A stretch of DNA of 64,000 nt, from contig NZ_QICN01000002.1 of assembly GCF_003201205.1 (NCBI RefSeq), forward strand, positions 235,780 to 299,779. Direction: 5' to 3'. Below, piece after piece: positions 1 to 64,000 of the stretch. Each line of letters begins with the position of its first letter. The first letter of the stretch is position 1. A model generated the notes under the pieces. The model ran no database searches. It was given only the letters and a program-made list of their open reading frames with translations, and was not told where the DNA came from. The translations under genes and the position numbers were made by a program. The DNA comes from Sinimarinibacterium flocculans. GTDB taxonomy: Bacteria; Pseudomonadota; Gammaproteobacteria; Nevskiales; Nevskiaceae.

Positions 1-1225
1 CACCGGCGATCATGATCGGCTTGTGGTAGCCGCGGTTGCGCGCATCGGGCGTGATCTGCTCGAAGCTGCGGAAGTAGCCGGCGAGGTTCGGGCGGCCGAA
101 CTCGTTGTTGTACGCCGCCGCGCCAATCGGGCCTTCGAGCATGATGTCGAGGCTGCTGGCCATGCGCTCCGGCGTGCCCTGCGCCAGCAGCTCCGGCTGC
201 TGCTCCCAGGGCTGCTCGAAGCCGGGCACGCGCAGGTTGGACACCGAGAAGCCGCAGAGGCCGGCCTTGGGCTTGCCGCCGCGGCCGGTCGCGGCCTCGT
301 CGCGGATCTCGCCACCGGCGCCCGTACCGGCGCCCGGATGCGGCGAGATGCCGGTCGGGTGGTTATGCGTCTCCACCTTCATCAGGATGTGCACCGGCTC
401 GTCGTGCCGGCGCCAGACCTGATCGGCATCGGGGAACCAGCGCATGCCGCCATGCCCCTCGATCACCGCGGCGTTGTCCTTGTACGCCGACAGCACGCCC
501 TCCGGGGCCGCCGCATGCGTCATGCGGATCATGCCGAACAGCGAGTGCGGCTGGGTTTCGCCGTCCACCGTGAACTCGGCATTGAAGATCTTGTGCCGGC
601 AATGCTCGCTGTTGACCTGCGCGAACATCATCAGCTCGGCGTCGGTCGGGTTGCGGCCGGCGGAGCCGTAGTGCTGCGCCAGATACGCGATCTCGTCGTC
701 CGACAACGCCAGGCCCCAGTCGCGGTTCGCCGCAGCCAGGGCATCGGCACCGCCGGCGAGCACGTCCACCGTCCGCAGCCCGCGGCGCGGCTGGCCGTCG
801 AAGACATGTTGCAACTGATCGGGCGCCGTCAGCACCGACTCCATCATCGGATCGTGCAGCAGGGCGGCGGCCGCCTCCGGCAACGCGTCGATGCCGTGCA
901 GACGATAGACGCGCCCCAGCTCGATGCGGCGGACACCGGTCAGGCCGCAGACGCGGGCGATGTCGGTGGCCTTGCTCGACCATGGCGAGGTCGTGCCCAG
1001 GCGCGGCACGACGTAGACCTGCGCGTCGGCCGCGTCGATCGCGTCCGGACCGGGGCCGAGCAGTCGGCGAAGGGCGTCCGTCCCGACACCATCGGCATCG
1101 ATCAGGAAGAGGTCCCGCGCATCCAGTCCGGTAAGCCCCGGGGCATGCAACCGCAGCGCGGCCAGCAGACGGGCGATACGGAAGGCCGAGAGCGATTCGG
1201 CGCCGGGCAGGACGATGACGGACAT
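1..1225 (-). CDS. purL: Phosphoribosylformylglycinamidine synthase, N-terminal part (runs off left edge)
   Basis: PurL makes formylglycinamidine ribonucleotide from FGAR, glutamine and ATP in purine synthesis. The minus-strand frame is open from an ATG at 1225 to the window edge, giving the first 408 residues. Characteristic PurL stretches are visible in order: [12 protein letters not shown], then [20 protein letters not shown] and [13 protein letters not shown], which belong to the linker and first AIR-synthase-like domain. The N terminus ([15 protein letters not shown]) matches the long single-chain form of about 1300 residues used by gammaproteobacteria; the glutaminase end lies outside the window. 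It follows a hydrolase gene on the same strand after about 110 bases. No clear ribosome binding site was seen before the ATG. Confidence 0.96.
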
Positions 1226-1333
1226 GGAAATTCTGGGCTCGAGGTCGCCGGCGGCGGACCGCCGGGGTGCGCGGGGCGCCATTTTCGCATGTTGTGCCCG
1301 CGCCGGCCGCAGATCACCTGCCGACGCAGCCGC

Positions 1334-2095
1334 TCAGACCACCTCGCGCCAGTCCAGCCCTGCGTCCTGCCTGGCGCAAACGATCCACTCGTCGTCGGCG
1401 TCGATGGCCTCCACGACGATCCGCCGGGCCAGTTCCGGACAGTTGTTGGTCTCGGACAGGTGGGTCAGCACCAAGTGCTGAAGGCGCGAAACCGCGTAGC
1501 CATGAAGCAGGCCGGCTGCCTGCGCGTTCGACAGATGTCCGCGACTGCCACCAACCCGGCGCTTGAGCGCTTCCGGATACGGCCCGTCGCTCAGCATCTG
1601 CGGATCGTGGTTGCACTCCAGCATCAGGGCGTCGCAGTCCGCCAGCACGCTGCGCATGTGCGGCGTCACGTGCCCGGCGTCCGAGAGCACCCCCAGCCGC
1701 AGGTTCTCGTGGGCGATCACGTACTGGCAGGGCTCGCGCGCGTCGTGCGGCACCGGGTACGGCTGGATTCCCAGCGCGCCGATCGTGAAGTGCTGGTGCG
1801 GCGAGAAGCGCAGCGCATGCGGCACGGCGCGATCCTTCCAGGCCGCATAGGAACCATGCGTCATCCACACCGGAATCCGGTACCGGCGCGCGAGCCGGGC
1901 GACGCCGCCCAGATGATCGCCATGCTCGTGGGTCACCAGGATCGCATCGAGCGCCTGCGGCTCGACACCGAGCCGCTGCAGGCGCTGCTCGGTGTCGCCG
2001 AGATTGAAACCGCAATCGATCAGGATGCGCGTACCGCCGGCCTCGACCAGGGTGGCATTACCCTTGGAGCCGGAGCCCAGCATGGCGAAGCGCAT
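1334..2095 (-). CDS. Metallo-beta-lactamase-fold hydrolase (YycJ/WalJ-like)
   Basis: This 253-residue cytoplasmic protein carries the metal-binding motif THEHGDHLGG near residue 57 and further conserved His/Asp positions (VPHD, LSDAGH, LECNHD, LTHLSETN). This is the pattern of the short YycJ/WalJ/VicX branch of the metallo-beta-lactamase superfamily. Members are predicted phosphodiesterases or nucleases; the substrate here cannot be told from sequence. The ATG at 2095 overlaps the TGA of the DUF1820 gene (TGATG), so the two are probably translationally coupled. An in-frame GTG one codon upstream is less likely. purL follows downstream on the same strand. Confidence 0.9.
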   Translation of the reverse strand: MRFAMLGSGSKGNATLVEAGGTRILIDCGFNLGDTEQRLQRLGVEPQALDAILVTHEHGDHLGGVARLARRYRIPVWMTHGSYAAWKDRAVPHALRFSPHQHFTIGALGIQPYPVPHDAREPCQYVIAHENLRLGVLSDAGHVTPHMRSVLADCDALMLECNHDPQMLSDGPYPEALKRRVGGSRGHLSNAQAAGLLHGYAVSRLQHLVLTHLSETNNCPELARRIVVEAIDADDEWIVCARQDAGLDWREVV

Positions 2096-2436
2096 CACTT
2101 CTTCGCGTCGCCGCCGAAGTTGTAGACCGGGAACGGCGTGACCTTGGACCCGCCGTCGACGCCGCCGACGATACGCGCCGGACCGCGCTTGCTGACCTCA
2201 TCGATGCGCACGACCGCATGCACGGGGACGTAGAAGCGCTCGACGTCGGCAAACTCGTTCTTGAGTTTCTCTTCGCTGGTATCGACGACGACCGTCGTCT
2301 TTTCACCGAACACGAGCTTGCCGATCTCGACGAATCCGAGCATGCCGCCGCCGTGGGTGACTTCGCGGGCGTAGATCTCGTAGACCTGCCCCTGGTTCAT
2401 GAAGGTGACGCGATAAAGACGATGCTTGGCGGACAT
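2095..2436 (-). CDS. DUF1820 family protein
   Basis: This 113-residue protein matches the DUF1820 family of small gammaproteobacterial proteins, with the typical opening YRVTFMNQGQVYEIYAREV followed by GMLGFVEIGKLVFGE. It has no signal peptide, no membrane segment and no recognisable catalytic motif, and the function of the family is unknown to me. It is the first gene of a probable DUF1820-hydrolase(-purL) unit and diverges from the DUF1302 gene across about 200 bases. Confidence 0.9.
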   Translation of the reverse strand: MSAKHRLYRVTFMNQGQVYEIYAREVTHGGGMLGFVEIGKLVFGEKTTVVVDTSEEKLKNEFADVERFYVPVHAVVRIDEVSKRGPARIVGGVDGGSKVTPFPVYNFGGDAKK

Positions 2437-2637
2437 GGGCTCGGCTGGTGTTCGACTGCGGCGATTCTACCTGCGCCCGTTGCGATGATCGCAGGCTCGC
2501 CGTACAGCAACACGCGCAAATCTCCTACATCGCACGCGTCGTGATGCCGCCGAAGGCGTGCTAAGGTGCCGCGCCCGCGGCGCCCCGGCGGCTTCCGACC
2601 GGACGCATCGCGCCCCCCGAAATCGCCCAAAAACACC

Positions 2638-5178
2638 ATGCAACGAGCAACTTCGATGCTGTGCCGGCTGCTGGCCGCCGGTGCGCTGGCCTGTACTTCG
2701 AGTGTCTTTGCCCTGAGCTTCGAGCTCGACGATGGCGGCGAGTGGCAAGGTGTGCTCAACACCACGATCACCCTCGGCGCCGGCTGGCGCATGCAGGACC
2801 GCGCCGCAGACCTCGTCGGCAAGTCCAACCTCGACCCCGAGGTCTGCACGCGCCAGTTCCAGTCCTGCCAGGGCCTGTTCCGCGAGCAAAGCTATCCGGC
2901 GGCGCATCTGGCCGCTGCTCCGGGCCAGCTGACGATGCGTGCCGACGACGGCAACCTCAACTACGACAAGCACGATGTGTTCTCGGGCGTGGTCAAGGCC
3001 ACCCAGGACCTCACGCTGACCTGGCGTGACTTCGGCTTCTTTGCGCGCTGGCTGTACTTCTACGACTTCGTCAACAACGAGTTCACCGAGTATCGTCCCA
3101 ACACGGTCACGCCCGGCAACGCCGGCGACGTCGGCTACAGCGACGATCCGATCGCGAACTACTACTGGCGCAACGGGCTGCGTACCTACGGTCCCGGCGG
3201 CGTCGTGCGCTCCGAGCGCGCCGACGGCGAGACGCTGCGCCAGGTCGGCACCGACCTGCAGCTGCTGGACTTCAATTTCTACGGCGTGCTGCCCTTCGTC
3301 GGCGAGCGCGAGCTGCGCTTCAAGCTCGGGCGGCAGCTCGTCAACTGGGGCGAGTCGACGCTGCTGGCGATCAACAGCGTCAACCAGGCCAACCCGGTCA
3401 ACGCCAACAACCTGTACCGCATCGGCACCCAGGTGGAGGAGGTGTTCACGCCGGTCGGCATGGTGTTCCTGAGCACCGAGCCGTTCTACAACGCGACGGT
3501 CGAGTTCTACTACCAGTACGAATGGGCGCCTGTGGAAGCGCCGACGCCCGGCAGCTACTTCGGCTTCGTCGATCTGGGCACGAACAACGTCAACAACTCG
3601 GTGAACCTGAGCTTCGGCAGTTCGCCCGACGATCCGGATCGCGCCTTCGTCGGCGACACGCCGGCCGAGCAGAGCGGCTACCTCGACAACCCGCTGACGC
3701 TGATCACGCCGACCTCGGGCACCGTGCGCCGTCTTGAGGACTGGGAACCGGACGATCAGGGACAATTCGGCGCCGCGTTCAAGTACTACGCCGAGAATCT
3801 CAACAACGGCACCGAGTTCGGCGTCTACTTCATGAACTACCACTCGAAGCTGCCGTACGTCAGCTTCTTTTCGGCGCCGGCGTCATGCGCGCGCCGCGAG
3901 GGCAACAGTCTGGGCATCGACGCGCGCAACACCACGGAGTTCCTGCGCGCGTGCCCGAACCTGCCGGTCGCCGCCAATGGGGCGGCACGCAACCAGCTGA
4001 CCCTCGACGCGCTGCAGCTCGGCCTCAATCGCCCGGGCATCCTGCTCGACCTCGGCCTCAACCTGCCGGGTCTTCTGAACCTGTTGACCGGCAACGCCAA
4101 CCAGCCGTATTCGAACGCGGTAGCCCTCGACGGCCCGCAGATCGTGTTCGAGTATCCCGAAGACCTCCAGATGTACGGCTTCAGCTTCAACACCACGCTC
4201 GGCGACTACTCGATCCAGGGTGAAATCGCCTACCGGCCGAAGCTGCCAATGCAGGTGTCGATCGCCGACCTGTCATTCGCCGCGCTGGGCACGACGCTGA
4301 CCCGCTGCCATGACCCTGCGCTCGGCTGCTTCGGCACCACCGCAGGCTCGGGCTTCGACGAAAACGGCAATCGGGTGTTCTACGGCAGCAGCGACTTCGT
4401 CCCGGCCGCCGGCCAGGTCGGCTTCAATGACACCCTCAATCTGCTGGTCGGTCACGTGCCCGGCTCGGCGCGCTCGTTCCCGAACTTCATCATCCCCTAC
4501 CGCGGCGGCACCGTCGGCGAAAACGCGCCGACCGACTTCGACGCCGCGCTCGACCGCAGTAATCCTGGCTACCTCCGCGGCTACGAGGAATTCGAGACCT
4601 ACCAGTTCAACTTCGGCTTCACCCGCGTCTACGGCAATACCGAGAACCCGTTTGGCGCCGACCAGGTCCAGTTCGTCGGCGAGTTCGGCGCCACCTGGAT
4701 TCCGGGGCTGCCGGCCATCGACGAGCTGCAGATCGACGCCCCCGGCGTCTACACCCACGCCAGCGCCGGCGCCGACGGCACTGGCGCCGACGGCTCGCGG
4801 CTGGCGTGCTCGACCGTGGTCGCCTGCTCGATCGGACCGGACGGCCTGCGCTTCAATCCGACCCAGGCTGATACCGACGCCTTCGTCGACGATTTTTCCT
4901 GGGGTTATCGGCTGATTGCCATCATCAAGTACGAAGGTGTCTACGGCCCGTTCTCGGTGCAGCCGTTCATCGTCTGGAGCCATGACGTCGGCGGCACCGC
5001 ACCGGGCCCGGCCGAGAACTTCGTCGAGGGCCGCAAGCAAGCTCTGGTCAACATCGAAACCCGTTACCGCAGCGCCCTGTCCCTGACCCTCGGCTATGGC
5101 TGGTATTTCGGCGGGGGCGCTTACAACCTCTACCGGGACCGCGACTACGCGCAGGCCTTCGTCAAATATCAGTTCTGA
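2638..5178 (+). CDS. DUF1302 outer-membrane protein
   Basis: The protein has 846 residues, with a Sec signal peptide over about residues 1-23 (cleaved after SSVFA). The mature start LSFELDDGGEWQGVLNTTIT and later GRQLVNWGESTLLAINSVNQ and QVEEVFTPVGMVFL are typical of DUF1302. The C terminus ends AFVKYQF, the aromatic end expected of an outer-membrane beta barrel. In other proteobacteria DUF1302 genes often pair with DUF1329 genes and with growth on sterols, lipids or aromatics; no DUF1329 partner is present here. I chose the ATG at 2638 because it begins the signal peptide, although the frame is open 24 codons further upstream. Two Cys pairs (residues 69-76 and around 430-446) are exported and may form disulfides. 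A transport or adhesion role is inference. Confidence 0.9.
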   Translation: MQRATSMLCRLLAAGALACTSSVFALSFELDDGGEWQGVLNTTITLGAGWRMQDRAADLVGKSNLDPEVCTRQFQSCQGLFREQSYPAAHLAAAPGQLTMRADDGNLNYDKHDVFSGVVKATQDLTLTWRDFGFFARWLYFYDFVNNEFTEYRPNTVTPGNAGDVGYSDDPIANYYWRNGLRTYGPGGVVRSERADGETLRQVGTDLQLLDFNFYGVLPFVGERELRFKLGRQLVNWGESTLLAINSVNQANPVNANNLYRIGTQVEEVFTPVGMVFLSTEPFYNATVEFYYQYEWAPVEAPTPGSYFGFVDLGTNNVNNSVNLSFGSSPDDPDRAFVGDTPAEQSGYLDNPLTLITPTSGTVRRLEDWEPDDQGQFGAAFKYYAENLNNGTEFGVYFMNYHSKLPYVSFFSAPASCARREGNSLGIDARNTTEFLRACPNLPVAANGAARNQLTLDALQLGLNRPGILLDLGLNLPGLLNLLTGNANQPYSNAVALDGPQIVFEYPEDLQMYGFSFNTTLGDYSIQGEIAYRPKLPMQVSIADLSFAALGTTLTRCHDPALGCFGTTAGSGFDENGNRVFYGSSDFVPAAGQVGFNDTLNLLVGHVPGSARSFPNFIIPYRGGTVGENAPTDFDAALDRSNPGYLRGYEEFETYQFNFGFTRVYGNTENPFGADQVQFVGEFGATWIPGLPAIDELQIDAPGVYTHASAGADGTGADGSRLACSTVVACSIGPDGLRFNPTQADTDAFVDDFSWGYRLIAIIKYEGVYGPFSVQPFIVWSHDVGGTAPGPAENFVEGRKQALVNIETRYRSALSLTLGYGWYFGGGAYNLYRDRDYAQAFVKYQF

Positions 5179-5281
5179 TTCGACGACGTAGGGCATTCCC
5201 CTACATTTGCAGGAATAGGACTGCAGGCCTGCAAAGGCTTGGAGCCGAATTAACCTTTCGTTCACCTCGTGTCGGAAGCAG

Positions 5282-5311
5282 CTGACACAAAAGGGCAATC
5301 ATCGCTAGGAT
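5282..5311 (+). promoter_or_regulatory. Candidate sigma-70 promoter for the OmpA-family gene
   Basis: A -35-like CTGACA at 5282-5287 and a -10-like TAGGAT at 5306-5311 are 18 bases apart, in the 228-base gap before the OmpA-family gene. A 12-bp palindrome TGCAGGCCTGCA lies just upstream near 5221-5232, inside a wider TTTGCAGG/CCTGCAAAG inverted repeat. This is a match by eye only. Confidence 0.35.
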
Positions 5312-5406
5312 AATGCCCCCAGAATGTACACGGGATGCGGCAGTGTCACGGGTGCGCCGCCGTCTCACCCCCCCCTAATAAACATCCGACGCAGTTGGGA
5401 GAGTTC

Positions 5407-6462
5407 ATGAAGCTCGCACGTCTTTGCATCGTGGGCGCGGCTGCCGCGTTCACCTCCGCTCCGGCCATGGCCGAAACCGCACGCCTTGTCTCGCCGAGCT
5501 ACCTCGCGATCTTGGGCGGCTACACCTTCGCCGACGACGAGCGCGGTGGCGAGGATCTGGAATACGCCACCGGCGTCCAGCTGCTCTACGGCAGCCTGTT
5601 CGACGATAGCCAGTGGGGCTTCGAGGTCGGCGTCATTCTCGATAACTTCGAAACCGACAAGACCGGCTCGGTCGACTTCTACCGCAGCAGTGTCGGCCTC
5701 GACCTGACCTACAGCTTCGGTGACCGCAAGTCGTTCACGCCGTTCTTCATCGCCGGCATCGGCGGCGGCTACAACGACACCCTGCCGGACACCGAGGACG
5801 ACTGGTCGCTGCTGGCCAACGCCGGCTTCGGCTTCGTCTCCGGCCCGGTGACCGAGCGCGGCCAGATCCGTATCCGCGGCGAAGCCCGCTACGTCTACGA
5901 CGACTTCGAGGACGGTTTCGGCGAGCCGCGGATCAATCTCGGCATCGAGATCCCGCTGTTCGAAGAGCGTGAAGTCGAAATGCCGGCTGAAGCCGCGCCG
6001 CAGGTGGTCGAAGTGCCCACCGGCCTGATGGACTCCGACGGCGACGGCGTCGTCGACGAGAAGGATCAGTGCCCGGATACACCGGCCGGCGATCGCGTTG
6101 ACGGCAACGGCTGCACCCTCGACAGCGTCATCGAGCTCAAGGGCGTGACCTTCGAGTTCAACAAGACGCGCCTGCGTCCGGACGCCGAGACGATCCTGGC
6201 CTGGGCTGTGGACATCCTCAAGAAGTACCCGGACATGCAGGTCGAGATTGCCGGCCACACCGACAGCATCGGCAGCGACGAGTACAACCAGAAGCTGTCA
6301 GAGGGTCGCGCTCAGGCGGTCAAGGACTTCTTCGTCGCGCAGGGCATCCCGGAAAGCCAGATGACCGTCCAGGGCTATGGCGAATCCGAGCCGCGTGACA
6401 CCAACGACACCGAAGAAGGCCGCGAGCGCAACCGCCGCGTCGAACTGCGCGTGCTGAACTAA
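5407..6462 (+). CDS. OmpA-family outer-membrane protein
   Basis: This 351-residue protein has a signal peptide (about residues 1-22, ending SAPAMA) and an N-terminal beta-barrel region of about 170 residues. A calcium-binding thrombospondin-3-type repeat (DSDGDGVVDEKDQCPDTPAG) follows, then a C-terminal OmpA domain that binds peptidoglycan (VEIAGHTDSIGSDEYN, then ERNRRVEL). It should anchor the outer membrane to the cell wall. The ATG at 5407 is preceded by a good ribosome binding site (GGGAGAG). An open frame upstream adds 24 residues but would bury the signal peptide. A lipoprotein gene starts 12 bases downstream, so the two are probably cotranscribed. Confidence 0.93.
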   Translation: MKLARLCIVGAAAAFTSAPAMAETARLVSPSYLAILGGYTFADDERGGEDLEYATGVQLLYGSLFDDSQWGFEVGVILDNFETDKTGSVDFYRSSVGLDLTYSFGDRKSFTPFFIAGIGGGYNDTLPDTEDDWSLLANAGFGFVSGPVTERGQIRIRGEARYVYDDFEDGFGEPRINLGIEIPLFEEREVEMPAEAAPQVVEVPTGLMDSDGDGVVDEKDQCPDTPAGDRVDGNGCTLDSVIELKGVTFEFNKTRLRPDAETILAWAVDILKKYPDMQVEIAGHTDSIGSDEYNQKLSEGRAQAVKDFFVAQGIPESQMTVQGYGESEPRDTNDTEEGRERNRRVELRVLN

Positions 6463-6474
6463 GGAACGACACAC

Positions 6475-7305
6475 ATGAAAACCAGCATGAAATACCAGAG
6501 CGCCCTGCTCGCTGTGCTGCTCGCGGCGGGTCTGGCCGGCTGCCAAGCCGACAGCGACATCGCCGGCCTTGGCGGCGATGTGGTCGAGGACTGCGGTGCC
6601 GACGGCGAGTGCGGCACCGATGATGACAATGGGGCTTTTGGTCCAAACGACGGCAGCGTGGAATCGCCCATATTCGTCGACAGCGACGGAGATGGCATTG
6701 CGGAGACGCCCGTGGCTGAAGGCCTCGGTTTTGTCTGCGAAGCGCGGGCGCCCTCGGGCTCGTCGACCATCGTTGGTTCAGGCGGCCTCGTCGGTGGCCC
6801 TCTGACCGACCTGCTCAATCTGCTCGGTGGCGACTCGCTGACCAGTTTGCTGAACAGCGTGACCTCTCCAGACAACGTCATTGACGGTCAACTGAGCACT
6901 TTCGCGACCTTCACAACAACGCTTGGCGGGCTCGGCTTGCTGAATTCGGTGGACTTGAATGTATTGTTTCCGGGAAGCATGAATTTGGTTGGGAGTTACG
7001 CCGTCTTCGGCATTTCTTTTCCCGGTGGCACGGTCGATCTATCGCTTGCAGACCAAGTCACGGTCTCCACTTTCCTTGGCAGTGACGAGCAGGAGCAAGT
7101 GGTACTGACTCGCGTCATCCTGGACCTGCTCGGCCAGAATCTTCTCGGCGGCGAGCCGGTGTGGTTTGGCCTGCAGGCGACCAAGAACTACGATCGCGTA
7201 GCCATCAGCGTCACTTCCGCACTTCTATCGGTCAACGTTGGAGAGCAACTGCACGTGCACGAACTGTGCCCAGGTGGCAGGTTCGTCACACCGCCGACCG
7301 GCTGA
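6475..7305 (+). CDS. Predicted lipoprotein of unknown function
   Basis: This 276-residue protein starts with a lipoprotein signal (lipobox LAGC, Cys at about residue 23). An acidic Cys-containing linker (CGADGECGTDDDNG) and a short calcium-loop-like stretch (DSDGDGIAETP) follow. The rest is a globular domain rich in Leu and Gly that I do not recognise. It lies 12 bases behind the OmpA-family gene and ahead of a strong terminator, so the pair forms an envelope operon. Codon use in 6890-7060 is less GC-rich than in neighbouring genes, which may mean recent transfer or relaxed selection. Function is unknown. Confidence 0.8.
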   Translation: MKTSMKYQSALLAVLLAAGLAGCQADSDIAGLGGDVVEDCGADGECGTDDDNGAFGPNDGSVESPIFVDSDGDGIAETPVAEGLGFVCEARAPSGSSTIVGSGGLVGGPLTDLLNLLGGDSLTSLLNSVTSPDNVIDGQLSTFATFTTTLGGLGLLNSVDLNVLFPGSMNLVGSYAVFGISFPGGTVDLSLADQVTVSTFLGSDEQEQVVLTRVILDLLGQNLLGGEPVWFGLQATKNYDRVAISVTSALLSVNVGEQLHVHELCPGGRFVTPPTG

Positions 7306-7330
7306 CGTCGAAGGCCAGATGGAAGCTGAT

Positions 7331-7359
7331 AACGGGCCACCTTCTGGTGGCCCGTTTTT
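7331..7359 (+). terminator. Rho-independent terminator of the OmpA/lipoprotein pair
   Basis: A perfect hairpin, AACGGGCCACC (7331-7341), loop TTCT, GGTGGCCCGTT (7346-7356), is followed directly by Ts. It lies 25 bases after the lipoprotein stop. Confidence 0.9.
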
Positions 7360-7691
7360 CGTGGCGGGTTGCAGATCGATGCGCGCCGATCGGTCACGCC
7401 CTGCCTCTGCAGATTCCGACTCGATGCCTGCTGTCGCGCCGCCCCCGGCCCGTCGCCCCTGGTCGCCATGGGTCAATCGTGGCGATCAGCGCGCTGCGCG
7501 AACGCTGCGGCGAGCCACCACATGTAAGCACAGGACTACAACCATGAGGGTTTAACTTAGTGTTTTTTTCTCCTGATCCTCTAGGGGTTATCACCCTTGT
7601 CCGACCTCCCGCATCGCGCGATAAATAGCGCCGATAGGGGATTCAAAGGGCACCGCTGCGGTTCCGCACGGGCAATCCAACGGGGTACGGG
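7360..7691. other. 332-base intergenic stretch before the M36 protease
   Basis: No convincing gene is present. The stretch has a short AT-rich patch (TTTAACTTAG then a T7 run, about 7553-7570) in otherwise GC-rich DNA, which may hold the protease promoter. I could not define -35 and -10 boxes with confidence. Confidence 0.4.
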
Positions 7692-10600
7692 ATGAGAACA
7701 CGAGCCAGCACCGCGCTGCTGTCGGCCGGGTTGACAGCGGCCGCGGCATTTTCCGCACAGGGGCAGACCGCCGCGGTGCGCCCCAACTACGACGCGTACT
7801 ACGCGCAGGCACACGCACAGACCGCCGGCAAGCGCGCAGACCTCCCCAAAGCGCGCTCCGCGCAGCTCCAGCAACACCGCTCGGCGCAAGGCTACGCCTC
7901 CACTTACGACCACCTGCTCGGCAGCCCGACGTTCCTGTGGGCCCATGATGCCCAGGCGGCAGCCGTGGGCCCGGTCATCGCCAAGGCCCTGCCGGAAGCA
8001 CTGGGGCGCGCATATCTGAGCCAGAAAGCCGCGGTCCTCGGACTGGACCGCCAGATGATCACCGACGCCAAGCTGATCGATACCCAGCTCACGCGACAGG
8101 GCGGCACCGTCTCGCGCTATCGGCAGCGTGTTGGCGACATCGAAGTCTTCAACCGCAGCCTCAACGTCCTTACCGACGGCGCCAACCGCCTGGTCGCCAT
8201 CTCCGGCAGCTTCCAGCGCGACGCCACGCTCGCAAAAGCCAGCGGCTTCAGCCTCGACGCCGGCAACGCCATTCGCACGGCCGTGGCCGACCTCGGTGGC
8301 AGCCTCAGCCCCAAGCTGCTGAGCAGCGAAAAGAAAGCCGGCGGCTATCTTTTGTACGGCGTGCTCGACAGCGCGCCCAACTACCTGCTGGAGCGCCCGG
8401 TCCGCCTCAAGCAGGTGTATTTCCCGCTCCCCGATCGTCTGGAACCAGCGTATTACCTGGAAGTGGTCGGACGGCCTGCCAGCCTGCAGCGACAGGACGG
8501 CTACGGCTACGTGATCTCGGCCAGCTCCGGCGAGATCCTGTTCCGCAACAGCCTGATCGCCTATGAGGGAGGGAACACCGCGTACACCTACCGCGTCTTC
8601 GCCGACGACGACGGCATTCATCAGCCCTATGACTCCCCGCTCGGCAACGCCGACGTGCCGTTTGCCGGCGCAGGACCGAACGACGTGCCGGCGCGTACCA
8701 GCGGCACCGCCAATCTCGTCACGCTGGTGAGCGGCCCGATCAGCACGGGTGATGCCTGGCTGCCGGATGGCGCCACCACCACGACCGGCAACCACGCGGA
8801 TGCCTATCTGGACTCCGGCCTGCAACTCGATCCGGGCATCTACTTGAACAACCAGCCGTTCAACTGGCCCGGTGACGGCTACGTGCCGTTCACCGGCGAC
8901 CTGCGCAGCGCGACCACCGGCGACACCACCTTCGATTACCCGATTCAGGCCGACGACGATCCATCCACGGCCGACGCCAAGCAGGCTGCCATCGTCAACC
9001 TGTTCTATATGCACAACTGGTTGCATGACTGGTGGTACGACCACGGGTTCAACGAAATCGCCGGCAATGCGCAGACCGACAACTACGGCCGCGGCGGCAT
9101 CGACGGCGATCCGATTCAGGCCCAGGGCCAGGACGGTGGCGGGCGCAACAACGCCAACATGCTGACCCCTGGCGACGGCAGCTCGCCACGCATGCAGATG
9201 TATCTTTTCGACGGCTCGATCTCAGGCGAGGTCTGCCAGCAGTCGCCGAACGACAACTGCCCGTCCACGGCGGCGGGCGACGGCTACCGCTTTTCCGGCG
9301 CCAGCTTCGGCCCGTCAGAGTTCGACGTCATCGGCGAGCTGGTGCTGATCGACGACGGCTCCGACCCGGTCACCAACGGCTGCAACGACGACCTGTTGAT
9401 CCAGGACCCGATCGGGCTGGGCCTGGTTCCCGACGTACCGCTGCCGGATCCGACGCTGGCGGGCCGCATCGTGCTGATCGACCGCGGAAGCTGCGCGTTC
9501 ACCACCAAGGAACAGTACGCCATGCTGTCCGGGGCGGCGGCGATGATCGTCGTCAACAACGGCGAGGGCGAGCCGTTAGCAATGGGCAACGCCGACATCC
9601 CGATCGACATCGGCTTCACCACCGACGGCCTTTACACGACACCGGCAGTGATGATCAGCAAGGCCAACGGCGACGCCCTCAAGGCGCAGCTCGCAGCCGG
9701 CGACAGCATCACCATGCACGTGCGCCGCGAGCCGTCGATTGACTACGACGGCACCCTCGACAATCTCGTGATCGCGCACGAGTACTTCCACTACGTCAGC
9801 AACCGCCTGGTCTCGGACGGTAACGGCCTGAGCAACAATCAGGGCCGCAGCCTCGGCGAAGGCTGGGGCGACATCTCTTCGTGGATGCTCTCTGTGCGCG
9901 AAGACGACGTCAATGTGCCCGGCAACCAGTCCTGGCAGGGCGCCTACCCGTCGGGCTACTACGTGCTCGACAGCTTCTACTACGGCATCCGCCGGATGCC
10001 GTACTCGGCGGACTTCAGCAAAAACCTGCTGACCTTCAAGCACATCGAGAACGGCGTGGCGCTGGAAGGTGACGCACCGGTCGGCTTCGGCACCGATGGC
10101 GCGACCAATTCCGCAGTGCACAACGCGGGTGAAGTGTGGGCAAACACGATGCTTCACGCGTACACGATGCTGCTGAACCGGCCGGAACTGTCGTTCTCCG
10201 AGGCACAGTCGCGGATGAAGGACTACATCATCTGCGGCATGAAGATGACACCCGCCTCGCCCACCTTCACCGAAGCACGCGATGGCGTGCTGGCCTGTGC
10301 CAAAGCGGCCGACCTCAACGACTTCGGGGTCATGGCCAAGGCCTTCGCACTGCGCGGCATGGGCATCGATGCCGTGTCGCCGGCACGCAACAGCACCGAC
10401 CACGCCAACGTCGTCGAAAGCTACATCGCATTGGCCGCCGAACCGCCGACGCTGGAATTGGTGCTCGCCGCCAGCGGCGACGATGCCTGTGACCATGACG
10501 GCATTCTTGATGCCGGCGAAACTGGCGTACTGACCTTCTCGCTGCGGAACAACGGGGCCTACACTTCGGGCGAAATGCTCACCGCCAGACTGAGCGCCAG

Positions 10601-11732
10601 CCCGAACAGCCTGACGCTGGTCAGCGGCGACAGCCTCAGCTTCACCGCGGGAGACGTCGGCGAAACCACCCTGGCCTTCGTCGACGTAGCGCTGTCGGAC
10701 GATGCCCCGTCACCGCTCGAACTGACGCTGACGCTGGACATCGACAAGCCGGCGGATCCCGACGAGACCGTCGCCTACCCGCAGACCACGAACTACTCCC
10801 TGCTGGTCAACTACGACGGCGCGCCCGCGGAATCGGACGATCTGGAGTCGCCGGAACTGGCTGCCATCGGCTGGAGTGCCACCTCCTCCGGCACCACCAC
10901 GGTGTGGACGCTGACCGACGAGAACGCGATCACCGGCAGCGGGATTGGCTGGTTCGCACCGAACCTGGATACGGCCGCCGAGATGCGGTTGGTGACGCCT
11001 TCCTTCGTGGTACCGGCAGGGGCCGAGTTCACGTTCAGCTTCGACCACTACTACTCGTTCGAAGCCCTGTTTCCGCTGCTGGGCATCGGCTATGACGGCG
11101 GCGTGATCGACGTCAGCGTCGATGGCGGTGACTGGGTCGACGCCGAAGCGTTCGGGGCCAGCTTCAGCGGCGGCTACACCGGCACCCTGCTGGTCAACAG
11201 CCGCAGCGGCTACGTCGGCAGCAACGACGCCGTGGAAACCGAAACGCTCGACTTTAGGGATCTCGTGGCGGGCCACAGTGTCCGATTGCGCTTCACCGTG
11301 GCGTCCGATTCGCTCGTCGGCGACGAAGGCTGGGTGATCGACAACGTCAGGACCACCGGCGCCGAACCCGCGTTCATCACCGTCAGCGCCGAGGACGGCG
11401 ACTGCGCGGTCGAACCCATCCCCTTGCCCACGCCGACGCCCACGCCGACACCCACGCCGACGCCCACGCCGACGCCCACGCCGACGAGCACGCCGACGAG
11501 CACGCCCACGCCAACCGTCACGCCCACCCCCTCGGTCACGCCGACGCCGACGACATCACCGACACCAACCCCCACGCCGACCGGACAGGTGACGCCGACG
11601 CCGTCCGCGACACCAACAACGCCCCCCGCCAGCGGCGGCAACTCCGGCGGCGGCGGGTCCATGGGCTTTGGCCTGCTCGGCCTGTTCGCGCTGGCCGTGA
11701 GCATGCGCCGTCGGCGCACGCTCATCGCCTGA
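7692..11732 (+). CDS. Secreted M36 (fungalysin-type) metalloprotease with PA insert and GlyGly-CTERM tail
   Basis: This 1346-residue exported zinc endopeptidase starts with a signal peptide (about residues 1-25) and an FTP-type propeptide (about 100-190). The M36 catalytic domain begins near 410 ([24 protein letters not shown]). The zinc site is HEYFH at 696-700, with the downstream glutamate at about 723 in GEGWGD. A protease-associated domain (about 530-685, [12 protein letters not shown]) is inserted into the catalytic domain before the zinc site. Beta-rich domains follow, then a Pro-Thr stalk (1245-1300) and a tail with [17 protein letters not shown], a hydrophobic helix and an Arg cluster. 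That tail fits GlyGly-CTERM, the sorting signal recognised by rhombosortase. Transit through the type II pathway and surface release are inferred from the family. Confidence 0.94.
11427..11600 (+). repeat. Pro-Thr-coding tandem repeat in the protease gene
   Basis: Degenerate copies of a 6- and 12-base unit (CCCACGCCGACG) encode a (PT)n stalk with SerThr and Val variants. Such repeats change length easily; the repeat keeps the reading frame here. It links the catalytic and beta-rich domains to the GlyGly-CTERM tail. Confidence 0.85.
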
Positions 11733-11954
11733 CGTGATTATCTCCGAACCTCAGCCAGGCTCGTGTGCTGAGCCTGCTGGTGGCGAAGATCGCGACAGGG
11801 CTCAGATGGAGAACATCCCCGTCGATCAATCGGGTGCAGTTTCAGAAGCGGCTGTCGCTTTCGATCTGTCCGCCATGCTGCCCGCCTGCTGCGAGCTTCC
11901 GCCGTCACCGCGCCAGGGCCAGAGCATCGACTGAAGCTGGCTGAGGTTTGGGGA
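11733..11954. other. Intergenic stretch after the protease
   Basis: No gene is recognisable; two short open frames here resemble nothing. A CAGGCTC/GAGCCTG hairpin at about 11757-11777 follows the protease stop but lacks a T run, so it is at best a weak terminator. Confidence 0.35.
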
Positions 11955-12322
11955 GAATCACGAGGCACGATTGACAACTTCACTTTCGGCGACGGCGTGC
12001 ATCAGTACGACGGCGTGCATCAGTACTATGAGACAATCTGCGGCGGCGCCGGACCGGGCTTTGACGGCGCCAGGGCCGTGCACACGTACATGACCAACAA
12101 CCGGCTGACCGATCCGGAAGTGCTGGAAACCGGCTTTCCGGTGCGCGTCGAACAGTTCGCGATCCGCAGCGCTCCGGCGGGCGCGGACGTCACCGTGGCG
12201 GCGATGGCGTCATCCGTCGCATCCGCTTTCTTGCGCCGATGACTGCAGCGATGCTGTCGAACCACCGCAGCACGACAGCGCCGGGGCTGGATGGCGGCGG
12301 TTACGGCGAGGCCGGGCCATGA
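11955..12322 (+). pseudogene. Decayed C-terminal fragment of an oxoprolinase/hydantoinase B gene
   Basis: Frame one reads [12 protein letters not shown], then [20 protein letters not shown], then [20 protein letters not shown] and EQFAIR. That is the conserved C-terminal part of the hydantoinase B/5-oxoprolinase family. The reading then moves to another frame at about 12197: [20 protein letters not shown] through LDGGGYGEAGP and a TGA at 12320-12322. At least one frameshift and the loss of the whole N-terminal part make it a remnant. An 18-base in-frame tandem duplication lies inside it. The TGA overlaps the ATG of the flavodoxin gene, so the intact ancestor was probably cotranslated with it. 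Confidence 0.85.
11991..12026 (+). repeat. Exact 18-bp tandem duplication in the pseudogene
   Basis: GACGGCGTGCATCAGTAC occurs twice in direct succession (11991-12008 and 12009-12026), duplicating six codons (DGVHQY) of the oxoprolinase-like remnant. Confidence 0.9.
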
Positions 12323-12777
12323 AACATCTGCTGCTCGTCTGGCACAGCCAGTCCGGCCACACCCGGCAGCTCGCCGACGCTGCCGCCAGCGGTGCACGCG
12401 AATTTGCCGATGAGGTTGAGCTGCGGATGCGCAATGCCTTCGACGCGACGCTCGACGATCTGCTTTGGGCACACGGCCTGCTGCTCGGCACGCCGGAAAA
12501 CTTCGGCTATATGTCGGGCGGCATGAAGGACTTCATGGACCGCACCTACTACCCGGCCGAGGGCAAGACCATCGGTCTGCCCTACGCCGTGTTCATCAGC
12601 TGCGACAACGACGGCAGCGGCACGGTGCGTGCGATCGAGCGCATCGCCACCGGCTACGGCTGGAAGGCCGTCGCCGAGCCGCTGATCAGCCGTGGTGGAC
12701 TTGCGCCGGGTGCGCTGGATCAGGCGTGCGAACTCGGTCAGATGATGGCGGCGGGTCTGTCACTGAGCTTGTTCTGA
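12319..12777 (+). CDS. Flavodoxin-like FMN protein
   Basis: This 152-residue single-domain protein has the FMN phosphate loop HSQSGHTRQ at residues 9-17 and the later GTPENFGYMSGGMKDFMDRT, which fits the flavin-ring loop of flavodoxin/NAD(P)H:quinone-reductase-like proteins. It probably carries FMN and moves electrons; the partner is unknown. Its ATG overlaps the stop of the decayed oxoprolinase remnant, and no separate ribosome binding site is obvious, so expression may once have depended on that gene. Its last 92 bases overlap the end of the convergent acyltransferase gene. Confidence 0.87.
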   Translation: MKHLLLVWHSQSGHTRQLADAAASGAREFADEVELRMRNAFDATLDDLLWAHGLLLGTPENFGYMSGGMKDFMDRTYYPAEGKTIGLPYAVFISCDNDGSGTVRAIERIATGYGWKAVAEPLISRGGLAPGALDQACELGQMMAAGLSLSLF

Positions 12778-14188
12778 CCAGCGTCGGCCGCGCGGGCTGC
12801 CGCAGCTCACGGACCGCGGCGTGCTTGCGCGGCTGCAGGATCAGGCGCAGCTCGTCCTCGAACAAGGCAACGATGCGCGCCGGATCCTCGATCAGCGCGA
12901 GATCCGCGGAGATGCCGACGGTGACGCGGCCGTTGTAGCTGAACAAGCTGATGCCGACACCGATGCCGGCGGTCTGCGGCGGCCAGAACACCAGGTTGCC
13001 GAGTCGCGCGCCGGCAATCGTCAGCGCCTGCTGCGGTCCGGGCAGGTTCGAGACCACTGCGGCCGACTTGCCGGCGAGGTAGTTGACCAGCGATTTCTCC
13101 CAGGCGATCGGCAGGCGTCCGGCGGCGGCCAGACCGAGCAGCGTCGCACGGGCTTCCGGCGAGCGCTTCAGGCTCTGCATGCGCTGCGCGACCAGGCGCA
13201 GCCGCGTCTGCCAGTCGAGGGGCTCCATCGGCAGGTCGAGCAGCACCAGTCCGAAGCAGTTGCCGAGCTCGCCATCCACTGGCTTGCGCAGGTTCACCGG
13301 AATCGAGATCCGCAGATTTCGTGCATCCGCGCCGTCGGACTGCGCGTCCTTCAGATAGCGGCTGATGGCGCCGGCCAGCGCCGCGAGGAACAGGTCATTG
13401 ACCTTGACCCCGAGTTTGCGCGCCCGTGCCTTGACCGGCGCCAGACGCAGCGCACCCGACCACGCCACCCGACGCTCGCCGCTGAGCGGCTGACGCAGGC
13501 ACGACGGGTTGTCCTGCGGCAGGCGCAGCACGCGACGAAACGCCAAGGCAGTGTCACGTCCGTGGCGCAGCGGCACCGCCAGGTGCTCGCCCCAGCGTGC
13601 ACGATCGCGGGCGATGCGGACCAGGTCCTGTATCGTACCGGCGGCCCGGTCGATGCGGGCAAACAGTCGACGCACCGCCAGCCGCGCCTCGGTCGCCGCA
13701 TCCCGCGGCGGCTGCGCCGGCTCATCGGTACAGCGCATCAGCACGCCGATCAGGGCCATGCCGTCGGCAATCGCATGATGAGCACGGAACAGGACCGTCA
13801 CCCGGCCCTCGTCGCGCATGAACACGATCAGCTGCCAGAGCGGATGACGCTGATCGAGGGCGCCGGCAACCTCGCGCGCGACTGCCGCGGTGATGCAGTG
13901 CTCGGGGCCGTCTTCGGTGAGATGGAAGATGCGCACGTGATACGCCAGCGACAGATCGGCGACATTGCACCAGACCGGCGGCTCGACGCTGCGGTCGACG
14001 CACTGGCGGAAGCGCGGATAGCCGACCAGGCGCTCGACCACGTGCTGCACCAGGCGCCGCACGTCGTCGACCCGGTCGAGTTCGAGCACCGCACTGACCA
14101 CCATCGGATTGTTCGGCTCATCCATCTCGAGCCAGGCGCGGTCCACCGCGCTCATGCGTTCACCTCGCCCCGCTGCCGTCCTAGGCAT
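12686..14188 (-). CDS. Wax ester synthase/diacylglycerol acyltransferase family protein
   Basis: This 500-residue protein should join an acyl-CoA to a fatty alcohol or diacylglycerol, making storage lipid at the inner membrane. The catalytic HHxxxDG motif is HHAIADG at about residues 137-143. Other family marks are HPLWQLIVF before it, VNDLFLAALAGAISRYL in the middle, and VVSNLPGP followed by FWPPQTAGIGVGISLFSYNG near the end. The ATG at 14188 follows a strong site (GGAGGAGA, 6 bases away); an earlier in-frame start 18 codons upstream and a later Met are possible. The C terminus runs past the family end by about 40 residues, overlapping the convergent flavodoxin gene. Confidence 0.92.
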   Translation of the reverse strand: MPRTAAGRGERMSAVDRAWLEMDEPNNPMVVSAVLELDRVDDVRRLVQHVVERLVGYPRFRQCVDRSVEPPVWCNVADLSLAYHVRIFHLTEDGPEHCITAAVAREVAGALDQRHPLWQLIVFMRDEGRVTVLFRAHHAIADGMALIGVLMRCTDEPAQPPRDAATEARLAVRRLFARIDRAAGTIQDLVRIARDRARWGEHLAVPLRHGRDTALAFRRVLRLPQDNPSCLRQPLSGERRVAWSGALRLAPVKARARKLGVKVNDLFLAALAGAISRYLKDAQSDGADARNLRISIPVNLRKPVDGELGNCFGLVLLDLPMEPLDWQTRLRLVAQRMQSLKRSPEARATLLGLAAAGRLPIAWEKSLVNYLAGKSAAVVSNLPGPQQALTIAGARLGNLVFWPPQTAGIGVGISLFSYNGRVTVGISADLALIEDPARIVALFEDELRLILQPRKHAAVRELRQPARPTLVRTSSVTDPPPSSDRVRTPDPAHPAQVHHG

Positions 14189-14295
14189 TGTCTCCTCCAC
14201 ACCGTCTGGGCTGTCGTCGTCCTCATCACCGTACATCCGCACGATGACGGAACCTCGTTGCTGTCACGCCGGCGCCACCATCGGCACCAATGAAT

Positions 14296-14316
14296 GCGGC
14301 GGCCAATGGCCGCCGC
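14296..14316 (-). terminator. Hairpin after the beta-barrel gene
   Basis: A perfect 9-bp hairpin, GCGGCGGCC / AAT / GGCCGCCGC, lies about 25 bases past the stop of the minus-strand gene at 14340. The T-rich tail (ATTCATT) is weak, so termination there is likely but not certain. Confidence 0.5.
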
Positions 14317-14339
14317 GGTTTTGCCACCGTGCTTCTGCG

Positions 14340-14888
14340 CTAGCGCACCGACCCCGGCGCAAAGCTGTAGCGGATACCGGCCTCGAAACGGTCATCATCG
14401 CCGCCCTGCAGGGCGGCCTGGATCGCCAGATTCGGATCGAGGCTGTAAAGACCGGCGACGCGCAGCGAGGTGAAGCCCTCGTCGAAGGCGTCGAAGTGCA
14501 CGATCTCCGGGTTCAGCTCGAAGGCACGTGCGAAGCGCCAGCGCAGGCCGCCGCGCAGGCCGTAGCCGGTGTCGTCGTCACGCCCGGCATCGACGAACTC
14601 GATCGTCGCCGCGGCGGTCCAGTCGAGGTCGCGCTGCAGCGGCCCGAACACGCGGGCGCCAAGACTGGTCTGTTCGAGATCACCGGTGTCGACGTACTCG
14701 CCGATCAGCGCGAGCTGGCGATGCACCTGGCCGGAGCCGGCGATGCGAAAGCCGGAATCGTCGCTGCCTTTGATGTCGCGATCGACGAAACCGCCTTCGA
14801 TGTAGTTGTAGCTGTGCGCCAGCGCGCCACCGGGCAATGCCAGCAAGGCAAACGCCGCGACCAGAGTCTTGCGGGTGCTAACCATCAT
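14340..14888 (-). CDS. Small outer-membrane beta-barrel protein (Ax21-like)
   Basis: This 182-residue protein has a signal peptide (cleaved near GGALA-HSYNY). The mature domain has alternating hydrophobic strands, opens with YNYIEGGFVDRD and closes with FEAGIRYSFAPGSVR. Length and the YIEGG start resemble the Ax21 family of small outer-membrane proteins known from Xanthomonas relatives. Assignment to that family is by eye. The start is one of two adjacent ATGs (14888 or 14885) after a weak GAAGAA site; the frame stays open 25 codons further up. It diverges from the SET-domain gene. Confidence 0.8.
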   Translation of the reverse strand: MMVSTRKTLVAAFALLALPGGALAHSYNYIEGGFVDRDIKGSDDSGFRIAGSGQVHRQLALIGEYVDTGDLEQTSLGARVFGPLQRDLDWTAAATIEFVDAGRDDDTGYGLRGGLRWRFARAFELNPEIVHFDAFDEGFTSLRVAGLYSLDPNLAIQAALQGGDDDRFEAGIRYSFAPGSVR

Positions 14889-15029
14889 GGAGTTCTTCGA
14901 GTTGTCGCACGACGCTGTGCAGGCCCCCATCATCCGCGCGGCGCCTGACTCGACTCTGAACATCGGCTGACAACGGCACAGAACGTGCTCGGCTTGGGCA
15001 TAATTCCGGCCCGTTCAGAGCAGCCCGAC

Positions 15030-15512
15030 ATGACCCGCAACATCATCACCCGTCGATCGCCGATCCACGGCAACGGCGTTTTCGCCGCACGCGACCTGCC
15101 CAAGGGCCTGCGCGTCATCCAGTACCGCGGCACGCTGCGGCCGCATCACGAGATCGACCAGTGCTACGGGGGCGATACCGACAGCGGGCATACGTTCCTG
15201 TTCACGCTCAACGACGACTGGGTCATCGACGCCAACGTCGGCGGCAACAATGCACGCTGGATCAATCACAGCTGCGCACCGAACTGCGAGGCGGTGCTGC
15301 ACGAGGACGACAACGGCGATCGCCGCAAGGATCGGGTCTTCATCGAGACCGCGCGCGCGATCCGCGCCGGCGAGGAGCTGACCTACGACTACGGCATCAC
15401 CCTCGATGAAGCGCACACGCCCAGGCTCAAGAAGATCTGGGCCTGCCGCTGCGGCGCCCCGACCTGTACCGGGACGATGCTCAAGCCCAAGAGACGCCGC
15501 GCCGCCGCCTGA
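15030..15512 (+). CDS. SET-domain protein lysine methyltransferase
   Basis: This 160-residue protein is almost entirely one SET domain. Visible marks are SPIHGNGVFAARDLPKG at the start, ARWINHSCAPNCEA (the NHSCxPN cofactor knot), GEELTYDYG with the catalytic Tyr, and a post-SET Cys cluster CRCGAPTCTGTM that would bind zinc with the upstream Cys. It should transfer methyl groups from S-adenosylmethionine to lysines; the target protein is unknown. The ATG at 15030 begins the domain, though the frame opens at 14985. The next gene downstream on the same strand encodes a GNAT-deacetylase fusion. Confidence 0.93.
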   Translation: MTRNIITRRSPIHGNGVFAARDLPKGLRVIQYRGTLRPHHEIDQCYGGDTDSGHTFLFTLNDDWVIDANVGGNNARWINHSCAPNCEAVLHEDDNGDRRKDRVFIETARAIRAGEELTYDYGITLDEAHTPRLKKIWACRCGAPTCTGTMLKPKRRRAAA

Positions 15513-15604
15513 GCGCGGCGGGCCGGCGGCGCAGCCGCCGGAACGCTTGGCGGGAATCCCTCCCGCAGGGATATGCTGGCTGCCCCACGGCCCGGTGGTC
15601 GTTC

Positions 15605-17437
15605 ATGTTCCGCATCCGCAAGATTCATGACGCCGTCTCGCCCGCGAACCGGGACGCCCTCGAACAGGTGCGGGCGATCATCCGCGCGCAGTTCCCGCGC
15701 GCCCGTGACGAGGATCTCGACAAGGTCGAGCAGCAACTGCGCGATCCGCTGCACTTCCGCTACCGGTCCATCCTGTTCGTCGTCGAGAACGCCCGCGGAC
15801 TCGTCCGCGGCTTCGCGATGCTGCTGCATCTGACCGACCTCAACGTCGCGTTCCTCGAGCTGATCAGCGCCGCGCCGGAAACCACCGGCGGCGGCATCGG
15901 CGGCGTGCTCTACGAGGCCGTGCGCGAGGAGGTGGAAGCGCTCGGGCTGCACGCCCTGTTCTTCGAGTGCAGCGTCGACGATCCGAACGTGATCGTCGAC
16001 CAGGTGCTGCTGCGACAGAACCAGAGCCGCCTGCGCTTCTACGAGCGCTACGACGCGCGCCCGATCCTGAACAACGCCTACGACAGTCCGGTATTTCCGG
16101 GCGACACCGACCTGTATTACCTGATGGTCGACCGCCTCGGCCGGCCGCAGCCGCTGCGGCGCGTGCTGCTGCGCAAGGTCGTATCGGCGATTCTCGAGCG
16201 CAAGTACGGCAAGCTGATCGCCGAGGCGGAGATCGCGCGCATCGCCCAGTCCTTTGCCGACGATCCGGCGCAGTTGCGCGCGCCGCAGTACGCGCGCCGC
16301 GCGACCGAACCGGTGCCGGTGCGCCGCACCGACGCCGACAAGGGCATCGCGCTGCTGGTCAACAGCGGCCACGACATCCACCACGTGCGCGACCGCGGTT
16401 ACGTCGAGGTCCCGGTACGGATCCCGGCGATCCTCGACGAGTTGCAGAAGACACGGCTGTTCAGCCGCATCGAGCCGCGGCACACGCCGGACAGTCTGCT
16501 CAAGCGTGTGCACGCGCCGGACTACGTCGACTACCTGCGCGAAGCCTGCGAAAGTCTGGCGCCGAAGAAGTCGATCTATCCGATCATCTTTCCGGTGCGC
16601 AACCAGACGCGACCGCCACGCGATCTCGAGCTGCGTCTGGGCTACTACTGCACCGACACCTTCACGCCGCTGCACCGCAACGTCTGGCCGGCCGCGCGCG
16701 GCGCGGTGGACTGCGCGGTGACCGGTGCGCGCGTGCTCTTCGAGGGTTTCCACCTGGCGTATGCGCTGGTGCGCCCGCCCGGGCATCACGCCGAGCGCCG
16801 CGTGTTCGGCGGCTTCTGCTACCTGAACTCGGCCGCGGTCGCCGCCGCATACCTCAGCGGCTTCGGCCGGGTGGCGATCCTCGATCTGGATTTCCACCAT
16901 GGCAACGGCACGCAGGACATCTTCTACGAGCGCGCCGACGTGCTGACCGTGTCCATTCACGGCGCACCGCCGGCCGCGTATCCGCACTTCGCCGGGTTCG
17001 CCGACGAGACCGGCGCCGGGGCCGGCGTCGGCGCCAACCTCAATCTGCCGCTGCCGGAACGGATCACCGCCGAGACCTACCGGCAGGCCTTGTCCCAGGC
17101 CCTGCGCCGCATCGGCGAGTTCGGCGCGAACTACCTGGTCATCGCGCTCGGCCTGGACACGGCCAAGGCCGACCCCACCGGCAGCTGGCCGCTGGCCGCA
17201 GCCGATTTCCGCAGCAACGGTCACCGCGTCGGCGCGCTGTCGCTGCCGACGCTGGTCGTGCAGGAAGGGGGCTACCGCACGCGCACACTGGGCATCAATG
17301 CGCGCGCCTTCTTCGAGGGTCTGTGGCAGGGCCATCATGCCCGCCTCTCGCACCCCGCACCGGAACAACCGGTGGCACCGTCCAGAACGAAAGAGCCCCG
17401 CCAGGGCGGGGCTCCGAAGACGACCGGCGTGTCCTAG
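15605..17437 (+). CDS. GNAT acetyltransferase-histone deacetylase fusion protein
   Basis: This protein has 610 residues. The N-terminal part (about 1-215) looks like a GNAT N-acetyltransferase (FAMLLHLTDLNVAFLELISA, GGGIGGVLYEAVREE, then a family-typical FYERYDARPI). The rest (about 240-590) is a class II histone deacetylase/acetylpolyamine amidohydrolase. Catalytic marks are RPPGHHAERR (His-His), LDLDFHHGNGTQD (zinc Asp and His), LGLDTAKADPTGS (second Asp) and EGGY (catalytic Tyr). Addition and removal of acetyl groups are thus joined in one chain; substrates could be proteins or polyamines. It follows the SET-domain methyltransferase on the same strand after 92 bases. Its TAG stop lies in the arm of a palindromic repeat, and a terminator for the opposite strand lies within its last codons. 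Confidence 0.92.
   Translation: MFRIRKIHDAVSPANRDALEQVRAIIRAQFPRARDEDLDKVEQQLRDPLHFRYRSILFVVENARGLVRGFAMLLHLTDLNVAFLELISAAPETTGGGIGGVLYEAVREEVEALGLHALFFECSVDDPNVIVDQVLLRQNQSRLRFYERYDARPILNNAYDSPVFPGDTDLYYLMVDRLGRPQPLRRVLLRKVVSAILERKYGKLIAEAEIARIAQSFADDPAQLRAPQYARRATEPVPVRRTDADKGIALLVNSGHDIHHVRDRGYVEVPVRIPAILDELQKTRLFSRIEPRHTPDSLLKRVHAPDYVDYLREACESLAPKKSIYPIIFPVRNQTRPPRDLELRLGYYCTDTFTPLHRNVWPAARGAVDCAVTGARVLFEGFHLAYALVRPPGHHAERRVFGGFCYLNSAAVAAAYLSGFGRVAILDLDFHHGNGTQDIFYERADVLTVSIHGAPPAAYPHFAGFADETGAGAGVGANLNLPLPERITAETYRQALSQALRRIGEFGANYLVIALGLDTAKADPTGSWPLAAADFRSNGHRVGALSLPTLVVQEGGYRTRTLGINARAFFEGLWQGHHARLSHPAPEQPVAPSRTKEPRQGGAPKTTGVS
17385..17414 (-). terminator. Minus-strand terminator for the Pal-like gene, inside the deacetylase 3' end
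   Basis: Read on the minus strand, a 10-bp hairpin with a 2-base loop (arms GAGCCCCGCC and GGCGGGGCTC, 17393-17414) runs into TCTTTCGTTC. It lies about 185 bases beyond the stop of the pal-like gene, on the far side of the palindromic element. Confidence 0.7.
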
Positions 17438-17600
17438 GAACCTGGGCGGCAGAAACGCGCGCGGCTGCGGCTTCGCCATTTCGGCCATCTTCCGCGCGGC
17501 CTCTCGGCCAGTAGTCCCTGCTATTGGCCTCGAATCAACGCGAAACCTGCCTCGAAATGGCTTTGCCTCGCCTGCGCGGTTCCTACCGCCCAGGCTCCTA
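17435..17600. mobile_element. 166-bp imperfect palindromic element between two convergent genes
   Basis: The arms TAGGAACCTGGGCGG (17435-17449) and CCGCCCAGGCTCCTA (17586-17600) are inverted repeats with one mismatch. The symmetry continues inward: GCCATTTCG near 17475 pairs with CGAAATGGC near 17553, and an inner hairpin GGCCAGTAG/CTATTGGCC sits around a 6-base loop (about 17507-17530). There is no coding capacity. The TAG of the upstream deacetylase gene and the TAG of the opposing pal-like gene are the outermost three bases of the two arms. It looks like a non-autonomous mobile palindrome or a structured transcript; no target duplication was found. Confidence 0.6.
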
Positions 17601-18113
17601 ACGGACGACTTCGACGCGCCGGTTCTGCGCGAAGGCCCGCTCGTCGAGGCCCTGCACCGCCGGACGGCTCTCGCCGTAGCTCAGCGTCGACATCTGCATC
17701 TCGGCAACGCCGGCGGCAGCCAGCGCGTCGCGGACCGCCAGCGCGCGCCGTTCGCCGAGCGCCTGGTTGTACTCGCTGGTGCCGCGCTCGTCGGCGTGGC
17801 CTTCGAGGCGCACGGTCGCCGAGGGGTTGGCCGTCAGATAGCGCGCCCAGGCGGCGATCTTGTTGCGGCCACCGGCATCGATCATGTCGCTGTCGTAGGC
17901 GAAGTAGATGGTCGCGTCGTGGACACCGGCCGGCAGGCCGACGGCGGAGTTGCCCGCGCTCAGCGACACGCCGCCGTCGACCGGGGCGGGAGCGTAGGCG
18001 TTGCCGCCGCCGTAGGTCGCCTCCGCGGCGTCCTGACGATCACGGGTGCTGGCGCAGCCGCTCAGCGCGGCGCCGATGAGAAGTACGGAAAGAACGAGGC
18101 CTTTGTTAGCCAT
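17598..18113 (-). CDS. Pal-like OmpA-domain lipoprotein
   Basis: This 171-residue lipoprotein (lipobox LSGC, Cys near residue 20) has a short linker and a C-terminal OmpA/Pal domain (IYFAYDSDMIDAGG, LEGHADERGTSEYNQALGER, YGESRP, NRRVEVV). It is predicted to sit in the outer membrane facing the periplasm and bind peptidoglycan. It is as long as the Pal of the Tol-Pal complex, but no tol genes are nearby, so it may be a paralogue. The stop codon is supplied by the palindromic element downstream. Confidence 0.88.
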   Translation of the reverse strand: MANKGLVLSVLLIGAALSGCASTRDRQDAAEATYGGGNAYAPAPVDGGVSLSAGNSAVGLPAGVHDATIYFAYDSDMIDAGGRNKIAAWARYLTANPSATVRLEGHADERGTSEYNQALGERRALAVRDALAAAGVAEMQMSTLSYGESRPAVQGLDERAFAQNRRVEVVR

Positions 18114-18242
18114 GAAACACTGCCTTTGCGAAGAGAGTTGGGGAGGGGGCCCGGAGGGCCGCGCATTAGATCACGCAGCCATGCCCGCGCCGCGCATCGG
18201 CACCACCGATATTTTTCGATTTATGCAGCACCGATCCATGCA

Positions 18243-18260
18243 GCCGTTCGATAGAACGGC
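18243..18260. other. Hairpin between response regulator and pal-like gene
   Basis: A perfect 7-bp inverted repeat GCCGTTC / GATA / GAACGGC lies just beyond the stop of the response-regulator gene. It has no T run, so it may be a processing or weak termination site. Confidence 0.4.
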
Positions 18261-18275
18261 GCGACGGCAGGAAAC

Positions 18276-18983
18276 TCAATCCCCGCCCAGGACCGCAGCG
18301 TCGAGCCCGTAGCCGACGCCGTAGACGCTGCGCAGCGGATCGCGGTCGCCCAGCGCCTCACGCAGCTTGCGCCGCAGGTTCTTCACATGGCTGTCGATGT
18401 TGCGCTCGTAGCCGGCGAAGTCGGTCCCGCGTGCACGTTCGAGCAGCTGCGCGCGTGACCACACCCGCTGCGGTTGCTCGAGCATCGCACTGAGGATGCG
18501 GAACTCGATCGGCGTGAGGGCGACGTCCGTGCCGGCGACACGCAGGCTGTGCGCATCGCGGTCCAGTTCCAGCGGACCGAGCGCGATGCGACGACCGCCG
18601 GGCCCGGCCTGTGGCGCCAGGCGCCGGAGGATCGCCCGCGCCCGGGCGACCACCTCGCGCGGACTGAACGGCTTGCAGACGTAGTCGTCGGCGCCGAGTT
18701 CGAGCCCGAGCAGGCGGTCGATCTCGTCCACGCGCGCCGTGACCATCATGATCGCCGGCCCGCCGCCACCGGCGCGCAGCTCGCGGCACAGCGCCAGCCC
18801 GTCCTTGCCGGGCAACTGCAGGTCGAGCAGCAGCAGATCCACCGGCCGGCGCCGCAGTGCGGACAGCACCTCGTCGCCCCGGTGGAGCACCTCCACATCG
18901 AACCCCGCGTGCACGAAGTAATCGCGCAGCAAGGCGGCGAGCTTGGTTTCGTCCTCGACAACCAGGACACGTGGCGCGCTCAT
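18276..18983 (-). CDS. OmpR-family response regulator (BaeR-like)
   Basis: This 235-residue regulator has a receiver domain (RVLVVEDETKLAALLRDYF, phospho-Asp in LLLLDLQLPG, KPFSPREVVARARA) and a winged-helix DNA-binding domain (LTPIEFRILSAMLEQPQRVW, then VKNLRRKLREALGDRDPLRS and VYGVGYGLD). The sequence style is that of BaeR. Its ATG overlaps the stop of the kinase gene by four bases, so the pair is cotranslated. A likely target is the divergent periplasmic-protein gene at 20616, whose promoter carries a tandem half-site. Confidence 0.93.
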   Translation of the reverse strand: MSAPRVLVVEDETKLAALLRDYFVHAGFDVEVLHRGDEVLSALRRRPVDLLLLDLQLPGKDGLALCRELRAGGGGPAIMMVTARVDEIDRLLGLELGADDYVCKPFSPREVVARARAILRRLAPQAGPGGRRIALGPLELDRDAHSLRVAGTDVALTPIEFRILSAMLEQPQRVWSRAQLLERARGTDFAGYERNIDSHVKNLRRKLREALGDRDPLRSVYGVGYGLDAAVLGGD

Positions 18984-20461
18984 GTGCCCGCTCCTGCCGC
19001 CGGCAGTTCGACCCCGATGCACAGGCCGCCCCCGGCACTGGCGCGCGCCTCGATGCGCCCGCCGTGCGCCTCGACGATCGAGCGGCAGATCGCCAGCCCG
19101 AGGCCGGTACCTCCGCCGTCACGCGAGCGCGCCGACTCGACCCGGTACAGACGGTCGAACAGCCGCGGCAGCGCATCCGCAGGCACCCCCGGACCACCGT
19201 CGCAGACGCGAACCTCGACCCTGCCATCGGCCGCCGCGGTACTGATGCGGACCGGGGCGGACGGCTGCGCATGACGCAACACGTTGCCGAGCAGGTTGGC
19301 GAGCACCTGCTCGATGCGCTGAGCGTCCACGGAGGCCATCAACTCGCCCTCGGCGAGCTGGGCCTCCAAGGCAAAGCCGGCCTGCCGCAGCGGCGCGTCG
19401 AAACGGGCCACCGCCCCCAGTACCAGGGCATTGATGTCGCAGCGCTCGCGGGCGAGCGGCAGCCCGCCGGATTCGGCCAGCGACAGCAGGTGCAGGTCGT
19501 CGATCAGGCCGCCGAGACGCTGCACCTCCTGCTGCATCGACTGCAGCTGCGCCGGACCGGCCGGACGCACTCCGTCGAGCACGGCTTCGAGTTCGCCGCG
19601 CAGCACCGCCAGCGGCGTGCGCAGTTCGTGAGCGACGTCGGCCAGCCACTGACGCTGGTTGCGGTCGTAGCGTTCCAGCGCCGCCGCCAGCGCATTGAAG
19701 TCCGCCGCCAAGCGGTCGAACTCGTCGCCACGGTCCGCGTCCAGGCGCAGGCTGAACTCGCGCCGCGCCAGCGCCGCGGTGCCGACGGACAGCCGCCGCA
19801 GCGGCCGCAGCACCATCGCCGCGATCAGCGCCGCGAACAATGCTGCCAGCGGCAGGCCGATGGCGGCGGCACGCATCAGTGCCTCGGTCTGCCGCCTCCA
19901 GAACCCGACCTCGTCGGGCGCGATCCATTCCGGCAGCGGCGGGCGCGCGACGTAGCCGAGCGTGACGCCGTCGTCGACGATCGGCACCCGCAGGGCCTCG
20001 CCCGGCGGCAAGGGGACGCCGGCCACGGGGCGCAGATCGGCATCGAGCACCGTGAGCGGTGCGCGCAGCCGGCGTCGTCGACGCTCGGCGTCGGCCGGCG
20101 GTGGCGGCAGCAGGGCGCGCCGCCGCAACTCGCGCACCGACAGCGCGGCGAGCGCCAGGTCGCCGGTCTGCGCATGCTGGTCGGCGATCCGCTCGGCAAC
20201 GTCCTCGAGCCGCTGACGTTCGTGCGCCTCGACATAGGCGGCGAAGCTCGTCGCCGTCTGCTGGCGCATCAGCAGCAGCACGCCGGACAGCAGCGCCGCG
20301 GCCGCCAGCAGTTGCACGGCAAACAGCTTCCAGAACAGCGGCAAGCCGCGTCGCGGCTTGCCGCCCTCACCCACCGTCGGCTCCGCCGCCGGTCCCCCCT
20401 CTCCCGCCACGCGGGCGAGGGTTGGGCGGTCGGCTTGCAGCCGCTTCGGGTTCTGGCGCAT
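18980..20461 (-). CDS. Sensor histidine kinase (BaeS-like)
   Basis: This 493-residue inner-membrane kinase has a first membrane helix at about residues 43-65 (FWKLFAVQLLAAAALLSGV) and a periplasmic domain up to about 190. A second helix (about 192-215) and a HAMP segment lead to the H box (WLADVAHELRTPLAVLRGE). ATP-binding boxes N (VLANLLGNVLRHA), G1 (DGGPGVP) and G2 (GGGTGLGLAI) are present. With the BaeR-like regulator it should sense envelope stress. The N-terminal 40 residues are unusual: they are encoded by DNA carrying two palindromes, and the Gly/Pro-rich product looks like a translated insertion rather than a domain. Confidence 0.92.
   Translation of the reverse strand: MRQNPKRLQADRPTLARVAGEGGPAAEPTVGEGGKPRRGLPLFWKLFAVQLLAAAALLSGVLLLMRQQTATSFAAYVEAHERQRLEDVAERIADQHAQTGDLALAALSVRELRRRALLPPPPADAERRRRRLRAPLTVLDADLRPVAGVPLPPGEALRVPIVDDGVTLGYVARPPLPEWIAPDEVGFWRRQTEALMRAAAIGLPLAALFAALIAAMVLRPLRRLSVGTAALARREFSLRLDADRGDEFDRLAADFNALAAALERYDRNQRQWLADVAHELRTPLAVLRGELEAVLDGVRPAGPAQLQSMQQEVQRLGGLIDDLHLLSLAESGGLPLARERCDINALVLGAVARFDAPLRQAGFALEAQLAEGELMASVDAQRIEQVLANLLGNVLRHAQPSAPVRISTAAADGRVEVRVCDGGPGVPADALPRLFDRLYRVESARSRDGGGTGLGLAICRSIVEAHGGRIEARASAGGGLCIGVELPAAGAGT
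20338..20421. repeat. REP-like palindromes within the 5' end of the kinase gene
   Basis: A 13-bp perfect inverted repeat with a single central base (GCGGCAAGCCGCG / T / CGCGGCTTGCCGC, 20338-20364) is followed by CCCTCTCCCGC ... GCGGGCGAGGG (20397-20421). The second resembles the intergenic REP palindromes of xanthomonads and pseudomonads. Both lie inside codons 13-41 of the minus-strand kinase. Confidence 0.6.
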
Positions 20462-20519
20462 GGCCTCATCTTAGAGGGCGCTCGCTGCCACGGCAGCGAC
20501 CTGCAGATTGTCCGCAGGC

Positions 20520-20555
20520 TTTCTCCACGGTTTCCCCACAATCGCCGCCTAGTCT
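20520..20555 (+). promoter_or_regulatory. Tandem half-site and -10 box before the Spy-like gene
   Basis: Two near-identical 9-base half-sites, TTTCTCCAC (20520-20528) and TTTCCCCAC (20531-20539), repeat with an 11-base period, the geometry bound by OmpR/PhoB-family dimers. A -10-like TAGTCT at 20550-20555 follows at the distance expected when a bound regulator replaces the -35 box. The adjacent BaeR-like regulator is the natural candidate; this is inference. Confidence 0.5.
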
Positions 20556-20615
20556 GGACAGCGTGGCGGAAGCGCATGCGCGCTACCGCAACGTCCACCC
20601 GAAAAGGAGCCCCCC

Positions 20616-21044
20616 ATGAAACCGATCAAACTCGTCGTCGCCGCGGTGCTGACCAGCGTCGCACTCGGCGCCACCGCGGTTCACGCCGCCGACACAGAGG
20701 GCCGCGACGGCCGGCGCATGCAGCGCATGCACGGTCCTTCCCTCGAACGCATGGTCTTCGGCAACGCGCTGGCCGCCGAGCTGGCGAAGCAGACCGGCCG
20801 TACCGCGGACGAAGTCCGCGAACTGTTCGCCGACGGCGGTCCGCGCGAAGCCGCCGAAACCCTGGGCCTGGATCGCGACGCGATGAAGGCCGCGATGGAG
20901 CAGGCACGCCAGGCCGTCATCGCGCAGGCCCTGGCGGCGCAGATGATCACGGCCGAGCAGGCCCAGACTCTCGCCGAGGCGAAGCCGCGTCATCTCGGAA
21001 AGAAGGGCCCGCGTCCCGACGCCGACACGGGTGAAGACGGCTGA
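20616..21044 (+). CDS. Periplasmic Spy/CpxP-like small protein
   Basis: This 142-residue exported protein has a signal peptide of about 24 residues (ending AVHAAD). The mature chain is helical and charged, with one ITAEQ motif near residue 113, reminiscent of the LTxxQ motifs of Spy/CpxP chaperones. The match is partial. It is transcribed away from the BaeSR-like genes from a promoter with a tandem regulator site, the same arrangement as stress-induced periplasmic chaperones. The start has a good AAGGAG ribosome binding site. Confidence 0.78.
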   Translation: MKPIKLVVAAVLTSVALGATAVHAADTEGRDGRRMQRMHGPSLERMVFGNALAAELAKQTGRTADEVRELFADGGPREAAETLGLDRDAMKAAMEQARQAVIAQALAAQMITAEQAQTLAEAKPRHLGKKGPRPDADTGEDG

Positions 21045-21060
21045 ATGCCTTCATCCGTCA

Positions 21061-21141
21061 GGCAACGAAAGCCCCGGCCGCAAGGCCGGCCCGCCGTTCA
21101 GGCAACAAAAAACCCCGGCTGCGAGGCCGGCCCGCCGTTCA
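21061..21141. repeat. Two tandem relics of the terminator unit
   Basis: Two units of 40 and 41 bases (GGCAACxAAA ... CCGCCGTTCA; 21061-21100, 21101-21141) precede a third unit carrying the intact terminator. Each contains an A run, a CCCCGGC arm and GGCCGG, but in the first two the final G/T arm is replaced by CCCGCCGTTCA, so they cannot form the full hairpin. Confidence 0.75.
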
Positions 21142-21176
21142 AACAACAAAAAACCCCGGCCGCAAGGCCGGGGTTT
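21142..21176 (-). terminator. Terminator of the cold-shock gene (usable on both strands)
   Basis: A perfect hairpin, AAACCCCGGCC / GCAA / GGCCGGGGTTT (21151-21176), is flanked on the left by AACAACAAAA, which on the minus strand gives a strong T tract after the cold-shock gene. The right-hand TTT may also stop the plus-strand Spy-like gene. Confidence 0.85.
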
Positions 21177-21201
21177 CGGAATCCGAAATCTTGAGTGCGG
21201 C

Positions 21202-21414
21202 TTAGAGCGCGCGGATCTGCGCCGCCTGCAGGCCCTTGGGGCCACGGCGAACTTCGAACTGGACCTTCTGCCCTTCCTTCAGCGTCTTGAAGCCCGTCCC
21301 CTGGATCTCGCGGAAGTGCGCGAACAGGTCTTCACCGCCGCCTTCCGGCGTGATGAAGCCAAAGCCCTTCGCTTCGTTGAACCACTTCACCGTGCCCGTT
21401 GCAACATTCGACAT
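21202..21414 (-). CDS. Cold-shock domain protein
   Basis: This 70-residue single-domain nucleic-acid-binding protein starts [20 protein letters not shown] and has RNP1 (KGFGFI) and the RNP2 equivalent DLFAHF. It should bind single-stranded RNA and DNA and loosen RNA structure. The ATG at 21414 follows AAGGAA. The upstream region carries a small CCCTC/CCAA/GAGGG hairpin at about 21571-21584 that could be part of a long leader, as is common for cold-shock genes; I did not define the promoter. Confidence 0.96.
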
Positions 21415-21734
21415 ACGACATTCCTTTAAAGCAGATTGAAATCGGGCAACCCCCGCCCGGTGGGTGCAAGCGAACAAGAAGCGGTCGGGGCCTCGCGCGA
21501 CACCGCCCGCGGGCGGATCGATCTCACCCGCAATGAACGCTGCCTGAAACGGATGCGCGCATGACTCTACACCCTCCCAAGAGGGCTGTCGAATGTGCAT
21601 TGCAGCGTAATTTTTCCTGCCTTTCCGGGGGGTTCCGGCGCATCTGCCGGTGCTGAGCCGGACCGCCGCGGAGCCCGGCGATTCGCTTGTTATCATCGCC
21701 GCCCCTCGCCGCCTGCCCGATTGCCGCTGCCATC

Positions 21735-22631
21735 ATGTGGTTCCGAAACCTGACGATCTACCGCCTGCCTCCGGGCTGGTCCCGCACGCCCGGTGAACTC
21801 GAGGCGACGCTGACCGAATTTCCGCTGCAACCGTGCGCCGGCCTGACGCTGCAGACGCGCGGCTGGGTCCCGGTCAACGACGCCGGCCAGTTCGCCTACG
21901 GCCAGGAACAGCAGGTCCTGATCGCGATGGGCGCCGACGAGAAGCTGCTGCCGGCTTCGGTCGTCAACCAGGTCGCCGGCGAGCGCATCGCCCGGCTGGA
22001 GAGCGACAAGGGTTTCAAGCTGGGCCGCAAGGCCAAGCGCGAGATTCGCGAACAGATCGCCGTGGAACTGACGCCGCGGGCGTTCTCCCGCCGCACCGAG
22101 CTGCGCGGCTGGTTCGATTTCGCCGGCGGCTGGCTGGTGGTCGACACCGCGTCGGCCAACCGAGCCGACGAGTTCACGCAGACCCTGCGCGACGCCCTGG
22201 GCGAACTGCCGGTGACGCCCCTGCAGTCCGAGCCGTCGATGGACGCGCTGATGACCGGCTGGCTCGCGGCCCGGCAGGCGCCGGGGCCGTTCGAGCTCGA
22301 CGACGAGGCCGAACTGACGACCGCCGACGAGAACAAGGCGACGGTGCGCTATCTGCGTCACGCCCTCGACGGCAAGGACATCGCCGGCCACCTGTCCAAC
22401 GGCAAGATCGTCAAACGCCTCGCGCTAACCTGGAAGGACCGCATCAGCTTCGTCGTCGACGACAAGCTCCAGGTCCGCCGCTTCAAGGCACTGGATACCG
22501 AGCGCGTCCGCGAGGAGTCGGACGGCCTGCCGCCGGAGCAGCAGTTCGAGATCGACTTCGCGCTGTTCAGCGGTGAACTCGGCGCCCTGCTGAAAGACCT
22601 GGCGGCGGCGGTGAACGCCGCGCGCGACTAG
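21735..22631 (+). CDS. rdgC: Recombination-associated protein RdgC
   Basis: This 298-residue protein begins MWFRNLTIYRLPPGW and carries the RdgC pattern throughout (RGWVPV, LIAMGADEKLLPASVVNQV, GRKAKREIREQ, RRTELRGWFDF, VDTASANRADEF). RdgC forms a ring dimer around double-stranded DNA and restrains RecA. I chose the ATG at 21735 because it starts the conserved N terminus; an earlier in-frame start at 21687 is unlikely. Its TAG stop is the first contact with an inserted inverted-repeat element, so the original end of the gene may have been altered at that point. Confidence 0.96.
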   Translation: MWFRNLTIYRLPPGWSRTPGELEATLTEFPLQPCAGLTLQTRGWVPVNDAGQFAYGQEQQVLIAMGADEKLLPASVVNQVAGERIARLESDKGFKLGRKAKREIREQIAVELTPRAFSRRTELRGWFDFAGGWLVVDTASANRADEFTQTLRDALGELPVTPLQSEPSMDALMTGWLAARQAPGPFELDDEAELTTADENKATVRYLRHALDGKDIAGHLSNGKIVKRLALTWKDRISFVVDDKLQVRRFKALDTERVREESDGLPPEQQFEIDFALFSGELGALLKDLAAAVNAARD

Positions 22632-22895
22632 GGCCTGTTAGCACTACAGCGGTCGCTGCGACGGAGGTCGTTTTGGCGCAGGGCAAGGCGCCAGACGCGA
22701 CGCTTGGTCATTCCAAGCAAGCGGCTGGCAACGCCGCACTGCGCCAAAACGGCCCCGTCCCGAAGGGTTGCGCCCAAAATCGCGCTGGCCTGCGTTGCGC
22801 ACCTTGGGCTTGGAACCACCAAGCACTGCGGCGCGCGCCTTGCCCAGCACGATTTTGGGCAGCAACGCAGCGATCGCCGTAGCGTTAACAGGCCC
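22631..22895. mobile_element. 265-bp terminal-inverted-repeat element, copy 1
   Basis: About 30-bp terminal inverted repeats (GGGCCTGTTAGCACTACAGC at the left; GTAGCGTTAACAGGCCC at the right) enclose two internal hairpins. Hairpin A has a perfect 13-bp stem (22669-22681 with 22739-22751, CGTTTTGGCGCAG) and hairpin B an 11-bp stem (22772-22782 with 22850-22860, GCCCAAAATCG). Each has an inner GCTTGG/CCAAGC stem with a 5-base loop, and a CCCGAAGGG sits between them. CTAG flanks both ends (22628-22631, 22895-22898), a plausible target sequence. There is no coding capacity. It is a MITE-like relative of the copy at 33986-34250, of identical length. Confidence 0.8.
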
Positions 22896-22899
22896 TAGC

Positions 22900-24156
22900 T
22901 CACTCCCTCAGGATATCGATGTCCGCCTCGGCTTCGACCGGCCCTTCCGAATTGGCGGTTGCGGCCTCGATCGTCGCCCGGCCCTCGGCACCGGCGACTG
23001 CGCTGACCTCGCCGGCATCGACGCCTTCGATGACGACCGTCGCAAGGTCCCGGTTGAGGCTGGTCCAGACAACTTCGCGCCGGACCGGACGTTCGAAGCC
23101 GTCGTCGAACAGGCCGTAGGCCTGCAGGGCCAGCGTGTCGGGGTAGCGCAGGCTGCTGCGCGCGGGATCGACGCGCAACGACAGGATCTCGCTGTCGATG
23201 AAACGATACACCCGGGTCAGCGCCTCCAGATCGAGCGGCTTGTAGCGCAGGCGGTATTGCACGTCGCGGTCGGCGCGCGCGCTGCCGACGACCAGATACT
23301 CGTCGACGGCGACGCTCGCATCGTCGTCGTCGCCCAGCACCTGGTCGATCTCGACCTGCGCCGATACGTTCTGCGGCGGCGCCCCGGCATCGGCAAAGAC
23401 GGTCTCGACGCGGATCTCGTCGGTGTAGCCCAGCGGCACGGCCAGCGACTGCGGTTGCTCGTAGCTCAGGCGCAGGCCGGTGACGGCGCCGAGCTGCAGC
23501 TCGCGCACGGCGCTGCGGGCGCAGGTGAACAGGCGCGCCTCGAGCAGGAAGGGGCGGTCGAGCGGGTCGCCGGCGACGCTGACGGTCGACGTGTCGATCA
23601 GCGCGGTCGGCGCGCCGGCGGTCGGCAGGCTCCAGACGGCGGAAGCGCTCAGATCCTGGGCCGGCTCGTCGTCCTCGAAGGTCACCTCGAGCGCGAAGGC
23701 CTGCGTCGAATCCGGCGCCATTCGCGTCAGCGCCGGCGTGATCGTCAGATCGCCGATGGGGTCGGCCGTCACGCTGAACTCGTCGTACAGGCCGATGTAG
23801 TCGGCGCGGATGACGGCCGTGCCGACGCTGCGGGCGATCACCGTGCCGGCCGGAAAGACGCTGCCGGGTTCGGCGCGGATGTCGCCGTTGCTGACGTCGA
23901 TCACGCCCGGGTTGCTCGACCGCCAGACGACACGTCCGGTGACGTCGCCCTCGTTGGCGTTCTCGCCATCGAACTGCGCGGTCGCGTACAGCTGGAATGC
24001 CGCGCATTCGTAGGTGCGATAGAACTCGTCGTCGCCGACCAGGCTGATCTTCACGCCGGTGGGCGCGGTCCCGCCGCCGACGTCGAAGTTGAAATCGCAG
24101 GCGCCGACCAGCGCCGCCGCCACGAGGGCGGCGGCTCGCGGGCAGGAGTCCCTCAT
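22900..24156 (-). CDS. Lipoprotein with bacterial Ig-like domains
   Basis: This 418-residue lipoprotein (lipobox LVGAC, Cys at residue 20) has at least two Ig-like (Big-2 type) repeats. Tell-tale stretches are VTGRVVWRSSNPGVIDVSNG followed by AGTVIARSVGTAVIRADY, and REVVWTSLNRDLATV followed by GRATIEA near the C terminus. It should be a surface or periplasmic structural protein. Its ATG overlaps the stop of the NHL-repeat gene upstream by four bases, so the two are coexpressed. Specific function is unknown. Confidence 0.83.
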   Translation of the reverse strand: MRDSCPRAAALVAAALVGACDFNFDVGGGTAPTGVKISLVGDDEFYRTYECAAFQLYATAQFDGENANEGDVTGRVVWRSSNPGVIDVSNGDIRAEPGSVFPAGTVIARSVGTAVIRADYIGLYDEFSVTADPIGDLTITPALTRMAPDSTQAFALEVTFEDDEPAQDLSASAVWSLPTAGAPTALIDTSTVSVAGDPLDRPFLLEARLFTCARSAVRELQLGAVTGLRLSYEQPQSLAVPLGYTDEIRVETVFADAGAPPQNVSAQVEIDQVLGDDDDASVAVDEYLVVGSARADRDVQYRLRYKPLDLEALTRVYRFIDSEILSLRVDPARSSLRYPDTLALQAYGLFDDGFERPVRREVVWTSLNRDLATVVIEGVDAGEVSAVAGAEGRATIEAATANSEGPVEAEADIDILRE

Positions 24157-25373
24157 TGCGGGAACAGCAGTACGCGGTTGTTGTTGCGGTCAGACACGTA
24201 GAGCACGCCGTTGTAGATGAACGCGCCGCTGGCACCACTGACCGTCCCCGCGCTGGGCGTATCGTCGACCACGCCGTCCTGGTCCTCGTCATTGGCGGTT
24301 GCCGCCGAGAACGAGTCCTGGTTCTGGCCGAACACCCGGCTGGCCTGCACGCCGTTGGCGATCGGGAACGAGTCGAACTGCAACACGCGGTTGTTGCCCG
24401 AGTCGGCGACGTAGATGCGCGTGCCATCGGCACTGATGCCGAACGGCGTGCGCAGCGTCGATGCCGAGGTGCCGGGGCTGGAGCGGCTGAAATCGCTCTG
24501 GCCGATGACGTAGTCCGCCTCGGCGCCGATCTCCTGCGGGAACAGCGACCACGCGAGGATGCGGTGGTTGCCGGAATCCGCGACCAGCAGACGGAACCCG
24601 TCGCTCCACACCGATGCCGGGCGGTTCATCTCCTCGGCCTCGTCGTCGGCGACGCGCGTGACGAAATCCGGCTGCCCGAGCACGATGTCCGCGGCAGCGC
24701 CGTTGGTCGTCGGCAGCGAGTTCCAGACCAGCACACGGTTGTTGTTCTGGTCGGCGACCAGCAGCCGGCCGTTGGCGATCACCGCCGAGGTCGGGAACGC
24801 CAGACGCGTCTGCGAGGTGCCGGAGCCGCTGCCGTCGAAGGCGCTCTGACCGACGACGATGTCCGGTACGGCCCCCGTCTGCGTGGGCACGCTGTTCCAG
24901 ATCAGCACGCGGTTGTTGCCGGAGTCGGCGACCACCAGGCGGCCTTCGCCGATGAACACGGAGGCCGGCAGGGCCATGCGGCTGCGACCGGTGGCACCGA
25001 CGTTGCTGGTGAAGTCCGCCTGCCCGAGCACGATGTCGGCGGCCACGCCGTCGGTGGACGGAATCGCGCTGTAGCCCAGCACGCGGTTGTTGGCCGTGTC
25101 GGCGACAAACAGCCGCGTGCCGTCGGTGGCGACGTTGCCGAGCGGCTGCGCCAGCGTGCCCGCACCGGCGCCACCGCCGCGATTGGGGCTGGCGCCGAGA
25201 AAGTCGGACTGGCCGACGACGGCGAAGGCTTCGATCAGGTCGAGATCGTCGTCGCCATCGTTGTCGCTGCTGCAGGCGGCCAGCATCGACGCAGCGATCA
25301 TGGCGGCGGCCACGGCGGCGCGCTGCAGGCGGCGTGTGGTTTCCGGGTACGCGGGCGCGGCCGGTACGGGCAT
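24153..25373 (-). CDS. NHL-repeat beta-propeller lipoprotein
   Basis: This 406-residue exported protein has an N-terminal signal with a lipobox (LAAC, followed by SSDNDGDDD). Six NHL-type repeats follow, each with a version of VADSGNNRVLxWNSxP and DIVLGQxDF, a pattern predicted to fold as a beta propeller. Such propellers act as binding platforms. The ATG at 25373 follows a GGAG site; the frame is open further upstream without a start resembling a signal. It is coupled with the Ig-like lipoprotein gene, suggesting a two-part surface complex. The binding partner is unknown. Confidence 0.87.
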   Translation of the reverse strand: MPVPAAPAYPETTRRLQRAAVAAAMIAASMLAACSSDNDGDDDLDLIEAFAVVGQSDFLGASPNRGGGAGAGTLAQPLGNVATDGTRLFVADTANNRVLGYSAIPSTDGVAADIVLGQADFTSNVGATGRSRMALPASVFIGEGRLVVADSGNNRVLIWNSVPTQTGAVPDIVVGQSAFDGSGSGTSQTRLAFPTSAVIANGRLLVADQNNNRVLVWNSLPTTNGAAADIVLGQPDFVTRVADDEAEEMNRPASVWSDGFRLLVADSGNHRILAWSLFPQEIGAEADYVIGQSDFSRSSPGTSASTLRTPFGISADGTRIYVADSGNNRVLQFDSFPIANGVQASRVFGQNQDSFSAATANDEDQDGVVDDTPSAGTVSGASGAFIYNGVLYVSDRNNNRVLLFPQ

Positions 25374-25440
25374 GCGGGTTCTCCGTTCGGGTGATCGCTG
25401 GCAATTGCCAGCGCGAAGAAGCTTGGCGCAGACCCGCCCT

Positions 25441-26757
25441 TCAATCTGAATCGATGTGTAACCGTTCGTAACCGTTGTCGCGATCGGCGTGCAGCGGCAG
25501 GCGCAGTTCGATCGCGAATGCCTGCCCGTCTTCGCGTGGGCACAGGCGCAGATCACCGCCGTGCAGGTCCGCGACCCGCTGCACGATCGCCAGCCCCAGA
25601 CCGCAACCTCCGGGGCTGCGCGCCTCGCTGCCGCGCGCGAACGGCCGCAGCAGGCGCGGCCACTGCGCCGCCTCGATGCCCTCGCCGCTGTCGGCCACGG
25701 ACAGCACGGCATGCGCGTCATCGACCCGCGTGCTCACCACGACCGGTGCCGCGCCATGCACACGCGCGTTGTCGACCAGATTGCGCAGCGCGCGACGCAG
25801 CGCGCCCACGCGCAGCGGCAGCGCCTGCGGCGCGTCGAGCACCAACCGCGTCTGCGCGTCGCCGCGACCGAGCAGGGCGTGCACGACGGCATCGAGGCTC
25901 GCGTCCTGCAGCGGCTCGTCCTGACCGTCGCGCGCGAAATCGATGCACTGGCCGACGATGTGGTCGATCTCGCGGATGTCGCGCAGGGTGTCGTCCCAGC
26001 GACCGCCCTCCGCGTTGCGCAGCTCTATCGCCGCCTGGATGCGCGCGAGCGGCGAACGCAGGTCATGCGACAGGCCGGCCAGCATCAGCTCGCGTTCCTG
26101 CAGGTTGCTGCGCAACTGGCGGCCGAGCCGGTGCAGCGACTGCCCGATGGTCTTGAGTTCGCTGGGCCCCGAGAACGCCCAGACCGGCGGCGTGGCCCCG
26201 CGCTCGATGTCGCCGATCGCGGCCAGCAGGGCACGCAGCGGCCGGCGCAGCGCGACCGACGCCAGCAATACCGCGCAGCCGACCACCAGGCACAGGCTCA
26301 CCAGGTTGATCCACATGAAGTGCCGGCGCACCGCCTGGACGTTTTCGCGATGCGCCTGGCCGAAGGGTCCGCCGAGCACAGGGCGGTCGACCTGCAGGCC
26401 GAACAGGCCGGCCCCGGGCCGCCGCCGCACGTCCATCCCCGGCGCGCGCCCGGCGGTGTCCGCCGGTTCCGGTTCCGCTTCCGGCCCCGCCGCCGCACCT
26501 CCGGTGCCGAACGCGGCCGGTACGGGCGGCGGCGGCAGCGCTCCCGTCGGCGCCTGCACGCGGGTGCCGGGCGGCCCCGGGACCACCGGCTCGACGCAGG
26601 GCTTGTCGCGGCTCGGCCGCTCGCCGGGTTCGCACAGCCGCAGGTTGAACAGCACCACGTCCGGCGGCGGGAAGAAGCGCAGCAGCAGCAGGCTGAACGA
26701 CGGCGTCAGCAGGATCGCTGCGGCGACCAGCAAGCCTGCCAGCAAGCGCAGACTCAC
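25441..26757 (-). CDS. EnvZ-like sensor histidine kinase
   Basis: This 438-residue inner-membrane kinase starts at a GTG (26757) with a GGAGAG site. A membrane helix (residues 4-28) is followed by a periplasmic loop with two Cys and a long Pro/Ala/Gly-rich low-complexity stretch (about 55-110). A second helix (about 150-170) and a HAMP segment lead to the H box AGLSHDLRSPLARI, as in EnvZ. ATP-binding marks are LRNLVDNARVHG, VADSGEGI and GGCGLGLAIV. The response regulator gene upstream reads into this gene in another frame because its 3' end is missing, so phosphotransfer to a functional partner is uncertain. Confidence 0.9.
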   Translation of the reverse strand: MSLRLLAGLLVAAAILLTPSFSLLLLRFFPPPDVVLFNLRLCEPGERPSRDKPCVEPVVPGPPGTRVQAPTGALPPPPVPAAFGTGGAAAGPEAEPEPADTAGRAPGMDVRRRPGAGLFGLQVDRPVLGGPFGQAHRENVQAVRRHFMWINLVSLCLVVGCAVLLASVALRRPLRALLAAIGDIERGATPPVWAFSGPSELKTIGQSLHRLGRQLRSNLQERELMLAGLSHDLRSPLARIQAAIELRNAEGGRWDDTLRDIREIDHIVGQCIDFARDGQDEPLQDASLDAVVHALLGRGDAQTRLVLDAPQALPLRVGALRRALRNLVDNARVHGAAPVVVSTRVDDAHAVLSVADSGEGIEAAQWPRLLRPFARGSEARSPGGCGLGLAIVQRVADLHGGDLRLCPREDGQAFAIELRLPLHADRDNGYERLHIDSD

Positions 26758-27394
26758 GAGCCCGCTCTCCGTGACGAAGGCGCGAGATCAGGATGTCGAT
26801 GCTGCGCGAGAACACGTCGCCGCGCCGGCCGGAGGTCAGGCTCATCAGCTCGTCGCGGCTGAGCACGCGGCGCGCATGCGTCACCAGCACTTCCAGCAGC
26901 TGGTACTCGCCGGTCGTGATCCGCACCGGCTCACCGTCGCGGCTGAGCGTGCGGCTCCACAGATCGAGTTCGAACGTGCCGATGCCCACACGCCGACGCG
27001 ACGCCGGCCCCGCATCCTGCGGGGCGCGCCCGACACGGCGCAGCACCGAGAAGATGCGTGCGACCAGTTCGCGCAGGTTGCAGGGCTTGGCGACGTAGTC
27101 GTCGGCGCCGACCTCGAGCCCGACGATGCGGTCCACGTCGTCGCCCTTGGCGGAGAGCATGATCACCGGCACGCCGCTGCGCAGCTCGCGCAGGCCGCGG
27201 CACAGGCTGATGCCGTCCTCGTCCGGCAGCATCAGATCGAGCACGATCAGGTCGTAGCGGCTGCGCTGCAGGCAGCGGCGCGCAGCCGCGGCCGTGCCGG
27301 CACCATCGCTGTCGATCCCGTGACGTCCCAGAAACTCGCCGACCATCTGTCGCAGGCGCAAATCGTCGTCGACCAGCAGAACCTTGGCTTTCAT
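26063..27394 (-). CDS. OmpR-type response regulator with truncated DNA-binding domain
   Basis: Residues 1-207 (27394 down to 26774) are a normal OmpR-family regulator: receiver (VLLVDDDLRLRQMVGEFLG, phospho-Asp 53 in VLDLMLP, GADDYVAKPCNLREL) and most of the winged helix (RITTGEYQLLEVLVTHARRV, FSRSIDILISRLR). After ISRLR the usual last 30 or so residues, including the wing (xVxGxGYxF), are absent. The frame instead continues for 236 residues through the kinase gene in a different frame, ending at 26063; that tail is a nonsense read. A deletion of about 90-100 bases just before the kinase start would explain it. The wing contacts DNA, so this protein may not bind normally. A sequencing or assembly error is the alternative. 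Confidence 0.75.
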   Translation of the reverse strand: MKAKVLLVDDDLRLRQMVGEFLGRHGIDSDGAGTAAAARRCLQRSRYDLIVLDLMLPDEDGISLCRGLRELRSGVPVIMLSAKGDDVDRIVGLEVGADDYVAKPCNLRELVARIFSVLRRVGRAPQDAGPASRRRVGIGTFELDLWSRTLSRDGEPVRITTGEYQLLEVLVTHARRVLSRDELMSLTSGRRGDVFSRSIDILISRLRHGERARESALAGRLAGRRSDPADAVVQPAAAALLPAAGRGAVQPAAVRTRRAAEPRQALRRAGGPGAARHPRAGADGSAAAAARTGRVRHRRCGGGAGSGTGTGGHRRARAGDGRAAAARGRPVRPAGRPPCARRTLRPGASRKRPGGAPALHVDQPGEPVPGGRLRGIAGVGRAAPAAACPAGRDRRHRARGHAAGLGVLGAQRTQDHRAVAAPARPPVAQQPAGTRADAGRPVA

Positions 27395-27580
27395 CGTGTA
27401 TGGCTTCGTATCGGCATGCCCCGGATCGCCGGGGCTGCGATCCACAGGCGCTCGGACCACACGGTTTGCGTCTCGTTCCCGATCGAAACAATTGGATACA
27501 CCTCGGCACGCTCCGGAGAGGACTTGCGCCGGGTTGCGCCGCAGCATCGCCGGACTTTTTTTCACTACCCGGGTCTCACG

Positions 27581-28450
27581 ATGCGCCGTCCATTGCCGCC
27601 TGCCCTGCTCACCTGCCTGCCCCTGCTGGGCGCCTGCGAGGGACACCTGACGCTTGATCTCGCCGCCTCGCCCGCCGACGACATCGCCCGCGTGGAGATC
27701 GCCCTGTCGACCATCGAGCTGCTCGGCAGCGACGGCGGGACGACGCGGATCGACCCGGTCGACGAGGCGGCCTTCAACCTGCTCGCCTACACCGGCGACG
27801 ACACCCGGCGCATCGCCGATGCCGACGGCGACGTCTCCGGCCGCTTCGTCGGCCTGCGCCTACGTTTCGACGACGAGGATGCTTACGTACGGACCGCGAG
27901 CGGCGCAAGTGTGCCGCTCGAACTGCTCTCGGCCGGCGAGTACGCCGATCTCGAACTCGACCTCGACGACACCGACTCCGTTGCCCTCGTGGCCGCCGTC
28001 GACCTGCGTTTCTCGCTGATCGACCGCGTGGCGGATCTCGGCGTCTGGCAGCTGGTGCCGGTCACGCGCGTGGTCAAGGCCGACGGCTGGGGCACCATCG
28101 CCGGCACCGTCGACGCCGATGCCCTCGGCGACGGCGACTGCCGGGACGGTCGCAGCGTCGGCCGCGGTGTTGCGGTCTACGTCTATCCGGGTCTCGACGT
28201 CGTTCCCACCGACTACCACGACAGCGGCAGCGTGGTGAACCTCGACCAGCCGGTGGCATCGGCGCCGGTGGCGCAGGACAGCAGCGGCCTGTGGCGTTAC
28301 ACCATCAACTACCTGGCGCCCGGCTACTACACCGTCGCCTGGACCTGCGAGGGCGATGCCGAGCACCCGCGCGAGGACGACGACCTCGTGTTCCAGGCCC
28401 GCGCCAATGCGCTGGTCGCCGCAGCGGCCACGACACCGGTGGACTTCTGA
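27581..28450 (+). CDS. DUF4382 lipoprotein
   Basis: This 289-residue lipoprotein (lipobox LLGAC, Cys near residue 19) begins its mature part with EGHLTLDLAASPADDIARVE and IALSTIELLG, the pattern of the DUF4382 domain. That domain is common in secreted proteins with beta-sandwich folds. Later segments (GTIAGTVDADAL, VAVYVYPG, YYTVAWTCEGD) look like a carboxypeptidase-regulatory-like Ig domain. It diverges from the response-regulator gene and may be its target; that is only positional evidence. Confidence 0.8.
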   Translation: MRRPLPPALLTCLPLLGACEGHLTLDLAASPADDIARVEIALSTIELLGSDGGTTRIDPVDEAAFNLLAYTGDDTRRIADADGDVSGRFVGLRLRFDDEDAYVRTASGASVPLELLSAGEYADLELDLDDTDSVALVAAVDLRFSLIDRVADLGVWQLVPVTRVVKADGWGTIAGTVDADALGDGDCRDGRSVGRGVAVYVYPGLDVVPTDYHDSGSVVNLDQPVASAPVAQDSSGLWRYTINYLAPGYYTVAWTCEGDAEHPREDDDLVFQARANALVAAAATTPVDF

Positions 28451-28556
28451 CGCCGGATCATGCACTGCATGAATGCAGAACCATGCAGAACTATGAATGG
28501 AATGATGGCATCGGCGCGCGTAGGGTGTGCGCACCCGATCGTCGCGGATGCCCGTC

Positions 28557-29813
28557 ATGGATTTTTCGCCCAGCCCCCGCTGCCAGGAGTATCTGAAGCG
28601 CGTGCGCGCCTTCGTGCGCGAGCGCATCGAACCCGTCGAAACCGCACTGCTGGCACAGCGACACGCCCAATCGCGCAACCCGGACTGGACGCAGTGGCGC
28701 TGCGCACCCGAGGTCGAGGCCCTCAAGGCACAGGCACGCGCCGAGGGACTCTGGAACCTGTTCCTGCCGGACGCCGGGCTCGGGGCCGGACTGTCGAACG
28801 TCGACTACGCGCCGCTGGCCGAGGAGATGGGGCGCAGCTTCATCGCCGCCGAGGTGTTCAACTGCAACGCCCCGGACACCGGCAACATGGAGGTGTTGTG
28901 GAAGTACGGTAGCGAGGAACAGAAAGCGCGCTGGCTCACGCCGCTGCTCGCCGGCGAGATCCGCTCCGCCTTCTGCATGACCGAGCCCGATGTCGCCTCC
29001 AGCGACGCGACCAACATGCAGGCGACGGCCATCGCCGACGGCGACGACATCATCGTCAACGGCCGCAAGTGGTGGTCGACCGGCATCGGCCACCCGAACT
29101 GCCGCTTCGCCATCTTCATGGGCCTGTCGGATCCGCAGGCACACCGGCATCAGCAGCACAGCATGGTCATCGTGCCGCTCGACACGCCGGGCGTGAGCAT
29201 CCGCCGCATGCTGCCGGTGATGGGCGAGTACGACGCGCCCTACGGCCACGGCGAAGTCTGGTTCGACGATGTCCGCGTCCCGCGAAGCAACCTGATCAAG
29301 GGCATCGGCAAGGGCTTCGAGATCGCCCAGGGACGTCTGGGTCCCGGGCGCATCCACCACTGCATGCGCAGCATCGGCGCCGCCGAACGCACACTGGAAC
29401 TGCTGATCACCCGCGGCGCGAGCCGCGTGGCCTTCGGCAAGCCGCTGATCAACCTCGGCGGCAACCGCGAGCGCATCGCCGAGCTGCGCATCGCCATCGA
29501 CCAGGCGCGGCTGCTGACGCTGTACGCGGCGTGGAAGATCGACAAGGCCGGCGCGCTCGCGTCGATGACCGAAATCTCCGCCATCAAGGTCGTCGCACCG
29601 AACGTGCTCGAACAGGTCGTCAGCGAGGCGATCCAGATCCACGGCGCCGCCGGGCTCTCGGACGACGTGCCGCTGGTCGCGATCCTCGGCGGCGCGCGCG
29701 CACTGCGCCTCGCCGACGGGCCGGATGCGGTGCATCGCGGCGTGATCGCGCGCATGGAACTGGGCAAGTACGCCAAGCTCATGGCGCAGCACAGGAACGG
29801 GCGCGGCGAATGA
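28557..29813 (+). CDS. Acyl-CoA dehydrogenase family protein
   Basis: This 418-residue FAD enzyme oxidises an acyl-CoA to the enoyl-CoA. Family stretches visible are AFCMTEPDVASSDATNMQAT, GRKWWSTG, IKGIGKGFEIAQGRLGPGRI, RVAFGKPLINLGGNRERIAE and IQIHGAAGLSDDVPLV. The last is the region of the catalytic Glu in many members and here follows the ACAD11-type pattern. The ATG at 28557 begins MDFSPSPR; an ATG three codons upstream (28548) is possible. The stop overlaps the next gene, an SDR, so the five genes to 32993 probably form one operon. Confidence 0.92.
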   Translation: MDFSPSPRCQEYLKRVRAFVRERIEPVETALLAQRHAQSRNPDWTQWRCAPEVEALKAQARAEGLWNLFLPDAGLGAGLSNVDYAPLAEEMGRSFIAAEVFNCNAPDTGNMEVLWKYGSEEQKARWLTPLLAGEIRSAFCMTEPDVASSDATNMQATAIADGDDIIVNGRKWWSTGIGHPNCRFAIFMGLSDPQAHRHQQHSMVIVPLDTPGVSIRRMLPVMGEYDAPYGHGEVWFDDVRVPRSNLIKGIGKGFEIAQGRLGPGRIHHCMRSIGAAERTLELLITRGASRVAFGKPLINLGGNRERIAELRIAIDQARLLTLYAAWKIDKAGALASMTEISAIKVVAPNVLEQVVSEAIQIHGAAGLSDDVPLVAILGGARALRLADGPDAVHRGVIARMELGKYAKLMAQHRNGRGE

Positions 29814-30637
29814 GCGCGCAACGCATCTTCATCACCGGCGGCGCCTCCGGTCTCGGCCGCGCGCTCGCCGAGTGCTACGCACGGGCCGGCTGGCGCGTGT
29901 GCGTCGGCGACATCGACGATGCCGCCGGAAGCGAGACCGCAGGCGCGCTCGCGCAGCTTGGCGGCGATGCGCACTACCTGCATTGCGACGTCACACGGGA
30001 CGCCGATTTCGAGGCTGCCGCCGCGTGGCTGCGCGAGCACTGGGGCGGCGTCGACGTCGTCGTCAACAATGCCGGCGTCGCCGCGGCCGGCGGCATCGCC
30101 GAGATGCCCATGCAGGACTGGTTGTGGAGCGTGGACATCAACCTGCTCGGCGTCGTGCGCGGCTGTCGCACCTTCACGCCGCTGCTGCGCGCCCAGGGCG
30201 GCGGACACCTGGTCAACATCGCGTCGATGGCCGGGCTGATCCACGCGCCCATGATGGCCGCGTACAACGCGACCAAGGCGGGCGTCGTCGCCCTGTCGGA
30301 AACGCTGAAGATCGAGCTCGCGCCCGACCGCATCGACGTGTCGGTCGTATGCCCCGGCTTCTTCCGCACCGGCATCGCGCGGAACATGCGGGCCACCGGA
30401 GCCGACGTGAAGCACATCACCCACAAGCTGGTCGACCGCGCGAAGACCGGCGCCGACGAGACCGCCCGGCAGATCTTCGACGGCGTGGCCCGCGGCGACT
30501 TCCACATCCTGACGCATGCGGACGGCCGCATGGCCTGGCGCATCAAGCGTCACGCGCCGTACCGCTGGTACGCAGCGCTGATGGCGCGTCAGACCCGCGG
30601 CATGATGCGGCCGCGCGGCGCGGGAACCGGCGCGTGA
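29810..30637 (+). CDS. Short-chain dehydrogenase/reductase
   Basis: This 275-residue SDR has the nucleotide-binding motif TGGASGLG at residues 9-16, NNAG near 89 and the catalytic YxxxK as YNATK with the upstream Ser of NIASMAG. It oxidises or reduces an alcohol/ketone with NAD(P). The extended C terminus (RIKRHAPYRWYAALMARQTR) is basic and may touch membrane. Its ATG overlaps the dehydrogenase stop (ATGA). Context suggests action on an acyl or steroid-like substrate. Confidence 0.92.
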   Translation: MSAQRIFITGGASGLGRALAECYARAGWRVCVGDIDDAAGSETAGALAQLGGDAHYLHCDVTRDADFEAAAAWLREHWGGVDVVVNNAGVAAAGGIAEMPMQDWLWSVDINLLGVVRGCRTFTPLLRAQGGGHLVNIASMAGLIHAPMMAAYNATKAGVVALSETLKIELAPDRIDVSVVCPGFFRTGIARNMRATGADVKHITHKLVDRAKTGADETARQIFDGVARGDFHILTHADGRMAWRIKRHAPYRWYAALMARQTRGMMRPRGAGTGA

Positions 30638-31527
30638 TCGGGGCACGGCTCGATCACTGGCTCTACCGCGGTGGCGCCGCGAGCCGCACCGGCGGTGCCG
30701 GCGATGCGATGCGAATCCTGCCGACGCCGCAGGGGCCGGTGCGCGCACTCGACTCCGGCGGCCATGGTCCGGTGCTGCTGTTCGCCCCGGACGGCCCCTG
30801 CGTGATCGAGCACTACGCGGCGCTGGTCGCGGCGTTGCGCACGGATTTCCGCGTCGTCGTCTTCGACCTGCCGGGCTTCGGCATGAGTGCCCCGACGGCG
30901 GGCTACGCGCACCGGCTCGAACAGGGCGCCGCCGTGATCCTCGGCGTGCTCGACGCGCTCAGCATTGCGCGGGCCACGCTGTGCTTCTCCTGCGTCAACG
31001 GCTTCTATGCGATGGCCGCGGCGGCGAAGGCCCCGGCGCGCGTCGAGCGCCTGATCCTGGCGCAGACCCCCGGCGTCGCCGCGATGCAGGCCTGGACGGC
31101 GCGCATGATTCCGCGCCCGCTGCGCGTGCCGGGGCTCGGCCAGGCGATCAACTTCTTCAGCCGGCGCAAGCTCGCGCGCATCTGGTATCGCACGGCCCTG
31201 CCGAAGGGTGCCGACACCGGGCTGTTCGACGCCCCGGCCCAGGCGACCCTCGACCACGGCGGCTGCTTCTGCCTCGCCGGCGTCGTCCAGGGCATGGCGC
31301 CGACGCCGGTGGACCATCCGCTGCTGCAGCCACGCGACGTGCCGGTCACGCTGCTCTGGGGCGGCGCCGATTTTTCGCACAAGTACACCGACCCGGACTC
31401 GCTGCTCCCGCACCTGCCGCAGGCGCGCATCCTGCGCTTCGATGCGATCGGTCATTTCCCGGACCTCGAGCAGCCGGACACCTACGCCGCCGTCGTGCGC
31501 GAGGCGCTGCACGGCACCACATCCTGA
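30634..31527 (+). CDS. Alpha/beta-hydrolase fold protein
   Basis: This 297-residue protein starts at a GTG that overlaps the SDR stop (GTGA). The fold is clear from LLFAPDGPCVIEHYAALVAA, VVVFDLPGFGMSAP and the C-terminal LLWGGADFSHKYTD and FDAIGHFPDLEQP, which supply the usual acid and the catalytic His. The nucleophile elbow is unusual: where GxSxG is expected, the sequence is LCFSCVNGFYAM, with Ser flanked by Phe and Cys. Substrate is unknown; the operon context suggests a thioester or ester. Confidence 0.86.
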   Translation: MIGARLDHWLYRGGAASRTGGAGDAMRILPTPQGPVRALDSGGHGPVLLFAPDGPCVIEHYAALVAALRTDFRVVVFDLPGFGMSAPTAGYAHRLEQGAAVILGVLDALSIARATLCFSCVNGFYAMAAAAKAPARVERLILAQTPGVAAMQAWTARMIPRPLRVPGLGQAINFFSRRKLARIWYRTALPKGADTGLFDAPAQATLDHGGCFCLAGVVQGMAPTPVDHPLLQPRDVPVTLLWGGADFSHKYTDPDSLLPHLPQARILRFDAIGHFPDLEQPDTYAAVVREALHGTTS

Positions 31528-31535
31528 CGACATCC

Positions 31536-32228
31536 ATGGGCGCCATCCTCCTGATCCGTCACGGCCAGGCCTCGTTCGGGGCCGGCGACTACGACCAGCT
31601 TTCGGACACCGGTTTCTCGCAGTCGCGTCTGCTCGGCAACAGCCTGAAGGCGCGCGCACCGAAGATCGACCTGGTGCTCGGCGGCGGCATGCGCCGGCAT
31701 CGCCAGACCGCCGAGACCGCGCTCGCCGCCATGGGCGTGGACATCGCCGTGGAGGATGATCCGGGCTGGGCCGAGTACGACCATGTCGCCGTCATCGCGG
31801 CGCACCGCCCAGAATGGGCCGACCAGACGCGGATGAAGATGGAGCTGGCGCGGCTGCCGAATCCGCGCCGGGCGTTCCAGCAGGAGTTCGAACAGGCGAC
31901 CGCGCGATGGATCGGCGGCCTGCACAACGACGACTATCCGGAAAGCTGGGCCGGCTTCTGCGCGCGTGTGCAACAGGCGCTGCAGCGGCTGCATGCGCGA
32001 CTCGGCAAGTCGCAGACCGCACTGGTGTTCACCTCGGGCGGGCCGATCAGCGCGGTGGCACAGCGTCTGCTGCACCTGCCGGAAGCGAACACGCTGCGCG
32101 TCAACTGGACGCTCGCCAATGCCGCGATCACCAAGCTGATCTATTCCGAGCGCGCGCTGTACCTGTCCACGCTCAACGACCATGCGCACTTCGAAGGTCT
32201 GCGCGCCGATCTCATCACCTACCGATAA
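31536..32228 (+). CDS. Histidine phosphatase family protein
   Basis: This 230-residue protein has the phosphohistidine motif LIRHGQASFG at residues 6-15, the GGMRRHRQTAET region with the second Arg, and the later TSGGPISAVA, which in this branch replaces the usual SHGG. It is a phosphoglycerate-mutase-fold phosphatase of unknown substrate. It lies 8 bases after the hydrolase gene and 18 bases before the next SDR, within the lipid-type operon. Confidence 0.9.
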   Translation: MGAILLIRHGQASFGAGDYDQLSDTGFSQSRLLGNSLKARAPKIDLVLGGGMRRHRQTAETALAAMGVDIAVEDDPGWAEYDHVAVIAAHRPEWADQTRMKMELARLPNPRRAFQQEFEQATARWIGGLHNDDYPESWAGFCARVQQALQRLHARLGKSQTALVFTSGGPISAVAQRLLHLPEANTLRVNWTLANAAITKLIYSERALYLSTLNDHAHFEGLRADLITYR

Positions 32229-32246
32229 ACCCACCCATTATCCGAC

Positions 32247-32993
32247 ATGCGCAAGAACATCCTGATCACCGGCGCCAGCTCCGGCCTTGGCCGCGGCATG
32301 GCACGCGAGTTCGCAAGGCTCGGCTGCAACCTCGCGCTGTGCGCACGCCGCACCGAGCGCCTCGATGAACTCAAGGCCGAGCTCACCGCCGCACATCCCG
32401 GCATCCACGTCGCGCTGCGCGCACTCGATGTCGACGACTACGACGCCGTGTTCCGCACCTTCCGCGAATTCCGCGACGAGCTCGGCACGCTGGACCGCGT
32501 GATCGTCAACGCCGGCATGGGCAAGGGTCAGCCCATCGGCACCGGCTACTTCTACGCCAACCGGCAGACCGCGCAAACCAATTTCGTGTCGGCGCTGGCG
32601 CAGTGCGAGGCCGCCGTGGAGATCTTCCGCGAGCAGAATGCCGGCCACCTGGTCACGATCTCGTCGATCAGCGCGATGCGCGGCATGCCACGCAACCTGA
32701 CCACCTATGCCGCCACCAAGGCCGGCCTGGCCGCGCTGACCGAGGGCATCCGCGCCGACCTCATGCGCACGCCGATCAAGGTGACGACGATCTTCCCCGG
32801 CTACATCCGTTCCGAGATCAACGAGAAGGTGAAGAAGACACCGTTCATGATCGACACCGAAACCGGTTGCCGGGCCCTCGCGCGCGCCATCGAACGCGAG
32901 CCGGCGACGGCTTGCGTGCCGGGCTGGCCGTGGACGCCGCTCGCCTTCCTGATGCGGCACCTGCCGCTGAGCGTCGTATCGAAGATGGCGTAG
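32247..32993 (+). CDS. Short-chain dehydrogenase/reductase
   Basis: This 248-residue SDR has TGASSGLGRG at residues 8-17, the basic CARRTERLDEL that favours NADPH, VNAG near 88 and the catalytic Ser of TISSISA with YAATK. The C-terminal half (FPGYIRSEINEKVKKTPFMI, VPGWPWTPLAFLMRHLP) matches SDRs found beside acyl-CoA dehydrogenases and phosphotransferase-like genes in lipid or sterol clusters. It closes the five-gene operon. Confidence 0.91.
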   Translation: MRKNILITGASSGLGRGMAREFARLGCNLALCARRTERLDELKAELTAAHPGIHVALRALDVDDYDAVFRTFREFRDELGTLDRVIVNAGMGKGQPIGTGYFYANRQTAQTNFVSALAQCEAAVEIFREQNAGHLVTISSISAMRGMPRNLTTYAATKAGLAALTEGIRADLMRTPIKVTTIFPGYIRSEINEKVKKTPFMIDTETGCRALARAIEREPATACVPGWPWTPLAFLMRHLPLSVVSKMA

Positions 32994-32998
32994 CGCGC

Positions 32999-33940
32999 CT
33001 ACAACGGCTCGGCGAGCCGCAGCCGGCTCTCGAACACCCGCGGCTCGCCGCTCAAGGGATCGTCGAAGGCCAGCGACTTCGCCAGCAGCTGCAGCGGCTG
33101 CGAGAAGTCGTCCTCGGCGACGACGCGCAGCTCCGGATAGATCGGATCGTTGACGATGGGTGCGCCGAGCGCCGCCATGTGCACGCGCAGCTGATGCTTG
33201 CGGCCGGTGACCGGCGTCAGCCGGTAGCGGGCCCTGCCGCCGCGCGTTTCCAGCCGTTCGATGCGCGTCTCGCTGTTCGGCTCGCCCTGCGTCTCGCGCA
33301 TGCGGAAGAACGGCTCGCCGCGCCCGATCCGGCTGCGGCGCACCAGCGGCGCCGACAGCTCCGGCAGCGCCGGCGCGATCGCCTCGTAGGTCTTGAGCAC
33401 GGCGCGCCGCGGGAACAGCTGCTGGTAGGCCGCGCGCGTCGACGGCTGCAGCGAGAACAGCACCAGGCCGGCGGTGTCGCGATCGATCCGGTGCAGCGGG
33501 ACCAAGTCGTCGATACCCAGCTCGCGCTTGAGGCGCACCAGCAGGCTCTGCTGCACGAAGCGCCCGGCCGGCACCACCGGCAGGAAGTGCGGCTTGTCGA
33601 CCACGAGCAGGTGCGCGTCGCGATGCACGACGCGGGCATCGAAGGGCACCGGCGTCTCCTGCGCCAGTTCGCGGTAGTAACGCAGGCGCAGGCCACGGCG
33701 GTACGGCGTACCGGGGCCGATCGGCACGCCGTCGTCGTCGCACACCAGCCCGCGGGTCATGCGCCGGTGCCAGACCCCGGGTCCGACGGCGGGAAAGCGC
33801 TCGCAGAGGAAGGCGAACACCGTCTCCCAGCGCCCCTCGGGCAGGCGCACATGACTGGCCCCGACGCCGTCGCGCACAGCCGGGGCGGCGGGCGCCTCCG
33901 GCGTACGGGCAGTGTGGATTTCGGGTCGGAACTCGGGCAC
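32999..33940 (-). CDS. RluA-family 23S rRNA/tRNA pseudouridine synthase
   Basis: This 313-residue enzyme isomerises uridine to pseudouridine in RNA. The catalytic Asp is in PLHRIDRDTAGLVLF at about residue 151, and the family end motif GRKHQLRVHMAALG, followed by IVNDPIYPE, is present. An N-terminal S4-like segment (WETVFAFLCERFPAV) precedes it. It converges with the SDR operon (5 bases between stops) and has the second inverted-repeat element directly behind its start. The exact RNA site cannot be told. Confidence 0.93.
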   Translation of the reverse strand: MPEFRPEIHTARTPEAPAAPAVRDGVGASHVRLPEGRWETVFAFLCERFPAVGPGVWHRRMTRGLVCDDDGVPIGPGTPYRRGLRLRYYRELAQETPVPFDARVVHRDAHLLVVDKPHFLPVVPAGRFVQQSLLVRLKRELGIDDLVPLHRIDRDTAGLVLFSLQPSTRAAYQQLFPRRAVLKTYEAIAPALPELSAPLVRRSRIGRGEPFFRMRETQGEPNSETRIERLETRGGRARYRLTPVTGRKHQLRVHMAALGAPIVNDPIYPELRVVAEDDFSQPLQLLAKSLAFDDPLSGEPRVFESRLRLAEPL

Positions 33941-33985
33941 GACCGCGCCATACTACGCAGCCTCGGGCGGCGCCGCCGCCGGCCA

Positions 33986-34250
33986 GGGCCTGTTAACGCT
34001 ATGGACATCGCTGTGATGCCACCAGATTTGCGGCCAGGCAAGGCGCGACGAGGGAATTTGGTGGTTCCAAATGACTGAGGAGCAACGCCGCATGGCCGCA
34101 AATCCGGTGGCACCCCGAAGGGGCGGGATGGTTTTGGCGCATCGCGACGTCAGTCGTCGCTTGCGTACGTCGAGTACGCCACGCTCCTCCTTTCTTGCGC
34201 TACGCCAAAACCCTCTCCGTCACAGCGACGGCCATAGCGTTAACAGGCCC
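33986..34250. mobile_element. 265-bp terminal-inverted-repeat element, copy 2
   Basis: The terminal inverted repeats (GGGCCTGTTAACGCTATGGA left, CCATAGCGTTAACAGGCCC right) extend to about 30 bp and match those of copy 1. Two internal hairpins are present: A with arms GCCACC..GATTTGCGGCCA and TGGCCGCAAATC.GGTGGC around an inner ATTTGG/CCAAAT stem, and B with arms GGTTTTGGCG and CGCCAAAACC around GCGTAC/GTACGC. A CCCCGAAGGGG lies between them. The length is identical to copy 1 although the stem sequences differ. There is no coding capacity. It sits between the divergent pseudouridine synthase and SDR genes and may carry or disturb their promoters. Confidence 0.8.
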
Positions 34251-34263
34251 TAGGGGATCGATC

Positions 34264-35094
34264 ATGTCGGCAGCGATACGGGGCCGCACCATTGTCATCA
34301 CCGGCGCCTCGGGCGGCATCGGCGAGGCCGCCGCGCTGCGCCTGGCGCGTGCGGGCGCGCGGCTGTGCCTGGTCGCGCGGCGCGCCGACGAGCTGACGCG
34401 CGTCCAGAACCTCGTGCGCGCGCTCGGCGGCGAGGCCTGGATCTATCCGACCGACCTCAGCCAGCCCGCCGAGGTCGAGGCCTGCGCCGACGCCCTGCTC
34501 GCCGAGCACGCGCGCATCGACGTGCTGGTCAACAACGCCGGCCGGTCGATCCGCCGCCGGGTCACCGACTCCTTCGAGCGCATGCACGACTACGAGCGCA
34601 CGATGGCGCTGAACTACTTCGCCGCCGTGCGCCTGACGCTGCGCCTGCTGCCGGGCATGGTCGAACGCGACGACGGTCATGTCGTCAACGTCTCCAGCCT
34701 GTCGGCACTGATGCCGACGCCGCGCTTTTCCGCCTACGTCGCCAGCAAGTGCGCGCTCGAGGGTTTCTCGCGCACGCTGGCCGCCGAGATGTCCGGCCGC
34801 AACGTCGCCGTCAGCGTCATCAACTTCCCGCTGGTGAAGACCGCGATGAGCGCGCCGACGGCGGTCTACCGCTACCTGCCGCAGATGAGCACCGACAAGG
34901 CTGCCGGCTGGATCGTCAGGGCGATCGAGACGCGGCGCTACCGCATCGTCAACCGCTTCGGCGAAGCCTGGAACGCGGCGACGGCACTGGCGCCGGACCC
35001 GACCGTGAAATGGACCGGCCACCTGTTCCGCGTCGTCGGCGCGCGGCTGCAGCGGCGCGCCGACCGCGACGCCGCACCGGAGCACGAGGCGTGA
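34264..35094 (+). CDS. SDR-family oxidoreductase, acyl-CoA-reductase-like
   Basis: This 276-residue SDR has TGASGGIGEA at residues 13-22, NNAG near 93 and the catalytic Ser of NVSSLSA with YVASK. The C-terminal part (FPLVKTAMSAPTAVYRYLPQ, MSTDKAAGWIVRAIETRRYR) is shared with fatty acyl-CoA reductases of the Acr1 type, where it follows the SDR core. If it reduces acyl-CoA to aldehyde it could feed the acyltransferase at 12686, but the genes are 20 kb apart. The start is immediately behind the inverted-repeat element. Its stop overlaps the next gene. Confidence 0.88.
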   Translation: MSAAIRGRTIVITGASGGIGEAAALRLARAGARLCLVARRADELTRVQNLVRALGGEAWIYPTDLSQPAEVEACADALLAEHARIDVLVNNAGRSIRRRVTDSFERMHDYERTMALNYFAAVRLTLRLLPGMVERDDGHVVNVSSLSALMPTPRFSAYVASKCALEGFSRTLAAEMSGRNVAVSVINFPLVKTAMSAPTAVYRYLPQMSTDKAAGWIVRAIETRRYRIVNRFGEAWNAATALAPDPTVKWTGHLFRVVGARLQRRADRDAAPEHEA

Positions 35095-35729
35095 GCCTCG
35101 ACGGCCTGCCGTCTGGACCGATGCTGCTGGCGTTTCTGGCCGCCAGTGTCGCGCTCGCGGTCACGCCGGGGCCCGGCGTGCTGTACGTCGTCACGCGCAC
35201 GATCACGCAGGGTCGCCGCAGCGGAATGGCCTCGGTGGCCGGCGTCGCGCTCGGCAACCTCGGCAACGCCGTTGCCGCGGCCGCCGGGCTGGCCGCCCTG
35301 TTCGCCGCGTCGGCCAGCGCATTTTCCGTCGTCAAGCTCGCGGGCGCCGCGTATCTGCTCTGGCTCGGCCTGCGCACGCTGCGGGGATCGCCCGCGGCGA
35401 CGACGATGCCGCCCCCGGCGCTGCGCGGCGTATTCCGCGACGGCGCCCTGGTGGCGCTGCTCAACCCGAAGACGACGCTGTTCTTCGCCGCCTTCCTGCC
35501 GCAGTTCATGCACGGCAGCGCGGCACCGGCACAGGCCCTGCTGCTGGCGGCGATCTTCGTCGCGACCGCCGTCGTCACCGATACGCTGTACGTGCTCGGC
35601 GCCGGCCGCATCACCCCGCTGCTGCGCCAGCGTGCTTCGCGCAGTGCCGGCCGCTGGCTCGGCGGCGTGACTTATCTCGGGCTCGGCGCGTGGACGGCGC
35701 TCGCCGATCTGCCGGCGCGACGCCCCTGA
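35091..35729 (+). CDS. LysE/RhtB-family exporter
   Basis: This 212-residue inner-membrane protein has about six hydrophobic segments and the family start ALAVTPGPGVLYVVTRTITQ. It also has the middle signature LLWLGLRTLRG and the helix ALLNPKTTLFFAAFLPQFM. Members export amino acids or their derivatives. A GTG start overlaps the SDR stop (GTGA), so the two are cotranslated. Confidence 0.91.
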   Translation: MSLDGLPSGPMLLAFLAASVALAVTPGPGVLYVVTRTITQGRRSGMASVAGVALGNLGNAVAAAAGLAALFAASASAFSVVKLAGAAYLLWLGLRTLRGSPAATTMPPPALRGVFRDGALVALLNPKTTLFFAAFLPQFMHGSAAPAQALLLAAIFVATAVVTDTLYVLGAGRITPLLRQRASRSAGRWLGGVTYLGLGAWTALADLPARRP

Positions 35730-35751
35730 CCGATCCGTCCGGAGATTCCCC

Positions 35752-36132
35752 ATGCACAAGAGCAAGCTCGCCGGTTTCATCATCGATTGCCGCACCGATG
35801 ACCTGCACGGCGCCTCGGCGTTCTGGAGCGGCGCGCTGGGCATGGAACGGCGCGGCCTCGACGGCAGCGAGGGCGAGAACTACGTGCGCCTGCTCGACGC
35901 GCAGCACGGCCTGCACGTGGAGGTGCAGAAGGTCGGCCACGACAGCCGCCTGCACCTGGACATCGAGACCGACGACGTCGAGGCCGAGGTGCGACGCCTC
36001 GAGGGACTCGGCGCCCGACGGGTCCAACAGATCCGCAGCTGGTGGGTCATGGAAGCGCCGACCGGACAGCGCTTCTGCGTCGTGCGCGCGCAGTCGCCGG
36101 ACTTCGAGCGCCTGGCGACGCGCTGGGACTGA
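35752..36132 (+). CDS. VOC (glyoxalase-like) family protein
   Basis: This 126-residue one-domain VOC protein shows FIIDCRTDDLHGASAFWSGA with GMERR near the start, VEVQKVGHDSRLHLDIETDD in the middle and the end WWVMEAPTGQRFCVVR. The family includes glyoxalases, dioxygenases and resistance proteins. The reaction is not predictable here. It lies 22 bases after the exporter. Confidence 0.87.
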   Translation: MHKSKLAGFIIDCRTDDLHGASAFWSGALGMERRGLDGSEGENYVRLLDAQHGLHVEVQKVGHDSRLHLDIETDDVEAEVRRLEGLGARRVQQIRSWWVMEAPTGQRFCVVRAQSPDFERLATRWD

Positions 36133-36139
36133 GGCCCAC

Positions 36140-36649
36140 GTGGCCGAGGTCCGCAGTTTCGCGCCGGTGGCGGCGCCCGATGCGCGCGTGCTGATCCTCG
36201 GCAGCATGCCCGGCGTGGCCTCGCTCGCGGCGCAGCGCTACTACGCGCATCCGCGCAACGCCTTCTGGCCGATCATGTCGGTGCTGCTCGACCTCGCTCC
36301 CGACACGCCCTATGCCGGGCGGCTCGCCGCGCTGCGGCGCGCGCGCATCGCACTGTGGGACGTGCTCGCCGCCTGCGTACGGCCCGGCAGCCTCGATTCG
36401 GCCATCGACGAGACCAGCATCGTGCCGAACGACTTCGCCGGTTTCTTCCGGCGGCATCGCCACGTGCGGGAGCTGTACTTCAACGGCGGCAAGGCGGCGC
36501 AGAGCTTCCGCCGTCACGTGCTGCCGCAACTGCCGGACGCGGCGGCGCTGCGGCTGACGCCGCTGCCGTCGACCAGTCCGGCCAATGCCTCGTACAGCTT
36601 CGCGCGCAAGCTCGAACACTGGCGTGTCGTCACCGCGACGACCGACTGA
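36140..36649 (+). CDS. Uracil-DNA-glycosylase superfamily DNA-deoxyinosine glycosylase
   Basis: This 169-residue protein begins at a GTG (36140). The conserved LILGSMPGVASLAAQRYYAH is followed by PRNAFWPIM, then LWDVLAACVRPGSLDSAID, and TPLPSTSPANASYSFARKL closes the domain. This is the hypoxanthine-DNA glycosylase branch of the uracil glycosylase superfamily, which removes deaminated adenine from DNA. It starts 7 bases after the VOC gene and is probably cotranscribed with it. Confidence 0.9.
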   Translation: MAEVRSFAPVAAPDARVLILGSMPGVASLAAQRYYAHPRNAFWPIMSVLLDLAPDTPYAGRLAALRRARIALWDVLAACVRPGSLDSAIDETSIVPNDFAGFFRRHRHVRELYFNGGKAAQSFRRHVLPQLPDAAALRLTPLPSTSPANASYSFARKLEHWRVVTATTD

Positions 36650-36758
36650 GTCCCCGCGAGAACCCACCGATCTCCGGCGAGCGTCGCCAAGGCGTGGCGA
36701 ATTCCCTCATCGGGCGCGCGAAGCGCCTTGCAAGCCATTGATTCACAAAGGGCTCGCT

Positions 36759-36775
36759 CTGGCCTGCCGCTTGCG
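36759..36775 (+). promoter_or_regulatory. Possible sigma-54 promoter before the DUF2884 gene
   Basis: CTGGCCTGCCGCTTGCG keeps the two invariant dinucleotides (GG and GC) and their spacing from the -24/-12 consensus, 33 bases before the next ATG. One match by eye in GC-rich DNA is weak evidence. Confidence 0.25.
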
Positions 36776-36807
36776 TTCTCCCCGGCAGACTGTCAGGGAG
36801 AGTCCCC

Positions 36808-37542
36808 ATGCTGCGACCGATGCTCATCAGCCTCGCCATCCTGCTGACCGCGACCGCGGCGACCGCCAGGGATCCATCGTCGCAGCTGTGCGACATGCGC
36901 TTGCTCGCCGAGGTGACGCTGTCCGGCGACGAGGTGATCGTCGATGACGGCGATCGCCGTCATGTGCTCGATGCCGATCGGGTGCTGCGCGACGGTCGCA
37001 GGCTGCGGCTCGAAGACGACCGGCGCCGGCTCGCGCGCGACTATGCGGACGGCATGCGGGAGCTCGTCCCGGCCGTGTCCGAGATCGCGCTGCGCGGCGC
37101 CCTGCTCGGGCTCGAAAGCCTCGCCCTGGTCTCGGCCGGCCTGTCCGGCGACGAGGCGACGACGGTGCGGGCCGCCGAGCGCATCGAGACGCTGGCGACG
37201 GAACTGCACCTGCGCTTCGACGGCCGGCGGCTGCCGGTCGGTCCGCTGCCGCTCGATCCCGCGTTCGAACGGGAGATCGGCGCGCTGGCGGCCGATGCCG
37301 CGGGCCAGTTCGCCGGCAGCGTGATCGCCTTCATCGGTACCGCCCTGTTCGACCCCGACGCCGCCGGCGCGCGCGGCGAGTACCTCGAACGCCTGGTCGA
37401 GCGCCGCATCGAACCGCGCGCCGCCCGGATCGAGGCGCAGGCCGACCAGCTCTGCGGCACGCTGCGACGGCTCGATGCGATCGAGGCCGAGCTGGGGCTG
37501 TTCGACGTGATCGTCGATGCCCGCAACGACCGCGCGATCTGA
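36808..37542 (+). CDS. DUF2884 (YggN-like) periplasmic protein
   Basis: This 244-residue exported protein has a signal peptide of about 20 residues (ending ATAATA). Single Cys residues near 28 and 222 may pair. The order of a short beta-rich N-terminal part, an acidic/basic middle and a long helical end (EYLERLVERRIEPRAARIEA) fits DUF2884, the YggN family of unknown role. The RBS GGGAGAG precedes the ATG. It converges with the PhoX-like gene. Confidence 0.8.
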   Translation: MLRPMLISLAILLTATAATARDPSSQLCDMRLLAEVTLSGDEVIVDDGDRRHVLDADRVLRDGRRLRLEDDRRRLARDYADGMRELVPAVSEIALRGALLGLESLALVSAGLSGDEATTVRAAERIETLATELHLRFDGRRLPVGPLPLDPAFEREIGALAADAAGQFAGSVIAFIGTALFDPDAAGARGEYLERLVERRIEPRAARIEAQADQLCGTLRRLDAIEAELGLFDVIVDARNDRAI

Positions 37543-37553
37543 GGCGCGTCGCC

Positions 37554-38972
37554 TCAGGCGCGCTGGCGGAAGGCGTCCGGAATCGTCAGCTCGTAGGTGA
37601 CGCCGCTGCCGGTGTTGCCGATGCCCAGGTTCGGCCCGCGCTGCGAGCTGAAGTACAGGCGGCTGCCGTCCGCCGTGAATGCCGGCCCGGTCAGTTCCGA
37701 CCCGCCGAGCGTGACCTGCAGCAGCGTCTTCGCCGGCGCGTTCGGCACGACGACGACCAGGCGCATGGCGTCGCCGTCCTCGGCGACGATGACGTCGCCC
37801 GCCGGGCTGACGACGAGGTTGTCGACGTCGTCCATCGGCAGTTCCAGCGAACCGTTGTCGAACACGGTTTCGATCAGGTCGTTGTCGATATCGTAGGCCA
37901 GCACGCGGTTGTCGCCCTTGCAGGCGAAGAACACCAGCGCCCGCGTCGGCCGGCTGCCGCCGGGCGGCACGCTGCGCAGCGCCTCCGGCACGTCGTAGAT
38001 CCAGATGCCTTCGCCGCCGCGGAACACGGTGCCCGGCACCGGCTGGCCGGAGGCGGCCAGGGCCTCGCGCACCTCGGCCTGCACCGCCTCGGGCTGCATC
38101 ACGTCGACCCAGCTCGCACGGTGCAGCACGCGCCACGCGGCATCGTCCTCCGCGTAGCCGCCGTTCTCGTAGCCTTCCATGTTCAGCGCCTGCAAGCGGC
38201 CGCTGGTCATGCGCAGCCGCGGCTGCGCGCCGGAGCGGTCGACGTCGCTGTCGTCGGCGACGAAGCGGTAGAAGCGCCCGCTGCCCGAGTCCTCGGTGAG
38301 AAACACGGTGCGCGTGGCGAGATCGACCGCCGCCGCCTCGTGGTTGAACAGCCCCAGCGCCGGCAGCGCGCGGGCCGTGTCCGGCGTGCCGAAGGGATCG
38401 CATTCGAAGACGACGCCGTCGCCCTGCTCCTCGCAGGACAGCCAGGTGTTCCACGGCGTCGTGCCGCCGGCGCAGTTGCGGCGCGTGTCGTCGAGGATGC
38501 GGTAGGCGTCGACCACCGCGCCCTGCGCATCGAAGCGCAGCGCGCCGACGCCGCCACTCGGGCTGGTCTCGCTGTTCGAGACATAGACCCAGCCGCCGTC
38601 CGCGGCCGGGAACACGGCGCCACCGTCGGGGGCCATATGCCAGTGGTAGCCGGTCAGTCCGAGCGGATCGAACAGGCCGCTGACCGGATTGCTCAGATAG
38701 CGCGCGACCACGCGCACCTGGAACCCGGGCGGCGCGAGGATGCCGTCGACGCCGGTCTCCACCAGTTCGCCGATGTCGGCGAGCGGGCCGGGCGCGATCG
38801 TGAATTCCTTGCCGTCCGGCGGATTGCCGCCACCATTGCCGGGACTCGCCGGACCGTCGCTGCCATCGCCACAGGCGGTCACCCAGGCCGGCAGGCCGAC
38901 GGCGCCCGCGGACAGGAAGATGCCGCGAAGGAAGGCGCGGCGGCTTTGCGGGCTGAGGCTTGAACGGATCAT
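37554..38972 (-). CDS. PhoX-like (DUF839) exported protein with Tat signal
   Basis: This 472-residue protein begins with a twin-arginine signal, [20 protein letters not shown], and a Cys directly after (lipobox-like VTAC). The DUF839/PhoX pattern follows: [78 protein letters not shown]. PhoX enzymes are calcium/iron phosphatases; many DUF839 proteins are uncharacterised, so alkaline phosphatase activity is possible but not shown. Export folded through Tat is likely. Confidence 0.9.
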
Positions 38973-39110
38973 CGGTGCGGTCTGGCGGCAGGCGGTAAGC
39001 CGGCGAGCCTAAGGCGCGCAGATCACGAAACGATGACGGAGAACCACCCTTGTGAGCCGCCGGCGATGGCGGCACAGTGGAGCCCCTTTTCCAAGCCCGC
39101 ATCCCTGACC

Positions 39111-39497
39111 ATGCGCATCCTGCACACCATGATCCGCGTCGGCGACCTCGAGCGGTCGATCGCGTTCTACACCGAGGTGCTCGGCATGAAGCTGCTGAGC
39201 CGCAAGGACTATCCGGACGGCCAGTTCACGCTGGCCTTCGTCGGCTACGGCGACGGCGATGCCGAGATCGAGCTGACCTACAACTACGGCGTCGACCGCT
39301 ACGAGCTGGGCAACGCCTTCGGCCACATCGCGCTCGAAGTCGACGACGCCTACGCGACCTGCGAAGAGGTCAAGCGCCGCGGTGGCCGCGTCACCCGCGA
39401 GGCCGGACCGATGAAGCACGGCACCACGGTCATCGCCTTCGTCGAGGATCCGGACGGGTATAAGATCGAGTTCATCCAGAAGAAGGCCACCGCATAA
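39111..39497 (+). CDS. gloA: Lactoylglutathione lyase (glyoxalase I)
   Basis: This 128-residue enzyme isomerises the glutathione-methylglyoxal adduct to lactoylglutathione. Typical stretches are [60 protein letters not shown] and [13 protein letters not shown]. Metal ligands His (near 5), Glu (57), His (75) and Glu (123) are present. The ATG at 39111 matches the family start; the frame opens earlier at 39033. Confidence 0.96.
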
Positions 39498-39532
39498 GTT
39501 CCCGCAGGCGGCCTCGTGCGACCCGAGGAGCG

Positions 39533-40279
39533 ATGGAAGACCGCCTGCAGCAGTTCCGCGCCGCGTATCAGGCAAAGATCTCGCCGCTGTACAACGGCTG
39601 GCTGCACGGTACCTGGATCTTCGGCTTCGGCGCCGTCTTCATCGCCTGGTGCGCAAGCCGTGCCGAGAACGGCGGCTGGGCCTGGCTCAGCGTGATCCCG
39701 GCCCTGCTCGTCGCCAATCTCGGCGAGTGGTGGTTGCACAAGAACGCCCTGCACCGGCGCATCGATGCGCTCAGGGCGCTGTGGCACCGGCACACCGTCG
39801 AGCACCACAACTACTTCACCGAGGCGCGCATGACCGTGGACTCGCAGCGCGAGTACCGGATCATCCTGTTCCCGCCGTACGCCGTGCTCGGTATCGCACT
39901 GATCCACGCACTGTTCGGCGGGCTGTGGGCGCTGGTCTTCGGCGCCGACGCCGGCTGGACCTGGATGGTCGGCGGCATGGCGCACTACCTGCTCTACGAG
40001 GTTCTGCACACCGCGGCCCACCTGCCGGAGCACCCGCTGCTCGCGCGGCTCCCGCTGGTAAACACCCTGCGACGCAATCACTGGGTCCATCACCATCAGG
40101 CGCTGATGGCCGACGTGAATCTCAACCTGACGCCGCCGTTCGCCGACTGGCTGATGGGTACCAGCGATCTCGACCGCAGCCTCCCCGGCGTGCTGTTCAA
40201 CGGCTATCGCATGGACCGGCTCAAGCCGGCGGTGGCGTGCCGACTGGGTGAAGCGAGGTTTCCGCCGCCGGCGAGCTAG
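39533..40279 (+). CDS. Fatty-acid-hydroxylase/sterol-desaturase family membrane protein
   Basis: This 248-residue membrane protein with about four hydrophobic segments has a cluster of histidine boxes suited to a di-iron centre: EWWLHKNALHRR, LWHRHTVEHHNYF, HYLLYEVLHTAAH and NHWVHHHQ. The spacing resembles the fatty acid hydroxylase superfamily, which hydroxylates or desaturates lipids. The substrate is unknown. It lies 35 bases after gloA. Confidence 0.87.
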   Translation: MEDRLQQFRAAYQAKISPLYNGWLHGTWIFGFGAVFIAWCASRAENGGWAWLSVIPALLVANLGEWWLHKNALHRRIDALRALWHRHTVEHHNYFTEARMTVDSQREYRIILFPPYAVLGIALIHALFGGLWALVFGADAGWTWMVGGMAHYLLYEVLHTAAHLPEHPLLARLPLVNTLRRNHWVHHHQALMADVNLNLTPPFADWLMGTSDLDRSLPGVLFNGYRMDRLKPAVACRLGEARFPPPAS

Positions 40280-40294
40280 TGTACCGGCGCCGCC

Positions 40295-41026
40295 TCAGGC
40301 GACGTCGCGGTGACGCGAAAGCAGCTCCACGCGACGGGACGCCTCCGGCACCCCTACCGGCGCCTCGACCGGGACTTCCGGCTCGTCGTCTTCCGCGTCG
40401 CGCGCCTGCAGGCCGCGGTACGGCTTGACGTCGAGCACCGCGTAGACACCGTCACCGAGACGGTAGCTGGCAAACAGCTCGATCACGGCCGCGGCGCGGC
40501 CGGCGATCTGGGCCAGCGCGCCTTCGGCGTCGCCGCCCCGGCCGGCATGAACCCCCTCGAACTCGAGCAGCGTGCGCGGCGCGCTGACGCCGAGCACATA
40601 GGCCAGCGCACGCACGGCCGAACGCGAATAGTGTCCCGAGCGGATGCCATTGAGCAGTTCGCCGCCATCCGCCGGCAGCCGGATGCGATCGGGATGCGGG
40701 CCGACGCGCAGCCAGACGCGGCGCGGCAGGTGCTCGCCCTGCGAGGCCGAGACGAACCAGCGCGCGGGGAAGCTCAGCATCAGGGCGAGGCGCGCCGTGA
40801 TCAGCGCGTTGACGAGGGCGTCGGACGAACGTCGCGCCAGCGCCACCGGATCGGCGATCGGGCCGTCGAACACCTTGAGCGCCGTCGCCAGCTCGTCCAC
40901 CTGGGCACCGGCCAGCACCGCGGAATCGGTGGCGATGCGCTGCAGCAGCAGCGCCAGCCGGCCGGCGCTGGGCGGCGCCTTCTTGCGCTCCTGCGCAGCC
41001 CGGATCACCTTCGTGGCATCCGGCAT
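40295..41026 (-). CDS. Hypothetical protein
   Basis: I do not recognise this 243-residue protein. It has no signal peptide or clear membrane helix. The sequence has a conserved-looking core (SDALVNALITARLALMLSFP, LPRRVWLRVGPHPDRIRLPA, YSRSAVRALAYVLGVSAP) and an acidic C-terminal stretch (ARDAEDDEPEVPVEAP). The ATG at 41026 is my choice; a TTG at 41077 and an open frame reaching still further upstream (VADLYKLFRRLL) leave the start uncertain. It lies next to the end of the urease operon, separated by about 190 bases. Confidence 0.65.
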   Translation of the reverse strand: MPDATKVIRAAQERKKAPPSAGRLALLLQRIATDSAVLAGAQVDELATALKVFDGPIADPVALARRSSDALVNALITARLALMLSFPARWFVSASQGEHLPRRVWLRVGPHPDRIRLPADGGELLNGIRSGHYSRSAVRALAYVLGVSAPRTLLEFEGVHAGRGGDAEGALAQIAGRAAAVIELFASYRLGDGVYAVLDVKPYRGLQARDAEDDEPEVPVEAPVGVPEASRRVELLSRHRDVA

Positions 41027-41215
41027 CCGCAGCTCGCGCTCGTCCTCGGAAACGGTCGTCTCCGAGGCGGCAAGCAAACGCCTGAACAGCTTGTAAAGAT
41101 CCGCGACCCGAACGACACTCCCCCGGACTGCCCTGCCCGAAAACTAGCAGCGCCGCCGACGGGATGCGAGGGGGAGAATCACATCAATCGAATCGCGCCA
41201 CCGGCTGGCGTGAAT

Positions 41216-41860
41216 TCACATTGACGCCGCGCCGGCAGCCCCGGTAGCGAGCATGCCGCGGTCGACGATGAAGGCGATGATGTCGTCGACCCCCTGCCCG
41301 GTCTTGAGGTTGGTCATGACGAAGGGCAGCGCACCGCGCATGCGTGCGGCGTCGTGCGCCATGACCTCCAGGTTGGCGCCGACGTGGGGGGCAAGATCCG
41401 TCTTGTTGATGACCAGCAAATCCGCCTTGGTGATGCCCGGCCCGCCCTTGCGCGGAATCTTCTCGCCGCCGGCGACGTCGATCACGTAGATCGTCAGGTC
41501 GGACAGCTCGGGACTGAAGGTCGCCGCGAGATTGTCGCCGCCGGATTCGATGAAGATCAGTTCTAGGTCGGGAAAGCGCGCCGACATGCGCGCCACGGCT
41601 TCGAGGTTGATCGACGCGTCCTCGCGGATCGCCGTGTGCGGGCAGCCGCCGGTCTCGACACCCATGATGCGGTCGGGTGCGAGCGCGCCGGCCGCCACGA
41701 GCAGGCGCTCGTCCTCGCGGGTGTAGATGTCGTTGGTCACGACCGCGAGCCGATGCTGCTCGCGCATGCGCTTGCACAGGACCTCGACCAGCGTGGTCTT
41801 GCCGGAACCGACAGGACCGCCGACGCCAACTCGCAATGGGTTCGAAGCTTGGGCGCTCAC
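41216..41860 (-). CDS. ureG: Urease accessory GTPase UreG
   Basis: This 214-residue GTPase delivers nickel to urease. It has the P loop [18 protein letters not shown] at residues 12-29, [25 protein letters not shown] with the Cys-Pro-His nickel motif, [16 protein letters not shown] and [10 protein letters not shown] for guanine recognition. It is the last gene of the urease operon, 3 bases after ureF. Confidence 0.98.
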
Positions 41861-41863
41861 GAT

Positions 41864-42535
41864 TCAACTCCTGAACAGTCGGGAATACTGGGTTTCATGA
41901 CGGCTGCCGAGAATGCCGAGCATCGGCGCCTGCGTGGACAGTTCGTCGTCGCTGCGGTGCATCGCCGCCTGCACGACCTCGCCGACGACCGGCCGCAGCG
42001 CGATCAGCAGTTTCTGGCCGGCGACCTGGCCGAGCGGTACCGCCTTGAGCGCCGCCATCACCTGGTTCTCGGCCCAGCCGTAGAGATAGCCGTACAGCGC
42101 TGCCGTCGGGGCGATGCGCCAGAGCGCGCTGGCGCGCGCGTGCGCGGCCGGATACGACAGCTCCGGCATTTCGGCTGCGCCTTCGTCATCGAGCGACTTC
42201 AGCAGCTGCTGCAGCGAGTAGCCCATCTGCAGCGTCTCGGCACGCGACTCGCGGGTCTCGCGCGTCGCGAGGAAGGCTTCGTTCCACCGGGCAAAGCGCG
42301 CGGGGTCGTTCGCGTCCCAGGCACTGCGCAGCCGCCACCAGACCGGCGCCTCGTAACGGCCGAGCACCAGGCGCAGCGCGTCACCGATCCAGACCTGCGC
42401 CGTCGCGGCATCGCGGACCAGTCCATGCTCGATCGCGGCTTCGAGCCCCTGCGAATAGCTGTAGGCGCCGACGGGCAGCGCCGGACTCGACAGCTGCAGC
42501 AGCGCGCCCAGATCGCCGGTCACACTCGCGCTCAT
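41864..42535 (-). CDS. ureF: Urease accessory protein UreF
   Basis: This 223-residue helical protein bridges UreD and UreG in the nickel-insertion complex. It shows LLQLSSPALPVGAYSYSQGL, EAAIEHGLV, the central RETRESRAETLQMGYSLQQL and the C-terminal RPVVGEVVQAAMHRSDDELS followed by STQAPMLGILGSRHETQYSR. Its ATG overlaps the ureE stop (TGATG). Confidence 0.97.
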   Translation of the reverse strand: MSASVTGDLGALLQLSSPALPVGAYSYSQGLEAAIEHGLVRDAATAQVWIGDALRLVLGRYEAPVWWRLRSAWDANDPARFARWNEAFLATRETRESRAETLQMGYSLQQLLKSLDDEGAAEMPELSYPAAHARASALWRIAPTAALYGYLYGWAENQVMAALKAVPLGQVAGQKLLIALRPVVGEVVQAAMHRSDDELSTQAPMLGILGSRHETQYSRLFRS

Positions 42536-43086
42536 CAGCGATGGAACTGCAAGGTCGACAGATCGACCGCGCGCCGCGCGTGCGCCTCGCGCGAGAGCTG
42601 CTCGCCGAGCGAGCCGCCCTGCGCATCGTGGTCATGACGATGGCCGCCGCCGTAGGCGCCGGATTCGGGCTCGAACGGCGCCACGCATTCGGCGACGATC
42701 AGGCCGAGCCGCTGCAGCATCTCGCGCAGCACCGGGTCCTGCTCCAGATGCAGCGCCTGCGGCGCCAGCATCAGCGGCACGTGCCGGTTGCCGAGGTGAT
42801 AGGCAGCGCGCAGCAGGGAGAACCGCGGATCGGCGTCGTCCTCGCGCGCGGTCACGCGGTACAGCGGCTCGATCGCCGCGCGTACGCGCACGACCTCGCC
42901 GGTCTCGGCGCGCAGCAGGTCACCGCCGCGCAGCACCGTGCCGCGCGGCAGCAGCACCCCCACGTCCGTGCCGTCGTCGAGCACGCTGCGCAACCGGCTG
43001 CGCGACCGTTCGGCGAAGCTCAGCACCAGTTCGCGCGGCGCGCAGCGCACGTCGCGCGCATCGGCCACGGTCGTCAGTCGGAGCAT
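42535..43086 (-). CDS. ureE: Urease accessory nickel chaperone UreE
   Basis: This 183-residue protein starts MLRLTTVADARD. The peptide-binding N domain contains LSFAERSRSRLRSVLDDGTD and LLPRGTVLRGGD; the metal-binding C domain has YHLGNRHVPLML and LHLEQDPVLREMLQRLGL with the conserved His. The C-terminal tail is His-rich (GGGHRHDHDAQGG), as in nickel-storing UreE. An in-frame upstream extension lies inside ureC and is rejected. Confidence 0.96.
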   Translation of the reverse strand: MLRLTTVADARDVRCAPRELVLSFAERSRSRLRSVLDDGTDVGVLLPRGTVLRGGDLLRAETGEVVRVRAAIEPLYRVTAREDDADPRFSLLRAAYHLGNRHVPLMLAPQALHLEQDPVLREMLQRLGLIVAECVAPFEPESGAYGGGHRHDHDAQGGSLGEQLSREAHARRAVDLSTLQFHR

Positions 43087-43093
43087 CGGCGCG

Positions 43094-44800
<1,707 letters not shown>

Positions 44801-44803
44801 GGC

Positions 44804-45115
44804 TCAGCTCCCCAGCGGTCCGGACACTTTCGCGTTGAAGCCGTAGACGATGCGGTCGCCGGCGAGCGCGACCAGCTCGACCGTGCGCTCCTGCCCCGGC
44901 TCGAAGCGCACCGCGGTGCCGGCGGCAATGTTGAGCCGGAAGCCGCGCGCGGACGCGCGATCGAAGTCCAGCGCCTCGTTGGTCTCGAAGAAGTGATAGT
45001 GCGAGCCGACCTGCACCGGCCGGTCGCCGGTGTTGGTCACGGTCAGCGTCAACGTGTCACGTCCGACGTTGAGTTCCAGCTCGCCGGGCTCGGGCAGCAG
45101 TTCACCGGGAATCAT
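44804..45115 (-). CDS. ureB: Urease beta subunit
   Basis: This 103-residue structural subunit begins [16 protein letters not shown] and contains [20 protein letters not shown] with [19 protein letters not shown]. The second ATG (45115) is preferred over the one at 45130 because it is 7 bases after AGGAG and matches the family start. Separate ureA and ureB genes, not a fusion, are the usual proteobacterial form. Confidence 0.97.
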
Positions 45116-45126
45116 CGCGGCGCTCC

Positions 45127-45429
45127 TCATGCAATCGGATCGTGGACGGTCACCAGCTTGGTGCCGTCGGGAAACGTGGCCTCGACCTGGATATCCGGAA
45201 TCATCTCCGGCACACCATCCATGACCTCGTCGCGGCTCAGCAGCGTGCGGCCGTGGCTCATCAGCTCGGCGACGCTGCGCCCGTCGCGCGCGCCTTCGAG
45301 GATGCCGGCCGTAATCAGCGCGACGGCTTCCGGGTGATTGAGCTTGAGGCCGCGCGCCTTGCGCCGCTCGGCCAGCAGCGCGGCAGTGAAGATCAGCAGC
45401 TTGTCCTTCTCTCGGGGCGTGAGTTCCAT
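45127..45429 (-). CDS. ureA: Urease gamma subunit
   Basis: This 100-residue subunit starts [20 protein letters not shown], with [20 protein letters not shown] and the typical [20 protein letters not shown] end. It forms the alpha-beta-gamma trimer with UreB and UreC. Its ATG overlaps the ureD stop. Confidence 0.98.
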
Positions 45430-46289
45430 CAGGTGCTCCAGATGCGCGGCGGCAAGGCCGCGTGGCCGAACAATGGAGATCGCAGCAACAGCCAGACGGC
45501 GGTGAACAGCGCGCGCAGCCGCTCGGCCGAGGCGCCGAGTGCGCGCAGCAGCAGCAGCCCGGGTTGCGGGGAGGTGACGCCGTAGTGGAGGCCCGCCGCC
45601 GGCAGCGTGCGCACCGCATCGAGCAGCGCTTCGTCGATCGAATCGCCGACCCACCACATCAGGCCGCTGACGTGCAGCCCGTTCCAGCCAACCACTGAGT
45701 CGAGCAGGGCGTCGCCGCCGTAGACGCGCGCCTGTTCGGACCAGAGCAGACGCTGTTCGCGAAACAGTTCGATGCGCTGCGACCAGCGTCCGCGCGAGAA
45801 GCGCTCGCCGCGGGCGCGGCGACCGAGCACGGCAATGTCCCAGCCGCAGCAGCGCGCACCCGGCGCGCAGTCGACGCGCACCTGCTGTTCCACGAGGGCG
45901 CCGTCGAAGACGATGCTTTCCTGCGGCAGCCAGTCGAGCGTGGCGCCATCGCTGACATGCAGATGCACGGACTGGCGCGCAACGCGGCCGATCGACCGGT
46001 ACCACTTGCCCGCACCGGGCGTGGTCAGCAGCGCGTGTGCATCCGCGCCGATCCCGGCCTCGATCTGCAGCTCGTCGCCGCCGGCGATGCCGCCGGGCGG
46101 ATGCAGCAGGATCAGTTGCGCGAGTGCCGGCCCGTCCGGATACAGCACCTTCTGCACGCGCAGCGGGCCGTCGTGCCGGCACGCACGCAGCACGCTTCGC
46201 CCACGCGACTCGGCTACCGCGAGATCGAGGCGCGCGCGCCACGGCGGCCGCATGGCCAGTGGCAGTGCCGCCTGCGGCAAGGCCTGCAT
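45429..46289 (-). CDS. ureD: Urease accessory protein UreD (UreH)
   Basis: This 286-residue protein is a scaffold that channels nickel to the urease apoenzyme. Marks are [20 protein letters not shown] with [36 protein letters not shown], and [20 protein letters not shown]. The ATG at 46289 gives the usual length and overlaps the stop of the small membrane-protein gene (TGATG). Confidence 0.96.
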
Positions 46290-46477
46290 CAGCGGCGCCG
46301 GAACCAGCGCCACGCCAGCACGACGGCGACCAGCAGCGCCAGCGCCGGTTCCCAGCCGAGCCAGGCATGCAGGAAGCCGCCATGCAGGCCGGCTTCGCCA
46401 TGCCCGGGATGTGCCAGCGCGCTGCCCGCAGCGGCCATGCCAAGCAGACCTGCAGCCACGTTCTCCACACACTTCAT
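46289..46477 (-). CDS. 62-residue HupE/UreJ-like mini membrane protein
   Basis: A signal-like hydrophobic segment ([20 protein letters not shown]) ends at [20 protein letters not shown], which copies the mature N terminus of HupE/UreJ nickel permeases, including the HPGHG and GFLH histidines. One further membrane helix ([14 protein letters not shown]) and RRR close it, so most of a HupE/UreJ (about 190 residues) is missing. It is placed 13 bases behind the response-regulator gene and overlaps ureD. It could be a nickel-binding periplasmic-facing peptide or a remnant. Confidence 0.75.
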
Positions 46478-46490
46478 CGGGGTCACTCCT

Positions 46491-47402
46491 TCATGGGTTC
46501 GCGACGCGAACGGCGCGCGCCGTCGCCGCCGCACGGTTCTCGACACCGAGCTTCTCGAACACCTGCTCCAGATGCTTGTTCACGGTGCGGTGGCTGATGC
46601 CAAGGATCTCGCTGATCTCGCGGTTGGATTTGCCGCGGCTGATCCACACCAGCACATCGGCCTCGCGCCCGGTCAGCGAGAACGCGTCCTGCAGCACGCG
46701 CTCCTCGCGCCCCGGACTGACATCCGCAAGCCGGTACAGGAACTCCGCCGGCCCGGTGGAGCCGACGAAGGACAATTCGAGGCGCCGGGCGCCGATCTCG
46801 ACGAAACTCGCCGACGGCGCATCGGCGCCGCCTTCGCGCAGGCGTGCGAGGCGCGTGGTCACATCGGCCGGCAAGGCCTGTGCACCGGTACCCCCGAACA
46901 GCTCGGTCAGCAGCGTCGCTGCGCGCGGCGTGCACCACTGCAGGCGACCTTCGCGATCAGTCGACAGCAGGTAGCGCCCGGTCGCATCGAGTGCCGCACG
47001 GGAACCCTGGGCGATGCGCGCATTCGCCAGGTGCACGCGGATGCGCGCCAGCAGCTCGTCGACGACGATGGGCTTGGTCACGTAGTCGACGCCGCCGGCT
47101 TCGAGTCCCTTGACCACGTGCCAGCTCTCGGACAGGCCGGTCATGAAGATCACCGGCACGTGCGTGAGCTGCTTGTCCTGCTTGAGCCGGCGACAGGTCT
47201 CGAAGCCGTCGAGCCCCGGCATCACCGCGTCCATCAGGATCAGGTCCGGCGTGATCTGGTCGACCAGCGACAGCGCGCTGGTGCCATCGGTCGCGACCAG
47301 CACGGTGACGCCCGCGTGATCGAGCGTATCGGTCAGGAAGCTCAGGTTGCCCGGCGTGTCGTCGACGACGAGCACGATGTCGCGACGCGCCGCCTCAGCC
47401 AT
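46491..47402 (-). CDS. LuxR-type response regulator of the urea locus
   Basis: This 303-residue regulator has a receiver (VLVVDDTPGNLSFLTDTL, phospho-Asp58 in LILMDAVMPG, YVTKP), then a PAS-like middle (about 135-230, YLLSTDREGRLQWCTP). A LuxR/FixJ HTH closes it (LTGREADVLVWISRGKSNRE, ISEILGISHRTVNKHLEQVF). It overlaps the stop of the transporter-kinase gene by 8 bases and precedes the urease genes, so it is the obvious phosphorylation partner of the kinase and a likely activator of the locus; that role is inference. Confidence 0.93.
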   Translation of the reverse strand: MAEAARRDIVLVVDDTPGNLSFLTDTLDHAGVTVLVATDGTSALSLVDQITPDLILMDAVMPGLDGFETCRRLKQDKQLTHVPVIFMTGLSESWHVVKGLEAGGVDYVTKPIVVDELLARIRVHLANARIAQGSRAALDATGRYLLSTDREGRLQWCTPRAATLLTELFGGTGAQALPADVTTRLARLREGGADAPSASFVEIGARRLELSFVGSTGPAEFLYRLADVSPGREERVLQDAFSLTGREADVLVWISRGKSNREISEILGISHRTVNKHLEQVFEKLGVENRAAATARAVRVANP

Positions 47403-50400
47403 CGCTGCGCTCCACCGGCTGCGGGTCGCCCTGCAGGCCGTCGAGCAGTCCGACATAGCCCTTGAGGTCGAAGCCGGCGACGAGCTGCTGTAGCCGCGCG
47501 GCGAAGGCGCGGCTCTCGGGGATGGCCGCTTCCATCTCGCGCAGCTTGGCCTCGATGCCGCGCACGTGGCCGATGCGCCCGAGCTGCAGCAGCTCGTCGA
47601 CATAGGGCTGGGCATCTGCCGGCGGCCGTTCGTCGCCGGACAAGGCTTCCGGCGCCGCGGCCGGCAGCGATTCGCCTTCGTAGACCCAGCGCAGCTTCAG
47701 CAGCCGCCCGATGCATTCGAGCATGCCGTCGATGTCGATCGGCTTGACCAGGAAGGCGTCGTGCGGCGCATTGCGCTCGCCGCCGCGGCTGTAGTCGTGG
47801 GCGTTGGCGGAGACCATCATGATCTTCGGCTGCGGCGGTTCGAGCGCGCGCAGCGCCGCCGCAACCTCCCAGCCGCTCATGCCGGGCATCGCGATGTCGA
47901 GCATCACCAGCTGCGGCCGGCATTCGCCGGCGAGATCGAGACAGCCGAGGCCGTCGGCGGCGGCGTACAGATTGAAGCCGAGCGGCCGCAGGATGCTCTC
48001 GACCAGGCCACGGTGGGCGGCGTCGTCGTCCGCCATCAGCACGGTCACGCGTGGGCCGAGATAGCCGATGATGCGCCGCTGTGCATCCTCGGCCGTCCCG
48101 GCTCCGGTGGCCCGCGACAGATACAGGCGCAGGCTGAAGGTGCTGCCCTGGCCCGGCGTGCTGCGCACGGCGATCTCGCCGCCCATGATCTGCACCAGAA
48201 CCTTGGTGATCGTCAGGCCCAGGCCGACGCCGGGCACCGCCTGCACGCCGGGCATGCCGCCGCGCTCGAAGGGCTTGAAGATCGCCTCGAGATCGTCCTG
48301 GCGGATGCCGATGCCGGAGTCGCTGATCTCGATCTCCGCGACCTGGCTGCTCGGGTAGCGCACCGTGAAGCAGACGTGCCCCTGCTGCGTGTACTTCACC
48401 GCGTTCGACAGCAGGTTGATCAGGATCTGGCGCAGGCGCTTCTGGTCGGCGTGCACGCAGGCCGGCAACTGCGCGGGCCGCTCGTAGCGGAACTCGATGG
48501 ACTTGGCCGCCGCCTGCACGCGGAACATGTCGGCGATCTGGTCGAGGAATTCCGGCAGCGCGACCTTGTCGCGCGACAGGCGCAGCAGGCCGCTCTCGAT
48601 CTTGGAGATGTCGAGCAGGCCGTCGACGAGATTCGACAGGTGCGAGGCGCTGCGGCGGATCACCTGGATCGCCTTCTCCGGACGCGCGGTGCCGCGTTCG
48701 AGCAACTGCGCATAGCCGAGGATCGCGTTCAGCGGCGAGCGGATCTCGTGGCTGATACCGACCAGATAACGGCTCTTCGCCTCGTTGGCGCCCTCCGCGA
48801 GCTCCTTGGCCTTCTGCAGCTCGGCATCGGTGCGTTCGTGCGCCTCGATCTCCTGCATCAGCATCGCCGTCTGCCGCTGCGTTTCCTGCTCGGCGGCGTG
48901 GCGGCTGTGCTGCGCCAGCACGAGCAGCCAGGCCGAAACGCCAGAGACGATCAGCAGCGCGAAGAACACCACGGTCAGCACATTGCGCACGGCCTCCGCA
49001 TGCGCCGGCGCCGCACCGACGTACTGCAGGTAGATCACCGTCAGCAGAAAGCCGATCACCAGGTTCAGCAGCACGAAGATGCCGACGAAGTGGCCGGTGC
49101 TCGGATGCACGGCGTCGGCGACGCGTTGCGGCAGCAGGCGCCGCAGCATCGCGCCGAGCTGCTGGCCGAAACGGCTGTCCTGCTTGCAGATGTCGTGGCA
49201 GCGCGCCTCGAGCGTGCAGCACAGCGAGCAGATCGGTCCGGCGTAGGCCGGGCACAGGGCCATGTCGCTGCGTTCGAAGACGTTCTCGCAGATCACGCAG
49301 CGGATCTCCGGCGCCTGGTCGAGGTCTCCGGAGCGGCGCGCGATGTACCAGCGCCCCTGCGTCTGCCAGGCGATCAGCGGCGCGAGCGCAAAGGCCACGC
49401 CGAAGCCGAGGAACGGCGACAGCGCCTGCGCCATCGTCCCCAGCGCGCCGACGAAGGCCGCGGTGGACACGATCACCGAACCGAGCATCGCGCCGACGCC
49501 GACCGGATTGATGTCGTACAGGTGCGCGCGCTTGAACTCGATGGCCGGCGGCGACCAGCCGACGCGCTTGTTGATGACCAGGTCCGCGGTCAGCGCGCCG
49601 ATCCAGGCGACGGCGAAGTTCGCGTAGAGCATCAGCACGCCTTCGATCACGCGCAGGATGCCGACCTCCATCAGCAGCAGTGCCAGCAGCACGTTGAACA
49701 CCAGCCAGACCACGCGGCCCGGATGCGCATGCGTGAGCCGCGAGAAGAAGTTCGACCAGGCGATCGAGCCGGCGTAGGCGTTGGTGACGTTGATCTTGAG
49801 CTGGCAGACGATGACGAACACCGCGGTCAGGGCAAGCGCCACCGTCGGTGAACCGAAGGTCTCGCCGAAGGCGACGAAGAACATCTGCGAGGGATCGGCG
49901 GCGCGCGCTTCCGGCACGCCGACGCTGAGCGCGAAGTACGCGAGGAAGGAGCCGGCGAGCAGCTTGAGGCCGCCCATGAACACCCAGCCCGGCCCGCTGG
50001 TGATCATGGCCGTCCACCAGCGCACGCGACCGATGCGCTCGCGGTCCGGAAGGAAGCGCAGGTAATCGGCCTGCTCGCCGATCTGCGGCAGCAGCGACAG
50101 CAGCGTCGAGGCGCAGATCGCGAACAGCACCGGGTCGAGTCCGCCGCCGGCGTCGCCGCTGCGGCCGGCAAAGCTCGTCCAGCCCTTGATGGTCTCGCCG
50201 TCGGCGGTCAGCAGGAAGCCCAGCGCCACGACCTGCAGCAGCAGCCACACCGGCTGCGTCGCCAGTTGCACGCGGCTGATCATGCGGATGCCGTAGATCG
50301 CGACCGGAATCACGATCAGCGAGCTGAGGATGTGCCCGGCCCACAGCGGGATGCCGAAGACCAGTTCGAGCACGCCGGACATGATGCTGGCCTCGATCGC

Positions 50401-50880
50401 CAGCAGCAGGAAGGTGAACGAGGCGTAGATCAGCGAGGTGATCGTCGACCCCATGTAGCCGAAGCCTGCGCCACGCGTGAGCAGGTCCACGTCGAGCCCG
50501 TAGCGGGCGGCGTAGCGCGCGATCGGCATGCCGATCAGGAACATCAGCGCGCAGACGACGACGATCGCCGTCGCCGCGTTGGCGAAGCCGTAGGCGAGGG
50601 TCAGCGCCCCGCCGATCGCCTCGCAGGCGAGAAACGAGATCGCGCCGTAGGCGGTGTGCGCGACCCGCGCGGCCGAATACTTGCGCGCGCGCTCCGCGGT
50701 GTAGCGCAGCGCGTAGTCCTCCAGCGTCTGGCTGGCGACCCATTTGTTGTACTGGCGGCGCTCGCGCAGGATGCGCTGCCGCGGCGGCGCGCCCGCGCGC
50801 AGCACCGCCGCCTCGCTGCGTTCGGTGTGCACGCCGCGCATCTTGCGCGCCGTCGCCGGCTTTGCACCTACGTCAAACAC
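47395..50880 (-). CDS. NCS1 transporter-histidine kinase-receiver fusion
   Basis: This 1161-residue membrane sensor has residues about 85-510 as an NCS1/purine-cytosine-permease-type transporter (repeated helices; LATQPVWLLLQVVALGFLL, INVTNAYAGSIAWSNFFSRL). A Cys-rich block with eight Cys between 528 and 565 follows, then two helices (598-660) and a coiled coil (660-705). The kinase has H711 in YLVGISHEIRSPLN, N box INLLSNAVKY, and G boxes DSGIGI and GVGLGL. A receiver (about 945-1065) has Asp995 in LVMLDIAMPG and VKPID. A helical tail ends the protein. The GTG start at 50880 follows a G-rich site; an ATG 13 codons later is possible. Sensing through a transporter domain recalls CbrA, which uses a different transporter family. 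Urea or a related compound is the inferred signal. Confidence 0.93.
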   Translation of the reverse strand: MFDVGAKPATARKMRGVHTERSEAAVLRAGAPPRQRILRERRQYNKWVASQTLEDYALRYTAERARKYSAARVAHTAYGAISFLACEAIGGALTLAYGFANAATAIVVVCALMFLIGMPIARYAARYGLDVDLLTRGAGFGYMGSTITSLIYASFTFLLLAIEASIMSGVLELVFGIPLWAGHILSSLIVIPVAIYGIRMISRVQLATQPVWLLLQVVALGFLLTADGETIKGWTSFAGRSGDAGGGLDPVLFAICASTLLSLLPQIGEQADYLRFLPDRERIGRVRWWTAMITSGPGWVFMGGLKLLAGSFLAYFALSVGVPEARAADPSQMFFVAFGETFGSPTVALALTAVFVIVCQLKINVTNAYAGSIAWSNFFSRLTHAHPGRVVWLVFNVLLALLLMEVGILRVIEGVLMLYANFAVAWIGALTADLVINKRVGWSPPAIEFKRAHLYDINPVGVGAMLGSVIVSTAAFVGALGTMAQALSPFLGFGVAFALAPLIAWQTQGRWYIARRSGDLDQAPEIRCVICENVFERSDMALCPAYAGPICSLCCTLEARCHDICKQDSRFGQQLGAMLRRLLPQRVADAVHPSTGHFVGIFVLLNLVIGFLLTVIYLQYVGAAPAHAEAVRNVLTVVFFALLIVSGVSAWLLVLAQHSRHAAEQETQRQTAMLMQEIEAHERTDAELQKAKELAEGANEAKSRYLVGISHEIRSPLNAILGYAQLLERGTARPEKAIQVIRRSASHLSNLVDGLLDISKIESGLLRLSRDKVALPEFLDQIADMFRVQAAAKSIEFRYERPAQLPACVHADQKRLRQILINLLSNAVKYTQQGHVCFTVRYPSSQVAEIEISDSGIGIRQDDLEAIFKPFERGGMPGVQAVPGVGLGLTITKVLVQIMGGEIAVRSTPGQGSTFSLRLYLSRATGAGTAEDAQRRIIGYLGPRVTVLMADDDAAHRGLVESILRPLGFNLYAAADGLGCLDLAGECRPQLVMLDIAMPGMSGWEVAAALRALEPPQPKIMMVSANAHDYSRGGERNAPHDAFLVKPIDIDGMLECIGRLLKLRWVYEGESLPAAAPEALSGDERPPADAQPYVDELLQLGRIGHVRGIEAKLREMEAAIPESRAFAARLQQLVAGFDLKGYVGLLDGLQGDPQPVERSDG

Positions 50881-50981
50881 CCCACCCCCTTACGCCAATC
50901 ACCCCATGGGCGCAGCCCCTCCGCGTCCCTAGCCTGATTCGGGAGTCGGGGGCGTCAGCGGGTTCGGGGACGGTGGCCATG

Positions 50982-51008
50982 TGCACCACTTTGAAGCACG
51001 GACCGTGC
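50982..51008. promoter_or_regulatory. Operator-like sites between the urease and urt operons
   Basis: TGCACC-N5-GAAGCA (50982-50998) resembles an NtrC site with one good half. It overlaps a perfect 13-bp palindrome GCACGG-A-CCGTGC (50996-51008). On the minus strand the palindrome reads within TCGGCACGGTCCGTGCT, which keeps the GG and GC of a sigma-54 promoter facing the kinase gene. A second palindrome CTGCCGGCAG lies at 51043-51052. The whole divergent gap is 226 bases. Confidence 0.45.
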
Positions 51009-51106
51009 CGAAGGCCGCAAGCCTGCGCGTCCGAGCGGCTTTCTGCCGGCAGGGAATTCCGTGCCGGTCCACGGGTGAGCAGCACCGAGAACTACGGAGA
51101 GTGTGA

Positions 51107-52399
51107 ATGGCAATCGTGAAACTCAGACCGCATCTGGCGGGGCTACTGACGGGGGTCGCGCTCGGCGCCGCCAGCTTCGCGGTACAGGCCGCCGACACCA
51201 TCAAGGTCGGCGTACTGCACTCGCTGTCCGGCACGATGGCGATCTCGGAGACCACGCTGAAGGACACCGTCCTGATGATGGTCGACGAGCAGAACAAGAA
51301 GGGCGGCCTGCTCGGCAAGAAGCTCGAGGCCGTCGTCGTCGACCCGGCATCGAACTGGCCGCTGTTCGCCGAGAAGGCGCGCGAGCTGCTCGCCAAGGAC
51401 AAGGTCGACGTCGTCTTCGGCTGCTGGACCTCGGTGTCGCGCAAGAGCGTGCTGCCGGTGTTCGAGGAGCTCAACGGCCTGCTGTTCTACCCGGTGCAGT
51501 ACGAGGGCGAGGAATCGTCCAAGAACGTGTTCTACACCGGCGCCGCACCGAACCAGCAGGCGATCCCGGCCGTCGACTACCTGATGAACGATCTGGAAGT
51601 CGAGCGCTGGGTGCTCGCCGGCACCGACTACGTCTACCCGCGCACGACCAACAAGATCCTCGAGGCCTACCTCAAGGCCAAGGGCGTGGCCGCGGACGAC
51701 ATCATGATCAACTACACGCCGTTCGGACATTCCGACTGGCAGTCGATCGTCTCCGACATCAAGAAGTTCGGCAGCGCCGGCAAGAAGACCGCGGTGGTCT
51801 CGACGATCAACGGCGACGCCAACGTGCCGTTCTACAAGGAACTCGCCAACCAGCAGATCTCCGCCGAGGACATCCCGGTGGTCGCGTTCTCGGTCGGTGA
51901 GGAAGAGCTGGCCGGTCTCGACACCGGCCCGCTGGTCGGCCACCTCGCCGCGTGGAACTACTTCATGTCCATCGACACGCCGGCCAACGAGGCGGCGATC
52001 GCGAACTGGCACGCGTTCATCAAGAACGACGAGCGCACCTTCAACGATCCGATGGAAGCGACGGTGATCGGCTTCAACCTCTGGGCCAAGGCGGTCGAGA
52101 AGGCCAAGACCACCGAGGTCGACAAGGTCAGCGACGCCATCATCGGCCTCGAAGTGCCGAACCTCACCGGCGGCACCGCGAAGATGCTGGCCAACCACCA
52201 CCTGACCAAGCCGGTGTTCATCGGCGAGATCCGCGACGACGGTCAGCTCGACGTGGTCTGGCAGACGGAAGGCGAAGTGCCGGGAGACGCCTGGTCGGAT
52301 TTCCTCGACGGTTCCAAGGACATCGAGGCCGACTGGGTCACGCTCAAGTGCGGCAACTACAACACCAAGACCAAGAAGTGCTCGGGTCAGAACTACTGA
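51107..52399 (+). CDS. urtA: Urea ABC transporter, substrate-binding protein
   Basis: This 430-residue periplasmic binding protein has a signal peptide of about 28 residues (ending FAVQA). Marks are TIKVGVLHSLSGTMAISETT, FGCWTSVSRKSVLPVFEELN, LLFYPVQYEGEESSKNVFYT and GDANVPFYKEL, all close to known UrtA sequences. It binds urea or short amides and delivers them to UrtBC. The ATG at 51107 follows GGAGAG. It leads the urtABCDE operon and diverges from the transporter-kinase gene. Confidence 0.97.
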   Translation: MAIVKLRPHLAGLLTGVALGAASFAVQAADTIKVGVLHSLSGTMAISETTLKDTVLMMVDEQNKKGGLLGKKLEAVVVDPASNWPLFAEKARELLAKDKVDVVFGCWTSVSRKSVLPVFEELNGLLFYPVQYEGEESSKNVFYTGAAPNQQAIPAVDYLMNDLEVERWVLAGTDYVYPRTTNKILEAYLKAKGVAADDIMINYTPFGHSDWQSIVSDIKKFGSAGKKTAVVSTINGDANVPFYKELANQQISAEDIPVVAFSVGEEELAGLDTGPLVGHLAAWNYFMSIDTPANEAAIANWHAFIKNDERTFNDPMEATVIGFNLWAKAVEKAKTTEVDKVSDAIIGLEVPNLTGGTAKMLANHHLTKPVFIGEIRDDGQLDVVWQTEGEVPGDAWSDFLDGSKDIEADWVTLKCGNYNTKTKKCSGQNY

Positions 52400-52503
52400 T
52401 CCCGGCCGTCAAAGACGGGACCTCTGAGAAGTAGGGAACTCGGCCGGCGTTGCGACACGCTCTTCGCGGCGCCGGCCCCTTTTCTCCAGCCCCAACCCAC
52501 ACC

Positions 52504-54153
52504 ATGACCGCTCGCCTCCATCGCCCGCCCGGCCGCACCGTCGCGCACCTGATGCTCTGGTGCTGGGCGCTGCTGCTCGCTTCCGGTCTGCAGGTCGCCG
52601 CCGCGCAGGCGCCGGGCGACACGCACCATGCGGAGCAGGTGGCGCAACTCGCCACGGCAGGCTTCGGCGAGAAGGAGCGCATCGTCGATGCGCTGCTCGA
52701 AGCGCGTCATCCGCAGACGCGTATGCTGCTCGCCGCCTTCCTCGACGGCCGTCTGGCGTCGCGCAAGTCCGACGGCAAGGTCTTCATCACCGAGGACGCC
52801 GACGACGGCGTCGCACTCGTCGATCCGGTCGACGCCAGTGCCGCCGGTACGGCGAAGTCATCGGCGCTGCGCAAGATCGGCACCAACAACCGCCTGCGCA
52901 AGAAACTCAAGGGCGCCATCGCCCTCTTCGACCTCGACGACGCCGATGCCGGCGTGCGCCTCGCTGCCGTCGACGAGATGCTGCGCGAACTCGACGCCAC
53001 CACGGTGAGCGCACTGCGCACGCGGCTCGGGGTCGAGGACAGCGCGCGCGTGCGCCGCGCCCTCGAAGTCGGCCTCGCGCTCGCCGACCTGTCCTCGCCC
53101 GATGCCGAGGTGCGGCTGGCGGCCGTCGGCACGCTTGAGGGCGAACTCGGCACCGCGGTCTACAACCGCCTCAAGACGCTCGAACGTGATGAGCCGGACG
53201 CGCGGGTGCGGGACGCCGCCTTGTCGGGCCTGCGTCATATCGACCAGTGGCGCCGCTTCTACGGCGGTGTCGAGACCCTGTTCTTCGGCCTGTCGCTGGG
53301 CTCCGTGCTCGTGCTCGCCGCGATCGGCCTCGCCATCACCTTCGGCGTCATGGGCGTAATCAACATGGCGCACGGCGAGCTGATGATGATCGGCGCCTAC
53401 ACCGCCTACGTCATGCAGTTGCTGCTGCCGCAGCACACGACGCTGGCCGTGCTGCTGGCAGTGCCGGCGGCCTTTCTCGTCTCGGGCCTGGTCGGCGTCG
53501 GCATCGAACGCGGCATCGTGCGCTTTCTCTACGGCCGCCCACTGGAGACCCTGCTCGCGACCTTCGGCCTGTCGCTGATCCTGCAGCAGGCGGTGCGCTC
53601 GATCTTCTCGCCGCTAAACCGCTCGGTGGCCACGCCGGAATTCATGAGCGGCTCGTGGCAGATCAACGAAGTCTTCTCGCTGACCTGGAACCGCCTGTAC
53701 ATCGTCATCTTCGCACTGCTCGTGTTCGCGCTGCTGCAGCTCGTGCTCAACAAGACCTCGCTGGGCCTGAAGGTGCGCGCGGTCTCGCAGAACCGCGAGA
53801 TGGCGCGGGCGCTGGGCGTGCGCAGCGCCCGCGTCGACGCGATGACGTTCGGCCTCGGCGCCGGCGTCGCCGGTGTGGCCGGCGTTGCGCTGTCGCAGCT
53901 CACCAACGTCGGGCCGAACCTGGGGCAGAGCTACATCGTCGACTCGTTCATGGTCGTGGTCTTCGGCGGCGTCGGCAATCTCTGGGGCACGCTGATCGGC
54001 GGCATGTCGCTGGGTGTCGTCAACAAGCTGCTCGAACCCTGGTCGGGCGCGGTGATGGCGAAGATCCTCGTGCTGGTCTTCCTGATCCTGTTCATCCAGC
54101 GGCGTCCGCGCGGGCTGTTCCCGCACAAGGGCCGCGCGGCGGAGGGCCACTGA
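52504..54153 (+). CDS. urtB: Urea ABC transporter, permease UrtB
   Basis: This 549-residue protein has an N-terminal signal segment (about 1-32) and a periplasmic HEAT-like domain of about 200 residues typical of UrtB (GVRLAAVDEMLRELD, EVRLAAVGTLEGEL). A LivH-type permease with about eight helices follows (ITFGVMGVINMAHGELMMIG, GIERGIVRFLYGRPLETLLA, VVVFGGVGNLWGTLIGG). The ATG at 52504 starts the signal. The urtC ATG overlaps its stop (TGATG). Confidence 0.96.
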   Translation: MTARLHRPPGRTVAHLMLWCWALLLASGLQVAAAQAPGDTHHAEQVAQLATAGFGEKERIVDALLEARHPQTRMLLAAFLDGRLASRKSDGKVFITEDADDGVALVDPVDASAAGTAKSSALRKIGTNNRLRKKLKGAIALFDLDDADAGVRLAAVDEMLRELDATTVSALRTRLGVEDSARVRRALEVGLALADLSSPDAEVRLAAVGTLEGELGTAVYNRLKTLERDEPDARVRDAALSGLRHIDQWRRFYGGVETLFFGLSLGSVLVLAAIGLAITFGVMGVINMAHGELMMIGAYTAYVMQLLLPQHTTLAVLLAVPAAFLVSGLVGVGIERGIVRFLYGRPLETLLATFGLSLILQQAVRSIFSPLNRSVATPEFMSGSWQINEVFSLTWNRLYIVIFALLVFALLQLVLNKTSLGLKVRAVSQNREMARALGVRSARVDAMTFGLGAGVAGVAGVALSQLTNVGPNLGQSYIVDSFMVVVFGGVGNLWGTLIGGMSLGVVNKLLEPWSGAVMAKILVLVFLILFIQRRPRGLFPHKGRAAEGH

Positions 54154-55247
54154 TGCACACGCCGCTGCTGAAGACCCTGCTCACCGAACGCGGCAGCCAG
54201 GTGTTTCTGGGCGTGCTGATCGTCACGGCGATTCTCGTCCCCCTCCTGAACCTCGCGGTCCCGGCCGACTCGGCGCTGCACGTGTCGACCTACACCGTCA
54301 CGCTGCTCGGCAAGTACCTGTGCTACGCGCTGCTGGCGATCGCGGTCGATCTGGTCTGGGGCTACTGCGGGATTCTCAGCCTGGGCCACACCGCGTTCTT
54401 CGCGCTCGGCGGCTACGCGATGGGCATGTACCTGATGCGACAGATCGGGACGCGCGGCGTCTACGGCGATCCGGTGCTGCCGGACTTCATGGTGTTCCTG
54501 AACTGGTCCGAGCTGCCGTGGTACTGGCACGGCTTCGACATGTTCTGGTTCGCGATGCTGATGGTGGTGCTCGCGCCCGGTGCGCTCGCCTACGTCTTCG
54601 GCTGGTTCGCGTTCCGCTCGCGCGTGACCGGGGTGTACCTGTCGATCATCACCCAGGCACTGACTTTCGCGCTGCTGCTCGCCTTCTTCCGTAACGAGAT
54701 GGGCTTCGGCGGCAACAACGGCCTGACCGATTTCAAGGACCTGCTCGGCTTCGACCTGCAGGCGGACGCGACACGCATCGGCCTGTTCCTCGCCACGGCG
54801 TTCGCGCTCGGCGGCGGCTACGTCGCCTGCCGCGCCATCGCCGCCTCGCGCGCCGGCCGCGTCATCCGCGCGATCCGCGATGCCGAGGGCCGCGCGCGCT
54901 TCATCGGCTACCGCGTCGAGTCGTACAAGCTGTGGCTGTGGACCTTCTCGGCGGTACTCGCCGGCATCGCCGGCGCGCTGTACGTGCCACAGGTCGGCAT
55001 CATCAATCCCGGCGAGTTCGCGCCGATCAACGCGATCGAGATCGTCATCTGGGTCGCGGTCGGCGGCCGCGGCACGCTGTACGGCGCGGTGCTCGGTGCA
55101 TTGGTCGTCAACTACGCCAAGACCTGGTTCACCGGCGCCTTCCCGGAAGTCTGGCTGTACGCGCTGGGCGCACTGTTCGTGCTGGTCACGCTGTTCCTGC
55201 CGCAGGGCATCGTCGGCCTGCTGGCGCGTGCGAGGAAGACCGCATGA
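54153..55247 (+). CDS. urtC: Urea ABC transporter, permease UrtC
   Basis: This 364-residue LivM-type inner-membrane permease shows AIAVDLVWGYCGILSLGHTA, FFALGGYAMGMYLMRQIG, YLSIITQALTFALLLAFFRN and EIVIWVAVGGRGTLYGAVLG, all typical of UrtC. It pairs with UrtB in the membrane channel. Start and stop overlap both neighbours, indicating tight translational coupling. Confidence 0.97.
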   Translation: MHTPLLKTLLTERGSQVFLGVLIVTAILVPLLNLAVPADSALHVSTYTVTLLGKYLCYALLAIAVDLVWGYCGILSLGHTAFFALGGYAMGMYLMRQIGTRGVYGDPVLPDFMVFLNWSELPWYWHGFDMFWFAMLMVVLAPGALAYVFGWFAFRSRVTGVYLSIITQALTFALLLAFFRNEMGFGGNNGLTDFKDLLGFDLQADATRIGLFLATAFALGGGYVACRAIAASRAGRVIRAIRDAEGRARFIGYRVESYKLWLWTFSAVLAGIAGALYVPQVGIINPGEFAPINAIEIVIWVAVGGRGTLYGAVLGALVVNYAKTWFTGAFPEVWLYALGALFVLVTLFLPQGIVGLLARARKTA

Positions 55248-56077
55248 AGCTGCCGGCCGCCCTCGAGACCTTTGCCGACCGCGAGCACGTCTTCGAGTTC
55301 ATGGCGCGCGGCTCGCGCGTGCCACGCCTCGACGTCTCGCACAACGTGATCCTCTACCTAGAGGACATCACCGTCGCCTTCGACGGATTCCGCGCGCTGA
55401 ACGATCTCACCCTGTACGTCGACGCCGGCGAGCTGCGTTGCATCATCGGCCCGAACGGCGCCGGCAAGACGACGATGATGGACGTGATTACCGGCAAGAC
55501 GCGCCCGGATTCCGGTTCCGCGTGGTTCGGCCAGACCATCGACCTGCTGCAGCTCGACGAACCCGAGATCGCCGCCGCCGGCATCGGCCGCAAGTTCCAG
55601 AAGCCGACCGTGTTCACCGAGCACTCGGTGTTCGAGAACCTGGAACTGGCGATGGCCGGCGACAAGCGCGTCTGGCGCATCCTCTTCGCAAAGCTGACGC
55701 CGGCGCAGATCGAGCGCATCGAGTCGGTGCTCGAAACCATCGGCCTCAAGGATCAGCGCGATGCGCGCGCCGGCAGCCTGTCGCACGGCCAGAAGCAGTG
55801 GCTGGAGATCGGCATGCTGCTGATGCAGGACCCGCAGCTATTGCTCGTCGACGAACCGGTGGCAGGCATGACGCCGCAGGAGACCGAGCGCACCGCCGAG
55901 CTGCTGCTCGGCCTCGCCGGCAAGCACTCGGTGGTCGTCGTCGAGCACGACATGGCGTTCGTGCGTTCGATCGCGCGCAAGGTGACGGTGCTGCACGAAG
56001 GCTCGGTCCTCGCCGAGGGCTCGCTCGACGAGGTGCAGAACAACGCCAAGGTCGTCGAGGTGTATCTCGGTGAGTGA
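55244..56077 (+). CDS. urtD: Urea ABC transporter, ATPase UrtD
   Basis: This 277-residue ATP-binding subunit has Walker A GPNGAGKTT at about residues 69-77, the LSHGQKQWLEIGMLLMQ signature, Walker B LLLVDEPVAGM and the switch His in VVVEHDM. The N-terminal extension (HNVILYLEDITVAFDGFRAL) is normal for UrtD. ATGA overlap with urtC. Confidence 0.97.
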   Translation: MKLPAALETFADREHVFEFMARGSRVPRLDVSHNVILYLEDITVAFDGFRALNDLTLYVDAGELRCIIGPNGAGKTTMMDVITGKTRPDSGSAWFGQTIDLLQLDEPEIAAAGIGRKFQKPTVFTEHSVFENLELAMAGDKRVWRILFAKLTPAQIERIESVLETIGLKDQRDARAGSLSHGQKQWLEIGMLLMQDPQLLLVDEPVAGMTPQETERTAELLLGLAGKHSVVVVEHDMAFVRSIARKVTVLHEGSVLAEGSLDEVQNNAKVVEVYLGE

Positions 56078-56093
56078 CCAAGGCGAGTCGCAC

Positions 56094-56786
56094 ATGCTGA
56101 GCATCCGTGGCCTCAACCAGTTCTACGGCGGCTCCCACATTCTCTGGGACATCGACCTCGACATCCCCCGGGGCTCGGTCACCTGCCTGATGGGCCGCAA
56201 CGGCATGGGCAAGACCACGCTGCTCAAGTGCGTGATGGGCCTGCTGCCGGCGGCGACCGGCGAGATCCGGCTCGGCGAGGACGACCTGCGCAAGCGCCCC
56301 GCCGAGGCGCGCGCGACGCTGGGCGTCGGCTACGTGCCGCAGGGCCGCGAGATTTTTCCGCGACTCACGGTCGAGGAGAACCTGAAACTTTCATTGCTCG
56401 CCGGTCGCGCGAAGCCCGGCGCGCTCGACCGCATCTACGAGACCTTTCCGGTGCTCCGGCAGATGACGAAGCGCCGTGGCGGCGATCTGTCCGGCGGACA
56501 GCAGCAGCAGCTCGCGATCGGTCGCGCACTGCTGCTCGACCCGCAGCTGCTGATTCTCGACGAGCCCTGCGAAGGCATCCAGCCGAACATCGTCCACGAC
56601 ATCGGCGAGCTGATCCTGCGCCTGAACCGCGAACAGGGCCTCACCGTGCTGCTCGTCGAGCAGAAGCTGCCGTTCGCACGGCGCGTCGCCAGCGAGTTCC
56701 GGATTCTCGACAAGGGGCGCCTGGTCGCCAGCAGCGCGATCGCCGGACTGACCGACGACATCGTGCGCAAGCACCTCACGGTGTGA
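56094..56786 (+). CDS. urtE: Urea ABC transporter, ATPase UrtE
   Basis: This 230-residue ATP-binding subunit begins MLSIRGLNQFYGGSHILWDI, has Walker A GRNGMGKTT, the signature LSGGQQQQLAIGRALLL, Walker B LILDEPCEGIQPNIV and the switch His replaced by Gln in LLVEQKLPF, which is usual for UrtE/LivF. I prefer the ATG at 56094 (AAGGCGAG upstream) over a GTG at 56070 that would overlap urtD. Confidence 0.96.
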   Translation: MLSIRGLNQFYGGSHILWDIDLDIPRGSVTCLMGRNGMGKTTLLKCVMGLLPAATGEIRLGEDDLRKRPAEARATLGVGYVPQGREIFPRLTVEENLKLSLLAGRAKPGALDRIYETFPVLRQMTKRRGGDLSGGQQQQLAIGRALLLDPQLLILDEPCEGIQPNIVHDIGELILRLNREQGLTVLLVEQKLPFARRVASEFRILDKGRLVASSAIAGLTDDIVRKHLTV

Positions 56787-56912
56787 CCGGACGCTGGCCA
56801 TGAAGGACCAGCCCGGCCGGACAAGCGCTGTTGCTGCACTGGGGCCGTCCCTTCCCGGGGCGGATGTGAGCTGTCAATCGGCTGTCGTTTCATTCATCAG
56901 GAGAGAGTTCAA

Positions 56913-57869
56913 GTGAAGAAGATCATCACTGGCGTGGTCGCCGCTGCCGCGGCAGGTGCGATTCCGGTCGCGCACGCCGAGATCGAGCTGGGGGCGGGCA
57001 TCAGCATCACAGGGTTTCTCGACATGTCGTATGTGTCGAGCAGCCCCGACGGCGGAGAGAGCACGGACAGCGCAGGGATCGACCAGTTCGAGACCAGCTT
57101 CATGTTCGCGGGCTCGAACGGCATTTCCGCCCAGGTCGACATCGAGTACGGCGAAGGCTTCGACGGCAGCGACGACGAGACCTTCGTCGAACAGGCCTTC
57201 GTCGCCAAGGCCTTCACCGAGCAGTTCAGCGTCAAGGCCGGCCGCTTCCTCAGCTACAGCGGCTGGGAGACCGAGGAACCCACGGGCCTGTTCCAGTACA
57301 GCGGCACCGGCTATGCCCCGTTCTTCTACGGGTACTACCAGAACGGCGTATCGGCCTACTACGCCGGCGGCGCCGTCGACGTGATGGCCTCTGTGGTCAC
57401 CAGCGCCTTCAATCCGCTGGACCGCAACGACACGCCGGAGACCGAGGATTTCGCCTACGAACTCGGCCTGGCCGTGTATCCGGTGGAAGGGCTGACCGCG
57501 AAGGTGTTCTTCATCTCGGACGAGGACTCCGATACGGACGTGATCAACGCATGGGCGTCCTACTCGGCAGCCGGCTTCACGTTCGCGGGCGAGTACAACG
57601 TGGCCGACTATGGCGACGCGGGTGAAGCGGATGGCTTTCTGGTGATGGGCAACTACGCCACCGGGCCGTTCGGTTTCACCGTCCGCTATCACGACTTCAC
57701 GGTCGAGGACGACGCCGGCGTCACTACCTTCGAGAACTCCGCGATCACGCTGTCGCCCAGCTACAAGGCCGGCGACAACCTGCTGTTCGTCGCCGAGTAC
57801 CGGGTGGACGATTTCGGTCCCGCCGGCGATGTCGACACGATCGCACTGGAAGCCCTGTTCACGTTCTGA
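56913..57869 (+). CDS. Outer-membrane porin of the urt locus
   Basis: This 318-residue exported protein has a signal peptide of about 22 residues (ending VAHAE). The mature chain is strand-rich and acidic, opens with LGAGISITGFLDMSYVSS, has porin-like FVAKAFTEQFSVKAGRFLSY, and ends in LEALFTF with a terminal Phe. The start is a GTG at 56913 behind AGGAGAGAG. It follows urtE after 126 bases on the same strand. A role in bringing urea or small amides across the outer membrane is inferred from position only. Confidence 0.85.
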   Translation: MKKIITGVVAAAAAGAIPVAHAEIELGAGISITGFLDMSYVSSSPDGGESTDSAGIDQFETSFMFAGSNGISAQVDIEYGEGFDGSDDETFVEQAFVAKAFTEQFSVKAGRFLSYSGWETEEPTGLFQYSGTGYAPFFYGYYQNGVSAYYAGGAVDVMASVVTSAFNPLDRNDTPETEDFAYELGLAVYPVEGLTAKVFFISDEDSDTDVINAWASYSAAGFTFAGEYNVADYGDAGEADGFLVMGNYATGPFGFTVRYHDFTVEDDAGVTTFENSAITLSPSYKAGDNLLFVAEYRVDDFGPAGDVDTIALEALFTF

Positions 57870-57875
57870 TCGCGA

Positions 57876-57944
57876 GCGGGCGACACGCTGCGCCGGCCGG
57901 TCAGGGCCGGCACGGCGGCTTTCACGCGCGGCGGCGATGACCGA
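57876..57944. other. Hairpin region after the porin gene
   Basis: GCCGGCC / GGTCAG / GGCCGGC (about 57891-57910) forms a stable hairpin after the porin stop but has no T run. It may terminate the urt-porin transcript before the ilv promoter. Confidence 0.4.
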
Positions 57945-57974
57945 TTGACAGGTTCATCGCCGCCCCGCTAGTCT
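57945..57974 (+). promoter_or_regulatory. Promoter of the ilv leader
   Basis: A perfect -35 TTGACA (57945-57950) and a -10-like TAGTCT (57969-57974) with an 18-base spacer lie 27 bases before the leader-peptide ATG. Confidence 0.6.
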
Positions 57975-58000
57975 CCGCGCAATTTTTGCGAATTCACGCA

Positions 58001-58066
58001 ATGAACCAGCTCAAGCACAGCGTCCTCGTAGCCATTTGGGTCGTCGCCGTCAGCGACGCGCCTTAG
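58001..58066 (+). CDS. ilv operon leader peptide
   Basis: This 21-residue ORF reads MNQLKHSVLVAIWVVAVSDA plus Pro: five Val, three Ala, two Leu and one Ile, concentrated in residues 8-17. Its position between a promoter and a terminator, ahead of acetolactate synthase, identifies it as an attenuation leader. Ribosome stalling at scarce branched-chain aminoacyl-tRNAs would block the terminator. It is too short for ordinary gene finding. Confidence 0.88.
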   Translation: MNQLKHSVLVAIWVVAVSDAP

Positions 58067-58121
58067 GGGACGCTGTACGAACACCAACCCCCGCCGGCGC
58101 AAGGACCGGCGGGGGTTTTTT
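58017..58121 (+). promoter_or_regulatory. Transcription attenuator of the ilv genes
   Basis: ACAGCGTCC (58017-58025) and GGACGCTGT (58068-58076) are perfect complements enclosing the Val/Ala codons and would form the pause hairpin. The terminator is CCCCCGCCGG / CGCAAGGA / CCGGCGGGGG (58088-58115) followed by six Ts (58116-58121). The alternative antiterminator pairing was not resolved by eye. Confidence 0.85.
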
Positions 58122-58176
58122 CGTTGCGAACACCTCCGGTCTCCACCCAGCGGGCTTTTCACGATGGAAAGCCGCC

Positions 58177-59832
58177 ATGGACCTCAACGGTGCTGAACTG
58201 ATCACCCGCCACCTCGAAGCCGAGGGGCTGACGCATGTCGTCGGCATCCCCGGCGGTGCGCTGCTGCCGCTGTATCGTGCGCTCGCGGACTCGCGCCTGG
58301 TCCACGTCCTGGCGCGGCACGAGCAGGGTGCGGGTTTCATCGCCCAGGGTAGCGCCCGCGCCAGCGGTCGCGCCGGTGTGTGTCTCGCGACGTCCGGCCC
58401 CGGCGTCACCAACCTGCTGACCGCGGTCGCCGATGCCAAGGCCGACTCGGTGCCGCTGGTCGCGATCTGCGGCCAGGTGCCGCGTCCGCTGATCGGCACC
58501 GACGCCTTCCAGGAGATCCGCACCGGCCATCTCGTGGACTCGATCACCAAGACCCACTTCGAGATCCGCGATGTTTCGGATCTGGTCGACGTGCTCCCGG
58601 AAGCCTTCCGCATCGCCGAGAGCGGGCGCCCGGGGCCGGTGGTGATCGACGTGCCGAAGGACGTGCAGACCGAGCGCATCAAGCTCGACCGCCTGCCCGA
58701 GGTGGCTCCACGCGAAGGCGCGCCTGCGCCGGATGCGCAGGCCATCGCCGAAGCCGCAGCGATGATCGATGCCGCCCGGCGGCCCGTGCTCTACCTCGGT
58801 GGTGGCGTCACCCAGGCGCGCGCACAGGCGGCGGCGGTCGCGCTGGCCGAGCGCGCCGACATCCCGGCAACGACGACGCTGATGGCGCTGGGCACGCTGC
58901 CGCACGGTCATCCGCTGGCGCTCGGCATGCTCGGCCAGCACGGCGCCCGCGCGACCAACCAGGCCATCGACGAATGCGATCTGCTGATCGCGATCGGCAG
59001 TCGCTTCGACGATCGCGTCACCGGCCGCGCCGACCGCTTCGCACCGCGGGCGCGCGTGATCCACATCGACATCGATGCACGCGAACTCGGCAAGCTGCGG
59101 CGCCCCGATCTCGGCATCGAGGCCGATGCCGGCGCCGCACTGCGCGCGCTCGCCGACGCGGTGCGCCGCCAGACACGGCCGCAGTGGCGCACGCGCATCG
59201 CCACGCTGCAGCGCGAGTTTGCCGACACCGCGCCGGTCGACGATCCGCGGCAGCCACCGGCGCTGATCCGCGCGACGGCCGCGGCAGTCGGTCCCGACGC
59301 CTACGTCACGACGGACGTCGGCCAGCACCAGATGTGGGCCGCGCAGCACTACCCGTTCACGCGCCCCGAACGCTGGCTGACCTCCGGCGGCCTCGGCACG
59401 ATGGGCTTCGGCCTGCCGGCGGCGATCGGCGCGGCACTGGCGTCGCCGCAAGCGCCGGTCGTGGCCTTCTGCGGCGACGGCAGCATCCTGATGAACCTGC
59501 AGGAGCTGGCCACCCTGGCCGACCTGCAGCTCGACGTGAAGCTGGTCGTGCTCGACAACGCCGCGCTGGGCCTCGTGCGCCAGCAGCAGAACCTGTTCTA
59601 CCAGCGCCGCTTCATCGGCTCCCTGTATCAGCGGCCACCGGCGCTGTGCGCGGTCGCCGAGGCCTTCGGCATACCGGCCGTCGATCTGGGCCTGACCCGC
59701 GATCCGCTGCCGCGGCTGCGCGAGGCCCTGCGTCAGCCGGGCCCGGTGCTGATCCGCGCGCCGGTCGACACGGCCGAGCAGGTGTTGCCGATGGTGCCGG
59801 CCGGCGCCGCCAACACCGAAGCGATCTGCTGA
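58177..59832 (+). CDS. ilvG: Acetolactate synthase large subunit (IlvG type)
   Basis: This 551-residue ThDP enzyme condenses pyruvate with pyruvate or 2-ketobutyrate in valine/isoleucine synthesis. Marks are HVVGIPGGALLPLYRAL, the catalytic Glu in LARHEQGAGFIAQGSAR, VCLATSGPGVTNLLTAVADA, GQVPRPLIGTDAFQE, and the ThDP site GDGSILMNLQELATLADLQL with LDNAALGLVRQQQ. Length matches IlvG. The start at 58177 is chosen because the upstream extension runs through the attenuator. No small (IlvM/IlvN) subunit gene follows; ilvE starts 44 bases later. Confidence 0.93.
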   Translation: MDLNGAELITRHLEAEGLTHVVGIPGGALLPLYRALADSRLVHVLARHEQGAGFIAQGSARASGRAGVCLATSGPGVTNLLTAVADAKADSVPLVAICGQVPRPLIGTDAFQEIRTGHLVDSITKTHFEIRDVSDLVDVLPEAFRIAESGRPGPVVIDVPKDVQTERIKLDRLPEVAPREGAPAPDAQAIAEAAAMIDAARRPVLYLGGGVTQARAQAAAVALAERADIPATTTLMALGTLPHGHPLALGMLGQHGARATNQAIDECDLLIAIGSRFDDRVTGRADRFAPRARVIHIDIDARELGKLRRPDLGIEADAGAALRALADAVRRQTRPQWRTRIATLQREFADTAPVDDPRQPPALIRATAAAVGPDAYVTTDVGQHQMWAAQHYPFTRPERWLTSGGLGTMGFGLPAAIGAALASPQAPVVAFCGDGSILMNLQELATLADLQLDVKLVVLDNAALGLVRQQQNLFYQRRFIGSLYQRPPALCAVAEAFGIPAVDLGLTRDPLPRLREALRQPGPVLIRAPVDTAEQVLPMVPAGAANTEAIC

Positions 59833-59876
59833 CACCTTCCCTTTCCAGAATTCCGCGAACCCCGAGACACCCCGAC

Positions 59877-60944
59877 ATGCAACTCCCTCCCGAAGTGCCG
59901 CTGCTCGCGCAGCTTCCCCCGGACTGGCCGGCGCCCGAAGCGCTCGGCTTCGGCCAGTACCTCGGCCCGTATCTCGTCGAGTGCCAGCACCGCGCCGAAG
60001 GCGGCTGGGGCGCGCCGTGCCTGACGCCGCGCGCCGCATCGCCCCTGCCGGTGGCCAGTGGCGCCACGCAGTACGGCCTGTCGGTATTCGAAGGCCTGAA
60101 GGCCTACCGGGACGCCAGCGACGGCATCCACCTGTTCCGCGCGCCCGAGCACGCGCAGCGCCTGCAGCGCAGCGCCGAACGCCTGCACCTGCCGGTTCCG
60201 CCACAGGCCCTGATCCTGCAGCTGTGCCGGCTCGCCGTGCAGGTGCATGCCGACTACGTGCCGCCGCACGGCCGCGGTTCGCTCTACCTGCGACCGACGT
60301 TGTTCGCCGAGGAGGAATGCCTGGGACTGCGACCGGCGATGCGTCACCGGCTGAGCATCGTCGTGACGCCGTGCGGCGATCCGCTGCCCAAATCCGTGCG
60401 CCTGTGGGCCGAGCCCGAGCTGATCCGCGCCGCGCCCGGCGGACTCGGCGCGGCCAAGACTGGCGCGAACTACGCGGCCGGCATCGGCGGCCTGCTGCGC
60501 GCGAAGGAGCGCGGCTACGACGACGTCGCCTGGCTCGATGCGGCGACGCACACCCAGCTCGGCGAGGCCGGCACGATGAACCTGTTCGTGCAGATCGGCG
60601 ACGAGGTGTTCACGCCGCCGCTGGACGGGACGATCCTCGCCGGCATCACGCGTGACTGCGTGATGACGCTGCTCGCCGAGCGCGGCATCGCCTGCCACGA
60701 GCGCGTACTGACGCTGGCCGCGCTGACGCAGGCCGGGACGGAGGGCACGCTCGGCAGCGCGTTCGGCACGGGAACCGCCGCGCGTATCGCGCGCATCACC
60801 GCCATCGGCGACGGACAGCGCGAGATCCGCTTCCGCGAGACCGGCCTGATCGAGTCGGTGCATGCCGCGCTCAAGCGGGCGCAGGAGACCCCGGGCGACG
60901 GCGGCCGCGCCTGGTGCGACACCGTCGAGCCAATGGGAGCCTGA
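59877..60944 (+). CDS. ilvE: Branched-chain amino acid aminotransferase
   Basis: This 355-residue PLP enzyme interconverts branched-chain amino and keto acids. Marks are YGLSVFEGLKAYR with LFRAPEHAQRLQRSAERLHL, SLYLRPTLFAEEECLGLRPA, the PLP lysine in GAAKTGANYAAG, EAGTMNLFVQIGDEV and LDGTILAGITRDCVMTLL. The length and these motifs fit the longer class of IlvE found in many Gram-positive and some Gram-negative bacteria. It is under the same attenuator as ilvG. Confidence 0.95.
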   Translation: MQLPPEVPLLAQLPPDWPAPEALGFGQYLGPYLVECQHRAEGGWGAPCLTPRAASPLPVASGATQYGLSVFEGLKAYRDASDGIHLFRAPEHAQRLQRSAERLHLPVPPQALILQLCRLAVQVHADYVPPHGRGSLYLRPTLFAEEECLGLRPAMRHRLSIVVTPCGDPLPKSVRLWAEPELIRAAPGGLGAAKTGANYAAGIGGLLRAKERGYDDVAWLDAATHTQLGEAGTMNLFVQIGDEVFTPPLDGTILAGITRDCVMTLLAERGIACHERVLTLAALTQAGTEGTLGSAFGTGTAARIARITAIGDGQREIRFRETGLIESVHAALKRAQETPGDGGRAWCDTVEPMGA

Positions 60945-60948
60945 AGCC

Positions 60949-61344
60949 ATGGGTCAACATCAGATCGACAGCCAGAACCTGCCGTACGCGCCGGACAAGC
61001 TGCCGCGCAAAGCGGTCTGCGGTGCCGACGGTTTCTTCGCCGTGGACCTGCGCGTCGGCACGGTCATCGCCGCCGAACCCTTTGCCAAGGCACGCAAGCC
61101 GGCATACCGGCTCAAGGTCGACTTCGGCCCGGTCGTGGGGGTGCTGCAGACCAGCGCGCAGGTCACGAACTACGCCATCGATGCCCTGATCGGCCGCCGC
61201 GTCGTCGGTGCGCTGAATCTCGGCGAGAAGAACATCGCCGGCTTCACCAGCCAGTTCCTGATCCTCGGCGCGCTGCAGCCGGACGGCACCGTGCAACTGC
61301 TCGCGCCAGACGGCGCGCCGCCGGATGGCGCACCGGTGGCCTGA
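60949..61344 (+). CDS. tRNA-binding-domain protein (CsaA-like)
   Basis: This 131-residue protein is a single OB-fold tRNA-binding domain as in CsaA and the C terminus of methionyl-tRNA synthetase: FFAVDLRVGTVIAAEPFAKA, RKPAYRLKVDFGP, VTNYAIDALIGRRVVGALNL, IAGFTSQFLILGA. CsaA proteins bind tRNA or act as chaperones. The ATG at 60949 lies 4 bases after ilvE, so it is probably coexpressed, an unusual partner for branched-chain synthesis. Confidence 0.9.
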   Translation: MGQHQIDSQNLPYAPDKLPRKAVCGADGFFAVDLRVGTVIAAEPFAKARKPAYRLKVDFGPVVGVLQTSAQVTNYAIDALIGRRVVGALNLGEKNIAGFTSQFLILGALQPDGTVQLLAPDGAPPDGAPVA

Positions 61345-61359
61345 GCGTAGACTGGCGGC

Positions 61360-61548
61360 ATGCTCGAATCCGAGGCCATGCGCCTGGCCGCCGAACGCAG
61401 CTGCGAGATGCGCTGGGACGACGACCAGCGCTGCTGGGTGATTCTCGCCGTGTCCTACGATGCGGACATGGTCTGCCTGCCGGCCGCGACCCTCGCGCGG
61501 CTCGATGCGGACGAGTTCCTTCGCGAGTGGATTCCGGAGCGCCCCTAG
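61360..61548 (+). CDS. Small hypothetical protein
   Basis: This 62-residue protein (MLESEAMRLAAERSCEMRWD to EFLREWIPERP) has strongly GC-rich third codon positions like real genes here. It is acidic, has three Cys and no signal peptide; I do not recognise it. It follows the tRNA-binding gene by 15 bases, and its TAG stop overlaps the stop of the opposing GGDEF-EAL gene. Confidence 0.6.
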   Translation: MLESEAMRLAAERSCEMRWDDDQRCWVILAVSYDADMVCLPAATLARLDADEFLREWIPERP

Positions 61549-64000
61549 GCGGGCACCAGCAGATCCTCCACCGGCTGCGGACGGTGAAAGAAGAAGCCCT
61601 GGCCCAGGCGGATGCCGCGTGCGTGCAGCTGTCTGGCGGTGGACGCGTCCTCGATGCCCTCGGCAATCGCCTGGATGCCCAGCTTGCGCGTGAGCTGCGC
61701 CACCATCGAGACCACGGGCTCGTTGATCGGGTCGCCGCTCACCGACGACGTGAAGTCCTGCGCGATCTTGATGCCGTCCACCTGCAGATGACGCAGGTAG
61801 TTGAACGACGTGAAGCCGGACCCGAAGTCGTCGAGCAGCACCCGTGACCCGTGGGACCTGAGGAGCTCGATCCCCTTGAGTGTCACGTGCCAGTTCGACG
61901 GCGCCGCCGACTCGGTGATCTCGAAGCAGATCCGGTCGCGCAACTCGGCGCTCGAGGACAGCACCTCGCTGATCACGCCGTGGAAGCGCAGATCCGACAG
62001 CGACAGCCCGGAGACATTGACGGTGACGTACCAGTCCCGCGGCAGACCGCCGCCATTCTGCCCGATCAAGCGCGCGGCGCTGCGCAGCATCCAGCTGTCC
62101 AGCCGGGTGATCAGGTCGTTGCGTTCCGCCACGGGCAGGAAGCGGTCCGGAGGGATCACGCTGCCGTCGTCACCGACCAGCCGCGTCAGCAGTTCCATGC
62201 CGACGGCGTTGCCGCTCTCCAGATCCACGATCTTCTGGGCGTAGACCCGCAGACGCTGCTCGTCGAACGCGCTCTGCAGGGCGTTGACCGCGTTGAACTC
62301 GACCGCCGGCGTGACGCCGTCGATGCCGTTATCGCGATAGACGCAGGCGCGATTGCGTCCGGTCCGCTTGGCCACGTAGCAGGCCGCATCCGCCATGCGT
62401 AGCAGATCGGCAACGGTGTAGACCTCGGTCGGCGGCGCGGCGATGCCGATCGACAGACCGAGCTGGAACTGCTGCTTGTCGCGCCGGAAACGGAACCGGT
62501 CCACCGCATCGATCAGCTTCGCCGCGATCTGCTCGGCCTCGCGCTCGTTGCACTCGTCGAGAATGACGCCGAACTCGTCGCCGCCGAGGCGGGCGAAGGT
62601 ATCGGTGCTGCGCAGCATTGCGCGCAGGCGCACGGCCAGGGCACGGAGCAACTCGTCACCGGCGTCGTGTCCGATGGTGTCGTTGACGATCTTGAAGCGG
62701 TCGAGATCCAGGTACAGCAGGCACCAGGGCCGCGGCTGGCGTACGCTCGACAGCCGCTGGCGCTCGAGCGTCTGCTCGAAGCCGGAGCGGTTCATCAACC
62801 CGGTCAACGCGTCGTGCGTCGCCTGATGCTCCAGCGCGCGCGTGAGGGCCCGCGCCTGCGTGACGTCGTGCAGCATGAAGACGAAGCCGATGGGCTCACC
62901 CTGGGCATCCTTGAGCGGCGCAAGCGCGTACTCCAGCGTCAGCAACGGCAGCGATCCGCGCCGCAGCTGCGCCACGCCCTGGGTGTGCGATGCGTGACGG
63001 TCCGGCAGCGCCTGCAGGAGCTCGAGCGGGTCCCCCACGTCATCGCGCAGATCGACCGCATCCGCGAGCGCGGTCCCGATCAGATCGGCCGGCGGCAGAC
63101 CCAAGAGGCGTTCGGCAATGGGGTTGGCGAAATCCACCGTCCCGGCCGTGTCGGTGATCAGCACGGCATCGGTGATCGACGCCAGGGCTACCTTGAAGCG
63201 TTCCTTCTCCCATTGCAGCAGGGTCTCGAAGCGACGTCGCTCGGAGATGTCCTGGATGTGCGACACGAAGTGCAGCGGCTTGCCGCAGGTATCCCGCACC
63301 AGCGTGACGTCGAGCTGGATCGGTACGAAGCTGCCGTCCTTGTGGACGTAACGCTTGAACAATCGGTATCCGGGAATCTCGCCGGCGAGCGTCCGCTGCA
63401 CCAGATCCAGATCCGGGCCGAGATCGTCCGGGTGCGTGATGTCCTGGAAGGTCATCCGCATCAGCTCGTCGTTGGCGTAGCCGACGATCTCGCAGACGGC
63501 GTCGTTGACGGTGAGCCAGCTGCCATCGAGCCCGACCAGCGCCAGTCCGATCGGCGATGCGGCGATCGTCAGCCGCAGGTGCTGCTCGCGTTCGCGCACC
63601 TCCTGCTCGATGTGCTTGCGCTCGGAGACATCGCGCCCCTCGGCAATCAGCGACATGATCCGGCCCAGCGCGTCGCGGACCGGCTTGAGCGAGAAGTCCA
63701 CGGTCATGCGGGCATCGCCCGCGCCCAGGACCTCGATCTCCGCACGCACCAGCTCGCCCGCGGCCGCGCGGTGCACGGCGTCCTGCACCAGTGCCGAGGT
63801 TTCCGGTGACGTCTGGAAATACGGCAGCTCCCACAACAACCGGCCGGCGATGTCCCGCGGCTGCAGCCCGGCGAAGTTCAGGGCCGTCTCGTTGCCTTCG
63901 ATGACACGACCGTCGGGCTCGACGACGCCCATGAGCTGGAACGTCGAGTTGAACACCGCCGAGAAGCGTGCCTCGCGCTCGTGCAGGCGCGACAGCGTCC
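61545..64000 (-). CDS. Multi-PAS GGDEF-EAL signalling protein (runs off right edge)
   Basis: This c-di-GMP signalling protein has at least 818 residues in the window and its start lies beyond the edge; the frame is open to 64000 and reads a PAS-type stretch (LHEREARFSAVFNSTFQLMG). At least three or four PAS/PAC modules are followed by a GGDEF domain with an intact FARLGGDEFGVILDE and an inhibitory-site RxxD (RSTD) five residues before it. A C-terminal EAL domain has ELL in place of EAL but keeps FEITES, LLDDFGSGF, DGIKI and AEGIED. Both synthesis and breakdown of c-di-GMP are possible. The Glu and later acidic ligands are kept, so the phosphodiesterase may be active. Confidence 0.93.
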   Translation of the reverse strand, partial: TLSRLHEREARFSAVFNSTFQLMGVVEPDGRVIEGNETALNFAGLQPRDIAGRLLWELPYFQTSPETSALVQDAVHRAAAGELVRAEIEVLGAGDARMTVDFSLKPVRDALGRIMSLIAEGRDVSERKHIEQEVREREQHLRLTIAASPIGLALVGLDGSWLTVNDAVCEIVGYANDELMRMTFQDITHPDDLGPDLDLVQRTLAGEIPGYRLFKRYVHKDGSFVPIQLDVTLVRDTCGKPLHFVSHIQDISERRRFETLLQWEKERFKVALASITDAVLITDTAGTVDFANPIAERLLGLPPADLIGTALADAVDLRDDVGDPLELLQALPDRHASHTQGVAQLRRGSLPLLTLEYALAPLKDAQGEPIGFVFMLHDVTQARALTRALEHQATHDALTGLMNRSGFEQTLERQRLSSVRQPRPWCLLYLDLDRFKIVNDTIGHDAGDELLRALAVRLRAMLRSTDTFARLGGDEFGVILDECNEREAEQIAAKLIDAVDRFRFRRDKQQFQLGLSIGIAAPPTEVYTVADLLRMADAACYVAKRTGRNRACVYRDNGIDGVTPAVEFNAVNALQSAFDEQRLRVYAQKIVDLESGNAVGMELLTRLVGDDGSVIPPDRFLPVAERNDLITRLDSWMLRSAARLIGQNGGGLPRDWYVTVNVSGLSLSDLRFHGVISEVLSSSAELRDRICFEITESAAPSNWHVTLKGIELLRSHGSRVLLDDFGSGFTSFNYLRHLQVDGIKIAQDFTSSVSGDPINEPVVSMVAQLTRKLGIQAIAEGIEDASTARQLHARGIRLGQGFFFHRPQPVEDLLVPA

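Follow-up and report, generated by a model that had tools for sequence, protein, structure and literature searches.

The stretch of DNA analysed here, called the window throughout, comprises 64,000 nucleotides of Sinimarinibacterium flocculans (contig NZ_QICN01000002.1), and positions are counted from its first letter. It contains the gene of a large hybrid sensor histidine kinase, followed on the same strand by a regulator gene and urease genes, and facing away from a urt gene cluster.

41216..41860 (-), ureG, assigned by its P-loop sequence and identity to ureF neighbours, without a family-library scan
41864..42535 (-), ureF, family match
42535..43167 (-), ureE, family match
43094..44800 (-), ureC, family match
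44804..45115 (-), ureB, family match
45130..45429 (-), ureA, tblastn, 74% identity
45429..46472 (-), ureD, PF01774 on residues 121-317 of the frame
46491..47402 (-), REC-LuxR response regulator, start overlapping the kinase stop
47395..50880 (-), hybrid sensor histidine kinase, whole open frame of 1161 codons
47716..48042 (-), its receiver (Response_reg), residues 947-1055, Pfam
48118..48447 (-), its HATPase_c, residues 812-921, Pfam
48589..48777 (-), its HisKA, residues 702-764, Pfam
48814..49101 (-), its two further helices, residues 594-689, from the secondary structure of the model
49183..49299 (-), its Cys-rich ribbon-like linker, residues 528-566, from sequence comparison and the model
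49360..50733 (-), its NCS1-type transporter-like domain, residues 50-507, from the model, fold search and hhalign
50869..50875 (-), perfect half-site TGACGTA of a palindrome found upstream of related kinase genes
51107..52399 (+), urtA, divergent from the kinase, TIGR03407 at 556.9 bits
52450..54153 (+), urtB, TIGR03409 at 420 bits
54297..55247 (+), urtC-like permease, PF02653 in the frame 53247-55247
54932..56077 (+), urtD-like ABC ATPase frame, PF00005 and PF12399
56070..56786 (+), urtE-like ABC ATPase, PF00005

The initial annotation placed the kinase at the head of a row with a LuxR regulator and the urease genes, and divergent from urtABCDE, and this arrangement stands: the regulator, ureD, A, B, C, E, F and G lie on the kinase strand, and urtA, urtB, the urtC-like gene and the two ABC ATPase genes on the opposite one. 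The ATG of the regulator gene overlaps the stop codon of the kinase gene (ATGGCTGA), and the gene spacing suggests that kinase, regulator and ure genes may form one operon. The gene that we call ureG shows 66-87% identity to the gene adjoining ureF in other urease operons. The true start of ureD probably lies further in, because PF01774 covers only that part of its frame. As a control, there are 29 HATPase_c matches in the genome, and this kinase is the only one of them within the urt/ure stretch.

The kinase frame given in the initial annotation is indeed open over its 1161 codons, but it begins with GTG, and the ATG at residue 14 (50841) would be the likelier start, since the conserved half-site at 50869..50875 sits within the first codons of the GTG frame. 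That a transporter-like part is fused to a histidine kinase and a receiver is borne out by Pfam, which finds all the parts of a hybrid histidine kinase (HisKA, HATPase_c and a receiver) and, at E<=1, no other family in the 1161 residues. Four cysteines of the linker (528, 531, 551 and 554) are common to standalone relatives, and in an AlphaFold model of residues 36-690, built from a 47-row alignment (pLDDT 85.4, pTM 0.84), the linker is a Cys-rich stretch with short strands. The two helices that follow are predicted from the model to be transmembrane, and the second is long and heads towards the kinase. The C-terminal tail beyond the receiver is weakly conserved.

The N-terminus has an NCS1-type transporter fold, which is confirmed by the modelled structure, by profile-profile comparison and by standalone relatives that bridge it to known NCS1 transporters (TC 2.A.39). 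The five best PDB matches of the model are all CodB and Mhp1 chains (E from 1.8e-10 to 8.5e-8), with CodB at 1.8e-10 and Mhp1 at 1.4e-9; the next fold class is Nramp at 2.7e-6, SSS family members begin at 6.5e-6, and DUR3, a urea carrier of plants, comes at 2.3e-5. In hhalign, a profile of 47 kinase domains aligned end to end with six Pfam-defined NCS1 proteins over 400 columns (probability 98.9, E 1.2e-17), as against a probability of 0.4 with three SSS proteins. The earlier reading of residues 85-510 as an NCS1 and not an SSS body, and thus of a transporter family other than the SLC5 of CbrA, is upheld by these comparisons. A profile search of the two families, which had been proposed as the check, is a more divided matter: profile-profile alignment favours NCS1, but the Pfam NCS1 model PF02133 matches none of the 47 kinase domains at E<=0.1, nor anything in the genome of the window at E<=0.001. 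The SSS model PF00474 matches neither the 1161-residue kinase nor the kinase locus in the genome scan. Direct Pfam assignment of the N-terminus failed and was replaced by intermediates, profile-profile comparison and structure, on which the NCS1 assignment depends because Pfam is silent on 47/47. A search of PDB sequences with the family profile likewise gave only chance matches of zinc-finger type (E>=3.2). Among five close standalone relatives PF02133, whose cut-off is 23.5 bits, matches one (L029, 42% identical, 31.8 bits). It also matches the distant standalone L256 at 36.4 bits, and L256 reaches 166.5 bits when scored by the family profile. Both proteins are above the PF02133 cut-off and bridge the kinase domains to NCS1.

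The substrate pocket was mapped on 191 distinct domains, selected from 251 matches by a threshold of 300 profile bits and a length of 440 columns or more, and compared with reference residues of Mhp1 and CodB (PMC9379551, PMC3812048, PMC4195764) through alignments at about 15-20% identity. Glu163, Lys362, Asn364, Asn367, Glu269, Gln270, Asp272 and Arg275 are invariant in 191/191. The position of NCS1 Gln121 is occupied by Glu163, positions 314 and 318 are still Asn (Asn364 and Asn367), and Mhp1 Ser312, a ligand of Na2 (PMC3812048), corresponds to Lys362, which parallels K196 of CbrA (PMC13022988). Coupling to H+ rather than Na+ may be expected. The two aromatics that sandwich the nucleobase are said to be conserved throughout NCS1 (PMC9379551); in the kinase family they are replaced, the Trp117 position being F in 124 and L in 53 of 177 domains, and the Trp220 position L in 165, M in 11 and F in one of the same number. 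This argues against a flat aromatic ligand, and because both are replaced we call the kinase domain NCS1-related by fold and not a nucleobase carrier. At position 159, that of Trp117, all 51 amide-type kinases have Phe, and two of the six urea-type lineages, which were grouped by eye from the tree, have Leu, the window's included. Residues uniting the urea-type kinases were also sought, and no position is common to all six lineages.

A few positions separate fused from standalone domains. Phe83 (the position of Mhp1 Gln42), Glu87 and Ala370 are fixed in 181/181 fused domains and different in 10/10 standalone domains, which form two clades and hence are not ten independent observations; Ala164 is present in 178/181 fused domains and is Gly in all ten standalone ones, and positions 57, 150, 201 and 546 are of the same kind. 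The 181 include four without a match to the hybrid-kinase core: three with other outputs, namely L143 and L162 (other kinases) and L155 (PAS-GGDEF-EAL), and one interrupted frame, L095.

Our surveys covered Pseudomonadota. With the window's own genome counted, homologues are present in 28 of 61 near relatives and 40 of 85 genomes of the order; they occur in 20 of 369 genomes drawn from the class (G121, G203 and G393 being partial or weak) and in 54 of the 398 genomes of the phylum draw, where the matches in G626 and G667 are weak or partial only. A scan of the collection confirmed at least 580 of 593 pattern matches, and the best 80 of these, kept as named loci, are from Pseudomonadota by title with the sole exception of a metagenome-assembled genome, L099.

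Near the kinases we sought UrtA-type, urease, formamidase and aliphatic amidase genes, called by tblastn at more than 60 bits within fetched stretches of about 19 kb or less. In the phylum draw 55 of 56 kinase-length matches were fetched (the window's own excluded, G655 left out), and a urea or short-chain-amide gene lies near the kinase in 55/55. The formamidase gene fmdA or the amidase gene amiE is found without urease or true UrtA in 37 of these loci, urease or true UrtA without fmdA/amiE in 17, and both together in none; L213, at a contig end, has an UrtA-like gene only. FmdA and AmiE were named by NCBIfam equivalogs (752 and 725 bits). In many relatives, then, the partner genes are those of a formamidase, an aliphatic amidase and an UrtA-like ABC transporter, and the UrtB/UrtC-like permeases that accompany fmdA/amiE in B. 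japonicum were judged to be carriers of amides, not urea (PMC3098086). A match to the C-terminal half of the regulator occurs in 53/55 of the phylum-draw loci, the two others (L243 and L252) being receiver-less kinases beside fmdA.

Of the 80 named loci, chosen by similarity as the best of at least 580, 76 also have urea or amide genes near the kinase. Among the other four, the flanks of L062 and L089 are short, an amidase from a different family lies within 3 kb in L080, and L061 is the true exception. The class draw, with 17 full-length fused members besides the window's own, has such genes near nine (G041, G093, G131, G153, G190, G221, G345, G439 and the first copy in G331) and, in the stretch seen, no gene of the searched set near the remaining eight. 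Three of these carry other output parts (two G220 proteins and G115: PAS-GGDEF-EAL, two PAS with a hybrid kinase, and a kinase without a receiver in its frame), in G135, G279 and G322 the contig extends no more than about 5 kb in the divergent direction, and G211 and the second copy in G331, where kinase and regulator are retained, are clear exceptions. A fragment in G121, at a contig end, adjoins urease genes. A universal link to urea and amide genes was dropped when the class draw was completed; the link is common, not universal. The initial annotation had expected homologues to keep company with urt/ure or other nitrogen genes, and this expectation holds for the phylum draw and most of the named loci but fails for 8/17 of the class draw.

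A quick tree was made of 87 family rows, filtered at 90% identity, and three distant rows; by their neighbours 51 of the family rows are of amide type, 23 of urea type, four mixed (the mixed label of L129 rests on a 50% ureG match), three without such genes and six standalone. The urea label against all others requires seven gains or losses, at least six of them forced by starred branches, as compared with 20.5 in shuffles; with urea and amide rows only there are five changes, and four without the distant rows and with the three members that have other outputs. On this tree the sensor would have moved between amide and urea operons several times, and such repeated switches fit a ligand class common to both. 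The close standalone relatives of the near-relative, order and class surveys lie beside ureG (seven, one of them a split frame) or fmdA (four) in 11/11 cases. Four loci (L021, L024, L025 and L260) have the kinase gene and that of a standalone relative arranged back to back; fmdA and amiE lie next to the standalone gene, and no urt gene turned up in the locus stretch.

A palindrome, ATACGTCA-NN-TGACGTAT, precedes many of the kinase genes. Upstream regions of more than 200 nt were obtained for 70 of the 81 fused tree rows. Exact dyads stand out among them (TACGTC-N4-GACGTA in 12 regions and ATACGC-N6-GCGTAT in eight, against a top count of one in five shuffles), and TACGYMA-NN-TKRCGTA with at most two mismatches occurs in 40/70 against 0.35 expected. 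This figure is optimistic, since these very regions supplied the pattern; nor do related genomes count as independent cases. By type the 40 are 32/44 amide, 6/20 urea, 2/4 mixed and 0/2 regions without such genes. The upstream region in the window lacks the full palindrome, its best full-site match having five mismatches, and the intergenic region has no match at three or fewer. The window keeps the perfect half-site listed above, which is weak evidence, since seven half-sites occur in the 64 kb against 1.9 expected. With one mismatch the degenerate palindrome is exceeded by its reversed control in 12/12 genomes and is thus not specific alone genome-wide. Among the sites listed, five depart from the strict TACGTCA-NN-TGACGTA by one mismatch at most (G628, G055, G056, G060 and G625), and all five are at the kinase locus. 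Judged from these sequences, the palindrome is a candidate binding site of the regulator.

We propose that the kinase is probably a sensor for urea and formamide-type amides, which are simple nitrogen sources. In this model the NCS1-fold domain would bind urea, and in the relatives probably formamide or acetamide, in the pocket used for substrate by transporters of the same fold. A conformational change would then pass via the Cys ribbon and the two further helices into the kinase, and phosphate would go to the LuxR-type regulator, either directly or via the attached receiver. The regulator would act in the divergent intergenic region and switch on urt uptake, ure breakdown (fmdA/amiE in relatives) and its own genes. 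It fits that the fmdCABDEF genes are reportedly induced by formamide and urea (PMC10781810). The fold, the domain order, the frequent gene linkage, the invariant pocket and the palindrome in many relatives are direct results of the computation; the ligand, the direction of control and the route of phosphotransfer are what we would expect from them, and the domain may also transport. In favour of a urea/amide transceptor that acts through the LuxR regulator we count the fold, the linkage, the neighbours of the standalone relatives (11/11), the switches on the tree, the invariant pocket and the palindrome. Against it we count the eight misses in the class draw, L061, the silence of Pfam, the missing full palindrome in the window, the lower share of urea-type than of amide-type regions with the palindrome, and the low identity behind the residue mapping. 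On balance we give this reading a probability of about 0.56, the class draw having reduced it slightly.

The strongest competitor, although an unlikely one, is that the NCS1-like domain binds no ligand and responds to how the Urt or Urt-like ABC transporter encoded nearby is working, or to the state of its loaded binding protein, much as BceS does with the BceAB transporter (PMC11109136). The kinase is divergent from a urtA-type operon in most loci examined, but the urease loci L228, L229, L235 and L255 have no urt gene above 60 bits in the fetched stretch, nor do the four back-to-back loci, and the pocket residues are equally invariant in fused and standalone domains. Less likely still is that the kinase responds to ammonium, pH or the general nitrogen state. 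Ammonia is released by all the partner pathways, the Lys found invariantly at the Na2 position could act as a reporter of protonation, and there are orphan kinase-regulator pairs without urea or amide genes (L284, L286, L287 and L289). The partner genes are however mostly substrate-specific, and in Pseudomonas stutzeri A1501 general nitrogen control over the use of urea has been ascribed to NtrC (PMC8443478).

Allantoin or a purine, which the initial annotation had suggested as ligand besides urea, is a very improbable choice, as is another hydantoin, and ranks last of these three. The fold, with CodB and Mhp1 as best structural matches, is what speaks for such a compound, but the aromatic sandwich is replaced, no gene for its use is among the identified neighbours (most neighbours are unannotated, and none of these genes was targeted), and the partners in many relatives are formamidase, amidase and UrtA-like ABC genes. 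It is also conceivable, though we doubt it, that the domain is a bifunctional carrier of urea or amides whose transport is as important as its signalling, a possibility that is compatible with a transceptor. The carrier-like core is intact and the SLC5 domain of CbrA is reported to carry histidine (PMC13022988); against this, none of the ten standalone domains shares F83, E87 or A370, as if the kinase domain were tuned away from transport.

A wider picture is tempting, although we hold it only tentatively and at somewhat less than even odds. There would be a new branch of the NCS1 fold for urea and short-chain amides, consisting of standalone Na+-independent permeases at the ends of urease operons and in formamidase operons, and of fused, portable sensory modules, most of which supply the inducer sensors so far missing from the urt/ure and fmd/ami regulons and which in one genome are also wired to a c-di-GMP output (GGDEF-EAL). 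In a few genomes the sensor and a standalone paralogue lie back to back around the palindrome, with the near-pocket differences F83/Y, E87/Q or F, A164/G and A370/S. Transceptors have been described as rare (PMC13022988, PMC11109136), and this one would be widespread and built on a different LeuT-type family; its standalone paralogues are natural controls, so that the change from transporter to receptor could be tested by a few residue swaps. It would also be a candidate for the sensor through which formamide and urea use is induced; for that induction the literature, as far as available, names a putative activator only. Urease and urea uptake are relevant to soil nitrogen and fertiliser loss.

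The gene clusters themselves are familiar. Methylophilus methylotrophus fmdCABDEF and B. japonicum blr0968-blr0973 combine FmdA or AmiE with Urt-like ABC genes (PMC10781810, PMC3098086), and relatives of our kinase, including those at Bradyrhizobium loci (L065 and others), lie beside such clusters; the available parts of the two papers name a putative positive regulator only, and no membrane sensor. One genome paper lists a urt locus with a hybrid kinase and a LuxR regulator, with fmdA numbered next (PMC13296017), and its available text mentions no transporter domain for the hybrid kinase. In the open-access literature, to which our search was confined, subscription literature being outside it, we found no report of an NCS1-kinase fusion.

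The kinase resembles CbrA and CrbS in that a LeuT-fold transporter domain is joined via a small linker to a histidine kinase (PMC13022988). Theirs is however an SSS/SLC5 domain with a helical STAC linker, a four-helix bundle (PMC13022988), whereas here an NCS1 domain is followed by a Cys ribbon and two helices; the linker in the AlphaFold model is Cys-rich with short strands, and residues 500-700 have no Pfam match, the presence of a STAC model in Pfam being unchecked. The genome of the window may carry a kinase of the SLC5 type as well (L262, a 1200-residue frame near position 335165 of contig C3). With the ammonium sensor kinase of Kuenenia stuttgartiensis it shares the combination of a transporter domain with a histidine kinase and the link to a nitrogen source, but that protein has the Amt fold and a different ligand (PMC5764959). 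Mhp1 and CodB share its fold, the Asn residues of TM8 and an alignment from end to end; unlike it they have no kinase, they keep the aromatic sandwich, and they have a hydroxyl ligand of Na2 where the kinase family has Lys. Fusions of transporter and kinase are thus already known, on SLC5 in CbrA/CrbS and in the Amt-kinase, and what would be new here is an NCS1 fold tied to urea and amide genes.

The NCS1-like domain of the family, which comprises the window's 1161-aa hybrid sensor kinase and its relatives, is a portable sensory module, because in genome G220 it is fused to other outputs and has no urea or amide neighbours among the genes sought. There it is joined to PAS-GGDEF-EAL (c-di-GMP turnover) in one protein; another protein of that genome carries a further copy, fused to a hybrid kinase with two PAS domains. 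No UrtA-type, urease, formamidase or aliphatic amidase gene was found near either fusion (L numbers are fetched locus stretches).

L276 6852-10526 (-): G220 NCS1-like domain fusion
L277 8523-12338 (+): G220 NCS1-like domain fusion
L284, L286, L287, L289 8410-11814: family kinase-regulator pairs
L243 8002-10683 (-): shorter family kinase
L252 8166-10862 (-): shorter family kinase
L021 11821-13045 (+): fmdA (formamidase), apparently in two frames

The four kinase-regulator pairs likewise had no urea or amide gene within the stretch examined. The shorter kinases (894 aa in L243, 899 aa in L252) contain HisKA and HATPase_c and are without a receiver; fmdA is near both, and no LuxR regulator was found in their vicinity. 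In the L021 genome, fmdA seems to be split between two frames.

Standalone NCS1-like proteins, with a CxxC...CxxC tail, are encoded by the last gene of the ure operons in L022, L023 and L029, and are candidate urea permeases.

L256 8449-9942 (+): distant standalone NCS1 relative, 26% identical
L258 8003-9628 (-): still more distant NCS1 relative
L262 2792-3805 (+), genome frame near C3:335165: candidate SLC5-type transporter-kinase
Window 56913-57869 (+): porin-like gene (PF13609)

The L256 gene adjoins a nitrilase-like reading frame and a gene for a UrtA-like binding protein, and that of L258, where the Na2 Ser position (Mhp1 Ser312) is Arg, adjoins frames that by eye resemble hydantoinase subunits.

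An SLC5-type transporter-kinase may also be present in the window's genome, where the 1200-aa frame near C3:335165 contains HATPase_c and is divergent from an SSS symporter gene. In the window itself, the porin-like gene lies immediately 3' of urtE, and calls to mind the Methylophilus fmd cluster with its amide/urea porin.
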